Of a stretch of 45,230 nucleotides of DNA, positions 1-45,230 are shown piece by piece (within the stretch, counting starts at the first letter, position 1; the number at the start of each line of letters is the position of its first letter). The translations under genes and the position numbers were made by a program. This DNA is from a virus: the IMG/VR virus record IMGVR_UViG_3300028840_001718, positions 1 to 45,230 of that record; one strand, written 5' to 3'. Below the pieces are notes generated by a model. That model did not search any database and had not been told where the DNA came from. It saw only the letters and a program-made list of their open reading frames with translations.

Positions 1-23
1 TCAGACGTGTGCTCTTCCGATCT
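1..23. other. Illumina adapter remnant (left end)
   Basis: The first 23 bases match the 3' part of the TruSeq read-2 adapter, ending in GCTCTTCCGATCT. This is library sequence and not biology. Phage sequence starts near position 24. The adapter also breaks the GAG/CTC avoidance that holds in the adjoining 9 kb. Confidence 0.97.
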
Positions 24-107
24 AGCAGCGTATGGGGGACCCGGGGAAGAACCTATTTTTCGGAAGATTTTTTCCTTGGGGGGTGTCCAATAGTGAACAA
101 TTGAACA
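24..107. other. Left terminal non-coding segment
   Basis: This 84-base stretch lies downstream of the last minus-strand gene. It holds a small inverted repeat (TTGAA-TAATG-TTCAA near 97-113) and C/G runs. I see no gene and no convincing direct repeat shared with the right end of the contig. Confidence 0.5.
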
Positions 108-509
108 TTATTCAACGGTTTTGATCCGTTCAACCAACCGTTGCAACGCTTCAAACATTTGATCCGCGTTGTTTGCCGCTTGTTGATGTCCGTCCGCAAT
201 TAAGCGGACATTGTTCATCAATCGTTGAACAAGCGGCCCAAGGTCTTTTTCCATCCGCCGCAAGCGTTGAAGTTCTTTGGCTTCTTCATCGGCTTGACGT
301 TTTCTTTCCGCTTCAATAAGCTTCCGTTTTCTTTCTTCAATGCGTTCATCATTGCATTGTATGCAAACGGGCTTGTTCCCGTTCCGTTGGTTGGGGTGGA
401 AATCTTCAAGCGGTTTGAATCTTCTGCAATCAAAGCAAGCTTGCAACCCTTGTCTTCTTGCTTTGCGTTCAACCCGTCTTGACGCTTTTTCTTCTTTGGT
501 CTTTGTCAT
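108..509 (-). CDS. Small zinc-ribbon protein, basic coiled-coil
   Basis: A 133-residue protein. The ATG at 509 is chosen because GAAAGGGGAAGCA precedes it; an in-frame reading extends upstream but has no comparable ribosome site. Residues ~22-55 carry a CxxC...CxxC pair with KPLEDF between, the pattern of small zinc-binding domains often found near phage HNH proteins. The rest is rich in Lys, Arg and Glu and probably helical. It is the last gene of the left operon. The neighbouring gene has the same Cys layout, so the two may be diverged duplicates. Function unknown; a nucleic-acid-binding role is an inference. Confidence 0.75.
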   Translation of the reverse strand: MTKTKEEKASRRVERKARRQGLQACFDCRRFKPLEDFHPNQRNGNKPVCIQCNDERIEERKRKLIEAERKRQADEEAKELQRLRRMEKDLGPLVQRLMNNVRLIADGHQQAANNADQMFEALQRLVERIKTVE

Positions 510-520
510 TGCTTCCCCTT

Positions 521-865
521 TCATTTGATTGATGCAATGGTTGTCTTCCGCAAGTCCCGGGCCGCTTTGGTCCGGCGGTCTTTGATCTTCAACCATTGAC
601 GCAAAAGCTTCCGGTATAGTATCCAATCCGCGGCTTTCTTCTTCGCAATAGCGTTCTTCTGTCTTTGCTTCTTCCCTTTGTCATTGCAACGCTTGCATTT
701 GCCCCCCGATTTGTTGACATCATGGGGATAGAATCCATTGATTTGATCCCAAATTTCGTTGCAAACGTTGCAAGACTGTCTTTTGAATCCGGGACGGGGG
801 GACGGATCATCTTGACCCGGGAAGTCTTCAAGCCCCGGTTTCTTCTTCCAATCAATCGCTTTCAT
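521..865 (-). CDS. Small zinc-ribbon protein, paralogue-like
   Basis: A 114-residue protein starting at the ATG at 865, preceded by AGAAAGGGTTCATC. It has a CNVC...CKRC pair about 23 residues apart with a GFYPHD segment between, the same layout as the next gene downstream, followed by a strongly basic helical C-terminus (QRQKNAIAKKKAADW, KIKDRRTKAARDLRK). It is separated by 28 bases from csrA. No catalytic motif is visible. It is probably a small zinc-stabilised nucleic-acid-binding protein, but this is inferred from composition only. Confidence 0.75.
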   Translation of the reverse strand: MKAIDWKKKPGLEDFPGQDDPSPRPGFKRQSCNVCNEIWDQINGFYPHDVNKSGGKCKRCNDKGKKQRQKNAIAKKKAADWILYRKLLRQWLKIKDRRTKAARDLRKTTIASIK

Positions 866-893
866 GATGAACCCTTTCTTCAATGGGTGGGGT

Positions 894-1091
894 TTATTGG
901 TTCTTCTTTTCCCTTTCCTTGATTTGCAAAAAGACTTCTTTCCGATGAACTTGGATGTTCCGCGGGGCAACAATTCCCAAGCGGACAACGTTGCAACCGT
1001 TCTTCTTGTCCCAACGGATTTCAAGAACTTTGACTTCAACGTTGTTCCCAATCATGATTGATTCTTCAATCTGTCTTCGCAATATCAACAT
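894..1091 (-). CDS. csrA: CsrA/RsmA-family RNA-binding regulator
   Basis: A 65-residue protein with the full CsrA signature. The N-terminus MLILRRQIEESIMIGNNVEV matches the first two strands (family: MLILTRRVGETLMIGD), and LGIVAPRNIQVHRKEVF matches the GI-AP-V-VHR-E core that contacts the GGA of target RNAs. The loop between the second and third strands is several residues longer than in E. coli CsrA. Cellular CsrA dimers bind GGA in hairpin loops, often over a Shine-Dalgarno, and change translation or stability. Here it could regulate phage or host messages; which is unknown. GAAAGGGATGAACA precedes the ATG. The stop lies in the repeated AATAAACCCC motif. Confidence 0.93.
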   Translation of the reverse strand: MLILRRQIEESIMIGNNVEVKVLEIRWDKKNGCNVVRLGIVAPRNIQVHRKEVFLQIKEREKKNQ

Positions 1092-1103
1092 TGTTCATCC
1101 CTT

Positions 1104-1487
1104 TCAAAAGGGAACTTCTTCTTCCGATTCCGGTTGTCCGTTGGCGTGTTTCTTTGAATGGTCAAGGGTATGTAAACAAAACAGGTTTCCAAAGCGGTTG
1201 TTTGTATCGTTCCGGTCTTCATGATGAACGTCAAACCCGTCCGGAATTTGGCTTTGCGTTGCAACCATCCAAACCAATCGGGAAACCGGAAGGGAACGCA
1301 TTTTCGGTTGATGATATAAGCGGACATAGGGGGTTGTTGATCGTTTGCTTCCGTGATAAGTAAACAACAACTTTCCGGACCGTCCGCGGACTTCCCCAAG
1401 ATCAACGTCAACTTGATACTTCCCTTCATTGACAAGGGCAATGACTTCTTCATCCGTCAACCGTTGATTGTATTCTTTGCGGGGCAA
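1104..1487 (-). CDS. HNH endonuclease
   Basis: A 127-residue HNH nuclease. The core DVHHEDRNDTNNRFGNLFCL followed by HTLDHSKKH has the ββα-metal arrangement: an HH pair, then an Asn-rich turn (N..N.NL) and a final His. Upstream, YVRLYHQPKMRSLPVSRLVW is typical of the lead-in of phage HNH_3 proteins. The best start is the TTG at 1487, seven bases after AAAGGGG; a TTG at 1505 inside the previous gene has no site. The gene begins directly behind the previous stop. It may be a free-standing homing nuclease or serve in DNA processing. No intron is seen. Confidence 0.85.
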   Translation of the reverse strand: MPRKEYNQRLTDEEVIALVNEGKYQVDVDLGEVRGRSGKLLFTYHGSKRSTTPYVRLYHQPKMRSLPVSRLVWMVATQSQIPDGFDVHHEDRNDTNNRFGNLFCLHTLDHSKKHANGQPESEEEVPF

Positions 1488-1489
1488 GA

Positions 1490-2176
1490 TTATTCCCCTT
1501 TGCAATGTTCACAATGGGTTGCATCTTCGGGTATAGCCCGAAGACAACGTTTGCACATTACAACCCTTCTAATATGTTCTTCCGGAACGCTTCCGGTTTC
1601 AATCTTGTTGTCTTCAACATCAACAAGCTTGCCGCAAGGACAAAGAACTTGATCCGCAACAATGCTTGCGGGGGCTTCCCTTTGACATTGGGGGCAACGA
1701 ACTTGAACCGTTTCAATATCTTCCGGATTACCCCCGAAGTTATAACCCGGCGGGGCGGGTTCTTCCGGGGAAAAATTGAAGTCTTCAACGTTGGGCCCGT
1801 AATCATTCCGAAAATGAAAACCATCTTCTTCAAGCCCCGGAAGCTTCATTTGATGATGGGTTGGGTCTTCCGATGAAAGACGGTCCGCTTCTTTTGCAAC
1901 TAAGCGTATAAACGGCCCGATATACAATGAAGGGGTGATTGTGAACGTTGACCCCAAGACCCGATGAATGAAAAGTTCCGCGTCTTCAAAGTCTTGTTTC
2001 CGCCAAGTCTTGCCCGGGTCCGTTGATGCTATTTCCGGACCAACAAGCCCCGCGTTGAACCGTTCAATGAAGTCCGCAATTGCTTTCATCAATTGGGATA
2101 CTTGATCCCCTTCAAGGCGGAAGTCCCGCCATTGAACAACGTCTTCAACAAGCTTCAAGAATTCAACCGTCTTCAT
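1490..2176 (-). CDS. Protein with two C-terminal zinc ribbons
   Basis: A 228-residue protein of unknown role, starting at the ATG at 2176 behind AAAAAGGAATTGAAACA. The N-terminal two thirds are helical and acidic without a recognised fold. The last ~70 residues hold two tandem zinc ribbons: CPQC with LCPCG, then CKRC with CEHC, each spaced 15-20 residues. Such ribbons usually bind nucleic acid or mediate protein contacts. The gene sits between a coiled-coil gene (4 bases away) and the HNH gene (immediately following) in the early operon. A role in transcription or replication is only inferred. Confidence 0.8.
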   Translation of the reverse strand: MKTVEFLKLVEDVVQWRDFRLEGDQVSQLMKAIADFIERFNAGLVGPEIASTDPGKTWRKQDFEDAELFIHRVLGSTFTITPSLYIGPFIRLVAKEADRLSSEDPTHHQMKLPGLEEDGFHFRNDYGPNVEDFNFSPEEPAPPGYNFGGNPEDIETVQVRCPQCQREAPASIVADQVLCPCGKLVDVEDNKIETGSVPEEHIRRVVMCKRCLRAIPEDATHCEHCKGE

Positions 2177-2180
2177 TGTT

Positions 2181-2366
2181 TCAATTCCTTTTTGGGTCAA
2201 ATGGATTGAAATTTTCGGGTTCCGGCGGTTGCCATTCAAAAGAACATATCCCTTCATCGGTCAACTTGTCCCGGGTTTCCCGTATCCAAATCATCAACGC
2301 CCCGATATTGTGTTCAAGCAAAAGAATTTGTTCTTCAAGTTTGGCAACCCGTTCTTCAATAGTCAT
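2181..2366 (-). CDS. Small coiled-coil protein
   Basis: A 61-residue protein. ATG at 2366 with GAAAGGGAAGAACA upstream. Residues 1-40 form heptads (RVAKLEEQILLLEHNIGAL), so an oligomeric coiled coil is likely. The tail is Pro/Asn-rich. It lies 12 bases behind the primase-helicase gene. The function is unknown; its position suggests a replication accessory. Confidence 0.75.
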   Translation of the reverse strand: MTIEERVAKLEEQILLLEHNIGALMIWIRETRDKLTDEGICSFEWQPPEPENFNPFDPKRN

Positions 2367-2378
2367 TGTTCTTCCCTT

Positions 2379-4577
2379 TCATTTTGTTTTCAAACCCGCT
2401 TTCAACCAAAGCTTCCGAAGCGTCTTTGATAGGGTGAAGATATGCAAGTTCCGTCCGCGGACCCCGGAACGGTTGGGGCGTTCCGTCCGCCCGATCATTT
2501 GAAGTTCAATCATATCTTGCGTATAGCGTTCAACGGTTGTCTTCCCCAAGGAAAGGGAAAGGGCAATTTGTTTTGCAGACAATCCGGCTTTATGACGGAC
2601 CAAAAGACGGACAATTTCAAATTGAAACCCAAAAGCGGTATCAATGGCAATCTTGCGAAGCAACCGCAAACATTCCGCGTCAACCTTCTTCTTTTCAAAC
2701 GTGATTGCAAGACAGATTGCAAGCTTTGTCAATTGGGCGGTCAATCGCGTTCCAAGTTCAATCCGCGGACGGTATTGAACTTCCCCGCGTTCCCTTTTGA
2801 CTTGGGCCCGGCAATAGGAAACAACTTGACCCATTGCTTCAATCTTGTCTTTGACTTCCGGCGGGACTTCAACCCGGGCGGACGGAAGAACGTTTTCTTT
2901 CAAGTGAATAATGAAACCAAGGGAAGCCCGTTTCAACGTTGTTTGACGGTCTTCCGTTTCTTTGTCTTGAAGATACCCCAAGACCGCGTTGCAAGTATTA
3001 TTGAAAGCAGCGTCAAGATATGGGGTTTGGTCTTCATCCCCCAAGATTTCACAATCAAGAAAGCGTTCCCCAAGATGGGTCCGGTTCAATGATCGGATTT
3101 CATCCGTTGCACAAAGAACAAAGGTCATACGCAAAGCATCATAATCATGGGAAACCAAGTTGCGGTATTCGGCCCGGCTTGTTCCATCGTACAAATCCCG
3201 AAGTTCCGCAAGAATCTTGTCCCGGTTTTGGGCGTTCAACAAGGTATCCCCGTCTTTGATGAACGTTGTTTTCATATTCATCTTTTTGACAAGACTTGCA
3301 TCAATTGCCCGGGCTTTCTTCCCCCGCCCTTCCGTATATCCGGAATGAAGCCCCGTTATTGTTGAAACGGGAAAAGCATAATCCCGGGCAACGGAAAGAC
3401 ATTCCGCAATTGTAGTCTTGCCCGATCCCGGGGGGCCGATACAACGCAACCAAAGTTGTTCCCCGGGAAGTTCCGTTGAAATCATGACCGCAAGCATTGT
3501 CCCCAACGTATCTTTCAAGATCGGGGTGAAATGAAGAACGCTTTCAAAGTCTTTGACAAGTTCCTTGAAACTTGTCCGTTCAATCGGTTCATATTGGGGC
3601 CCTTCGGGTTTTTCCGGGGAAAGTTTCTTCCCGGTCAACGATAGCTTGACCCGCTTCAACTTGCCTTGCAGATAATCAAGCCCCTTGACCGGGCCGCGGT
3701 CCCGGATCAAATCCCGAACATCAAAACCGTCTTCAAGTTCCGTTGAATGTCCGTTTTTGCCCCAATATAAGCGTTCAAGACGCTTGGGGGCTTCCCCGTT
3801 GTCTAATTCGGAAACAAGCTTTGCAACCCGCTTCATTCCGTCCCAACCCGGGCGGACCGTCTTCCCGCCGGTTGATTTCCGCGGATGGTCATTGTCATAA
3901 ACCATCCGGACGGACTTTCCAACCAACAAGGGCAACCATTCCTTCTTGAAGTTTCCGGCCCCCGGGACCGCCAAGACCGCTTGACCCGCCGCAAGGGACT
4001 TCTTGGGATTGGCGGTTTTTATCAAGCGGCCCGAAGCGTCCCGGACGGACCGCAAAGCGGACCAAAGGGACATCCCATCCCAAGGCCCTTCCGCAAGCCA
4101 AACAACGTCTTGACCCTTCCCAAGCAAGTGAAGACCAAAGGGCCAAATCTTCAAGCCCGGGGTTCCGTATGGTCTTTCCCCGTTCCATTTGAAAAGGTTT
4201 GCAAGCTTGCCCTTGTCATTGAAAGCGGGAATCAACCATTCATCATTGACGGGATTCTTTGCAATGCCCCAAGCTTTCAAAGCGTCAACGGGAACAAAGC
4301 GGTCTTCTGCCAATGCTTGAAGATCATCCGCGGTTGTTGTCTTGACGGACATCCGATGAAGGGCGTTCAAGAATCCGTATATGTTCCCGCTTTCCCCGCA
4401 AACCTTACAATCCCATTGCCCGGTTGTCTTGTTTACAAAGAAATGGGATTCCTTGTCACAAAAGGGACAATCCCCTTCCGCTTCTTTTGCACCCCGCGGA
4501 AGATCAATTTCAAGACCATGAAATTGAAACGGTTTCAACTTTTGTTGAACCGTCCCAAGCGGTTTCTTCTTTGTCAT
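2379..4577 (-). CDS. Primase-helicase (CHC2 zinc, TOPRIM, P-loop ATPase)
   Basis: A 732-residue replication protein. A zinc finger (C37, C40, C57, C60) is followed by a TOPRIM-type primase core with the acidic motifs AEGPWDG (E163) and VYDNDHP (D228, D230). An ATPase domain follows, with Walker A GPPGSGKT (381-388) and a Walker B-like strand TTFIKDGDTLL (~437-447). GERFLDCEI further on may carry a sensor or arginine finger. The C-terminus looks like a winged helix (SAKQIALSLSLGKTTVERY). It should synthesise primers and unwind the fork for the adjacent polymerase. The ATPase looks more AAA+-like than DnaB/T7 gp4-like, which is unusual for a phage of this size. Its ATG overlaps the previous stop as ATGA. 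Confidence 0.9.
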   Translation of the reverse strand: MTKKKPLGTVQQKLKPFQFHGLEIDLPRGAKEAEGDCPFCDKESHFFVNKTTGQWDCKVCGESGNIYGFLNALHRMSVKTTTADDLQALAEDRFVPVDALKAWGIAKNPVNDEWLIPAFNDKGKLANLFKWNGERPYGTPGLKIWPFGLHLLGKGQDVVWLAEGPWDGMSLWSALRSVRDASGRLIKTANPKKSLAAGQAVLAVPGAGNFKKEWLPLLVGKSVRMVYDNDHPRKSTGGKTVRPGWDGMKRVAKLVSELDNGEAPKRLERLYWGKNGHSTELEDGFDVRDLIRDRGPVKGLDYLQGKLKRVKLSLTGKKLSPEKPEGPQYEPIERTSFKELVKDFESVLHFTPILKDTLGTMLAVMISTELPGEQLWLRCIGPPGSGKTTIAECLSVARDYAFPVSTITGLHSGYTEGRGKKARAIDASLVKKMNMKTTFIKDGDTLLNAQNRDKILAELRDLYDGTSRAEYRNLVSHDYDALRMTFVLCATDEIRSLNRTHLGERFLDCEILGDEDQTPYLDAAFNNTCNAVLGYLQDKETEDRQTTLKRASLGFIIHLKENVLPSARVEVPPEVKDKIEAMGQVVSYCRAQVKRERGEVQYRPRIELGTRLTAQLTKLAICLAITFEKKKVDAECLRLLRKIAIDTAFGFQFEIVRLLVRHKAGLSAKQIALSLSLGKTTVERYTQDMIELQMIGRTERPNRSGVRGRNLHIFTLSKTLRKLWLKAGLKTK

Positions 4578-4735
4578 TGATTCCCTTTCAATTGTTCATA
4601 AGCTTCAAAAGCTTTCATCAACCGCCGCTTCCCGTTCAATGCCCCTTTGCGGGTTCTATATTTGGCCCAAAGATATGAACCAATCCAAAGAACCCAAGGA
4701 AAACGTTCCCGATCATCATATACAATTCGGATCAT
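4574..4735 (-). CDS. Very small basic protein in the replication operon
   Basis: A 53-residue reading frame from the ATG at 4735, with GGGCAGG immediately before it, to the TGA at 4574-4576, which overlaps the primase ATG (ATGA). It also overlaps the end of the upstream gene, so both junctions look translationally coupled. The product has an aromatic segment (FPWVLWIGSYLWAKYRTRKG) and a basic helical tail. It fills a gap that would otherwise be non-coding. No function is recognised. Confidence 0.6.
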   Translation of the reverse strand: MIRIVYDDRERFPWVLWIGSYLWAKYRTRKGALNGKRRLMKAFEAYEQLKGNQ

Positions 4736-4916
4736 TCCTGCCCTTCATCAAACGTTGTTCCCATTCTTCCCCGGTAATATATTCAACCGTCAATTCAACG
4801 GGGTCTTCCCCAACCAAAATATAAAGCCCGGGTTTTCCCGCGGGAATTAGCGTAAAGCAAACCGGATATTCGGAATCAATATATTGTTCAACTTCAATCT
4901 TTCTTTGTTCAATCAT
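4716..4916 (-). CDS. Small acidic hypothetical protein
   Basis: A 66-residue protein, ATG at 4916 behind GAAAGGGAACCG. It is acidic and probably α/β (VCFTLIPAGKPGLYILVG). It lies between the DNA polymerase (10 bases upstream) and the 53-residue gene it overlaps. No family is recognised. A polymerase or primase accessory role would be guesswork. Confidence 0.7.
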   Translation of the reverse strand: MIEQRKIEVEQYIDSEYPVCFTLIPAGKPGLYILVGEDPVELTVEYITGEEWEQRLMKGRNDPNCI

Positions 4917-4926
4917 CGGTTCCCTT

Positions 4927-6975
4927 TCAAACTGCAAGCTTCAACGGTTTTCCGTCCGCCCAATTGGTTTCAATCTTGTCAACTTCAACCGGCAAGGGAA
5001 AACCCAAGTCTTCCCCGCTTTGTTCCATCAATGATTTCACCCGGCGGACTTTCGGGGCATTATCCCGCCGCTTCGGGAAATCAAAAACAAGTTCATCATG
5101 AACGGTCATAATCAACCGATAATCCGGCCCCAAGCGTTCAAGGTATTCATCAACGCGGATTGTTGCCAAGATCAACGCCCAACCGGCGGACCCTTGAACA
5201 AAATAATTGACCGCGGCATGGGGCTTATCCCGCGGGACTTGCAAGCGGTATCCCCCAAGCGTTGTCACAAAGCCCCGGGTCTTGGCTTCCCGGTTCTTTG
5301 CTTCCATAAACGCATCAATCAAGGGAAGTTGCTTTCTGATTTTTTGATAAGCGTCCGGGACCCGGTATGTTGCATTGGCCCGGGCAACCCCCGCCCCGTA
5401 TATCAACGAAAAATCCCCGTTCTTCACCCAACGGTATTGTTCGGTTTTCTTGAACCCTTCGGGCCCAAGTTTTGCGTATAGCTTCGGATGAAGTTGTTCC
5501 GCAATCACAAGATGAACGGACAACCCGCTTTCAAAAGCGTCAATCAACTTTTTGTCCCCGGATTCATACGCAAAAATCCGAAGTTCAATGTTGGAAAAGT
5601 CCGCGGCATACCAAACCCGCCCGGGCAACGGACAAAAGACTTGACGCAAGTTGAATTTTTCTTGCTTTGAAATGTTTTGGGCGTTGGGGTCATTGGATGA
5701 AAAGCGGGTTGTCTTGGTTCCGGTAATGTTGAAGTTTGGATGAAGACGCAACCAAGACGGACTTTTTGTTTTGCGGCGGTCTTTGACCAACCCGGGCATT
5801 GAAGCCCCATCCCCGCCAATGATCGGGATTCCAACCGCTTGATACGCTTCAAGATAATCAACCGCCTTGCCCGTCTTGCGGAACGCTTGCAAGTTGTTCA
5901 TGAAATGAAAAGCTTTTGAAGTTGTCTTGACTTGAAGCTTCATTTCTTCAAGGGCATCATACCCCGTTGAATACCCCGTTTTGGTTTTGAACTTCTTTGC
6001 GGGTTTCAATCGGAAGGGCGGACCGAACAAGACCCCTTGCAATTGCGGATATGATTTCAAGTTGTCAAGCTTGCCCGAAGCAAAACGGAAACATTTCATT
6101 TCCGCCGCTTCTTCTTCATCAATGAAACCTTCAACCGCCTTTTGCAGATTGGCGGGGTTTATTGTGATTCCCCGTTCTTCCATCTTGAAGGTTATTGGCA
6201 AAAGCTTCTTCCGGATTTCATAATGTTCCGCAAGTTCTTCTTCAAGCAATGCTTCCCGGAAAAGATACCAAAGCCCAAGGGTTCTTTCCGCGTCTTGCAA
6301 ACCGTATCTTTGAAGAACGGTCCGCCAAAGATGATCCGCGGGAAGATCGTCCGCTTTGGCAATGGCAAGCGGCAACCAAGAATCAAAAGCCCCCCAACCA
6401 ACGTCTTTGGGGGCCCGTTTCAAATGGGGCCAATGGGGGTCTTCCGGACCGGCAATCCGCCAACCCTTCTTTTTGCCGATTCTTCGGGCTTTGGTGATTT
6501 CCGCTTTCAATGTTGTTTGGTCTTCATCGTCAATATCAAGGAACATCAACGCAAGGTCTTTCAATTTGTGGGATTCCGCGGAAATCAGACAATGCGAAGC
6601 AATCAACGTTTCTTCACAACCCGCAAGAAGCGTCAACGCTTCCGGAAGGGAAATGATTCCCGCTTTCAATAGACCGCGGATGTCAAACTTTGCATTATGC
6701 AAGACAAGGGAAACGTTGGGGGCAAGTATCAAAGACCGAAGTTCTTTGCGGTCTTTCTTCGGAATGATCGGTTGCCGCGTCTTCGGGTCAACATCCCATT
6801 CCCAAAAGATCAAATTCCCGTCTTCGGAACAAGTTGAAACAAAGAACGGTTTTGCCCCATGATGAAGGGTCAAGCCCGTTGTTTCCGTATCAAGGGCAAT
6901 GAAGACGGGTTCCGTTGTTTGCGTTGCCCTTCGGATCGGACGGACCCGCCGCGGTTTGGTCTTGGTTGAAACCAT
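4927..6975 (-). CDS. Family A DNA polymerase with 3'-5' exonuclease
   Basis: The 682 residues are close in length to T7 DNA polymerase. Proofreading domain: DTETTGL (29-35), HNAKFD (93-98) and YGLQD (224-228) are Exo I, II and III. Polymerase domain: motif A ADFSNIELR (458-466), motif B R515...K518...YG (526-527) and motif C HDE (626-628), so all catalytic acids are present. The N-terminus is basic (TKTKPRRVRPIRRATQ), a feature shared with other DNA enzymes here. It is the replicative polymerase and is followed by the primase-helicase in the same transcript. GAAAGGGATGGTTTC lies at the start region. Confidence 0.97.
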   Translation of the reverse strand: MVSTKTKPRRVRPIRRATQTTEPVFIALDTETTGLTLHHGAKPFFVSTCSEDGNLIFWEWDVDPKTRQPIIPKKDRKELRSLILAPNVSLVLHNAKFDIRGLLKAGIISLPEALTLLAGCEETLIASHCLISAESHKLKDLALMFLDIDDEDQTTLKAEITKARRIGKKKGWRIAGPEDPHWPHLKRAPKDVGWGAFDSWLPLAIAKADDLPADHLWRTVLQRYGLQDAERTLGLWYLFREALLEEELAEHYEIRKKLLPITFKMEERGITINPANLQKAVEGFIDEEEAAEMKCFRFASGKLDNLKSYPQLQGVLFGPPFRLKPAKKFKTKTGYSTGYDALEEMKLQVKTTSKAFHFMNNLQAFRKTGKAVDYLEAYQAVGIPIIGGDGASMPGLVKDRRKTKSPSWLRLHPNFNITGTKTTRFSSNDPNAQNISKQEKFNLRQVFCPLPGRVWYAADFSNIELRIFAYESGDKKLIDAFESGLSVHLVIAEQLHPKLYAKLGPEGFKKTEQYRWVKNGDFSLIYGAGVARANATYRVPDAYQKIRKQLPLIDAFMEAKNREAKTRGFVTTLGGYRLQVPRDKPHAAVNYFVQGSAGWALILATIRVDEYLERLGPDYRLIMTVHDELVFDFPKRRDNAPKVRRVKSLMEQSGEDLGFPLPVEVDKIETNWADGKPLKLAV

Positions 6976-6999
6976 CCCTTCCCTTTCTTCTTCTTGCTT

Positions 7000-7197
7000 T
7001 CAGTCTTCAACAAGTTCAAGATCATCAAGCGGGATTGACAACCGGGCTTGCGGTTGTTCGTTGGGGGAAATAAGTCCGCAACCCCCGTTGTCCGGGTCTT
7101 GTCCAATGAAGACCCCTTGAACGGTTTCAATCGGATTCCCGTTCCGGTCCCGATGAATACAACGGACCGTTGACCCAAATTGAATCTTGTCAATCAT
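7000..7197 (-). CDS. Small hypothetical protein, all-β
   Basis: A 65-residue protein whose ATG (7197) overlaps the stop of the upstream nuclease-like gene as ATGA, after a GGGGGAAGGG ribosome site. It is predicted mostly β (STVRCIHRDRNG, QGVFIGQD, LSIPLDDLEL), possibly an SH3/OB-like barrel. It lies 24 bases ahead of the DNA polymerase. I considered a GreA-like C-terminal fold, but the match is too weak to call. Confidence 0.7.
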   Translation of the reverse strand: MIDKIQFGSTVRCIHRDRNGNPIETVQGVFIGQDPDNGGCGLISPNEQPQARLSIPLDDLELVED

Positions 7198-7961
7198 CCC
7201 TTCCCCCTTCGGGCTTCTTTCATTGCTTTCCGTCTTTGTTCCATCAATTCGGCCCGATCCCCCCTTGTTGCTTGTTGTTGTTCTTGGCGGTATGCTTCCA
7301 TAAAATCAAGCGGGTTGGGACCGGACCGGCCCCCGGACCGGAAGGGCGGAAGCGGGTCTTGCCCGTCAAGGTCAAAGCGGTATTCCGCGGCGGTCTTGAT
7401 TGCCGCTTCGGAATCGGGCCAAAGCGTCAACAATCCCAAAGCTTCGGACTTGACCCTTGACGGTTTGGGATTGGGGAAAGACTTTGACAAAGCGGGAACC
7501 CAAAGCTTCGGAATGTTGCCCCGGTAGAAATCCCCAAGGGTCAACGTCAATTGAACCGGGATGATTGGAACAAATTGACAAATCACGTTCAAGTATTCTT
7601 CGGACGGGACTTCCGGTTTCACTTCAAGCATCCCGGGAAGTTGACCCCATTGAAAGAAAAAGTCCGGGGTATAATCCCAACCCTTTTCTTCAATGATGAA
7701 CGTATGGGGTTCATACGCAAAGCCCGTCATTAGATGATAATAGTCAAGGAAAACAGCCCAACGGGCTTCAAGACGGGACTTGAATTCCGTCCCGCGGTAT
7801 TTTGTGGGTTTGGCTTCAATCGGTTTCCGGCTTCCCAACGGGTCCGCGGTCTTGCGGCGGATCGGACGCTTGGGACGCTTGGCGGTTTTCTTTTTCCGCT
7901 TGCGTTCATTTGGTTTCCGCTTGCCAAATGACCGCTTTGAATTTGATTTCTTTTTGGCCAT
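7194..7961 (-). CDS. PD-(D/E)XK-type nuclease with lysine-rich tail
   Basis: A 255-residue protein. After a ~40-residue Lys/Arg tail, the core reads FKSRLEARW (E65), YTPDF (D100), then LEVKP (E113, K115), the spacing of TnsA/T7 endonuclease I-like PD-(D/E)XK folds that recur in phage replication modules. It probably cleaves branched or host DNA, or acts in recombination; the substrate is unknown. The C-terminus is low-complexity (QEQQQATRGDRAELMEQ). GAAAGGGCGTTCCG precedes the ATG. A 144-base gap with regulatory element a lies upstream. Confidence 0.8.
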   Translation of the reverse strand: MAKKKSNSKRSFGKRKPNERKRKKKTAKRPKRPIRRKTADPLGSRKPIEAKPTKYRGTEFKSRLEARWAVFLDYYHLMTGFAYEPHTFIIEEKGWDYTPDFFFQWGQLPGMLEVKPEVPSEEYLNVICQFVPIIPVQLTLTLGDFYRGNIPKLWVPALSKSFPNPKPSRVKSEALGLLTLWPDSEAAIKTAAEYRFDLDGQDPLPPFRSGGRSGPNPLDFMEAYRQEQQQATRGDRAELMEQRRKAMKEARRGKG

Positions 7962-7983
7962 CGGAACGCCCTTTCAAAGTGAA

Positions 7984-8002
7984 CGTATAAACGGGGAAGT
8001 TT
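7984..8002 (+). promoter_or_regulatory. CGTATAAACG element a (intercistronic)
   Basis: CGTATAAACG at 7984-7993 lies in the 144-base gap between two minus-strand genes and is oriented towards plus. The core is near-palindromic (CGTnTAnACG). It is followed by a potential AAAC-GGGGAA-GTTT hairpin (7989-8002). It belongs to a seven-copy intergenic family. It could be a promoter core or an operator; the orientation is antisense to the flanking genes. Confidence 0.55.
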
Positions 8003-8105
8003 GAAAGACGGGCCCCGGTTCGGTCAAGGGACTTGCAACCCAATCGGCTTGACGCAAGGACAAGCGGATTTGAAAGACAACCCCCGGGGCCCGGTCCCCT
8101 TCTGT

Positions 8106-8918
8106 TTATTCCGCCCCTTCCAATTTGTCCCAAGAAACTTTTGTAAACTTCTTTCCATCTTCGGACCGCTTCAAGGTTACGGTCCGGGCTTTCTTGTTGA
8201 CGGAAAGAACTTCCGCTTCTTTGGGCTTGCCGCGGGGGGAAGCTTTGTAAAGGTAAACGTCTTCTTTGACGGGTTCCCAATCTTCTTCTTCTTCCCCGTC
8301 TTCTTCTTCATCGTCTTCCGCTTCTTCGGAATCGTCTTCTTCTTCTTCTTCTTCTTCTTCTTCTTCTTCTTCTTCTTCTTCCGCGGAATCGTCTTCATCG
8401 TCTTCCGCGTCTTCAACGTCTTCATCGTCTTCATCGTCTTCATAATCTTCCGCCAATCCTTGAATGAAGACAAAAGCGTTCCCATCATCGTTGGGGTCCC
8501 AAGTATTGTAATAGAAAAAGGGTTCTTCTTTGACCAACCCCGCAACGATTTGGGGCAAATCGTCAATGTCCGATTCTTCAACCCCTTCCGCCCCAAGAAG
8601 CTTCAAGTCCGAAACCAAGTCTTCAAGCTTGTCTTCAACGGTTTTGTTGTCCGTTGCCCGGATGAAGTTTTGACGGGTTGCCCGAAGACCCCGGAATTCT
8701 TCCGGTTCCCGGACGGTCCCGGTCAAGAAGACATAGGGGTTCCCCTTCTTGTCTTCATCAATCTTAAAGCTTGTCAACTTCGCAACCCCGCGGACAATGC
8801 CCCCGGGCAACATTGACCCCTTGGGCTTTGCTTCCGCTTCCCGGGCGGTCTTCCATCCGCCCCGGGCCCTTTTCTTCAACTTTGCAAGAACGCTTGATTT
8901 GGCTTTCTTTTTCGCCAT
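8106..8918 (-). CDS. Putative ssDNA-binding protein with long acidic tract
   Basis: A 270-residue protein. The N-terminal ~145 residues (LTSFKIDEDKKGNPYVFLTG, FRGLRATRQNFI) resemble DUF669/OB-fold single-strand-binding proteins that accompany Sak4-type recombinases in phages. Residues ~160-220 are almost pure Asp/Glu, including a run of about 15 Glu. The C-terminal ~50 residues form a small β domain (EDVYLYKASPRGK, RTVTLKRSEDG), possibly SH3/Tudor-like. Acidic tails are typical of SSBs and recruit partner proteins, though normally they are short and terminal. The next genes upstream encode the ATPase and nuclease of the same putative recombination set. The start has GAAAGGGTTTCATC. The SSB role is inferred. 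Confidence 0.7.
   Translation of the reverse strand: MAKKKAKSSVLAKLKKRARGGWKTAREAEAKPKGSMLPGGIVRGVAKLTSFKIDEDKKGNPYVFLTGTVREPEEFRGLRATRQNFIRATDNKTVEDKLEDLVSDLKLLGAEGVEESDIDDLPQIVAGLVKEEPFFYYNTWDPNDDGNAFVFIQGLAEDYEDDEDDEDVEDAEDDEDDSAEEEEEEEEEEEEEEEDDSEEAEDDEEEDGEEEEDWEPVKEDVYLYKASPRGKPKEAEVLSVNKKARTVTLKRSEDGKKFTKVSWDKLEGAE
8335..8382. repeat. (TTC)n / (GAA)n microsatellite in coding sequence
   Basis: About 15 uninterrupted TCT/TTC units (GAA Glu codons on the minus strand) lie in the acidic tract of the putative SSB. Unit gain or loss keeps the frame, so tract length can vary freely. Shorter GAA/GAC runs flank it on both sides. Confidence 0.95.
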
Positions 8919-8956
8919 GATGAAACCCTTTCATTCAATGTCCCGGTTGATGGAAA

Positions 8957-8985
8957 GACCCAACCCGCGGGACCCGGGCAGGGTC
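8957..8985 (-). terminator. Hairpin downstream of the Sak4-like gene
   Basis: On the minus strand GACCC...GGGTC encloses a second CCC/GGG stem and is followed by TTTCC. It lies in the 86-base gap behind the ATPase gene. The U-tract is short, so attenuation or RNA stabilisation is as likely as full termination. Confidence 0.4.
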
Positions 8986-9004
8986 AACGGTTCAAAATGT
9001 TTTG

Positions 9005-9907
9005 TCAAAACGGAACGCGGTCCGTTGAAGCTTTGCGGAACGCTTCTTCAAAGTTCTTGAAAGATTCTTCCGCGGATTCTCCCCCATCAATAACGGGGTC
9101 AAGTTCAAACCAATTCTTCGCATCAAAAGCGGGGGCCCATTCTGTATAGATGATCCGCCCTTCCCCTTCTTGTTTTGCTTTGGTCCGCGGTCCCTTCTTC
9201 TTTGAAAGATCAAGTTCAACAAGGTAATTGTAGAAAAGAACCCCTTGGGCCCAACGGTGGATTGCGGACCACGTTTCCGGATCGGAATAGCAAACATGAC
9301 GGTCATAATCCGCCCCTTCGGGGTTGTTGTAAAGTTTGGTTCTTGAATGACCGATCAACAAGACGTTGATTCCCGCGGCCCGTATATCGTCAAGGGCGTT
9401 CAAGAAGCGGGGCCAATCTGTCTTTGCCGCGTTCTTCGGTCCGCGTTGATAAGAATAGAACCCTTCGGAAGACCAATCCCCTTCAAAGTATTCTTCACAA
9501 TGGAACGCAAAGCAAAGTTTTTCAAACCCGGTAATTGAATCAAAGCAAGCGGTTTGAATATCCCATTTCCCCGCGGCAATGTCCCCGCAAATGGCAAGCG
9601 TCCCTTCAAAGTCTTCCGCTTGTTCAATGAAGACGGGTTCCGGAACAATGTTGAATTCTGCAAGCGTCCGGATTCCTTCTTCTTGCGGATCAATGATGAA
9701 CCCGGGCCGCGGGAAGTTTGCACCAAATGAAGTCTTGCCAACCCCGGAAGGGCCATAAAGGACAAGCTTCAAAGGGGACATCCCGCAAAAGCCCCGATCC
9801 GTTCCGGCGGTCCGCTTCTTCTTTCCCTTCTTCTTTGGCTTGGGGGTTTTCTTCTTTGGTTTGGGCCGTTTCTTCTTCGGGGGTTGTTGTCTTGTTGTTG
9901 TTGCCAT
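9005..9907 (-). CDS. Sak4-like RecA-fold ATPase (single-strand annealing/recombination)
   Basis: A 300-residue P-loop protein. A ~33-residue tail of repeated PKKK units precedes LKLVLYGPSGVGKTSFGA (Walker A ~52-59). Later segments TACFDSITGFEKLC (Walker B position) and INVLLIGHSRT fit the phage AAA_24/Sak4 group, RecA-core ATPases that work with a phage SSB and nuclease in recombination. The start at 9907 is chosen for GAAAGGGCGGACCA. An in-frame ATG at 10009 overlaps the upstream stop, but the 34 extra codons include the intergenic motif AATAAACCCC, so that region is probably a leader. Neighbours on both sides fit a recombination cassette. Confidence 0.8.
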   Translation of the reverse strand: MATTTRQQPPKKKRPKPKKKTPKPKKKGKKKRTAGTDRGFCGMSPLKLVLYGPSGVGKTSFGANFPRPGFIIDPQEEGIRTLAEFNIVPEPVFIEQAEDFEGTLAICGDIAAGKWDIQTACFDSITGFEKLCFAFHCEEYFEGDWSSEGFYSYQRGPKNAAKTDWPRFLNALDDIRAAGINVLLIGHSRTKLYNNPEGADYDRHVCYSDPETWSAIHRWAQGVLFYNYLVELDLSKKKGPRTKAKQEGEGRIIYTEWAPAFDAKNWFELDPVIDGGESAEESFKNFEEAFRKASTDRVPF

Positions 9908-10005
9908 TGGTCCGCCCTTTCTTCTTTGCTTGGGGTTTATTGTGGAATACAACGCTTCTTCAAAGCGTTCCGCCCTTTCATCTTGTTCAACGGTTGTTGT
10001 TGATG

Positions 10006-11235
10006 TCATTCTTCTTCAAGTTCCGGGAACAATGACTTGATGGGAACAAGCTTGTCTTTCCGCCCTTGGGACAAGTATTCAAAGAAGCTTCCCCGGAACC
10101 CGCTTGCCAATGAATGATAAATACCCCAAGGAAAGCGGAAATGAATTCCACCCCCGGGAACATCAAGACGCGGAACGTTGTCCGCTTTGCTTGATTCCCG
10201 GAACGGGTTGAACGGATCAACGGAAATCCAATCCCACCAATCAAGCAACCCTTCAAGGATTGGGTCAAAACATTCCCGTTTGAACCGTTCAACGTCTTTC
10301 TTGAAAACCCGGGACTTCCAACGCATGAAATGATGATTGGGGTCTTTGCGGATGTCACTTGCAACGCGGTCAAGAAATTGGCTTTCGGTTTCCGCCCCAA
10401 CCCTTGTCTTGATTGGCTTCCCGTCTTTCCCTTTGATCGTCTTTCCGTCTTTTCCCTTCTTGTTGACTTCCCGCCCCTTCCGTTGTTTTTGGGCGTGTTG
10501 ATCCGCCAAAGGGCGTCTTATGACATTATACAAAACCCCGGACATTGGAAGAAGACGGATTGATTCCGTTTCTTTCCGGGAAAGACAAAGGGATTCAAGC
10601 CCCTTCCGGGCCCGGTCTTGTTCTTGCAACAATGCGATAAGATACAACATCGTTTGCAAATTCTCATGAACGGTTGCTTGAAGTCCCGCTTCATCAATCC
10701 GCCCCTTGGTTTTGTTTTCTTGTTCCCAACCGTTCTTTCCTTCTTGAAAGACCCCATCCCATTTCCCCCGAAGAACAAGGGACCGCCCGGACGGTAATTG
10801 ATAGGGAACGCGGAACGCAACTTCTGCAAGCAAGAACTTCCGCTTCTTTGTTTCCGGATGCTTCCGCCAATGGTGTAAGTATATTGGGAAGACGCGGTTT
10901 GCAAGCCCAACCCATTTGTTGATTGACCCTTCCGCCCCGGGGAAGCGTTCCCGCAACTTGTTCCGGTATCGTCCCGCCGCTTTCTTCGGGTCTTTTCCCC
11001 TTGCGGTTGCTTCTTCCATTTCATGCCAAAGGGAACCGTATTCAAGCGGGGCGTTGAAACCTTCCGCTTCTTCCAACCCTTCAACAACCTTCAAGCGGAA
11101 GCGTTCCCGACATTCAAGAAACTTTGACAGAAGGGAAAAAGAAATTCCGTCTTCTTTCGGTCCCTTCCAAAGCGGGACTTTGCGGGACGATTGCCCCGCT
11201 TTTCTAATCGGTTTGGGCCCTTTCTTCTTTTTCAT
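10006..11235 (-). CDS. RecB/Cas4-like PD-(D/E)XK exonuclease
   Basis: The 409 residues show the whole RecB-nuclease motif series: YGSLWHE (66-72, His), LRGKWDGVF (D160), EQENKTKG (E173, K175) and LQTMLY (Q194, Y198). An N-terminal SFSLLSKFLECRERFRL is the usual lead helix of this superfamily. It should resect or process DNA ends for the Sak4-like ATPase, whose gene follows directly. The N-terminus is basic (MKKKKGPKPIRK). A ~30-residue Lys/Gly-rich insert (~265-290) interrupts the domain. GAAAGGGAAAGACG precedes the ATG. Confidence 0.88.
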   Translation of the reverse strand: MKKKKGPKPIRKAGQSSRKVPLWKGPKEDGISFSLLSKFLECRERFRLKVVEGLEEAEGFNAPLEYGSLWHEMEEATARGKDPKKAAGRYRNKLRERFPGAEGSINKWVGLANRVFPIYLHHWRKHPETKKRKFLLAEVAFRVPYQLPSGRSLVLRGKWDGVFQEGKNGWEQENKTKGRIDEAGLQATVHENLQTMLYLIALLQEQDRARKGLESLCLSRKETESIRLLPMSGVLYNVIRRPLADQHAQKQRKGREVNKKGKDGKTIKGKDGKPIKTRVGAETESQFLDRVASDIRKDPNHHFMRWKSRVFKKDVERFKRECFDPILEGLLDWWDWISVDPFNPFRESSKADNVPRLDVPGGGIHFRFPWGIYHSLASGFRGSFFEYLSQGRKDKLVPIKSLFPELEEE

Positions 11236-11253
11236 CGTCTTTCCCTTTCTTCT

Positions 11254-11493
11254 TCAACCGGACCCCTTTGCGTTGTCCCAAGGGGGAAGCCCGGTCTTCA
11301 TTGTAAACCCGCCCCATTGAACCGCCGCTTCCGGGGCAAATTCCTTTGCCGTTTCCAAGTCTTCAAACAACAACGCAAACCCAACGCAACCGATTGGAAG
11401 CTTTTTGAAATCAAGATCAAGCGGACCGCAACCAAGATCAAGAAGTAAATGTTGAAATCCGATCATTGGAACCGCAAGCGTCTTCTTTTTCAT
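11254..11493 (-). CDS. Small hypothetical protein
   Basis: A 79-residue protein. Its ATG (11493) overlaps the stop of the uracil-DNA glycosylase gene (ATGA), with GGGGCGGGG as ribosome site. It is moderately hydrophobic with several Gly/Cys (LGCGPLDLDFKKLPIGCVGF) and no clear membrane segment. Coupled translation suggests a stoichiometric partner of its neighbour, but no function is recognised. Confidence 0.7.
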   Translation of the reverse strand: MKKKTLAVPMIGFQHLLLDLGCGPLDLDFKKLPIGCVGFALLFEDLETAKEFAPEAAVQWGGFTMKTGLPPWDNAKGSG

Positions 11494-12140
11494 TTGCCCC
11501 GCCCCTTTTGTATCAACGCGGTTTCCCTTGCAACCGATTTGAAAACATCCGCAAGCGTCAAGACGGACCGCTTGAAAGACAATCCGGACTTATGTTCCGA
11601 TTGCCGCAAGATTGCCGCGGGATGAATCATCGGAACCGCGTCAAGGGGAAGACGCTTTTTGGCAACCGCCCCAAGGGCAACAATCCGCCGCGGGTTGACA
11701 AGTTCAAGGAATTCTTCAAGACGGGGGCGGCAAGCTTCCATTTCTTCCCGGTCCGGTTCCCGGATTTGACCGGATGAAAGTTCTTCCGGATCAATGGTCC
11801 GCGGGAAGCAACAAACAACATTGAAGACGCAAACGGAAACGGGTTCCCAAAACGGTTGGGGATGATCGGGGGAAAACTTTTCCGCCGCGGCTTGAATGAT
11901 CTTGTCAAGCAAATAACCGGCGGGGCCGCAAAATGGAATCCCAATTGAATCTTCCGCTTCCCCCGGGGCTTCCCCGATCAACGCAACATCCGCCGGAAGG
12001 GACCCGCGGAAATGGACAACCCGCTTCCGCGTCTTGTCAAGTCCGCAAAGCTTACAGTCTTTGAACCGCCCTTTGAATTTACAAAAGCGTTCCCAATGGG
12101 AATCCGCAATCTTGATCTTTCCCTTATAGAATGATTTCAC
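11490..12140 (-). CDS. Family 4 uracil-DNA glycosylase (4Fe-4S type)
   Basis: A 216-residue enzyme that removes uracil from DNA. Motif 1 is GEAPGEAED (57-65) followed by IGIPFCGPAGYLLDKII; motif 3 is MIHPAAILR (~171-179). Four cysteines fit the cluster ligands of this family: C29, C32, C111 (FNVVCCFP) and C137 (EACRPRLEEF, the usual CRPFLE context). Start is a GTG at 12140 behind GAAAGGGCGGACAA. In a phage with its own family A polymerase it may protect against deaminated cytosine or host uracilation. It overlaps the next gene by four bases. Confidence 0.9.
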   Translation of the reverse strand: MKSFYKGKIKIADSHWERFCKFKGRFKDCKLCGLDKTRKRVVHFRGSLPADVALIGEAPGEAEDSIGIPFCGPAGYLLDKIIQAAAEKFSPDHPQPFWEPVSVCVFNVVCCFPRTIDPEELSSGQIREPDREEMEACRPRLEEFLELVNPRRIVALGAVAKKRLPLDAVPMIHPAAILRQSEHKSGLSFKRSVLTLADVFKSVARETALIQKGRGK

Positions 12141-12166
12141 TTGTCCGCCCTTTCATCCGTTGGGGT

Positions 12167-12427
12167 TTATTGAATGAAGTCCCGTTCAATCATCCGCGGG
12201 ACAACCCGGGCCCGTTCCGGGCAACGTATCTTTTTCAAGACCCGGGAAGCCCGTTGACGGGTTGGGAAATGAAAAGCTTCCGGCGGGTTGCTTGTCCAAA
12301 GCGGCCCGTCCGGATTATCGTTGGCAAGATACAAATTGGAATTCATCCAAACAACAATGAAGCGTTGAATCCGGCGGGGTTTTTTCCCTTGTTGATTGGT
12401 TCCCTTCTTCTTGTTCTTTCTTCCCAT
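12167..12427 (-). CDS. Small basic hypothetical protein
   Basis: An 86-residue protein, ATG at 12427 behind GAAGGGATTCAATAGA. Residues 1-22 are Lys/Arg-rich, another instance of a basic tail. The remainder (FIVVWMNSNLYLANDNPDGP, RQRASRVLKKIRCPERARVV) could be a small α/β domain. No family is recognised. The stop codon lies in the AATAAACCCC motif. The 81 bases upstream hold AT-rich repeats (ATATATTG, GAATATAC) but no clear promoter. Confidence 0.7.
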   Translation of the reverse strand: MGRKNKKKGTNQQGKKPRRIQRFIVVWMNSNLYLANDNPDGPLWTSNPPEAFHFPTRQRASRVLKKIRCPERARVVPRMIERDFIQ

Positions 12428-12508
12428 TCTATTGAATCCCTTCTTCAATATATTGTATATTCCTTTATCCAAAGGGGTATGAACCCGGGTCCGTTTCCGC
12501 GGGGTTTA

Positions 12509-12769
12509 TTAGCGGGGCTTTTTCGGACGGTAAGCTTGCAAGACAACGCTTGGCGGGTCCCGGTCCGGTTCCCGCCAAATATGAACCCGAAGACCCCGGG
12601 CGGTTGCCGCTTTCCTGCAAGTATCATCAATGGTTGCCAATTCGCAATCAAAGTCTTTCCCTTGGGTCAAGCGTCTTGTCTTTCCGTCAAGCCAACGTTC
12701 CCAAGGATACTTTGCTTTGCGTCCCGCTTTCCGCTTCGGGGGTTTGAACTTCTTCAAGATGGTTGCCAT
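12509..12769 (-). CDS. Small phage protein (YPWERWLDG type), first leftward gene
   Basis: An 86-residue protein starting at 12769 behind GAAAGGGTCAATCA. After a basic tail (KPPKRKAGRKAK) it reads YPWERWLDGKTRRLTQGKDF and then a helix and strand pair. To my recollection a YPW-x-W-LDG pattern occurs in small early proteins of other phages, with unknown role. It heads the leftward operon next to the divergent control region, so it is probably expressed early. Confidence 0.7.
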   Translation of the reverse strand: MATILKKFKPPKRKAGRKAKYPWERWLDGKTRRLTQGKDFDCELATIDDTCRKAATARGLRVHIWREPDRDPPSVVLQAYRPKKPR

Positions 12770-13100
12770 TGATTGACCCTTTCATTCCGCGGGATTTTGA
12801 AACCGGCCCGGGACCCCCGCCGCTTTTGTGTCCTTGTCTTTCCTTGCGGGGCTTTCCGGGGTCCGCCGGTAGCCCCGGGCCATATATCCAATATATCAGA
12901 CCGCCGGAAGCCCGGTCAAGGGGCAAATCTCCCCGTATAAACGCGGACTTTTTCACCCCGGGAAATGGGTCCGGGAAAATTTTTCCGGGGGAAACCATTG
13001 ACCGCCCTTGCGTCAAAGTTTTCTTTTTGATATTCTGCCAACATCGGGCCCGGGAACGGACCCGGGCGGAAGCGTTGACCAATGAAGAAAGGGAAAAGCA
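12770..13100. other. Divergent control region (331 bases, no gene)
   Basis: This region lies between the outermost leftward and rightward genes. It contains an AT-rich repeat pair ATATATCCAATATAT (~12883-12897), element b (12934-12943), an A/T-rich patch (AAAATTTTT near 12976-12984), a TTTTCTTTTTGATATT stretch (~13018-13033) and a strong hairpin GCCCGGG-AACGGA-CCCGGGC (13048-13067). Both operons probably start here. It is also the best candidate for a replication origin, but no iteron set is seen. Confidence 0.6.
12934..12943 (+). promoter_or_regulatory. CGTATAAACG element b, rightward operon
   Basis: CGTATAAACG preceded by GGGGCAAATCTCCC and followed by CGGACTTTTT. The TATAAA could be a -10, but the hexamer 16-17 bases upstream (GGTCAA/CGGTCA) is a poor -35. 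It points at the first plus-strand gene, about 160 bases downstream. Confidence 0.6.
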
Positions 13101-13283
13101 ATGGTCCGCGTTGTCTCAACTTCTTTTGTTCCGCGGGATGAAATGGAATCCGCCGCGGATGTCTTCGGTTGGAATGAATACAACAACCCGGTTGATCCGG
13201 CGGAAGTTCCAACCGTACAACCCGAACCATCCGCGGAAGACCCCGCGGAACTTTCGGACCGGAAAGGGGTCCGTCTTCTTTGA
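13101..13283 (+). CDS. Small acidic hypothetical protein, first rightward gene
   Basis: A 60-residue acidic protein with a strong site (GAAAGGGAAAAGCA) before the ATG. It has many Pro, Glu and Asp (VPTVQPEPSAEDPAEL) and is probably largely disordered. It is the first gene after element b and is followed 46 bases later by the DGQHR gene. No homologue is recognised. A small acidic early product could be an anti-host or DNA-mimic protein, but that is speculation. Confidence 0.65.
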   Translation: MVRVVSTSFVPRDEMESAADVFGWNEYNNPVDPAEVPTVQPEPSAEDPAELSDRKGVRLL

Positions 13284-13329
13284 TTGTTGTTTTGTTTCAA
13301 TGGTTTCTTTTTATGAAAGGGGACATTCA

Positions 13330-14712
13330 ATGTCTTCAAAAATTAAGTTTGCGAAACTTGGGGTTGATCTTCGGGCAAAGGGCCAAAAAGACGGGCCGCT
13401 TTCCGTTGATGAAATGAAGGGTCTTCTTGGTTGGGAAGAAGAACCCGAAGGGAAAGATTGGGGGGATGATTATTTGTTCAAAGACTTGAACAAGAAAAAA
13501 ATCCGGTTGACCAACAACAAGACCAACCGCCCCTTCCGGATAACGCTTGCCCGGCGGTATGGTTCGGAAATGTTGCGGGGCAAATGGAAATTGAACGGGG
13601 AACCGTTCATCTTTGACCGCTTCGGAATGACCCAAGACGGGCAACATCGGGGAACCGGATTCATCTTGGCGGAACAAGAACGTCAACTTGATCCGAAGTA
13701 TTGGGCAGGAGAATACGGTCAACGCGGACCGCTTTCAATTGATGCTTTAATTGTTACGGGCATTTCAGAAAAAGCGGAAGTTGTTGACACCTTGGGTCTT
13801 GGGCAAAAGCGGTCCCTTGGGGATGTTCTTTTTCGCCGGAAGGAATTTGCAGGAATCAAGGAAAAGGAACAAAAGCGTCTTGCCAATGTTCTTGGGGGTG
13901 CTTTGCGTCTTGTTTGGTTGCGGACCGGCGGGAAAGCAATAACGGACGCCCCTTGGTTCCCCCATTCCGAAGCGTTGGATTTCCTGCAAACCCATCCCGA
14001 TATTGTCAAAGCGGTTGAAACCGTCTTCAAGATGGAAAACGGAAGCGGGGCGGACGGGAAGCGGATTTCAACAAAGCTTTCCCTTGCCTATGCCGCGGGA
14101 ATGTTCTATTTGATGGGAGTTGCAAAGACGGACCCGGACAAGTTTGAAGAAACCGGAAAGATTGACCGGACGCTTGTTGGCAAGGCAAAGGAATTTTGGG
14201 GAAGCTTTGCGGACCCGGACGCTTTGCCCAAGGGTTCCCCGATTATGACGCTTCGGAACGCCCTTGACCGCCTTGACGCAAGCGGGGCAACGGGGCGGGA
14301 AGAAATAATCGGAACCGCGGTCAAGGCAATGAACGCTTTCCTTGACGGGAAGAAAACCCCAAGCGTCAAGGACATCAAGCCAAAGCGGGTCAAGAACAAG
14401 ACAACCGGCAAGATCGAATTGGGGGAAACCCCGCGTCTTGGCGGTCTTGATCGGGAACCGCCGGAACCGGAACCCGAAGTTGAACCCGCCCCGAAGGGAA
14501 AGAAGACCGGACGGAAGGGAAGCAAAACGGACGGTTGGCGGGTCAAAGACTTGGCTTGGGTTGAAGACCCGGACGGGGAACATTGGCTTGGGGAAATTAC
14601 AAGCTTTTCCGAAGATGGGAAAGTTGCTTTTCTGAAAGCCAAAGAAGACGGGAAGGAATATGAAACCCCGATCAAGACGCTTGCCGCGGACAAGCCCGGG
14701 GAAGACGATTGA
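13330..14712 (+). CDS. DGQHR/ParB-like protein with Tudor-like C-terminus
   Basis: A 460-residue protein starting at 13330 behind GAAAGGGGACATTCA; the frame is open further upstream but without a site and through the control region. Residues ~65-110 read ITLARRYGSEMLRGKWKLNG, EPFIFDRFG and DGQHRGTG (DGQHR at 103-107), the ParB/DGQHR fold of many phage proteins. A helical middle follows, then a Pro/Glu/Lys linker and a small β domain (WVEDPDGEHWLGEITSF), possibly Tudor/SH3-like. Cellular relatives bind DNA or nucleotides; the phage role is unknown. Three consecutive hairpins follow the stop. Confidence 0.75.
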   Translation: MSSKIKFAKLGVDLRAKGQKDGPLSVDEMKGLLGWEEEPEGKDWGDDYLFKDLNKKKIRLTNNKTNRPFRITLARRYGSEMLRGKWKLNGEPFIFDRFGMTQDGQHRGTGFILAEQERQLDPKYWAGEYGQRGPLSIDALIVTGISEKAEVVDTLGLGQKRSLGDVLFRRKEFAGIKEKEQKRLANVLGGALRLVWLRTGGKAITDAPWFPHSEALDFLQTHPDIVKAVETVFKMENGSGADGKRISTKLSLAYAAGMFYLMGVAKTDPDKFEETGKIDRTLVGKAKEFWGSFADPDALPKGSPIMTLRNALDRLDASGATGREEIIGTAVKAMNAFLDGKKTPSVKDIKPKRVKNKTTGKIELGETPRLGGLDREPPEPEPEVEPAPKGKKTGRKGSKTDGWRVKDLAWVEDPDGEHWLGEITSFSEDGKVAFLKAKEDGKEYETPIKTLAADKPGEDD

Positions 14713-14750
14713 CGGGGGCTTTGCCCCGGACGGGTTTTGACCCGTCTTGA

Positions 14751-14788
14751 AGCCCGGGGCCCCGGAAACGGGGCGTCCGGGCTTTTTT
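14751..14788 (+). terminator. Rho-independent terminator after the DGQHR gene
   Basis: AGCCCGG ... CCGGGCT with an inner CCCCG/CGGGG stem, followed by a run of six T. It is the third hairpin directly behind the stop at 14712. It separates the first rightward unit from the promoter at 14917. Confidence 0.85.
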
Positions 14789-14916
14789 CATGGGGTTCCG
14801 GGGCCCGGGCGGTTTCTTCATCTATATTGGGGCCCGATCCGCGGGAACCCGATCCGCCGGAATACCCCCCCAACGGGCCAAATTGGAAAAATTCCGGAAA
14901 AATTGGGTATGGGCTA

Positions 14917-14947
14917 TTGACCGGGGGCAAATCTCAGTGTATAAACG
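14917..14947 (+). promoter_or_regulatory. Sigma70-like promoter with element c
   Basis: TTGACC (14917-14922), a 17-base spacer and TATAAA (14940-14945) inside TGTATAAACG. This is the best -35/-10 pair among the element family and supports a promoter reading. It lies behind a terminator and ~220 bases before the SprT-like gene. The upstream GGGGCAAATCTC is shared with element b. Confidence 0.7.
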
Positions 14948-15166
14948 GTATAGTTCAAGTGAACATCATTCACCCCCGGAGAGTTGCAAAGCAACCAAGA
15001 CCGAAACAAGCGGCACAAATGACCATCAACAACTAAGCGGGACAATTCAAGCGGGAAGGGTTGGCTTCAATGACCAATGACCCAAGACCGCCAAAGACAG
15101 AACAACAAAGAAAAGGGAACATCAAAGCGGACAATCAATCAACAATCTTTCTGAAAGGGAACAATC

Positions 15167-15745
15167 ATGAAAAATCAATTGAACCGGGAACAATGGTTGA
15201 CCGAAGTTGCGAAGCTTGCGGAAGACGCTTTCAACTTTGCGGAACTTCAATATCCGCAATCTTGGCGGGTTGCTTGCGGTTTTCCTTGCCGCAACGCAAC
15301 GGGTTCAACAAAGCGGCGGATTGGGGAATGTCATTCTTCAACCGTTTCCGCGGATGGTCATTTTGAAATGTTTATTTCCCCGGTCTTGGGGGAAACAAAA
15401 CCCGCAATCAAGACCCTTCTTCATGAAATGGTTCATGCTTGCATTGGGACGGACAAAGGACATCGGGCGGAATTCTCGCAAGCTTGCAAGCGGTTGGGCT
15501 TTGAAGGAAAACCAACCAACGCGGAACCATCGGATGAAGTTTGGGCCCCCTTCTTTGAAGCGGTTGTTGAAAAGCTTGGAGAGTATCCACACGCAACATT
15601 GACCGTCAACAACAAGAAGAAGCAATCAACGCGAATGATTAAAGTTCTTTGCCCTTGCGGTTGTTCCGCAAGAATGACCCGCAAATGGTTGGAAGAAGTT
15701 GGCCCGCCGGTTTGCGGTTGCGGGGAACAAATGGAAATCGGTTGA
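15167..15745 (+). CDS. SprT-like zinc metalloprotease
   Basis: A 192-residue protein with GAAAGGGAACAATC before the ATG. LLHEMVHACIGTDKGHRAEF contains HExxH (H86, E87, H90) and the third zinc ligand H99, the SprT/Spartan arrangement. The C-terminus holds a zinc ribbon (CPCG ... CGCG), also usual for SprT proteins. Eukaryotic Spartan degrades DNA-protein crosslinks; bacterial and phage SprT proteins are poorly understood. Here it may strip proteins from phage or host DNA during replication. It is followed by hairpins (15752-15777 and 15816-15838) and then the helicase gene. Confidence 0.88.
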   Translation: MKNQLNREQWLTEVAKLAEDAFNFAELQYPQSWRVACGFPCRNATGSTKRRIGECHSSTVSADGHFEMFISPVLGETKPAIKTLLHEMVHACIGTDKGHRAEFSQACKRLGFEGKPTNAEPSDEVWAPFFEAVVEKLGEYPHATLTVNNKKKQSTRMIKVLCPCGCSARMTRKWLEEVGPPVCGCGEQMEIG

Positions 15746-15879
15746 CGGATCGGGAACGGACGGGGCCCTTCGGGGTCCCTTGTTCCCTTTCCTTTGTTGT
15801 TCTGTCAAAGCGGCGGGGTCCGGATGGTCCGGGCCCCTTGTTCGGATTCTTGGTTTTTATTGATGAAAGGTTTTTTGCA

Positions 15880-17550
15880 ATGGCAAAGAAATTGAACTTC
15901 GGAAAAGCGGTCCGGAAAGCCCGGGCCAATGAAGCGGGAACAAGCGGCGGAAGTCTTCCGCCCCATATTGCGGTTGACGCTTTGGCGGGAACCGGCAAGA
16001 CGTTTTCCCTTGTTGTTGGGGTTGCTTGGCTTTTTGCCGCAACGGTTTGGGACTTGGTTGTTCAAAAGCTTGGCTTTGATCCGGAACCATCCCCGCAACA
16101 ACGGACGCTTTGGGAAGCTTTGCGGAAGGGACCGCGGCCCCGAACAATCACCTATTTGGCTTTCAACAAAAGCATTGTCAAAGAATTTGGGAAAGATTGG
16201 GCTTGGCTTGTTGCGGCATTGAAGAAACAAGGGGTCTTCTTTGCTTTCAAAACTTGTCATTCTTTGGGCTTTGCCGCTTGCTGCAAAGCTTTCGGAATCG
16301 GGGTTGATAACATCAACCGATTCAAGACCCGGGACTTGTTGGAACGGGAACTTGGGGTTGATCTTCGGGAATACAAGCAAACCAAGGGCGGGGAAATCAT
16401 CATTTCCGCGGTTTGCAAACTTGTTTCAAAATGCAAGTTGAATCTTGTCAACCTTTGGGAAATGACACCCGAAGAACAAGCGGAAGAATTGTCCGCCCTT
16501 TGCGTTCATTATGAAATTGAATTGAACGGTCAACAAGCGGAAGTTTTCCGTCTTGTCCCGATCATCTTGGAAGCGGCAAAAGAAGAAACGTCAACGATTG
16601 ATTTTGACGATCAAATTTGGCTTCCGGTTGTTCTTGATTTGCCCGTCTTCACTTCGGACTTGATTCTTGGGGATGAAGCCCAAGATTGGAACCGTTGCCA
16701 ACAAGCGTTGATTCTGAAAGCGGCGGGGGACCGCGGAAGAATCGTCTTGGTTGGGGATGTCAACCAATCAATATACGGATTTGCAGGGGCGGACATTGAT
16801 TCAATTCCGCGGATGAAATCAATTCTTGAAGCAACCGCCCGGGGGCTTGTCACTTGCGAATTGACGCAAACAAGACGTTGTTCAAAAGCGGTTGTTGAAG
16901 ATTGCAAGCAACTTGTCCCAAGCTTTGAAGCGTTCCCGGACAACAAGCCCGGTCAAGTCCGGACCGCCCGGGTTGATGAAATGTTGCAAGACATTCAACC
17001 GGGGGACTTGGTTCTTTGCAGAACCAACGCCCCGCTTGTTGATTACGTTTTCAAGCTTGTCAAGCTTGGGAAGAAAGCAACCATCAACGGGCGGGACATC
17101 GGGAACGGTTTGATTGATCTTGTTGACAAGCTTCAAAAGAAGAACGTTGAACTTTGCCCGAAGGAAACGGAAAGCTTTGTTGGGAAACTTGAAGATTGGT
17201 ATTCCCGGGAAGCCCAAAAAATCCGGGCCCGGAAACATCCGGATGAAGAAGCTTTGATCCGTCTTGGGGACCGGCGGGATATGATCTTGATTTTTATGGA
17301 AGGGGCCGCGGACATCAACGGAATCAAAGACAACATCCGCGGAACGTTTTCCGATCCGGACCGGAAGGGAATCTTGGGTTCTTCAATCCATCGGGCAAAG
17401 GGACTTGAAGCCCCGCGGGTTTGGATTATCAAACCGGAACTTCTTCCCCACCCCGCGGCAAAGTCCCCTTGGGCTTATCGTCAAGAAATCAATCTTGATT
17501 ACGTTGCCCGGTCCCGGGCAATTGAAATCTTGATCCGCGTTGTTGATTAG
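15880..17550 (+). CDS. Superfamily 1 helicase, UvrD/Rep-like
   Basis: The 556 residues show SF1 motifs: ALAGTGKT (Walker A, 34-41), ITYLAFNKSIVKEF (Ia), LGDEAQDWN (motif II, 264-271), GDVNQSIYGFAGA (motif III, 292-304), LTQTRRCSKAVVE (IV) and SSIHRAKGLE near residue 510 (V). The arginine-bearing last motif is LDYVARSRAIE. It is shorter than UvrD (~720), so the accessory 1B/2B domains are reduced. It probably unwinds DNA in replication or recombination. The ATG at 15880 is chosen for GAAAGGTTTTTTGCA and the family start; the frame continues upstream without a site. Confidence 0.92.
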   Translation: MAKKLNFGKAVRKARANEAGTSGGSLPPHIAVDALAGTGKTFSLVVGVAWLFAATVWDLVVQKLGFDPEPSPQQRTLWEALRKGPRPRTITYLAFNKSIVKEFGKDWAWLVAALKKQGVFFAFKTCHSLGFAACCKAFGIGVDNINRFKTRDLLERELGVDLREYKQTKGGEIIISAVCKLVSKCKLNLVNLWEMTPEEQAEELSALCVHYEIELNGQQAEVFRLVPIILEAAKEETSTIDFDDQIWLPVVLDLPVFTSDLILGDEAQDWNRCQQALILKAAGDRGRIVLVGDVNQSIYGFAGADIDSIPRMKSILEATARGLVTCELTQTRRCSKAVVEDCKQLVPSFEAFPDNKPGQVRTARVDEMLQDIQPGDLVLCRTNAPLVDYVFKLVKLGKKATINGRDIGNGLIDLVDKLQKKNVELCPKETESFVGKLEDWYSREAQKIRARKHPDEEALIRLGDRRDMILIFMEGAADINGIKDNIRGTFSDPDRKGILGSSIHRAKGLEAPRVWIIKPELLPHPAAKSPWAYRQEINLDYVARSRAIEILIRVVD

Positions 17551-17565
17551 CGTTGAAGGTTTGGC

Positions 17566-17593
17566 GGGGTCCCGGGAAACCGGGGCCCCTTTT
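17566..17593 (+). terminator. Hairpin terminator after the helicase
   Basis: GGGGTCCCGG-GAAA-CCGGGGCCCC with one G-T wobble, followed by TTTT. The next gene begins 30 bases later, so it may attenuate more than stop transcription. Confidence 0.65.
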
Positions 17594-17623
17594 GTTTCAC
17601 AATCTTGTTGAAAGGTTTATTCA

Positions 17624-18214
17624 ATGTCAATTTCTTTGGAAGTGAAGAACGGGGAAAACTTGGCGGCAATCGTCAAAGCTTTTCCGGGGGCGGAAGTTCA
17701 TACGTTGATTACCCGTCCGCCTTGCGATTGTTGGCGGGTTGTCATCCCGGACCAACCGCGGCCCCCGGGAATCACCCATCAAGTTGAATGGGAAGACGAT
17801 CAAGGGAACCGCTTTGTTGTCAACGCGGATTGGGAAACCGCTTGCGTTTTGTTTGATGTCTTCAAGAATTCAACGGGCTTTGAAGTTGTTCAACGGAAGC
17901 TTCCGGAACTTCCGCCGCAACTTTGGCAACCGCAAGAATCCGGACGGGTTTCTTCCCGGACGGACGATGAAGAAGACCCGGGACCCGTTCATCTTGCCCG
18001 GGTCAAGCGGGAAGACGGAAAGAAAGTTTGGGTCTTGTTTGACCGTTTGATTTGCGTCCGGGGGGAACCGGGGGAAAGCAAGAAGAAGCTTCTTGAACGT
18101 TGGGAAGCTTCCGCCGGAACCCCGGGGCGGATTGTTGACCGCGGACGGATCGGGGAAACCGGATTGCAAAACGCAATTGAACGGTTGAAGCATCAACACC
18201 CCGATTGTGATTGA
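17624..18214 (+). CDS. Hypothetical protein, last rightward gene
   Basis: A 196-residue protein, GAAAGGTTTATTCA before the ATG. The N-terminal half is α/β (ITRPPCDCWRVVIPDQ, ADWETACVLFDVFKN). A Pro/Asp-rich linker follows, then a β-rich segment (HLARVKREDGKKVWVLFDRL). The C-terminus is helical and ends in His/Asp/Cys. No family is recognised. It closes the rightward unit and is followed by a strong terminator. Confidence 0.75.
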   Translation: MSISLEVKNGENLAAIVKAFPGAEVHTLITRPPCDCWRVVIPDQPRPPGITHQVEWEDDQGNRFVVNADWETACVLFDVFKNSTGFEVVQRKLPELPPQLWQPQESGRVSSRTDDEEDPGPVHLARVKREDGKKVWVLFDRLICVRGEPGESKKKLLERWEASAGTPGRIVDRGRIGETGLQNAIERLKHQHPDCD

Positions 18215-18238
18215 AGACAGATTGATTGATTCCCGCTT

Positions 18239-18278
18239 GCCCGGGTTCCGGTCTTCGGATCGGGGCCCGGGCTTTTTT
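18239..18278 (+). terminator. Strong rho-independent terminator
   Basis: GCCCGGG (18239-18245) pairs with CCCGGGC (18266-18272) around an inner CCG...CGG, followed by TTTTTT. It ends the rightward transcript 25 bases after the last gene. Confidence 0.85.
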
Positions 18279-18288
18279 CATTTCTTGG

Positions 18289-18333
18289 TTCCGTAAACTT
18301 GCGGAACGCTTTACGGAATCAAGCGTATAAACG
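18289..18333 (+). promoter_or_regulatory. Inverted repeat plus CGTATAAACG element d
   Basis: TTCCGTAAA (18289-18297) and TTTACGGAA (18310-18318) form a perfect 9-base inverted repeat with a 12-base spacer. CGTATAAACG (18324-18333) follows five bases later, then GGGGGACTTTTTATG. The layout looks like a regulated start site with an operator just upstream, placed behind a terminator and in front of the folded region. Confidence 0.6.
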
Positions 18334-18345
18334 GGGGACTTTTTA

Positions 18346-18623
18346 TGACAATTCTTTCTGTCATTATTGCCAAAAGGGGACCGACCCCCGGAAGCCCGGA
18401 CGGGCCCGGGAAGGGGCTTCCCCGCGGGAACCCATAATCAACGGGGAAGCCCGGGGAAGCGGCGGGAAGGGGCAAATCCCGCGGGATTCCGGGCGGTTCC
18501 GGCGGTCCGCCGGTTGGGCAGGGGACCGGCGGGAAGAAGACCCGCCCGGACCGCCCCCGAAGGGGAGGGGACACCCCCAACGGGTTTGGTCCGGACGGGA
18601 AGGGGACATCAAGTGAACAAGCG
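18346..18623 (+). other. GC-rich, highly folded region; possible structured RNA
   Basis: This is about 278 bases without a convincing gene; a 31-codon frame from the ATG at 18346 is the only one with a purine-rich site. It contains perfect stems 18390-18397/18414-18421 (GGAAGCCC/GGGCTTCC), palindrome AATCCCGCGGGATT (18475-18488), 18507-18514/18525-18532 (CCGCCGGT/ACCGGCGG) and 18546-18552/18588-18594 (CCGGACC/GGTCCGG). It lies between a plus-strand promoter-like element and the end of the leftward late operon. It may be a non-coding RNA or a bidirectional terminator or 3' protector. Confidence 0.45.
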
Positions 18624-18947
18624 TCAACCGCCCCGGGCTTGCTTGCTTGTTTCCCTTTCAATCTTTGCCCGTTCTTTTTTCAATTCACTGTCAAGCAACT
18701 TGACGCAAGCGGGGAAATCTTCCGGGGGAAATTCTTGCGTCAACCAATGAAGTTCAACGCGGTTCCCGTTGGGTGCAAAGATGCAAGCCAACCAAGACCC
18801 CGATTCCGCGGCCCGTTCCAACAAGGGAACAATCATTGCTTGAACTTCCAAAAGGTCAACGTCTTCCCCGTTCATTTGCAACCCTTTCCGCAACCGGCGG
18901 GGTTTATTGCCGCGGCGGATCGGAACCGGATTCTTTTTCCCTTTCAT
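18624..18947 (-). CDS. Hypothetical protein, last late gene
   Basis: A 107-residue protein starting at the ATG at 18947 behind GAAAGGGGACAAG. The N-terminus is basic (KGKKNPVPIRRGNKPRRLRK). The middle is helical with a small hydrophobic core (VQAMIVPLLERAAESGSWLA), and the end is a charged helix (LDSELKKERAKIERETS). It lies 12 bases behind the glycosyltransferase-methyltransferase gene and is the end of the leftward late transcript. Function unknown. Confidence 0.7.
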   Translation of the reverse strand: MKGKKNPVPIRRGNKPRRLRKGLQMNGEDVDLLEVQAMIVPLLERAAESGSWLACIFAPNGNRVELHWLTQEFPPEDFPACVKLLDSELKKERAKIERETSKQARGG

Positions 18948-18958
18948 CTTGTCCCCTT

Positions 18959-20317
18959 TCAAATCATCTTCAACCGTTTCTTCGGAACGCGAATGAACCA
19001 AGTTCCCCCCGCCCCGGTTTCAATTTCAAGCCCGTTGATCTTTGCGAATTGGTCAACCGCTTTCTTGACCCCATACGGATTCTTTGGGGTCTTCCCTTTG
19101 GCCCCTTCCCGCGGATGATTATAGTCATGACCGCCAAGCCAACCGTCTTCTTTGATATGCTTGACCCAATGAAAGTCTTTGCAAACCGCTTCAAAGGAAT
19201 GGTTGGCATCAATATATACAAGATCAAGCGTCTTCCCGCGGAACGCTTTGATTGCTTGTTCCGAAGTTTTCCGGTATAGCTTGACCCGATCCGCAAAGGG
19301 AATCAAACCTTTTTGAGCGGTCCCCATTCTTCGGGCCCAAGCTTTGCAATCGGTTCCCGCCAATCGGTTCCGGTCCGGGTTGTCCGGGGTTTGGGCTTTC
19401 CAAGGGTCAACCCCGATATATTGAAGGGCCCTTTGTTGCTGCAAAACCATCCGGGCGGTATGGGCCCGATGAACGCCAATTTCAACCATCCGGCAAGGAC
19501 CCGGGGGAAGATGCTTCAAGATTTCCCGGGCGGGATGGGAAACCGCGGGAAACCGCCCAAGACCCTTTTGAAGAATGAAGGAAAGAAAAGACCGCCCTTT
19601 CAATAGTTGTTCCCGGGTTGCGTCTTTGAATTGATCCGCGGGAACGTTGGTCAAATGATACAAGCAAGCGTTGGGGTTCCAAAGACCGGACATTTCATGA
19701 CCCCAAGCTTTGCGTTCCCGCCGGAAGACATTCTTTGCCCGGAACCAAGGGACCGGATTCAACCGCCAATGTTCAAAGCGGCGGGTCTTGAATGTTCCGC
19801 CCTTGTATAATTGGGACAACAACCCAACGGAACTTTGACCGTATGGAACGGAACCCCCTTCTTTCATTTTAACGATCATTTCCCGGCAACGCTTGAACCC
19901 TTCAATCAAAGCTTGGGAACCGGCGGGACCCCCAAAGGGCGTTGCAAGCAAACCATCACAACCCCAACCCTTCTTGATTCCCGGGTTCCAATGCCCAACA
20001 AGTTCATATTGACCGGATTCAACCGCTTCAAGAAATACCGGATCAATCGGGGCGGTTGCAACGGAATCCGCGTCAACCCAAATTCCGCCTTTCTTCCACA
20101 AAAGCCAAAGACGGATCAAATCGGACCGTTGCGGAATCGGAACCCCTTCCGCAATCTTCAAGACATCGGCCCCGCCCATTTCCTTGATGTCTTCCGGGCC
20201 AACAACGCGGAAGCGTTCCGGGTTGCAACGCTTCAACGTTTCAAAACAAAGTTCTTGAAGCGGGGCCCGGGTCTTCCCGGGCTTGTCTTCCCAATATGTC
20301 CAGACATTGACGGTCAT
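18959..20317 (-). CDS. Glycosyltransferase (DXD) fused to a SAM methyltransferase
   Basis: A 452-residue two-domain protein. Residues 1-~225 resemble capsular-polysaccharide/GT32-type transferases: VNVWTYWEDK at the start, then RSDLIRLWLLWKKGGIWVDA with the metal-binding DAD (82-84) for a nucleotide-sugar. Residues ~275-440 form a class I methyltransferase: MVEIGVHRAHTARM (SAM loop), YIGVDPW, and DLVYIDANHSFEAVCKD followed by GWLGGHDY. It probably adds a sugar and O-methylates a glycan. AAAGGGAAATGAA precedes the ATG just after the previous stop, so it is coupled to the GT25-sulfotransferase. The acceptor is unknown; the serine-rich protein two genes upstream is the best candidate. Confidence 0.85.
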   Translation of the reverse strand: MTVNVWTYWEDKPGKTRAPLQELCFETLKRCNPERFRVVGPEDIKEMGGADVLKIAEGVPIPQRSDLIRLWLLWKKGGIWVDADSVATAPIDPVFLEAVESGQYELVGHWNPGIKKGWGCDGLLATPFGGPAGSQALIEGFKRCREMIVKMKEGGSVPYGQSSVGLLSQLYKGGTFKTRRFEHWRLNPVPWFRAKNVFRRERKAWGHEMSGLWNPNACLYHLTNVPADQFKDATREQLLKGRSFLSFILQKGLGRFPAVSHPAREILKHLPPGPCRMVEIGVHRAHTARMVLQQQRALQYIGVDPWKAQTPDNPDRNRLAGTDCKAWARRMGTAQKGLIPFADRVKLYRKTSEQAIKAFRGKTLDLVYIDANHSFEAVCKDFHWVKHIKEDGWLGGHDYNHPREGAKGKTPKNPYGVKKAVDQFAKINGLEIETGAGGTWFIRVPKKRLKMI

Positions 20318-20318
20318 T

Positions 20319-21665
20319 TCATTTCCCTTTGATGGTTGGCTTGTCCCGGTCAACGGATTCCGCGGCCCGTTGAACTTGTTCCGGGGTTGGCTTGATCTTC
20401 AAGAATTTTTTCAATCGGGTAATCACAACCCGGGGGTGATTGATTAGGTCTTTGAATTGAACGGTCAAGACCCGGGACGGGGGAAGACTTGCAATCAAGT
20501 CTTCTTTCCCTTCTGCAAGCCAACGTTGATGATCTTCAACCGCTTTGGGCTTGATCCCGTTCCGCTTGACATCGGGACGCTTCTTCATTGATCGGATTGA
20601 ATCTTCAATCGGGCGGTCAATATGAACAACCCGCAACGTCTTCCCGCAAAGATTCCGAAGTTGCGGCCCCATTTGGCAAAGTTGCGGATATTTCAAAGCG
20701 GCAATTGTTCCCTTGAAAAAAGCTTCCCGTTTCTTTTCATTGATGAACGTTCTAAGCTTTGCCCAAAGTTGCCCCCGCTTGATCTTTCTTTGGGTTGCGG
20801 GAAAAGGAATTGCTTCTTCACAAATGTTCATCAAACCGATTGCTTCAAAACCGCAAGCCCCTTCGGGGTCATTCCCATAATACCCAACAAGCTTGTTCCC
20901 AAGATGCAAACCCAAATGATGAAGAACCCCGGCAAGGGCGGAAGACCCGGAAGAATGAAGACCAACAACCGCAACAAGCGGACAAGCTTCCGCGTCAAAA
21001 GCTTCAAGTTGTTCCGCCGCGGCCCAAAATCGGTCCGGGGGATTCCGCCCGGATATATTGCTTTGCCCTTCCGCTTGCCCAACAAGCCATTTCCAAGGGC
21101 AATAAATTCTTCTTTCCCGTCTTTGATGCAAGCGGCCTAAATGGTGGTCAATATGTTGGGCGTTCTTCCAATCTTGCCGCAACAAATGCTTATAAACAAC
21201 GCGGATCATTTCACCCCGCAACCCGAAGCAATGGGTCCGGTTGACGTTATACGGTTGAAAGACCGCTTTGTTGATCTTCCGCGGCGGATGCTTGTCAATC
21301 ATCAAATGTTGACCGCCCAAATATATCATTTCCCAATCTTCCGGAAGGAATTTGAAGAAGCGTTCAACGTCTTTCCGGAAGTCCGCGGGGAACAAAGCAT
21401 CATCTTCAAGCAACAAAACGGATTGAACCCCTTGTTGAAGACAGTCTTCAAGGATTCGCAAATGGGAACGATAGCAACCCCAAGCCCCGCCCCCGGCTTT
21501 CCACCAATCCGGATGTTTGACCCGCTTCCCGTCAATTGCGTCAAAGCGGCGGACGGTTTGAAACGGCCAATCTTCCGGAAGGGAATCTTGAAAGCGTTCC
21601 CAACGGTCCGCCCTTCTTTTCAAATTGACACAATAGACCCTTTTGAATGTCTTTTCTAAGTTCAT
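20319..21665 (-). CDS. GT25 glycosyltransferase fused to a sulfotransferase
   Basis: A 448-residue fusion. Residues 1-~210 have the GT25 (LPS/collagen-type) signature: VYCVNLKRRADRWERF, GCYRSHLRILEDCL and LLLEDDALF (EDD at 87-89). Residues ~228-440 look like a PAPS-dependent sulfotransferase: VVGLHSSGSSALAGVL (234-249, 5'-phosphosulfate loop; bacterial relatives read GMHRSGTSAL) and RVVHIDRPIEDSIRSM (3'-phosphate site). The canonical Arg-Ser-Gly-Thr is changed to SSGSS, so activity needs testing. It may link a sugar and then sulfate it. ATG at 21665 has AAGGGGACAAAAG and follows the serine-rich gene by 36 bases. Confidence 0.82.
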   Translation of the reverse strand: MNLEKTFKRVYCVNLKRRADRWERFQDSLPEDWPFQTVRRFDAIDGKRVKHPDWWKAGGGAWGCYRSHLRILEDCLQQGVQSVLLLEDDALFPADFRKDVERFFKFLPEDWEMIYLGGQHLMIDKHPPRKINKAVFQPYNVNRTHCFGLRGEMIRVVYKHLLRQDWKNAQHIDHHLGRLHQRRERRIYCPWKWLVGQAEGQSNISGRNPPDRFWAAAEQLEAFDAEACPLVAVVGLHSSGSSALAGVLHHLGLHLGNKLVGYYGNDPEGACGFEAIGLMNICEEAIPFPATQRKIKRGQLWAKLRTFINEKKREAFFKGTIAALKYPQLCQMGPQLRNLCGKTLRVVHIDRPIEDSIRSMKKRPDVKRNGIKPKAVEDHQRWLAEGKEDLIASLPPSRVLTVQFKDLINHPRVVITRLKKFLKIKPTPEQVQRAAESVDRDKPTIKGK

Positions 21666-21701
21666 CTTTTGTCCCCTTGGTTTCCCCTTTTGGTTGTCCC
21701 C

Positions 21702-23066
21702 TTATGATGCAAGACTTATTGACGCAACGCTTCCCGATCCCGCGGAAGTTGAAGCGGCCCCGGACGGGCTTCCGGACCCGGACAAGCTTCCCGATCCCGC
21801 GGAAGTTGACGGAACGCTTCCGGACCCGGGCAAGCTTCCGGACCCAACGGACGTTGAAACGGGGGCGGACCCGGACGGGCTTCCGGACCCGGACAAGCTT
21901 CCCGATCCCGCGGCGGAAGAAGCGGACGGGATGGACCCCGAAGCGGCGGACGGGGAACCGGAAGCGGCGGAACCCGAAGCGGACGGGATGCTTGCAGAAG
22001 CGGACGGGATGCTTTCCGATGGAACGGAAGCGGACGGTCCGGACGCCCCGGACGGGCTTCCGGACGGGATGCTTGCAGAAGCGGACCCAACCGCGGACGA
22101 TGAAGGAAAGACGGACCCCGAAGGGGACCCGGAAGCGGAAGCGGACCCAACGGACGTTGACGGGATTGAAAGGGATGAAACGGAAGCGGCCCCCGCGGAA
22201 CTTGACGGGGGAACCGGCGGTTCCGAAGACGCGGACCCGCTTCCGCTTGGGGCAATGATCCCGCCGGAACCGGATGAAGAAGACGGGCAACAATACTTGC
22301 AGCAATCCGAAAAATCAATTGTTGTTGGGCTTCCGTCTTCAACTTCGCAAAGCTTCCCGTTCCGGTATGTCAACGTCTTGGTTGGGATGGTCAACGTGAA
22401 ATCCGCAAAGCTTGCGGTTGGAACGTAGACATCAAACGTCCCGGTAAAATCGCAAGCTTCCGAAGAAACCGAAGGGGCGGGAACCGAAGACACCCCAACG
22501 GATGAAGATGGAGGGGCCGCGGAAGAAGACCGGGAAGCGGGAACGCTTGAAGATGAAGGGGCGGACGATGAAGAAAAGCTTGAAGAAGAACAAGGGAATT
22601 CGCATTGCTTGACAATATACAAATCTCCCCAAACATCCGAAACCGCAAACAACAACGGTTCCCCGCAATCAAGATTGGCTTCCGAAGTTGACCCGCAATC
22701 CGTTGACGGTTCAATCGTTTCCGGGCAAAGATTGAAGACCCGGGCAAGAACGCGGTCCCCGTCTTCATCAAGACGCGGAATCAATTCCGTTGAAACAAGC
22801 GGGTTTTCCGGTCTTCGGGCAATGTCTTCTTCAAGGGGCTTTTTGCGAATATAAACGCAACAAGTTCCGGACCCAAGAAAGACTTTGTTCCCAACCCTTC
22901 GGGCCCCGGGAATCACTTCTTTGGGGGAAACAACATAAGCCCGAAGGAAATTGAAGTTCCGGGACGGAAACCCAATTTCCGTCTTGCGGAACGGATGGGT
23001 CCGCCTTTCCCGGGCAAGCAACTTTGCAAACCGGGCATCTTCAATATCTTTGAATCCCCAAACCAT
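21702..23066 (-). CDS. Serine-rich mucin-like tail protein
   Basis: A 454-residue protein downstream of tail genes. Residues 1-~155 form a folded domain with several Cys (FLGSGTCCVYI, STDCGSTSEANLDCG). Residues 160-202 are a Ser/Pro run, 204-260 a second small Cys-containing domain (GTFDVYVPTASFADFTLTI), and 261-454 almost pure Ser, Gly, Ala, Pro and Val. The tail resembles mucin or serine-rich-repeat adhesin stalks, which are O-glycosylated by neighbouring transferases. Transferase genes follow directly here. A tail-tip or fibre role is inferred from position. The ATG at 23066 has only GCGGGTTGAATA, a weak site next to AATAAACCCC. Confidence 0.8.
   Translation of the reverse strand: MVWGFKDIEDARFAKLLARERRTHPFRKTEIGFPSRNFNFLRAYVVSPKEVIPGARRVGNKVFLGSGTCCVYIRKKPLEEDIARRPENPLVSTELIPRLDEDGDRVLARVFNLCPETIEPSTDCGSTSEANLDCGEPLLFAVSDVWGDLYIVKQCEFPCSSSSFSSSSAPSSSSVPASRSSSAAPPSSSVGVSSVPAPSVSSEACDFTGTFDVYVPTASFADFTLTIPTKTLTYRNGKLCEVEDGSPTTIDFSDCCKYCCPSSSSGSGGIIAPSGSGSASSEPPVPPSSSAGAASVSSLSIPSTSVGSASASGSPSGSVFPSSSAVGSASASIPSGSPSGASGPSASVPSESIPSASASIPSASGSAASGSPSAASGSIPSASSAAGSGSLSGSGSPSGSAPVSTSVGSGSLPGSGSVPSTSAGSGSLSGSGSPSGAASTSAGSGSVASISLAS
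21760..21913. repeat. Direct repeats in the serine-rich coding region
   Basis: A 43-base unit at 21760-21802 recurs exactly at 21871-21913, within a wider array of shorter GGACCCGGAC and GATCCCGCGGAAG copies. The repeats encode the Ser/Gly/Pro tail and could recombine to change its length. Confidence 0.85.
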
Positions 23067-23089
23067 TATTCAACCCGCGGGGTTTATTG

Positions 23090-23986
23090 TTAGAACGGAC
23101 CCAAGTTCAAAGCGTTGAAGTCCGCCCAAGGATACCGATTGAATTCTTTGAATTGCGGATCAACCCCGGTTGCAAGTTTCTTCCCGGTTCCGTTTTCAAG
23201 AAAGACTTGGGCGGGGTTCCCGTCTTTGTCTTCATATATCGCAATTTTTCCCGCGTCATTCTTGAACTTGTATCCAACATGAAGAACCCGGGCTTTCCAA
23301 GTTTGAACTTGCAACGCCCCCGCAATCTTGCGGATTTTGAACTTGACCCGGTATGTCACTTGAACATACTTGACCCCTTCAATTGTTTCTTCATCCGCGG
23401 AAGGGGGCATCATCAACGCGGTTCCAATCGGGGCCCCGTAAAAATTCCCGGTATTGACATGATTCCCATAATTCAAAATGATGTTAGGATCAAAGGGGTA
23501 GAATTCATATCTTTTGATTTCAAGAACCGCAATCGGAATTTGTGTTGTCACAATCAACGGTTCTTCCGCGTCCGTCCGGATCGGGTCTTCTGTAATCAAA
23601 TCTTTTTCAAGGGTTTCTTCTTCACTTTCCCCATACCATCGCAAAATAGGGGTCTTGGCTTCCGGCGGTTGATCTTGTTCAACATCAACGTTTGAATCAA
23701 ATTGACAATCAATTTCCCAAAGGATTGCGGGAACCCCGGTCAACGGATGAACAATCCGGGAATTTTCCTTCGGGTTTTGCGATATGCAAAAGCAACCCCG
23801 CAAGGCGGAAAACAAAGGGGGAACCCCCGTTGTTGTTACAATATCATCTTCCGTATCGTCCAACGTATCGGACAAGACAAAATAAGTCCGCCGGAAAGTC
23901 TTCCGCCTTGCCCAAAGCTTGTCTTGCTTTTCAAGCTTCAAGTTTGCGGAATGACTTGCGTTCTTGATTCCAATGACTTGCGGCAT
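23090..23986 (-). CDS. Tail protein downstream of the tape measure
   Basis: A 298-residue protein of mixed α/β composition with many β-type segments (PLIVTTQIPIAVLEIKRYEF, VKYVQVTYRVKFKI). It starts right after the tape-measure stop (GGGGGTGTCTGATT then ATG), so it is translationally coupled. The position between tape measure and the serine-rich protein fits a distal-tail or baseplate component. No enzymatic motif is visible. The name is positional only. Confidence 0.7.
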   Translation of the reverse strand: MPQVIGIKNASHSANLKLEKQDKLWARRKTFRRTYFVLSDTLDDTEDDIVTTTGVPPLFSALRGCFCISQNPKENSRIVHPLTGVPAILWEIDCQFDSNVDVEQDQPPEAKTPILRWYGESEEETLEKDLITEDPIRTDAEEPLIVTTQIPIAVLEIKRYEFYPFDPNIILNYGNHVNTGNFYGAPIGTALMMPPSADEETIEGVKYVQVTYRVKFKIRKIAGALQVQTWKARVLHVGYKFKNDAGKIAIYEDKDGNPAQVFLENGTGKKLATGVDPQFKEFNRYPWADFNALNLGPF

Positions 23987-23988
23987 AA

Positions 23989-26445
23989 TCAGACACCCCC
24001 AACGGGTTCAAGATTGTCAAGCTTTTCATTTTGTTCTGCAAGAAGATCATTGGTCTTCCGTTGTTCTGCAAGTTGCTTATTTGCGGTCCCTTCCCGGAAT
24101 TGGATTTCTTGAATCTTTTGGGCCGCGGCAACGGACCCTTCTTCCAACGCTTTTTGAACGGAAATTTGAACCCCGGGAAGACCCGCGGCAATGTCCGGCT
24201 TTTCCGCCGCTTTTGCCGCGTCTTCTTTGGCTTGCTTTTCCGATTCTTCAAGGGCCCGTTGGGCGTCTTGGGCTTCCCGTCTTGCCTTTATGTCTTCAAG
24301 TTGTTGACGCAAGAAATCTTTTTCCGTCTTGATTGCCGCTTCCCGGGCTTTGCGGGATTCTGAAACCCGATCATCCCATTTTGAAAGATTCTTTGCCGCG
24401 TCAACCGCGGCTTGTTCAATCTTATCATCAAATGATTGTTCCATCCCTTTGATTGAATCTTCATATCCGTCATTCAACGTTGAAACGGATTCCATCAAAT
24501 CATCAATCCGGGATTGAAGCGTTCCGATGTTTTCCCCAAGAAGCTTGAATTGTTCGGAACCGGGAGCCGCTTTCTTTTGTTGTTCCTGCAATTCCGCCAT
24601 TTCATCTTGAAATGTTTTTAAGCGGTTCCGCAAGATTTGTTGGCGTTGAACTTCCAACGCTTCGGATTTGGCTTTTGTTTCGGAAACGTCCGTTCCGATA
24701 ACAGCGTCAAGCAATTCCCCAAGAATCCCCGCGTCTTCCGCCAATCGCATTATTCCGGAAGAAATTTCTTTTTGAATCCCAAACCAAACTTGCTTGACCG
24801 CAAGCTTTGCCCCTTCCCAAGCTTCAACAAAGAACGTTGCAAAGTTTTCCCAAGCGGAAGCCAACGTATCAACAACTTGAAGCCAAACAACCGTAATACC
24901 CTGCCCGAAGATTTCCCAAGCGGCTTGAAGGTCCCCGATTGCAATTGCATCAAGGATACCCCCGAAAGTTTCCCGGATGGTTTCCCCGATTTGGGAAAAC
25001 TTCTTTGCAAAGAATCCGGCAATGTTGTTCATGACTTCCCGGGCATCATCGGAAAGTTGATACAACGCAAAGCCAACCCCGGCAATCGCCAAGACGATTA
25101 TTCCGAAGGGGCTTGTCAATGCAAGAATGACAACTTTCAACGCGGTAAATGCAAACGTCACAAGACCGATAAGCCCCGCAACAATCTTCAAGATTCCCCC
25201 GAAGATCAACAACGCAATTCCGGCCCCAAGCAAAGCGGCCCCGATCCCAACGATTAGAACAATCAACCCTTTGTTCTTCCCTATCCATTCCGTCAACCCG
25301 CCCAAGAACGTAATCAATTGGGTTCCAATGTTCTTCAATGGTTCTTCCAACGCTTCCCCAATTGCAATTTGAACCCCTTCAAGGGCAGACTTCAACATTC
25401 TGAAAGTTCCGCCAAGCCCGGAATCCATAGTTGCGGCGGTTTCTTTTGCGTTCCCCTTTGCATCATTGACAAGTTGATTGAACAATTCTATTGAATCGGT
25501 TGCTTCCCCCATTCCCCCCATAGCTTTTCCGAATTGGCGGACCCCAAACAATATGGAAAGAATGTCCGCTTTGGCCCCGGTCCCCAAGTCTTTTGTCTTT
25601 TCTTGAATTTCCGCAAGCAATTCAAGCGGACCCCTCAAGTTGTCTTCCGCGTCCCGGAACTTGACCGTTGCCCCGGTTGCTTCTTGAAGACCCTTGTTGA
25701 ATTTCCCGGTAAATTCTGATTTTGACATCCGGGCAAGAAAGCTTGTCAACGCGGTTCCCGCTTCGGATGCTTCAATGTTCAAATTGGTCATTGAAGCCAA
25801 CGTTGCAACGGTTTCTTCAAGGGAAACCCCCATCTTGGAAGCAACCGGGGCCGCTTTCTTCATCCCGTCAAGCAACCCTTGCAACGTGAAATTTGAATTG
25901 TTGACCGCAAAAGAAAAGACATCCGCAACCCGCCCCGCTTCTTCCGCTTCCATCTTGAAAGCCCGAAGGGTTCCGGAAAGCAAGTCCGCCGCTTGAACCG
26001 CGTCCGCTTCCCCCCCTTCCCCCGCGGCCCGGGCCAAAGCAAGAACATCATCCGTCATTTCTTGAATTGCGGAACGCCCAAATCCCTTTTGGGCAAGCTT
26101 GCTTTGCAATTCCCCCACTTGAACCGCGGTAAATGAAGTTGTCCGCCCAAGTTCTTTGGCTTGATCCCGTAATGCTTGAAGTTCCGCGGCGGTTCCCTTT
26201 GATCGGGCTTCAACCTTTTTCAACGCATCATCAAAAGCGGCAAACTTCTTGACCGCCAATCCCGCGGGAACCAAGATCAACAACGATTGCATCATCATAG
26301 ACTGCCCAAGGGCGGTCATTCTTGCCGCAAAAGCTTTCATCTTTGCGGCAATTCTTCGCATGACAAAAGCGGTCCGATCAACGGCCCCAATGACGATGAA
26401 CGCCCTTCCCGCTTTGACCCCGCCCTTTGTCATTCCACCCGGCAT
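23989..26445 (-). CDS. Tail tape measure protein (TP901 type)
   Basis: The 818 residues set tail length and thread the tail tube. The N-terminus has the TP901 core: GLLDGMKKAAPVASKMGVSL, LASMTNLNIEASEAGTALTS. A hydrophobic block at ~385-465 (LIVLIVGIGAALLGAGIALL, VVILALTSPFGIIVLAIAG) is the usual membrane-active centre. The rest is helical coiled coil (DDLMESVSTLNDGYEDSI). The start has one of the few canonical GGAGGA sites in this genome, inside regulatory element e. Its size predicts a tail of roughly 120 nm by the usual 0.15 nm per residue. Confidence 0.95.
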   Translation of the reverse strand: MPGGMTKGGVKAGRAFIVIGAVDRTAFVMRRIAAKMKAFAARMTALGQSMMMQSLLILVPAGLAVKKFAAFDDALKKVEARSKGTAAELQALRDQAKELGRTTSFTAVQVGELQSKLAQKGFGRSAIQEMTDDVLALARAAGEGGEADAVQAADLLSGTLRAFKMEAEEAGRVADVFSFAVNNSNFTLQGLLDGMKKAAPVASKMGVSLEETVATLASMTNLNIEASEAGTALTSFLARMSKSEFTGKFNKGLQEATGATVKFRDAEDNLRGPLELLAEIQEKTKDLGTGAKADILSILFGVRQFGKAMGGMGEATDSIELFNQLVNDAKGNAKETAATMDSGLGGTFRMLKSALEGVQIAIGEALEEPLKNIGTQLITFLGGLTEWIGKNKGLIVLIVGIGAALLGAGIALLIFGGILKIVAGLIGLVTFAFTALKVVILALTSPFGIIVLAIAGVGFALYQLSDDAREVMNNIAGFFAKKFSQIGETIRETFGGILDAIAIGDLQAAWEIFGQGITVVWLQVVDTLASAWENFATFFVEAWEGAKLAVKQVWFGIQKEISSGIMRLAEDAGILGELLDAVIGTDVSETKAKSEALEVQRQQILRNRLKTFQDEMAELQEQQKKAAPGSEQFKLLGENIGTLQSRIDDLMESVSTLNDGYEDSIKGMEQSFDDKIEQAAVDAAKNLSKWDDRVSESRKAREAAIKTEKDFLRQQLEDIKARREAQDAQRALEESEKQAKEDAAKAAEKPDIAAGLPGVQISVQKALEEGSVAAAQKIQEIQFREGTANKQLAEQRKTNDLLAEQNEKLDNLEPVGGV

Positions 26446-26457
26446 TATGAAATCCTC

Positions 26458-26477
26458 CGTTTATACAATCACTTTTC
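26458..26477 (-). promoter_or_regulatory. TGTATAAACG element e before the tape measure
   Basis: On the minus strand GAAAAGTGATTGTATAAACG, followed directly by GAGGATTTCATA and the tape-measure ATG. The same 20 bases occur at 40537-40556 in the opposite orientation. A TTGACG lies 15 bases upstream of TATAAA. Promoter or operator; it overlaps the ribosome site. Confidence 0.6.
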
Positions 26478-26706
26478 AACCGTCAACCATTCCCGGGCCG
26501 CGGTCCGGATGGTTGCGGTTGCAATTGATTTCAAGCTTATGAATCCGCTTCCCGTATTCTTGAACCCGATCCGTCAAACCGTTTGAAAGTTTGGTATCAA
26601 TGGCGGTCAACTTGTTTGAAACCCGGAACGCCCAAGGAATCCCGAAAGTTGAAACAATGGTCAAGACCGCCATGAAAACGGCAAGTATGATTTCCGCGGT
26701 TGTCAT
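26476..26706 (-). CDS. Small membrane-anchored coiled-coil protein
   Basis: A 76-residue protein, ATG at 26706 behind GAAGGGAAGTATC. Residues 4-27 are a single membrane helix (EIILAVFMAVLTIVSTFGIP), followed by a soluble helical region (DTKLSNGLTDRVQEYGKRIH). The layout resembles small haemolysin/XhlA-like or holin-associated proteins. As no other holin is evident it is a lysis candidate, but it could equally be a tail-associated membrane protein. Confidence 0.65.
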   Translation of the reverse strand: MTTAEIILAVFMAVLTIVSTFGIPWAFRVSNKLTAIDTKLSNGLTDRVQEYGKRIHKLEINCNRNHPDRGPGMVDG

Positions 26707-26721
26707 GATACTTCCCTTCAA

Positions 26722-27222
26722 TCAACCTTTGTTCAAAGTCCCCCGCAACATTGCGGGAAGTTTTGGCAACGCCCTTTCATAAGCGGGTTGCATAAATTGG
26801 CGGATCGGATAACGGACCGTCCGCTTCCGAACAATTGCTTTTTGAACTTTCCGCCCTTGAACGGTTTTCCATTTCCGCCCAATCAATACGTTTCTTTGAA
26901 CGGTCCCGCCATGTTCATGAAGACCCGGGACCGGGGTTCCGGGTCCGCCAAAGCCAACCATCCCAACAACAACTTCCGAAAAACCCGGGATTGAAAAAAT
27001 CAACTTGAAGGGTTTTGCAGCGTTCCGGGACCGCGGGGCTTTCGGGGAAGGGCGGGGTTTTGTCTTGTGTCTTGCTTGTCTTCCGATTTCAGAACGGGCA
27101 TTGCCGCGGATAATCATTCCGAAGCGGGAAAGCGGACGGGTTGCAAGCTTGTCCCAATTGCTTTTTATGACCGCCCTTCCAAAGAATTGAATTTTGACTT
27201 TTGGGATTGTCATTGAAATCAT
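26722..27222 (-). CDS. Putative tail completion protein (HK97 gp10-like)
   Basis: A 166-residue basic protein. The layout resembles gp10-like tail-completion proteins: an N-terminal helical part, SRFGMIIRGNARSEIGRQAR, a VPGLHEHGGTV loop, and a C-terminal FMQPAYERALPKL helix. Its ATG overlaps the upstream stop (ATGA). In most phages such a gene lies before the tube gene, and here it sits after the chaperones. Assignment is by motif pattern and context. Confidence 0.6.
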   Translation of the reverse strand: MISMTIPKVKIQFFGRAVIKSNWDKLATRPLSRFGMIIRGNARSEIGRQARHKTKPRPSPKAPRSRNAAKPFKLIFSIPGFSEVVVGMVGFGGPGTPVPGLHEHGGTVQRNVLIGRKWKTVQGRKVQKAIVRKRTVRYPIRQFMQPAYERALPKLPAMLRGTLNKG

Positions 27223-27527
27223 TGGGCAATCCCCCTTGCAACAACCGCGTTTCCAATGTCCCGCAACAACCCGAAGTTTTCCGGGGTGATATTCAATCCC
27301 CGTTTCTTCGGGGGCTTCCGGTATGGGTGCAAATCAAACATTGACTTGGGGGCAATCCGCCGCTTTCCAAACATACTGTAAACCGTTATTGTCAAGTTAT
27401 ACAATCCCGCGGCAAGGGTTGCGGTTTTGTCCCAATCTGTCACAAGCTTAGAATCATAAGCTTGAACCAATTCCTTGAAGGTCATTTCCCAAATTGAATC
27501 CGGGTCCCAACCAAGAACCCCAATCAT
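27219..27527 (-). CDS. Second tail assembly chaperone-type protein
   Basis: A 102-residue protein read from the ATG at 27527, which overlaps the stop of the preceding gene (ATGA). It starts with MIGVLGWDPDSIWEMTFKEL, close to the short second chaperone ORFs of other tail modules. The same frame stays open ~200 bases further into the first chaperone gene, so a ribosomal frameshift could instead make a fused G-T-type product. No classical XXXYYYZ slip site stands out, so coupled reinitiation is preferred. Confidence 0.65.
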   Translation of the reverse strand: MIGVLGWDPDSIWEMTFKELVQAYDSKLVTDWDKTATLAAGLYNLTITVYSMFGKRRIAPKSMFDLHPYRKPPKKRGLNITPENFGLLRDIGNAVVARGIAQ

Positions 27528-28102
27528 CCGGAAGACTTCCCGCCAACCTTCTTCAAGTCTTCCCGGGCTTTCGCAACTTCCACCTTGATTTCCTTGTTCA
27601 TGACCCGTTCTAAGTCCGGAATCAATGCTTTGATTTCTAACGCTATCTTTGCGTCCGTCTTTGCTAGTTGCAAGATCAATGTCAATAAGGCGGTCTTGTG
27701 TTCGGGGAAAAAATCCGCAAGGGCCCCCCAAAACGCCCTTTTCCCCGCTTGGATTGTTGGCCCGTCAAGTGAATCAAGAAAGGCAAGTTCCGCTTCTTCG
27801 GGCTTGTCTTTCGGATCAATGCCCAAGTTGTCTTGAACCCGGTCTTGATTGATTGCCCAAATCATCGCAAAGACAAGACTTGAATTGGACAAGACTTCAA
27901 TGAACATTTCTTTTTCCGGGACAAGAATTGAAAACCGCTTCTTTGTTATTTCCGTAAAATCGGAAGCGTCAATTCTTCGGGCCCCGCCAAGTGTCAACGT
28001 TGCATCCCATTCTTTCCCGTTCTTGTCTTTGAATATGAAAGGGGCTTCCCCGATTTCAAACGGGTCTTCTTGGGTCAAAGCTTGTTCTTTTTCTTCCGTC
28101 AT
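27524..28102 (-). CDS. Tail assembly chaperone
   Basis: A 192-residue acidic protein. The first half is β-rich (APFIFKDKNGKEWDATLTLG, FSILVPEKEMFIEVLS), followed by helices (LAFLDSLDGPTIQAGKRAFW) and a charged C-terminal helix. Size, acidity and an overlapping downstream frame match the G-type chaperone that coats the tape measure during tail assembly. It is coupled to the upstream gene by ATGA. Confidence 0.7.
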   Translation of the reverse strand: MTEEKEQALTQEDPFEIGEAPFIFKDKNGKEWDATLTLGGARRIDASDFTEITKKRFSILVPEKEMFIEVLSNSSLVFAMIWAINQDRVQDNLGIDPKDKPEEAELAFLDSLDGPTIQAGKRAFWGALADFFPEHKTALLTLILQLAKTDAKIALEIKALIPDLERVMNKEIKVEVAKAREDLKKVGGKSSG

Positions 28103-28353
28103 TTCTTGTCCCCTTCGGTTTGGGTTTCATCGGGTTCCGGCGGGTCTTCTTCAATAACCCCCGGGGTGATATTGATTCCGGCAATCTTGACGATTGCAAC
28201 AAGTTCCCGCAATTCGCAAATCAATTTGTCAAGGTTTTCAACAACGCGGTCAACGTCTTCAACCGTTCCGCGTTCCCGGATTTCTTTCAACGTCTTGACC
28301 GCTTCCGCAAAAGCGGTTGATCCCCAAGCGGTCATATTCCGCAAATTTCTCAT
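28099..28353 (-). CDS. Small helical hypothetical protein
   Basis: An 84-residue protein with long amphipathic helices (VEDVDRVVENLDKLICELRE) and a Pro/Glu-rich acidic end. It overlaps both neighbours (TAATG with the peptidase gene, ATGA with the chaperone). An internal ATG at residue 7 is an alternative start. Function unknown. Confidence 0.65.
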   Translation of the reverse strand: MRNLRNMTAWGSTAFAEAVKTLKEIRERGTVEDVDRVVENLDKLICELRELVAIVKIAGINITPGVIEEDPPEPDETQTEGDKK

Positions 28354-29354
28354 TATAAAATTCCGGGTTCTATCGGTCCGGGGTCCCCTACAAAATCAAA
28401 GAAACCGTAAACTTCAACGGATGAAGACCGGACTTCTTTTGCAACGTCTTCCGCCCGGTTCCAAGCCCCGCCCGGTCTTTCCCCGTTCAAGGGTTGACCG
28501 TGTGCATTGGGGCCCCATTGATTGCCGCGGTAAAGGGCGGGGAAGGGGTCTTTCATTGAATCCGTATAATGCATTTGATGGGCCCAAGACCCGGACGGGC
28601 GGAAGCAATGATACCCTTGATAGGTTTCAACGTCAAAACCTTGCATTGACGCAACGGACAACATGATTCCCGCTTCAAGACATTCAAACATTTTGTCAAC
28701 GTCCCGAAGACGGACAATTGAAATCTTGTTGTCCGCGGCAACGGAAAAGAATTTTTCATATACGGGATTTGAAACGTTCCGGCGGTTGCCCCAATCGTCC
28801 GAAGTTCCCTTATATGGGGGAACCCCTTCATCATCGGCAAAAAGAACCCCGTATTCATTGACCGCTTTTGCACCCCAAGCCCCGGTTGATCCGGCCCCGT
28901 TCATCCCGCCCCCAATTTGATTCCGGGAAATCGCATAAACCCAAGGAGTGAACCAAGGGCGAATCTTTTCTTCTTGCTTGAATAAAACGGTTTCAACAAT
29001 GGAACGTTGTTGACCCAGCATTTCAATTGCCGCGGCAACGCAATTCCCCGTATCCTGCAAGTGAATCGGAAAGATTGAATCAAGCATCCCCGCCGCAACC
29101 GCTTCAACTTCAAGGTCCCAAGTGAAAGGGCGGGGTCCGTCCGTTCCAATCAATCCCAACCGGGCTTGAATGACCCGGTTGCATTGGTCCGCAACGTCTT
29201 CCCATTCAAACCCAATCCCCGCTTCAAGACATTGTTCAAAAGCAATCCGTTCTTGAAGCGGACCGGCCCAACCCATCAACCCCGCGGGGGCTTGATCGGA
29301 TTGCAGAACAAGAACGGGACCGCTTGGCGGATCGGAAAAGACTTGTTGAAACAT
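28353..29354 (-). CDS. Papain-like cysteine peptidase
   Basis: The 333 residues have the C1-like triad order: QDTGNCVAAAIEML (C105), GSWAHQMHY (H259) and GNQWGPN (N278). The intervening PWVYAISRNQIGGGMNGAGS and AKAVNEYGVLFADDEGVPPY are typical of a family of environmental phage papain-like proteins. It has no signal peptide. It could act as a virion-associated peptidoglycan peptidase, a maturation protease or a lysin; the substrate is unknown. Its stop overlaps the next start. Confidence 0.82.
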   Translation of the reverse strand: MFQQVFSDPPSGPVLVLQSDQAPAGLMGWAGPLQERIAFEQCLEAGIGFEWEDVADQCNRVIQARLGLIGTDGPRPFTWDLEVEAVAAGMLDSIFPIHLQDTGNCVAAAIEMLGQQRSIVETVLFKQEEKIRPWFTPWVYAISRNQIGGGMNGAGSTGAWGAKAVNEYGVLFADDEGVPPYKGTSDDWGNRRNVSNPVYEKFFSVAADNKISIVRLRDVDKMFECLEAGIMLSVASMQGFDVETYQGYHCFRPSGSWAHQMHYTDSMKDPFPALYRGNQWGPNAHGQPLNGERPGGAWNRAEDVAKEVRSSSVEVYGFFDFVGDPGPIEPGIL

Positions 29355-29404
29355 TGGTTTCCCCTTTCAAATGTTCGGACGGGTTTGAAGATCAACGCGG
29401 AAGA

Positions 29405-29716
29405 CTACCATTGGCGGACCCAACGGACCCGCCAAGCCCCGAAGAATCCCCGCCGCGGGACCGCAACCCAACGGGGAACCGGGGCAACAACCGGCGGGGC
29501 AACGATTGCTTCAACGGGAACTTCAATCACTTGACCCGGAACAACGTCAACAACAACCGGGGCGGGGGCCGCAAGGGTTGGAACCGGGGCGGCAATGACC
29601 GGGGCCGCAACGGGAACCCGGCAAGTTCCGCAACGGGGGCAACATTGGGCGGAAGCCAAGCTTGCCCAAATGAAGACAACAACAAGGATTGCAACAAGAA
29701 AGAAGACGCGGTTCAT
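29405..29716 (-). CDS. Exported Pro/Val/Ala-rich protein
   Basis: A 103-residue protein with a clear signal peptide (RVFFLVAILVVVFIWASLAS, cleavage near ASA-Q), then CCPRCGTC and a long Pro/Val/Ala stretch (PVIAAPVPTLAAPAPVVV), ending basic and aromatic (FFGAWRVRWVRQW). GAAAGGTTGAAAAG precedes the ATG. It is probably placed in the host envelope during infection, as structural phage proteins rarely carry signal peptides. Lysis or superinfection exclusion are possible roles. Confidence 0.75.
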   Translation of the reverse strand: MNRVFFLVAILVVVFIWASLASAQCCPRCGTCRVPVAAPVIAAPVPTLAAPAPVVVDVVPGQVIEVPVEAIVAPPVVAPVPRWVAVPRRGFFGAWRVRWVRQW

Positions 29717-29728
29717 CTTTTCAACCTT

Positions 29729-30592
29729 TCATTGAACAAGATTCAACCCGTCCGCAATTTGACCGTATAAACGGCCCCATTCCGAAAGCGGGATTGAATC
29801 AAGGTTTGGGATTTGTTTCTTGATGTTTGATTCAAGGACCCCGTTGAAATTGATTTGCCAATCAAGGGCCCGGGAACGTCCCGAAGCTTGGGAATTGTAA
29901 AGGGCAACCAAAGCGTTGACATTCCCCGTCTTGACATCCGCCCGGAATTGGGCAGGGGTCTTGTATGTCCCCGCGGCTTGCTTTGAAACCCGGGCTTTGA
30001 TTGCCGCGGACATTGCCCGGGCTTCTTTGCCGCGGTTGGGGCTTTTGATGGTCCGTTCCGCGGTTGTCTTTGTCCATTTGGCCCAATCGGACGGTTCCGG
30101 TTGCGGACCGGGACCGGGACCGGGCCCGGGCCCGGGGTCCGGATCGGGACCCCCTTCAACCCGGACTTCTTTCCGCTTTGTTTCCCGCCCTTGATAATCA
30201 ATCAAGACAATTGTGAACGTTCCGGATTGGTTGCTTTGAAGCAAAGCGGCGGGGCGTCTTCCCAAGAAATCATAAACCCCGTAAAAAACCCCGGACGGTT
30301 CCGGGATGCAAAGAAGTTCAATCCGCGGCGGGTCCGCGGTCAAATCTTCAAGCGTCATTCCCGAAAGCGGGAACATTGCAAGTTGCCCGGCGGGAATCTT
30401 GTCCGGTCCGTCAATGTCAACCGCGGCAATCGGAACCATCGGGGCCCGGGCCCGGGTTGGGGTTCTCGGTTCCGGACCGCGGGTTTGAATGGTTGATTGC
30501 CCCGCGGTCTTTTCCGGAAGGAACAACAGCCCCGCGGCAATGACCGCAAAGCAAAGACACCCGATCCCCGTTGCGTGAATCAACCCTTTCAT
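29729..30592 (-). CDS. Exported two-domain protein with PG-repeat linker
   Basis: A 287-residue protein with an N-terminal signal or anchor (ATGIGCLCFAVIAAGLLFLP), a β-sandwich-like domain (~50-145), a linker of DPGPGPGPGPG type (~150-162), and a helical domain (~170-287). The linker resembles the hinges of secreted multi-domain proteins. GAAAGGGGACATC precedes the ATG. It follows its neighbour by 12 bases and belongs to a small exported-protein cassette. The function is unknown; envelope modification is an inference. Confidence 0.75.
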   Translation of the reverse strand: MKGLIHATGIGCLCFAVIAAGLLFLPEKTAGQSTIQTRGPEPRTPTRARAPMVPIAAVDIDGPDKIPAGQLAMFPLSGMTLEDLTADPPRIELLCIPEPSGVFYGVYDFLGRRPAALLQSNQSGTFTIVLIDYQGRETKRKEVRVEGGPDPDPGPGPGPGPGPQPEPSDWAKWTKTTAERTIKSPNRGKEARAMSAAIKARVSKQAAGTYKTPAQFRADVKTGNVNALVALYNSQASGRSRALDWQINFNGVLESNIKKQIPNLDSIPLSEWGRLYGQIADGLNLVQ

Positions 30593-30640
30593 GATGTCCC
30601 CTTTCTTTGAATCTTGGTTTTTATTGACGGGGAACGTTGT

Positions 30641-30961
30641 TCAAGAAAACAGACTGAACAACGCTTTGATAAAATCAAGAATGACTTCAAGGATTGCCCG
30701 CAAGTTGTCCGGGTCAATCGCAACCGCTTCCCCCGCGGCATATTGAAGAACCGCCGCGGTAATTTCCGCGTCTTTCGGCTTGCCCCGCTTGAAGCGTCTT
30801 GCAACTTGGCGGGGCCGCAACTTCAATTGATCCGCCGCTTTTTCAACCGCCCTTTTTGCGGCCCCAACGCAAAGTTCCGCTTGTTCTTGGGTGATTGGCT
30901 TCCGGGGTTTTCTCGCGTTGATTTCCGCAAGAACTTTGTCAATTGCTTCTTGTTTCGCCAT
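30641..30961 (-). CDS. Small basic protein with hydrophobic C-terminus
   Basis: A 106-residue protein, ATG at 30961 behind GAAAGGGAAAGCGACA. It is helical and basic (KLRPRQVARRFKRGKPK), ending in an amphipathic, probably membrane-binding helix (ILEVILDFIKALFSLFS). It overlaps the end of the DUF1353 gene by 23 bases. Lysis accessory or scaffold roles are possible, but none is recognised. Confidence 0.65.
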   Translation of the reverse strand: MAKQEAIDKVLAEINARKPRKPITQEQAELCVGAAKRAVEKAADQLKLRPRQVARRFKRGKPKDAEITAAVLQYAAGEAVAIDPDNLRAILEVILDFIKALFSLFS

Positions 30962-31463
30962 TGTCGCTTTCCCTTTCAATAATGTCTTCGGGTTTGGGGG
31001 GTTCCGATCCGAAAGCGGAAGCCCCGAAAATTCTAACAGCGTAGAACATCAAGACCCGTTTCAAGAACGGGGTCTTCAATTCCTTCATCATATAACGAAA
31101 GATTGCATCCGCAAGAAAGCGGTCAACAATCTTGCCACGATATAACCAATCATGAACAACCGCCGCTTTGTTGTATCGGCCCCAAGGGGGAAAGATTGAC
31201 CAAAGCGGAATCCCAATCCGCCCAACCCAACGGACCCAACGGGGAAGACGCTTTGCAATGAAGTCCGGAAGAACAAAGGGAACCCGGCGGGGAACGGATG
31301 CAAAGTCCGTCAAGAAACCCTTGGGGACCGTGATTGACCATGATTCCCCGTTCAAACCGATTTGAACCGTAAAGTCTTCAGAAAGTTCAAAGACGGTCCG
31401 CCCGGTTGACGGATCAATCCCGCGGTCTTTCAACAGCAATTCCCCAATTTGAATCCGGCCCAT
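30939..31463 (-). CDS. DUF1353 family protein
   Basis: A 174-residue protein with the DUF1353 hallmark sequence VPKGFLTDFASVPRRVPFVL, then GRYNKAAVVHDWLYRG and ADAIFRYMMKEL. The family is common near tail or lysis genes of phages; its conserved Asp/His pattern has led others to suspect a metal-dependent hydrolase, but the activity is unproven. GAAAAGGGGACATT precedes the ATG. It heads the accessory and exported segment within the tail region. Confidence 0.88.
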   Translation of the reverse strand: MGRIQIGELLLKDRGIDPSTGRTVFELSEDFTVQIGLNGESWSITVPKGFLTDFASVPRRVPFVLPDFIAKRLPRWVRWVGRIGIPLWSIFPPWGRYNKAAVVHDWLYRGKIVDRFLADAIFRYMMKELKTPFLKRVLMFYAVRIFGASAFGSEPPKPEDIIERESDNGETRSN

Positions 31464-31482
31464 AATGTCCCCTTTTCAAAGA

Positions 31483-31860
31483 TCAATCTTCTTCCGGGTC
31501 TTTGGGTTTCTTCGGTTTGGGGGGCGGGGCAAGCTTGCCCTTCATCTTCCGATCAATGAAGGGAATCCCGTCTTCAACAACTTCAACGGTTTCAACTTCC
31601 GCCCCTTCAAGCAATGCTTCAAGGTCAACCGCTTGAACGGTCAACTTGGATTGGGCGGGAAGTTCTTCATCCGTTCCCAACCCGATTCCGATTGCAAAAG
31701 CTTCCGCGGCGGGATGTCCCGGACGGGTTTCAATTGCCGCTTTCAATTCGGCAACGGAAACTTCAAGCATCTTCGGACGGTGGGTTTTCATGACTTGAAC
31801 CGGGGTCTTTGGCTTTCGGGCCGCAACCCGCTTCTTCAAGTTTTCCAAGATTTCAGACAC
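31483..31860 (-). CDS. Hypothetical tail-region protein
   Basis: A 125-residue protein starting at a GTG (31860) with GAAAGGGGAATCAAC; upstream frame continuation reaches into the tube gene and lacks a site. It is acidic in the middle (LEALLEGAEVETVEVVEDG) with a Lys/Pro tail (KLAPPPKPKKPKDPEED). Directly after the tail tube gene, it could be an assembly factor. No family is recognised. Confidence 0.65.
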   Translation of the reverse strand: MSEILENLKKRVAARKPKTPVQVMKTHRPKMLEVSVAELKAAIETRPGHPAAEAFAIGIGLGTDEELPAQSKLTVQAVDLEALLEGAEVETVEVVEDGIPFIDRKMKGKLAPPPKPKKPKDPEED

Positions 31861-31919
31861 GTTGATTCCCCTTTCTTGAAGGTTTGAAAATTTGGAATCA
31901 ACCGGACCGGGCCGATTGA

Positions 31920-32381
31920 TTACGGGGTTTGCTGCCAAGACGGATCAATTTCCGTTCCGGCGGGTTCTTCAAAGTATGCGATTGCAAGGCGGACATCATG
32001 ACCGCTTACTTCTTCAAGCGGTTGATCCCAAGGGAATTGTTCAACGATTGCGGGAAGACGCAACCCTTCATTCCCGCTTGTTGCAATGTCCCCATTGTAA
32101 ACAGCATATTCAACAACCGTTCCGGCAAAGAAGTTTGCCCGGATTGCATCAAAGACCGTTGCCCCAAGACCGTGAATCATACGGAATTCAACGGAAATGG
32201 ATTGAATCAACGTTGCAAGATTCTTTGTGAACCCGTTGCAACGTCTTTTCAATTCGGCAAGACCCATTGCCAAATCAGGAATTGAAACATCCCCGATTTC
32301 ACAAACAAGCTGCCACGTTGGGGAAGCAACCGTTCCCGTATTCCGATACAATTTCATTTTGTGTCCAACAACCGGCGGCAT
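31920..32381 (-). CDS. Major tail tube protein
   Basis: A 153-residue protein with the tube-protein layout: KLYRNTGTVASPTWQLVCEI, DVSIPDLAMGLAELKRR and a C-terminal β segment (HDVRLAIAYFEEPAG). Size and order (after the terminator/connector genes, before chaperones and tape measure) fit. It should polymerise into the tail tube. It is one of four starts using a canonical GGAGGG site, consistent with high expression. Confidence 0.8.
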   Translation of the reverse strand: MPPVVGHKMKLYRNTGTVASPTWQLVCEIGDVSIPDLAMGLAELKRRCNGFTKNLATLIQSISVEFRMIHGLGATVFDAIRANFFAGTVVEYAVYNGDIATSGNEGLRLPAIVEQFPWDQPLEEVSGHDVRLAIAYFEEPAGTEIDPSWQQTP

Positions 32382-32413
32382 TGTTCAACCCTCCAATTTG
32401 TTTGATGTTTTTG

Positions 32414-32890
32414 TTAGGCAACCGCAACTTTATAGAACGCGGTAAAATGGGCTTCAAAAAAGTTCCCTTCCCGCAAACCCATAAACGTGAAGGGCGTTCC
32501 GTTTTCATCCCGCAACCATTCGGACCGCAACCAAGAAGCCCATTGAATTTCCGGGTCAACGTCTTTCCGGACGGTTTCAAGAAGTTGTTCCGTCAAAAGT
32601 TTCAACTTGTCAATTGTTTGCGTATCGGTTGCAAGAACCGCTTTGATAAAACCCACTTGAACGGGAAGCATTGTTTCCGCGGCATTGGTCCGGGTCAAGA
32701 TTCCTTGTTCATCCGGACCCATCCCGATAACATAAACTTTCCCTTCTTTCGGAAGTTCTTCAAGAAGTTGAATCGGCAACGCGGAACGTTGAAGGACAAA
32801 ATCATTGACTTCATATTGAGCCCCGGTCTTTCTTGCGTTGATCTTTTCTTCAACCTTCTTTTCCAACGTCACAAGCATTGCTTCCGCCAT
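32414..32890 (-). CDS. Putative tail terminator / neck protein
   Basis: A 158-residue α/β protein (VEEKINARKTGAQYEVNDFV, EEIQWASWL-type helices, EAHFTAFYKVAVA end strand). Its position between the head-closure candidate and the tube gene is that of tail terminators. Sequence alone does not prove this. CAAGGGGGACATT precedes the ATG. Confidence 0.6.
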   Translation of the reverse strand: MAEAMLVTLEKKVEEKINARKTGAQYEVNDFVLQRSALPIQLLEELPKEGKVYVIGMGPDEQGILTRTNAAETMLPVQVGFIKAVLATDTQTIDKLKLLTEQLLETVRKDVDPEIQWASWLRSEWLRDENGTPFTFMGLREGNFFEAHFTAFYKVAVA

Positions 32891-32903
32891 AATGTCCCCC
32901 TTG

Positions 32904-33290
32904 TCAAAGCGGTTGAATCGTTCCCATCAATTCCGTAAACAAGCGGAATCTTTTCCGGGAAGAAGTTGTATAATCATAAGGCGGTTCTTCCGTCCCGCGG
33001 GAAACCAACCGGAATTGATTCCCTTGAAAAGTGACATAATCCCCAAGACGGGGCTTGTCCGGTCCGCCCCCAAAATCTATTGCATCCGCGTCAACGGCAA
33101 AGTCTTGAAGTTCAACCCGCGTCAACGCAACCCCCGGAATGAATTCCTGCCCTTCCGCCAAGATCGGGGAAAGATTGATTGGGTCAATCGTTCCCGTCCC
33201 GGGGCGGACATACGTTCCGACAAACCCGTTGATTTCCTTGAAGCGGGTCCCGGTATAGTCAAGGCGGTTTTGAAAGTTATAAGGGGGCAT
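32904..33290 (-). CDS. Putative head closure / connector protein
   Basis: A 128-residue mainly β protein (GDYVTFQGNQFRLVSRG, GVALTRVELQDFAVDADAI). Gene order after the capsid and cement genes suggests a head-tail connector. The start lacks a Shine-Dalgarno: regulatory element g ends six bases before the ATG, so it may be initiated from a very short leader. Confidence 0.55.
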   Translation of the reverse strand: MPPYNFQNRLDYTGTRFKEINGFVGTYVRPGTGTIDPINLSPILAEGQEFIPGVALTRVELQDFAVDADAIDFGGGPDKPRLGDYVTFQGNQFRLVSRGTEEPPYDYTTSSRKRFRLFTELMGTIQPL

Positions 33291-33295
33291 CTTTG

Positions 33296-33314
33296 CGTAT
33301 AAACGCGGAAGTTT
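33296..33314 (+). promoter_or_regulatory. CGTATAAACG element g, immediately upstream of a start
   Basis: GCGTATAAACGC (33295-33306) is palindromic in its outer arms and sits six bases before the connector ATG at 33290, oriented towards plus. A potential hairpin AAAC-GCGGAA-GTTT spans 33301-33314. It lies between a minus-strand terminator and the next gene, as expected of a start or control point. Confidence 0.6.
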
Positions 33315-33324
33315 GATCCGCCTT

Positions 33325-33367
33325 GAAAAGACCCCCGGGACCCGGCGGACTTTGGGCCCCGGGGGGT
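33325..33367 (-). terminator. Terminator after the cement gene
   Basis: On the minus strand ACCCCCCGGGGCCC pairs with GGGTCCCGGGGGT (one wobble, small bulge), followed by CTTTTC. It lies just behind the DUF2190-like gene and before element g. Confidence 0.65.
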
Positions 33368-33388
33368 GAAGAAAGGGAATCTTCTTGA

Positions 33389-33775
33389 TTACGGGTTGAC
33401 CGGGGCAACGGCCCCAAGCAACATTGCCAAAACGAAATCATCCCCATCCGCCGCGGCTTCAAGGCAAACGGCAATATCCCAAGCCCCGGCGGTTGCGGCA
33501 ACAACCGCTTCATCCGCAACATCATCCCAAGCAACCGTTTCCGCGGGGGCAAAGACAACCCCGCCCCCGGCTTCTTTGTTCAATCGGTAAACCCCGATAA
33601 TATCCGCGGCCCCTTTTTCATCGGCTTCAAGCCCGGTTGCATTGACAACGCCCCAAAGAACGTTGTCCGAACCATCATCCGCAACCTTGACCAATTCCCC
33701 CGCGTCAACATTCGCAACGGGGGTATAGTCAAGATTCCGTTGGGGACCGTAAACAAAAACAGCATCATTTGACAT
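33389..33775 (-). CDS. DUF2190-like capsid cement protein
   Basis: A 128-residue Ala/Val/Asp-rich β protein. DIIGVYRLNKEAGGGVVFAP followed by AETVAWDD matches the GV-x-x-L-x-K-x-x-G...G-x-V-x-W core of DUF2190 decoration proteins, which bind the outside of HK97-fold capsids. It lies next to the capsid gene, in a unit bounded by two hairpins. The start has GGAAAGGGTTTTCCG. Confidence 0.8.
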   Translation of the reverse strand: MSNDAVFVYGPQRNLDYTPVANVDAGELVKVADDGSDNVLWGVVNATGLEADEKGAADIIGVYRLNKEAGGGVVFAPAETVAWDDVADEAVVAATAGAWDIAVCLEAAADGDDFVLAMLLGAVAPVNP

Positions 33776-33840
33776 CGGAAAACCCTTTCCTTTGTTCTTG
33801 TGTTAGTTGAAAAAATTCCTTGACGTTTGAAGTTCTGAAA

Positions 33841-33872
33841 GGGGCCCGGGAAGAAGACCAAACCCGGGCCCC
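33841..33872 (-). terminator. Strong hairpin after the capsid gene
   Basis: GGGGCCCGGG (33841-33850) pairs perfectly with CCCGGGCCCC (33863-33872) around a 12-base loop; on the minus strand TTTC follows. It lies between the capsid and cement genes. The short U-tract suggests partial termination or mRNA protection. Confidence 0.65.
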
Positions 33873-33891
33873 CGTTGAAGCGGGTCTTTGA

Positions 33892-36498
33892 TTAGGCCCC
33901 CGCGTTTTTGACCGCCCCGTTGGGTTCATTTTCGGCAACGCCCCAATCATGGTAGGACCGCCATTGCATCCCCAACGTGTTGAAATCGGAATCCGCGGAT
34001 TCAATGACCGGGGTTTCATTCCCGTTCAAGAAGCCAATCACAAAAGCGGCAAGAACCGCGGGGTTCCCGAACATATACCATTGATTCCCGTCTTGACCCG
34101 TGAACGCTTGCTTGTCCATCTTCAAGATATTGGTATTGTTCAAGACCGGGGAAATGATCGGCATATACTGCCCAACGTGCGGATTGCGGGAAACAACCCT
34201 TTGGGTTCCGCCGGAACCATCGTCAAGCCATTGAACATTGACTTCATTGAACAAGTCCCGGACGTTGATTGCATCTTGGGCCCCAACAAGAACCCGATCC
34301 GGGGAAACAAGAATCGGCTTGTTATCATGAACTTGATTCCGGAACGCTTCCGCGGAATCGGTCATTCCATTAATCGTCAAATCGGAAGCGGCCCCGGTCA
34401 AAAGGTTTCCATTGGCAACGGAAAAGAACCCGGTCCCTTGGGCCGCAAGGACAAGTTCAAGAACCGCAAATTCAATTGCCAAAGCGGCAAGACGCCCCAA
34501 GGCGGTTGGGATTTGTTGGAAAGCGTCAAGATCGTCATTTATCATATCTTGCCGCGTCAACGCAAGCATCATCCCGTAAGTATCGCCTTGAACCGTGAAC
34601 TTTTGATCGGAAAATTCCCCATGATGAAGTTCCCCGGTCTTTCCGATTTGTTCATAGCCCCCGGTAATTGTCAACCGATAAGTTGAATGGGGTTTGAAGT
34701 CCGTCAAGTTGCGTCTTCCCGTTATCATATTCCAAACCGTTTCTTGGGCAGTATAGGCCGCAAGAAGCGTCTTGTTCGCAACGTTTTCAAGGATGTCCGA
34801 AACCGCAACCGTTGAAAACCCGCCGGATGAAGCCCGAAGTTCCCGTTCCGCCCGAAGGAACGTCTTCAAGTATTCATCGGACTTCCGGCTTCCGCGGTAA
34901 TGTTGCCCCGCGGCTTCAATGTTCATATCCATCAAATAATGAAGCCCAATCCCCCGATACAACCGGGAATCCGCGGCTTCAAGGGTTTCCGGCTTGAACC
35001 AAACTTCAAGCCCGTATTCCCTTTCCCGTCCGTCTTTCGATTGGGCCCGAAGCGGGATGTCCGGGGCAACGGACCGAAGAAGGGCAACTTGCAACGCTTC
35101 CGCTTGGATGTCCGTATTTTCCACCTTGACCCCCTTGAAGTTGCTTGGGGTGGGATAACTTGCCCGGCGGCAAGCAAGTTCAAGTTCATCCGCGGAAGAC
35201 CCGTCCCGGATTGCGTTCTTTTTGGCGGTTGCAAGAAGAACTTCTTTGCCCTTCCAATCAACCTTTTCAATGTCCCCGGAAAACTTGGCGGCAACCGCCT
35301 TGATTCCTTCAACCCGTTCATCTTCATCCGCTTGAAGCTTCCGTTGGGCTTCAAGCTTATCATCCGGGGTGGGGTCCGTATCGTCCGGACCGCCCGCGGA
35401 AGCTTTGACGGGGTTCTTTGCAGGGGGAAGCGGGGGCGGGTTCTTTGTTCCCGCGGCTTCAAGCTTCTTGTGATTCTCCCAATGGGCTTCAAGCTTCTTC
35501 CGTTGATCGTCTGAAAGATCATCCGGGTTCAAGCCCATTGACTTGACAAAATCGGCAAATGTCATTTGTTCAATTCCTCCGTTTTGGAAGGTTTGGGACT
35601 TGGCGGCAATCTTGGCGGAAGTCCGATTGTCCGCCCCAAGAACGGTAATTGTCAATTCTCTAATGATTGACTTTGACGCAACAATCAAAGGGCCCCGCCA
35701 ATTCCGCCCGTTGACTTGAACGCTTTCCCCTTCATCAATGATTTCCCCTTCAACGATTCCGGCCCCAAGTGAAACTTGAAACGGGAACCCGCGTTTTGAA
35801 TCCGCAACATATTCCGCGGCGGTTTGGGAAGAAGAAGAAACAATTCCCCCGGCGGCAACCGCGGGGCCCTTGACGGTCTTCTTCCCAATCTTTCCCGATT
35901 GACCGGCGGGAATGATTGCTTGTTCCGTTGTATGACCAATCCGAAGATTGGTTTCATGGTCTTGAATGACGGGGGTTTTGTTCCGGTCAAACTTTGTCCC
36001 TTCAAGATCAACAATGACGGGATATAGAAAACCCCGGACATCCATTGGACGCCCGGTATTAGCATGAAGAAAGAAAGACGGAACCCGTTCCGGTTCCCCG
36101 TCTTCGGATTCCGTTTTTGCTTTTGCTTCAAAGAAATCAATTTCCCCGGTCAATTCCAACGTTGCGGGAATGTTGAAAGCCAACGGATCAAGGGCAAGTT
36201 CCGCGGACGGATCAAGGGCAAGTTCAAGATCAAGTTCATTTCCCATTGTTCGGGACCCCTTGGGGAAAGCAAGAACCAAAGTTATTCCCTGCCCGATTTC
36301 CTTGTTGCGGTATCGGAACTTGTTTGGTTCCGGATCAACTTGACGGAACCGGAAGAAGCTTGCAGTTTCTTCCAACCCGTCCGTTTTGTAATCATTGGAC
36401 CGCAACCAAGACCGGGCCCGGGCTTTTGTCCAATCGGACTTTTTGAAAAGAACCGATTGGGTATGATTTCCTTTTCCTTTTCTGCCAACGTTGGGCAT
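33892..36498 (-). CDS. Protease-scaffold-major capsid polyprotein
   Basis: An 868-residue single reading frame that is usually two or three genes. The N-terminal ~75 residues (FKKSDWTKARARSWL, FFRFRQVDP) and ~100-300 form a prohead-protease region with the likely catalytic pair QDHETNLRIGH (His) and FPFQVSLGA (Ser). Residues ~312-430 are a charged scaffold-like stretch (NPPPLPPAKNPVKASAGG). Residues ~500-868 are a Mu gpT-like HK97-fold capsid protein (GFSTVAVSDILENVANKTLL, TYGMMLALTRQDMINDDL). Start at 36498 follows GGGGTTGGAACA; a TTG at 36519 is possible. An internal GGAGGA plus ATG at 35565 may yield capsid protein separately. Confidence 0.88.
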   Translation of the reverse strand: MPNVGRKGKGNHTQSVLFKKSDWTKARARSWLRSNDYKTDGLEETASFFRFRQVDPEPNKFRYRNKEIGQGITLVLAFPKGSRTMGNELDLELALDPSAELALDPLAFNIPATLELTGEIDFFEAKAKTESEDGEPERVPSFFLHANTGRPMDVRGFLYPVIVDLEGTKFDRNKTPVIQDHETNLRIGHTTEQAIIPAGQSGKIGKKTVKGPAVAAGGIVSSSSQTAAEYVADSKRGFPFQVSLGAGIVEGEIIDEGESVQVNGRNWRGPLIVASKSIIRELTITVLGADNRTSAKIAAKSQTFQNGGIEQMTFADFVKSMGLNPDDLSDDQRKKLEAHWENHKKLEAAGTKNPPPLPPAKNPVKASAGGPDDTDPTPDDKLEAQRKLQADEDERVEGIKAVAAKFSGDIEKVDWKGKEVLLATAKKNAIRDGSSADELELACRRASYPTPSNFKGVKVENTDIQAEALQVALLRSVAPDIPLRAQSKDGREREYGLEVWFKPETLEAADSRLYRGIGLHYLMDMNIEAAGQHYRGSRKSDEYLKTFLRAERELRASSGGFSTVAVSDILENVANKTLLAAYTAQETVWNMITGRRNLTDFKPHSTYRLTITGGYEQIGKTGELHHGEFSDQKFTVQGDTYGMMLALTRQDMINDDLDAFQQIPTALGRLAALAIEFAVLELVLAAQGTGFFSVANGNLLTGAASDLTINGMTDSAEAFRNQVHDNKPILVSPDRVLVGAQDAINVRDLFNEVNVQWLDDGSGGTQRVVSRNPHVGQYMPIISPVLNNTNILKMDKQAFTGQDGNQWYMFGNPAVLAAFVIGFLNGNETPVIESADSDFNTLGMQWRSYHDWGVAENEPNGAVKNAGA
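35563..35580 (-). promoter_or_regulatory. Internal GGAGGA site and ATG inside the capsid polyprotein
   Basis: On the minus strand GGAGGAATTGAACAAATG lies in frame at residue 312 of the polyprotein, giving a predicted 557-residue scaffold-capsid product (33892-35565). GGAGG is otherwise nearly absent and marks high-expression starts (tail tube, tape measure), so it is unlikely to be chance. Confidence 0.75.
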
Positions 36499-36561
36499 TG
36501 TTCCAACCCCACAAAACAAGACTTTCCTTCATTGTCCGTCTTTTTCGGGGGGCGGTCAATC

Positions 36562-36588
36562 TTCTTCCGTTTATAGGGGCTATAAAAA
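36562..36588. promoter_or_regulatory. TTTATAG-GGG-CTATAAA palindrome, copy 1
   Basis: A perfect 7-base inverted repeat at 36570-36586 around GGG, within TCTTCCGTTTATAGGGG and CTATAAAAA. A 23-base version recurs at 42184-42208. It lies between the portal and the capsid polyprotein and adjoins the portal terminator. An operator, promoter or RNA-processing site is possible. Confidence 0.6.
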
Positions 36589-36603
36589 CCGGGACCGGCC
36601 CGG
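36584..36603 (-). terminator. Hairpin after the portal gene
   Basis: On the minus strand CCGGG-CCGGT-CCCGG is followed by TTTTT. It starts two bases behind the portal stop. The T-tract runs into the palindrome described at 36562. Confidence 0.6.
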
Positions 36604-36605
36604 GG

Positions 36606-38144
36606 TTATTCCGCGGACCCGGCGGGGCTTGATTCTCCAACCGGAAGACCGTTTTCTTCCCGAAACTTGATGTCTTCCGCAACTTCTTCCCGCCAATCGT
36701 CAACGTCCCGGTTGTGATATTCTTCTTGAATGTCCCGGTCCGTCAATTGACCGTCTTTGCGTTTTGAAATGATTGCGTCCGCAACCTTCTTCGGGTCCGT
36801 ATGGTCAAGACCAACCCGGGGCCAACGCCAATAATGATCCGGGACTTCTTCAAGAAGACTTGGGTTTTCCCGAAGGAAAGAACGCCCCGGGGAAAGATCG
36901 TCTTCAAGGTATCCCGGAACAAGCTTGGCTTCATCCCACCAAAGGTCAAGGGCAGGGTCAAGAACTTGTTCTTCCCCGGTTGTTCGTTCATCGGCAACCC
37001 CGCTTTTGTAATTGTGAACGTCAACAACCGCGGAAGCCATATTTGAATCCGATGAAGAACCGGCCCCGATATTGAATGGAACCAAAAGGGGGCGGATAAT
37101 TTCCCGAAGCAACATATCAACAAATTTGTCATACATTGTCCCGGGTTGTCTTGACTCAAGTTGCTTCAACTTATAGCCCCAAGGCATTGAAGTAATCATT
37201 CCGTATTCAATCGGGAAAACGTCAAACGGATCATCCGTCAATTGGTTCCCCGTTCCGTCCGTCCAAGGGGTCATACTTGGGGGCCCTTCCGTTTCAATGA
37301 TTGCGGAAAAGTCCGCCGCAACTTCCGCGGCCCGAACAACCGCCAATGTATATCTTCGCAATAGGGCACAAAGGGGAAGGGAAGGGGTTATTTCCGGAAT
37401 TCCCCGCAACCAACCGCGGTCTTGGCGGAACCAATGAAGAACAAACTTTGCATCAACCCATTCCCCGCCAAGTTGACGGGCAAAGAAGTTGTATAGGAAA
37501 GACGCCCCGGGATGAAGATTCAAAAGATGATATTGAAGGGGACGGTCATATTCATCAAACCGGCAACCGTCAATTTCATTGACCCGTTGGGCGTTCTTTT
37601 CCGGGGGAAAAATTCCGTCCGAAGAAACCCGGTCCGCTTCAACGCAAAAGAAGTTCAACTTGACCCGATCTTTCAAGCCCGGGTCTTGGAACGCAAAAGC
37701 AAACCCTTCCCCGTCAACAATCTTTGCAAGACGCAACCGCCAAATCTTTTGACGCAACTTGACCGCTTTTGACCAATGTTGAAAACGTCTTTCAATGTTG
37801 CGGCGGGTTTCCTTGGGAATCCGGCGGTCCGTAATCTTCAACGTTGGTCCGGTCTTGACCGTATCCCCAACAACGGTCAAAATCGTTCCCTTCAAATACG
37901 GATTGTTTTCAATCGTTTCATACCTTGACCGGGAACGCAATTTGCGGCGGATCGGAAGGGAATTGGCGGAATGGGGGTCAAGTTGATCCGCTTGGGACCA
38001 ATGCCTTTCATTCCCTTCAACGGTTTGGGCCGCGTCATATTTTGCCTTGATGATTTCCCGCCGCAAAGACCGAAGTTCCGCTTGAACTTCATCCCGCTTT
38101 GTCTTGAATCCGTTTCCGAATTGGTCAACGATTATTGACGGCAT
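36606..38144 (-). CDS. Portal protein (lambda gpB type)
   Basis: A 512-residue protein that forms the dodecameric DNA channel at the capsid vertex. RSRYETIENNPYLKGTILTV near the N-terminus, the central EWVDAKFVLHWFRQDRGWLR and GIPEITPSLPLC are typical of lambda-type portals. The C-terminal ~60 residues are acidic and helical (DRDIQEEYHNRDVDDWREEV). GAAAGGTTGAAATA precedes the ATG, immediately behind the sulfotransferase gene. Confidence 0.93.
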   Translation of the reverse strand: MPSIIVDQFGNGFKTKRDEVQAELRSLRREIIKAKYDAAQTVEGNERHWSQADQLDPHSANSLPIRRKLRSRSRYETIENNPYLKGTILTVVGDTVKTGPTLKITDRRIPKETRRNIERRFQHWSKAVKLRQKIWRLRLAKIVDGEGFAFAFQDPGLKDRVKLNFFCVEADRVSSDGIFPPEKNAQRVNEIDGCRFDEYDRPLQYHLLNLHPGASFLYNFFARQLGGEWVDAKFVLHWFRQDRGWLRGIPEITPSLPLCALLRRYTLAVVRAAEVAADFSAIIETEGPPSMTPWTDGTGNQLTDDPFDVFPIEYGMITSMPWGYKLKQLESRQPGTMYDKFVDMLLREIIRPLLVPFNIGAGSSSDSNMASAVVDVHNYKSGVADERTTGEEQVLDPALDLWWDEAKLVPGYLEDDLSPGRSFLRENPSLLEEVPDHYWRWPRVGLDHTDPKKVADAIISKRKDGQLTDRDIQEEYHNRDVDDWREEVAEDIKFREENGLPVGESSPAGSAE

Positions 38145-38148
38145 TATT

Positions 38149-38841
38149 TCAACCTTTCATTCCAAGCCAACGGTTGATTTCTTCTTCCCGGTCCGGAAGA
38201 AGTTGAATCAACGCTTGATTGTAAGGGCGGTATCTCTCCGCAAGTTCCTTCTTCAAAGAATCCCATTTTGGGTCTTGTCCGGACCGGCGGTTTGATCTTC
38301 GGACGTTGACCCGTTCAACGGGGTCCGCCCCAAGAAAAGCGTATATCTTTTTGATTTCCCCTTCCGTATCTTCCCGCAAGCTTTCATTGAACAATATATG
38401 AACGCGGTCCCGCGGGAACAACCCGAAGACGTTTTGAAGTTGCGGGGCATAACATCCCCGCCAAAAGATTTCCGCGTTGCCCTTCGGGTTCCGTCCGAAA
38501 GTTTGAAAAGTCCGATGGGAAATGAACCGAACAACGGGGTCCCGAAGAATGGCAATCAACTTGACATCCGGACAAAACTTTTGCATCAAGATCATTGCCT
38601 TGACATCGGACATATAACGGGGCGTCTTTTCCCCTGCAATCTTCCCGTTGCAATTGGCAAACAAGCCCCTATACCATTCAACGCCCTTGACCCATTTCTT
38701 CGGGTTGTCAAAGAAATGAACTTCCCCGAAGCGGTCTTGAACGGTTTTGATTTGCCGATGTTGACCCAACATCCGGATTGTTACGGATGTTCCCGCTTTC
38801 ATTGCCCCAATCAAGATGAAGTCCGGGTTCCGTCCGTTCAT
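38149..38841 (-). CDS. PAPS-dependent sulfotransferase
   Basis: The 230 residues start with DFILIGAMKAGTSVTIRML (5'-phosphosulfate loop, residues 12-20), followed by FGEVHFFDN, AGEKTPRYMS and IAILRDPVVRFISH (3'-phosphate site, ~98-109). This is the heparan-sulfate/NodH-like order of carbohydrate sulfotransferases. It should move sulfate from host PAPS to a hydroxyl on a glycan. Its ATG overlaps the glycosyltransferase stop (ATGA), so both are coupled. It lacks a signal peptide, so it acts in the cytoplasm. Confidence 0.9.
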   Translation of the reverse strand: MNGRNPDFILIGAMKAGTSVTIRMLGQHRQIKTVQDRFGEVHFFDNPKKWVKGVEWYRGLFANCNGKIAGEKTPRYMSDVKAMILMQKFCPDVKLIAILRDPVVRFISHRTFQTFGRNPKGNAEIFWRGCYAPQLQNVFGLFPRDRVHILFNESLREDTEGEIKKIYAFLGADPVERVNVRRSNRRSGQDPKWDSLKKELAERYRPYNQALIQLLPDREEEINRWLGMKG

Positions 38842-39452
38842 TTCCAAGACCCCATCAAATGATGAATTGCAAAAAGTTCTTCCCGGGCAAACATAAACGT
38901 CTTTTTCCCAAGAAGGGAACCGCGGAAATTTGCCAACCATTGAAACGGAATTGAAGGGGGAAGATTGTCTTGCCAAAAACCGTCAATCCCGTTTCTTTCC
39001 GGCTTATACGGGAACCCTTCTTCAAGGGTTGGGACAAGTCCCCGGAAATGTTCAATCGTCTTCTTCAAAAAGGGATGTCCCGCGGGGAACCCGAAGAAGA
39101 AACCAACCGCCCCATTCTTTGAAGGTTTCCGATAATTGACCCGCTTCCCAACAACGGGACCGCCGGATTCCAAAAAGAAATCAACGGGCCGCAAAAGTTC
39201 AATATCACAATCGGCATAAAACCCGCCATGATTGAAGACGATTTCCGCCCGGGCAATATCGGAAGCAAAGACCGGGAACGATTGGAACCCGCGGCAAAGT
39301 TCCCCGGTCAACGGCAAATTGAAAACGTCTTCATCCCGCCAAATGATTTGATCCCAACCCGGTTGATACTTCCGCCAAGAAAGCAGACATTCCCGGGCAA
39401 GTTCCGGAATCGGTTGCGGACCAATCCAAATATGATGAACAACGGACATCAT
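38838..39452 (-). CDS. GT32-like glycosyltransferase
   Basis: A 204-residue enzyme: VVHHIWIGPQPIPE at the start (family IPKIIHHIWIG), then FASDIARAEIVFNHGGFYAD with the DCD metal site (81-83) and GFFFGFPAGHPFLKKTIEHF. It transfers sugar from a nucleotide-sugar; donor and acceptor are unknown. It is a tandem relative of the next upstream gene. It is coupled by ATGA to both neighbours. Two adjacent ATGs (39452, 39449) are possible starts after AAGGGCGGA. Confidence 0.88.
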   Translation of the reverse strand: MMSVVHHIWIGPQPIPELARECLLSWRKYQPGWDQIIWRDEDVFNLPLTGELCRGFQSFPVFASDIARAEIVFNHGGFYADCDIELLRPVDFFLESGGPVVGKRVNYRKPSKNGAVGFFFGFPAGHPFLKKTIEHFRGLVPTLEEGFPYKPERNGIDGFWQDNLPPSIPFQWLANFRGSLLGKKTFMFAREELFAIHHLMGSWK

Positions 39453-40099
39453 TCCGCCCTTGGTTTCTTCGGGGTGCTTTTGGCAAAATGAATCCCGAAC
39501 ATTTCCCCCCGCTTCTTTTCAATTAGGCAAGAAACCTTTCCGCGGAAGACCGATTTGAAACGGGTCTTGAAGACGGAACAATTGAAAGCAAAGGGCAACG
39601 GGTTTTCAATTTGGGCGGACCGCCAACCGCCAATCAAGCGGTTGATTTCATAAGGGCGGTTCAAAATCGGATCAATGTTGGCTTCAAGATGGTCAAGGAC
39701 CCGCTTCAAATAGGAATGACCCGCGGGGAACCCGAAGAAACAAAGCGTTGGTTGTTCTTCATGAAACTTCCCTTTTGCCTTGCAACCAAGAACAACTTCA
39801 TGATGAACCAACGGTTCAAGGGAATCAAGAAATTCAATGTCACAATCGGAATAAAATCCGCCGGTTTCAAGAATGACTTCCGGTTTTGCAAGATCGGAAA
39901 AGACTTCAAACCGCAAGTCCGCTTGTTCCAAAGCTTGTCCGCAAAGCTTTCCCATTCTTGGAAGGGCGGCAACCGCTTCTTCATCCCAAAGCTTGACTTC
40001 CCAACCCGGATTGCATTGACGGAAAGATTCAATGCAACGCTTGGCAAAGCGGGACATTGGCGGACCGGACCAAATGAAATTGATGATCTTTGGAATCAT
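39449..40099 (-). CDS. GT32-like glycosyltransferase, tandem paralogue
   Basis: The 216 residues start at the ATG at 40099 behind GGGGGCGGGA. IPKIINFIWSGPP, then FSDLAKPEVILETGGFYSDC with DCD at 85-87, and CFFGFPAGHSYLKRVLDHL parallel the downstream gene, indicating a tandem duplication (a shared CCCGCGGGGAACCCGAAGAA is visible in the DNA). Different specificities would allow a disaccharide to be built and then sulfated by the third gene of the cluster. Confidence 0.88.
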   Translation of the reverse strand: MIPKIINFIWSGPPMSRFAKRCIESFRQCNPGWEVKLWDEEAVAALPRMGKLCGQALEQADLRFEVFSDLAKPEVILETGGFYSDCDIEFLDSLEPLVHHEVVLGCKAKGKFHEEQPTLCFFGFPAGHSYLKRVLDHLEANIDPILNRPYEINRLIGGWRSAQIENPLPFAFNCSVFKTRFKSVFRGKVSCLIEKKRGEMFGIHFAKSTPKKPRAE

Positions 40100-40110
40100 T
40101 CCCGCCCCCG

Positions 40111-40497
40111 TCAATCATTATGAACAATCACTTGAACAAGGCAAGCGGCGGTATCGGCTTTCAAGTGAACGGTCCCGCCGGAAACCGCTTGGGGGTCAAT
40201 CCGGAATTGGGCGGGTTCCCCGGGCTTCATTCTTCCGTATGGGTGAAACGTTCCGGCAACTTTCGGACCGTGTTGAACAATGTTGTCCGGGTCAAGATTC
40301 TTGAACCGGGCCCAACCAACAAGGGCCAAAGAAGAAAGGTCAACGTCAATCCCGGCGGTTGGAACGGTCAACGTTCCCGGAACCCCGCCCCCTATATTGT
40401 TTTGGTCAAAGGTCATTCTTTCTTGACCGATGTTCCCGGAATCCCAACCCGCGTCTTGATCTTTGGCTTGAAGTGACATTGTTGCAAAGATTGACAT
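40111..40497 (-). CDS. Hypothetical protein before the glycosylation cluster
   Basis: A 128-residue β-rich, Gly/Thr-rich protein (GTLTVPTAGIDVDLSSLALV, VSGGTVHLKADTAACLVQVI). It looks like a small virion or decoration protein. GAAAGGGGAAAGGCA precedes the ATG. It immediately precedes two glycosyltransferases and so is a second possible acceptor or carrier. No family is recognised. Confidence 0.65.
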   Translation of the reverse strand: MSIFATMSLQAKDQDAGWDSGNIGQERMTFDQNNIGGGVPGTLTVPTAGIDVDLSSLALVGWARFKNLDPDNIVQHGPKVAGTFHPYGRMKPGEPAQFRIDPQAVSGGTVHLKADTAACLVQVIVHND

Positions 40498-40536
40498 TGC
40501 CTTTCCCCTTTCAAGTTTGATCCGGACCGGGGCCCG

Positions 40537-40556
40537 GAAAAGTGATTGTATAAACG
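40537..40556 (+). promoter_or_regulatory. TGTATAAACG element h
   Basis: GAAAAGTGATTGTATAAACG, identical over 20 bases to element e at 26458-26477 but in the opposite orientation. It lies in an 80-base gap between minus-strand genes. The downstream CGGACTTTTGAACC matches element b. Confidence 0.6.
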
Positions 40557-40577
40557 CGGACTTTTGAACCGCGGGGT

Positions 40578-41453
40578 TTATTGGTCGATCAAAAACAAAT
40601 CCATTGTTCCGGAAGCTTGCAACGTATCCGCGGAAGCGGTCCCTTCAATCTTAATGTCCGTCTTGGGGTCAAAGACAAGCGGGGCTTGAAAGGTATATGT
40701 TGACCATGAAGAAGCTTTTCCGTCAATGCTTGTATCCGCAAGGGTCCGCCAAGACATCCCGAAAGGGCGAATTTTCAATTTCAATTTTATGATTTCTTCG
40801 GAAGGGGACAAATCTTCTTTGTGGGCATAGCACCAAAACAAAGAAGCCAAGACCGCTTTCTTTTCATTGGGGACCGTAAAAACAAGTTGCGATTGTTGAC
40901 CGTCCCCCGGGGTGATTGCAGCGGAAACCGTTGCATCAACCGCCGCGGTTGCGGTAATTGTCCCTTCATTGGTGCCGCTTGAACCGGATGTCATGACAAC
41001 CAACCGATGAACCCGAAGATATGAATTGGAAGTTGCAACCGGGGTCAACCCTTCAAGGGTCTTTGTTTCTGAAATGATGTCAAAGCTTGAATCTAACCCT
41101 TCAATATAAACGGTTCGGGCCCCGTTCCCGGCGGGGTTTCCATCATCGTCCGCGTCCGTTGATACAATGCTATGAATCCGGGCCGCGGTTGGGAAAGCGT
41201 ATATCCCCCCTTGATTCCAAAGGGTTTCTTCGGTATCCGCGTTAAGATCGGGATTCTTCCCAAAGACGTTGAACGTTGCGGAACCGTCAACTTCCCCCAA
41301 AGCAATCAACGCCCCGGGAAGGGAACCCGTTCCCCCGCCCCCGCCGCTTGGAACCATCGGGGAAGCAAAAGCCCGGAAGACCAACCAACCAAGGGCAAGA
41401 CAAAGAAACAAGACAAGGGCAAACGGAACGGAACGCTTGATCTTTTTGACCAT
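40578..41453 (-). CDS. Signal-anchored β-sandwich virion-type protein
   Basis: A 291-residue protein. Residues 8-30 are a signal peptide or anchor (VPFALVLFLCLALGWLVFRA), followed by a Gly-rich linker and a β domain with YIEGLDSSFDIISETKTLEG and TSNSYLRVHRLVVMTSGSSG, a pattern seen in receptor-contact proteins of environmental phages. A signal peptide on such a domain is odd and suggests display in the host envelope or membrane-linked assembly. The stop lies in AATAAACCCC. The start has AAAAGGAATCAATCCG. Confidence 0.75.
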   Translation of the reverse strand: MVKKIKRSVPFALVLFLCLALGWLVFRAFASPMVPSGGGGGTGSLPGALIALGEVDGSATFNVFGKNPDLNADTEETLWNQGGIYAFPTAARIHSIVSTDADDDGNPAGNGARTVYIEGLDSSFDIISETKTLEGLTPVATSNSYLRVHRLVVMTSGSSGTNEGTITATAAVDATVSAAITPGDGQQSQLVFTVPNEKKAVLASLFWCYAHKEDLSPSEEIIKLKLKIRPFGMSWRTLADTSIDGKASSWSTYTFQAPLVFDPKTDIKIEGTASADTLQASGTMDLFLIDQ

Positions 41454-41496
41454 CGGATTGATTCCTTTTCTTCAAAGTGAACGGATCGGGGGCGGG

Positions 41497-42108
41497 TCAA
41501 TCAAAACCGTAAAATGAAACGTTGACGATTGCCCCCGCGGTTTCTTCAATGAACTTGACAGATTCCAAATCCCCGATATACCAAAACGTTGTATTTCCCG
41601 GGACTTGAATTCCAACGGTTGCGGTTGGGTCCGTTCCATCATCCCGCCAACGGATCGGGCGGGACCCTTCAATTTGAACCAACGCAAGAACCGCTTTGGG
41701 CGGAACGGTCAAACCCGTTGCGGTTGCAAGGGATGTCAATTGTTGATAACCCTTCGGGTCAAGATTCAAGTCCGCGGTCCGGACTTGTCTTGCAGGGGTT
41801 GGCCCCGCGGCGGACAAAACCGCGGAAGCAATCGGGGCGGGTTGGGCGGTTGCTTGCGGTTGGGAACAACCGAAAGAAACAAGCAACAAGGAAAGAACAA
41901 CCGCAACAAGAAGGGCGGTCAACGCGGAAGGGGGTTTTGATTTTGCAATCTTCATTCCCCAAGGGACCGCTTGCAAGCTTTGCCCCCGTTCATAGGAATC
42001 AAGTTGAACAACGTCTTCCGCCTTGCGTTCCCGGATTGTCCCTTCATCCGTACGGGATAGAATCGGAGCCCCCGCCAATTCTGCAAGTTCCGCTTCGGTC
42101 AATGGCAT
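41497..42108 (-). CDS. Membrane-anchored or lipoprotein-like protein
   Basis: A 203-residue protein starting at 42108 with GGAGGGTTTGACA. Residues ~1-50 are soluble and acidic (TEAELAELAGAPILSRTDEG). A hydrophobic segment follows (ALTALLVAVVLSLLLVSFGC) that ends in a lipobox-like VSFGC. The C-terminal ~120 residues are β-rich (WYIGDLESVKFIEETAGAIV). An internal ATG just before the hydrophobic segment, after TTGGGGA, would make a true lipoprotein, so two products are possible. Confidence 0.7.
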   Translation of the reverse strand: MPLTEAELAELAGAPILSRTDEGTIRERKAEDVVQLDSYERGQSLQAVPWGMKIAKSKPPSALTALLVAVVLSLLLVSFGCSQPQATAQPAPIASAVLSAAGPTPARQVRTADLNLDPKGYQQLTSLATATGLTVPPKAVLALVQIEGSRPIRWRDDGTDPTATVGIQVPGNTTFWYIGDLESVKFIEETAGAIVNVSFYGFD

Positions 42109-42138
42109 TGTCAAACCCTCCAATCAAGAAAAAGAAAC

Positions 42139-42162
42139 GGTCCCCCTTCATTATAGGGGACC
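42139..42162 (-). terminator. Hairpin with TATAAT loop
   Basis: On the minus strand GGTCCCC-TATAATGAAG-GGGGACC, followed by GTTTCTTTTTC. It lies between the zinc-ribbon gene and the lipoprotein-like gene. The loop holds TATAAT with TTCAAT 17 bases upstream, so it could instead, or also, be a promoter. Confidence 0.45.
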
Positions 42163-42181
42163 GGGCGGAATGATTGAAAGC

Positions 42182-42208
42182 GTCTTCCCTTTATAGGGGC
42201 TATAAAAA
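42182..42208. promoter_or_regulatory. TTTATAG-GGG-CTATAAA palindrome, copy 2
   Basis: The 7-base inverted repeat at 42190-42206 around GGG, within TCTTCCCTTTATAGGGG and CTATAAAAA, nearly identical to 36562-36588. It overlaps the stop codon of the zinc-ribbon gene. Both copies sit at boundaries in the late operon. Confidence 0.6.
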
Positions 42209-42454
42209 GGGATTGATCGGATTGCCATTTTCCGGGGGAAGAATATCCGGGCCCGGGTCTTCGGACGGATCGGGAAGCGGCGGGTCTTCATCGTCTTCCG
42301 ATGTTTCATTTGTGAAGAAGATATATCCGCAATTCCGGCAACGTCTTCTTCTTCGGACCGTCTTTTTTGTTTGGCCTCGCCAAGTTGTTTCTTTTGTATA
42401 GGTATTGGTTGCGGGGCAATGTCGGCAACCGCAAGCTTTGCACTCAATAGACAT
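42200..42454 (-). CDS. Small zinc-ribbon protein
   Basis: An 84-residue protein whose ATG overlaps the terminase stop (TGATG). CKACGCRHCPATNTYTKE followed by RRRRRCRNCGYIFFTNE is a zinc ribbon of the NrdR/transcription-factor type (CGCRHC ... RRRRCRNCG). The rest is a Pro/Asp-rich acidic tail. It could bind DNA as a late regulator or packaging accessory. No separate small terminase is seen, but this protein is not a recognisable one. Confidence 0.8.
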   Translation of the reverse strand: MSIECKACGCRHCPATNTYTKETTWRGQTKKTVRRRRRCRNCGYIFFTNETSEDDEDPPLPDPSEDPGPDILPPENGNPINPFL

Positions 42455-45114
42455 CAACGGCCCCCCTTCCGCTTGTTTGCGTATATTTGGGAAAGCTTCC
42501 GCCGCGGGGCCCGGGTTGTTTTGGGCTTGGCTTTTCCATCGGATCGGATGCAAGCCCCTTGAAGGGAAGCAACAACGCAACAACCAACAAGACAGTCAAG
42601 CCAATCATTGTCCGGACGCCCTTCCCTTTCCTGCCAACAATCCTTGACAAGACCCCGGGCTTGAACCGTTTCCGGATATTCACTTTCGCAAACGTGATTC
42701 CCGAACATTGAATGAACTTCCGGCGGGGCTTTGAACAACGCAAAGCTTCCGGGGGCCCCAAGCGGGGAAGACAACCGGGAATGAAGAAACGTCTTGACGC
42801 GGTTGACATCCGCGGTCAAATGATATTGCCCCATTTGATCGGGCTTGAAGACCCAAGAAACTTCTTTCACTTCGGGATGAACTTGATCTTCAAAAAGCCA
42901 ACCGCGGGTTCTTGTGAATTCTTCAAATTGCTTCCGGGTTGGGGGCATTGGTTGCCCATAATAGGGAAGCAATTCTTTCCGTCCGCTTTCCCGGATGAAC
43001 CGCTTGATTGTTTCGGACGCTTTTCCCCAACGGGTATCAATCGCAATCTTCGGAATCCGTTCCGGGGTTTGATGTCCGTCTTCCCGGATGAAATCTTTTG
43101 AAAGAAGGTAATTTGTTCCTTGGGTCAACGCATGATATATCTTGGCTTCAAAGGGGGCTTGAATCTTTCCCTTGGAAGACTTGACCGCTTTGTTCCGTTG
43201 GTCCGGATATGCCTTGAAGAATTCCCGGGTCAACAATCCCCAAGATTGGGTTTGATGCTTGTGAAAGTATAGGGAATTGATTTCCGGGAAAGTCCCGTAA
43301 TCAATGACATACCCGTTGAAGTTCCGTTCCGCCGCAAGAACCGCCCAAAACAAGATTTCATCTTGAATATCAATGAACCCCGCCAAGATGGAACAATCCG
43401 CGGGGATATGCCCCCTTTCAAGATCAACGGTTTTTTCGGAAAGTTGATCCGCGGTCAACATTGAAACAAGACCGTCTTCCCCGAAGCGGCGGGGCTTGTT
43501 TTGATATTCCGCAACAAAGGTCAACGGGTTCATGAACCGAAGATTCATTGAATGTTGTTGGGCGGAAAGTTCCGTTTTTCCGTTGAAGCGTTGTTCCCAA
43601 GAAACGTCAAACCCCTTGTCCATTTCCCGCCGGTTCTTTTTATAAAACTTGGTTGCAAGGCGGATGTCCTTGTATAAACGCAAAGATTGTTTCCGTTCTT
43701 CCCCGTATTGATTCCAAAGACGCCCCGCTTTGGAATCAAGGGAAATGTCATTGTCCGTTATTCCTTCGGGCCAACGGATAACCATTGAACAACGTTCCCC
43801 CCGCCATTCCGGCTTTTGGGTTTGGTCAAGGTATGTGTCGGAAACATCCCCTTCCCGGATAACGGTCATTGGCATAATTGCCGCAATCGTTTCCCCCGGA
43901 CCGGCAAGACCGGCAACCGCCCCATCAATCAACCTTATTGTCTTTTCACAAGCGGCGGGGCTTTCGGCCCGTTGGTCTTTTTGAATATCGTCAAGAAGAA
44001 CAACGTCCGGGCGGGGTTGTTCCAAAAGAATCGGATGAACTTCCGCTTCCCCGCGGATTGACCCTTCAATTCCGGCGGTTGTAATAATCGTTCCGGCAGA
44101 ACGCGGAATGAAGCTTTGGAATTCTTCAAGGTATTGAAGAAAGTCCGGGGCGTTCTTCAAGTATGGTTCCGCGTCTTCTTCCGGAAGCAATAGGCAAGGA
44201 TAACGCAAACTTTCAGAACCCCATTCAATATGGGTAGGTTCCCCAAGATACAATTGACCCTTTGCAAGTTGAAAGCGGTTTTCAAGACGCTTGAAGGGAT
44301 ACCCGATTTCCGGGAAGTCTTGTTGAAGAAGGGTTGACCGGAACCAATATGTCTTGATGAAGTCTAATGTCTGCAAAGCTTTGTTATGATGGGAACCGAT
44401 GAAGAAGGGAAAGCGGCGGATTCCGTATGATGTTCCCCAAAGCATTGAAGCCCGGGCAAGGGCGGTCTTGCCCCCGCCGCGGGGCATTGCAAGGGCAAAC
44501 ATTCCCCCATCAATGAAGACGGTTTGAATTGTCTTGATGCAACGCTTTTGATCTTCGGACCATCCCAAATAGAAAACGGGGGAAAGATACGTTTCACAAA
44601 ACCGTTGAAGATCATCTTTGCAAGCGTTCCGCCGCTTCCAATTTATTTCTTCAACGGGAAGCGGGGCAATGTCCCGGGCGGAAGCGGAAACCCGGGCTTT
44701 GTAAATGTTGGAACGTTCCCGCTTTTTCCAACCCGCTTCTTTGTCCGTCAATTCCTTGGGGCGTCCCGGGCTTGTCTTCAAGGGTTTCTTGGGCCGCGGT
44801 TTGGGTCCCGCTTTTTTCTTCTTCGTTTTCTTCTTCGTTTTCTTTTTTGAAGTCCCTGAAATCTTGACTTGTTTCTTCCCATCATTTGCCCTTTTCTTTT
44901 TGACGGTCTTCTTCTTGGGGGCCGCGGTCTTTTTCCGGGAAGAATTCCCTTTGCCCTTTCCGGCCCCGGACGCCCCCGCTTTGCCCCGCTTGGCTTTGAC
45001 CGTCTTCTTCTTCGGGGTCTTCTTCGGGGCCCGTTTCCGTCCGCGTCCGGACCCGGAACCGCCCTTTCCGCGGCCCCGGTCTTCGGGCAAATCGGCTTGA
45101 AGAAGGGAAACCAT
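42454..45114 (-). CDS. Terminase large subunit with lysine-rich N-terminal tail
   Basis: An 886-residue packaging motor, longer than the usual 450-650. The first ~115 residues are low-complexity and highly basic (KKTPKKKTVKAKRGK, TSKKKTKKKTKKKKAG), resembling histone H1-type tails. The ATPase follows: Walker A MPRGGGKTALA (~213-223 counted from the alternative TTG start at 45123) and Walker B PDVVLLDDIQ. The nuclease domain includes CSILAGFIDIQDEILFWAVL. The start at 45114 lies behind GAAAGAATTGCAAATA; the TTG at 45123 is an alternative. It is the first gene of the late leftward transcript, next to the contig end. Confidence 0.93.
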   Translation of the reverse strand: MVSLLQADLPEDRGRGKGGSGSGRGRKRAPKKTPKKKTVKAKRGKAGASGAGKGKGNSSRKKTAAPKKKTVKKKRANDGKKQVKISGTSKKKTKKKTKKKKAGPKPRPKKPLKTSPGRPKELTDKEAGWKKRERSNIYKARVSASARDIAPLPVEEINWKRRNACKDDLQRFCETYLSPVFYLGWSEDQKRCIKTIQTVFIDGGMFALAMPRGGGKTALARASMLWGTSYGIRRFPFFIGSHHNKALQTLDFIKTYWFRSTLLQQDFPEIGYPFKRLENRFQLAKGQLYLGEPTHIEWGSESLRYPCLLLPEEDAEPYLKNAPDFLQYLEEFQSFIPRSAGTIITTAGIEGSIRGEAEVHPILLEQPRPDVVLLDDIQKDQRAESPAACEKTIRLIDGAVAGLAGPGETIAAIMPMTVIREGDVSDTYLDQTQKPEWRGERCSMVIRWPEGITDNDISLDSKAGRLWNQYGEERKQSLRLYKDIRLATKFYKKNRREMDKGFDVSWEQRFNGKTELSAQQHSMNLRFMNPLTFVAEYQNKPRRFGEDGLVSMLTADQLSEKTVDLERGHIPADCSILAGFIDIQDEILFWAVLAAERNFNGYVIDYGTFPEINSLYFHKHQTQSWGLLTREFFKAYPDQRNKAVKSSKGKIQAPFEAKIYHALTQGTNYLLSKDFIREDGHQTPERIPKIAIDTRWGKASETIKRFIRESGRKELLPYYGQPMPPTRKQFEEFTRTRGWLFEDQVHPEVKEVSWVFKPDQMGQYHLTADVNRVKTFLHSRLSSPLGAPGSFALFKAPPEVHSMFGNHVCESEYPETVQARGLVKDCWQEREGRPDNDWLDCLVGCCVVASLQGACIRSDGKAKPKTTRAPRRKLSQIYANKRKGGR

Positions 45115-45192
45115 TATTTGCAATTCTTTCTGTCAAAATTGTTGGGACCCCCCGCAAAGGGGATTTGGGACAACTTTCATTCAAAAATGTCC
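45115..45192. other. Right terminal leader
   Basis: The 78 bases upstream of the terminase. On the minus strand it holds CCCC-TTTG-CGGGG and a TTGACA (~45130-45135), but the -10 candidates are poorly spaced. No direct repeat with the left end is seen. The late promoter may lie here or beyond the contig. Confidence 0.4.
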
Positions 45193-45230
45193 AGATCGGA
45201 AGAGCGTCGTGTAGGGAAAGAGTGTAGATC
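45193..45230. other. Illumina adapter remnant (right end)
   Basis: AGATCGGAAGAGCGTCGTGT and the following 18 bases match the reverse complement of the TruSeq universal (read-1) adapter. This is library sequence to be trimmed. Confidence 0.98.

Follow-up and report, generated by a model that had tools for sequence, protein, structure and literature searches.

A head gene that carries its own protease raises a question of stoichiometry. Where protease, scaffold and major capsid protein (MCP) are encoded by one tripartite gene and only the full-length product is made, one protease is made per capsid subunit. The question is posed by an 868-codon gene in the 45,230-nucleotide stretch of viral DNA analyzed here, which is called the window (Table 1). 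We hold with considerable confidence, judging from the sequence, that this gene has a nested start like that of lambda C/Nu3 and would yield both a full-length form and a 557-residue scaffold-MCP from codon 312. A conserved internal start would solve the stoichiometry problem.

Table 1. Positions of the fused head gene, its parts and its neighbors in the window.
Feature	Position	Strand	Basis
Portal protein, lambda family, directly upstream of fused gene	36606..38144	(-)	PF05136, E=1.3e-37
Fused protease-scaffold-MCP gene, 868 aa	33892..36498	(-)	uninterrupted frame, NCBIfam matches
N-terminal extension, residues 1-84	36247..36498	(-)	alignments to relatives
S78-type prohead protease domain, about residues 105-300	35599..36186	(-)	conserved residues, profile matches of relatives
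Linker, residues 301-311, contains putative internal ribosome-binding site	35566..35598	(-)	model and alignment
Internal Shine-Dalgarno GGAGGA	35575-35580	(-)	9 nt before ATG of codon 312
ATG of codon 312, candidate internal start of a predicted scaffold-MCP product (557 residues)	35563-35565	(-)	conserved junction ATG
Scaffold (delta-like) region, residues 312 to about 502	34993..35565	(-)	helical in model
HK97-fold MCP domain, about residues 503-868	33895..34992	(-)	PF25209 and Foldseek
Head decoration (cement) protein, directly downstream of fused gene	33389..33775	(-)	PF09956, E=2.5e-10

The minus-strand frame 36498..33892 runs for 868 codons with zero internal stops, and the domain matches bear out the first-pass annotation, which had placed protease, scaffold and capsid in one frame. 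It had allowed that a stop between protease and capsid, masked by a sequencing error, would refute it. A separate contig (L002) is 100% identical to the window over 10,604 nt and a single open frame is kept in >50 divergent relatives, isolated phages among them, so an error that hides a stop or a frameshift is excluded. The order of the head genes is normal, with the portal gene upstream and the cement protein gene downstream. Unusually for a head module, the region between the terminase and portal genes (window 38149-40114, minus strand) encodes a sulfotransferase (PF00685, E=1e-18) as well as two genes that resemble glycosyltransferases and have a DXD region (PF04488).

The relative set consisted of 39 fused aligned members with identities down to about 20%, and the window is included in the count of 39 in the profile tests. 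Scans of genome contigs contributed relatives as well (0 in the first scan and 5 in the second). The N-terminal extension is present in the window and in L004, absent from L003, L005 and L007, carries a WT..A..WL...RFRQ motif and has zero Pfam matches. M85, directly after the extension, has a Shine-Dalgarno (SD) pairing energy of -7.1 kcal/mol and may be an alternative start. The protease domain has a putative triad of H181, S243 and E281, residues to which we assign these roles by analogy with HK97 gp4. H181 and S243 are nearly invariant among the 39 aligned members, and most members of the S78 type retain E281. PF04586 matches 20/39 and TIGR01543 matches 15/39 aligned members; the window protein itself is matched by neither and has zero Pfam protease matches. 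The ClpP profile (PF00574) matches just 3/39 members, the window not among them. The linker is disordered in the predicted structure (pLDDT <50 at residues 300-310, ending just before M312), and none of its residues are identical between the window and L003 in the alignment. The scaffold region that follows is helical (residues 314-320, 330-349, 378-406 and others) and opens with M-x-F-x-x-[FW]-[VLI], which is conserved in most S78-type relatives. PF25209 covers residues 554-865 with E=4e-36. The predicted structure matched HK97 capsids or heads with a Foldseek E of about 5e-9, and a direct PDB sequence search gave no useful match.

The first-pass annotation had described these parts as usually separate genes. 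The single frame stands, but it is not unusual in itself because the three-in-one fusion is already known from Gifsy-2, MD8, the Rhodobacter RcC cluster and the NCBIfam models NF045540 and NF045541. The window protein matched NF045541 with E=8e-58 and 196.4 bits (curated cut-off 525) and NF045540 with E=5e-42 and 144 bits (curated cut-off 475); both models matched 39/39 aligned members, window included. The protein is a divergent relative of the NF045541 type that lies outside that model's cut-off, and it shares with the NF045541/Gifsy-2 fusion type an N-terminal protease and a C-terminal HK97-fold MCP in a single frame. The study of the Gifsy-2 "tripartite capsid gene" (Effantin et al. 2010, Virology 402:355) is cited in PMC8538268. 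Gifsy-2 resembles the window in combining a protease, a putative scaffold in the middle and an MCP within a single gene, and in the presence of a decoration protein. The Gifsy-2 protease is reportedly ClpP-like, whereas that of the window gene is S78-type, and we know of no report of an internal start in Gifsy-2.

Pseudomonas phage MD8 gp5 and the F10 group also make protease, scaffold and MCP from one gene according to the available text of PMC8508860. The MCP of MD8 is homologous to that of the window, but its protease is ClpP-type rather than S78-type. An internal start is unmentioned for MD8 in the same available text, which has 0 occurrences of "start codon". A capsid-protease fusion is reported in the Rhodobacter RcC cluster in the available text of PMC8601537. 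HK97 has an S78 protease as in the window, with gp4 and gp5 as two separate genes instead of one, and the predicted 557-residue scaffold-MCP would be the equivalent of HK97 gp5.

The gene reads ...CAA AAC GGA GGA ATT GAA CAA ATG in frame up to codon 312. The in-frame GGAGGA and the ATG at residue 312 are thus both present as claimed earlier, and both are conserved at the protease/scaffold junction in relatives. M312 has the best anti-SD pairing among the in-frame ATGs of the gene, with -9.5 kcal/mol compared to -7.1 kcal/mol at codon 85 and about -5.4 to -5.5 kcal/mol at codon 1. Local folding in the window is -3.3 kcal/mol at the internal site versus -10.2 kcal/mol at the full-length start. 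The stronger SD and weaker folding make the proposed excess of internal product plausible for the window gene. The GTG of codon 459 (35122-35124, minus strand) has a stronger SD pairing than M312 (-11.2 kcal/mol) and was considered as a further internal start. It was rejected, as L004 is the only close relative to share this GTG with an SD, whereas L003 and L005 do not retain the SD. The codon 459 SD is probably a chance product of Lys-Gly-Val codons.

Conservation of the junction start was analyzed in a zone 5-60 codons past the last motif of the protease with an SD threshold of <= -5.5 kcal/mol. An in-frame junction ATG is present in 39/39 members and lies 9-50 (mostly 13-27) codons past that motif. 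SD pairing reached the threshold at the in-frame junction ATG in 33/39 members, compared to 4/39 and 0/39 for ATGs shifted out of frame by one and two bases, respectively, and 45/563 (8%) of the other in-frame ATGs of the same genes. The difference between junction and other in-frame ATGs has a Fisher p of about 1e-26, uncorrected for relatedness. Picking the best ATG per junction slightly biases this comparison; 55-codon control windows under the same best-of rule had an SD in 10%. When members were clustered at >50% identity, an SD was present in 16/18 clusters. Among the closer relatives, the in-frame junction ATG is shortly preceded by GGAGGG in L004 (82% protein identity), GGAGGA in L005 (72%) and L003 (70%) and AAGGAGAT in L007 (50%). 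L009, L016 and L017 have the junction ATG with only a weak SD. Internal SDs that are stronger than full-length ones failed as a general rule, with the internal SD exceeding the best N-terminal SD in only 24/39 members.

The conserved element is the DNA signal rather than the encoded peptide, since the linker peptide varies and the codon phase of the motif differs. The SD core lies in codon phases 0, 1 and 2 in 14, 2 and 18 sequences, respectively, and the phase of GGAGGA in the window differs from that in L003. A peptide-level cause of GGAGGA is ruled out by this varying phase and by the unconserved linker. Synonymous-codon shuffles that preserve protein and codon usage were used as a null for 54 genes, and gave z = -4.6 at the junction compared to +0.25 and +3.2 in two MCP control regions. 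The effect per gene is modest, with p<0.05 in 7/54 and significance in the pooled data only, because the linker residues themselves favor SD-like codons. The RNA around the junction ATG folds less stably than that around other in-frame ATGs (-4.5 versus -8.4 kcal/mol, Wilcoxon p 7e-12), a difference that could be due in part to A-rich linker codons.

In three members (L022, L028 and L048) the junction lacks an SD. SD leaders are also missing from most neighboring genes of these phages, and several of those genes have A-rich leaders. The 20 nt preceding the junction ATG are 50-70% A in these three members and in L084, a contig of a Bacteroidota genome, and the same holds for L090-L095 where readable. 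All of these are phages of Bacteroidota type in which SD leaders are missing from most genes, and the A-rich leader type also occurs at others of their genes. SD sequences are naturally absent in Bacteroidetes according to the available text of PMC6847099, and the A-rich junction leaders are consistent with this. From their likeness to L084 and from their leaders, we infer that L022, L028 and L048 infect Bacteroidota. The junction signal tracks the local initiation grammar, because lineages without SDs have A-rich leaders at this place, and this is unlike what is expected of a relic or of a peptide constraint.

A relic would arise if once-separate genes had lost the stop between them and left a functionless old ribosome-binding site in the linker, with only a full-length precursor being made and cut. 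The split arrangement does exist. Faecalibacterium phage FP_Epona (L060) has a 176-aa protease gene and then a separate 530-aa scaffold-MCP gene that starts with AGGAGGT...ATG at a place equivalent to the junction start, and the linker is the exact place where such a remnant would sit. However, a remnant would be expected to decay, and the SD-ATG persists down to about 20% identity despite freely changing linkers, shifts its codon phase and, in lineages without SD leaders, gives way to A-rich ones. A T=7 shell has about 415 capsid subunits, and a full-length-only scheme puts a protease domain on every one of them. We consider a relic unlikely. The FP_Epona product names (L060 1477-3613) look misplaced: the protease is gp38, which is named "major head and protease protein", and the scaffold-MCP is gp39, which is named "head maturation protease". 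L020 (3001-5011) was considered as another split relative, as its protease and MCP parts are in different frames with the change near the end of the protease. The different frames look like a frameshift and not a gene boundary, and farther downstream L020 retains the junction ATG and its AGGA.

Slower ribosome movement has been proposed as an effect of anti-SD pairing within genes, and the purine-rich motif could be a translational pause that aids protease folding before scaffold synthesis instead of a start. The disordered linker is a natural pause point. A pause leaves unexplained why an ATG in the correct frame stands at SD spacing in 39/39 members, as well as the lower RNA structure and the A-rich replacement in lineages without SDs, and we give it very little weight. 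An assembly error that joined two separate genes is a concern with metagenomic sequence, and L020 has an apparent frameshift in the protease, but such an artifact is next to impossible here and is already refuted by the relatives, namely the identical 10.6-kb contig and the >50 divergent one-frame sequences that include isolated phages.

We favor a nested scaffold-MCP product as the best reading because the domains, the frame and the start hold and because the start is family-wide, its non-SD form included. A single late gene would give two nested in-frame products: translation from the upstream start would make the full protease-scaffold-MCP polypeptide, and the internal SD-ATG at codon 312 would make the 557-residue scaffold-MCP. 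Because the capsid domain would be common to both products, the protease-linked form would co-assemble into the procapsid and the protease would be delivered inside. The protease would then remove linker and scaffold, and identical mature MCP would result from both precursors. The analysis shows the frame, the domains and a conserved start signal at the junction; start usage, co-assembly, cleavage and the internal product as the major one are what we infer.

The ClpP-type fusions extend the pattern to a protease unrelated to S78. F10, a relative of MD8, has CAGGAG...ATG at codon 220, and F10, LESphi2, Fels-1, mEp213, mEp460, Pmp14 and PSTCR8lys all have a Met after the protease with a GAGGA or AGGAG leader. 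It seems rather likely that protease-scaffold-MCP fusions as a rule carry a conserved internal start, with S78 and ClpP proteases and with SD and non-SD leaders, that this start sets the protease-to-capsid ratio and that it ties each protease to a procapsid-targeting capsid domain. A second, protease-free precursor missed by annotation is predicted in such phages, including the well-known isolates F10, MD8, Fels-1 and mEp213. No description of an internal start in protease-scaffold-MCP fusions was found in searches of an open-access library, and the conserved start is apparently undescribed so far.

The likeness to lambda C/Nu3 with the MCP included, as originally suggested, is borne out by the start signal at the junction and by the in-frame MCP. 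In lambda C/Nu3, too, an internal start lies in frame behind the protease domain and gives a protease-free scaffold. The lambda MCP (E) is a separate gene, whereas the predicted internal product of the window includes the MCP. The window gene would work in the manner of C/Nu3 without belonging to that type, because its MCP is in the same frame, and the nested-gene principle would be extended to the capsid protein itself. Lambda C served as a positive control for the scoring of internal starts. The same score ranked lambda C codon 309 first (SD -9.7) with 131 residues remaining, which we take to be the Nu3 start and the size of gpNu3. The lambda record (L148, NC_001416, 933) annotates nu3 from C codon 239, where the SD is -6.4.
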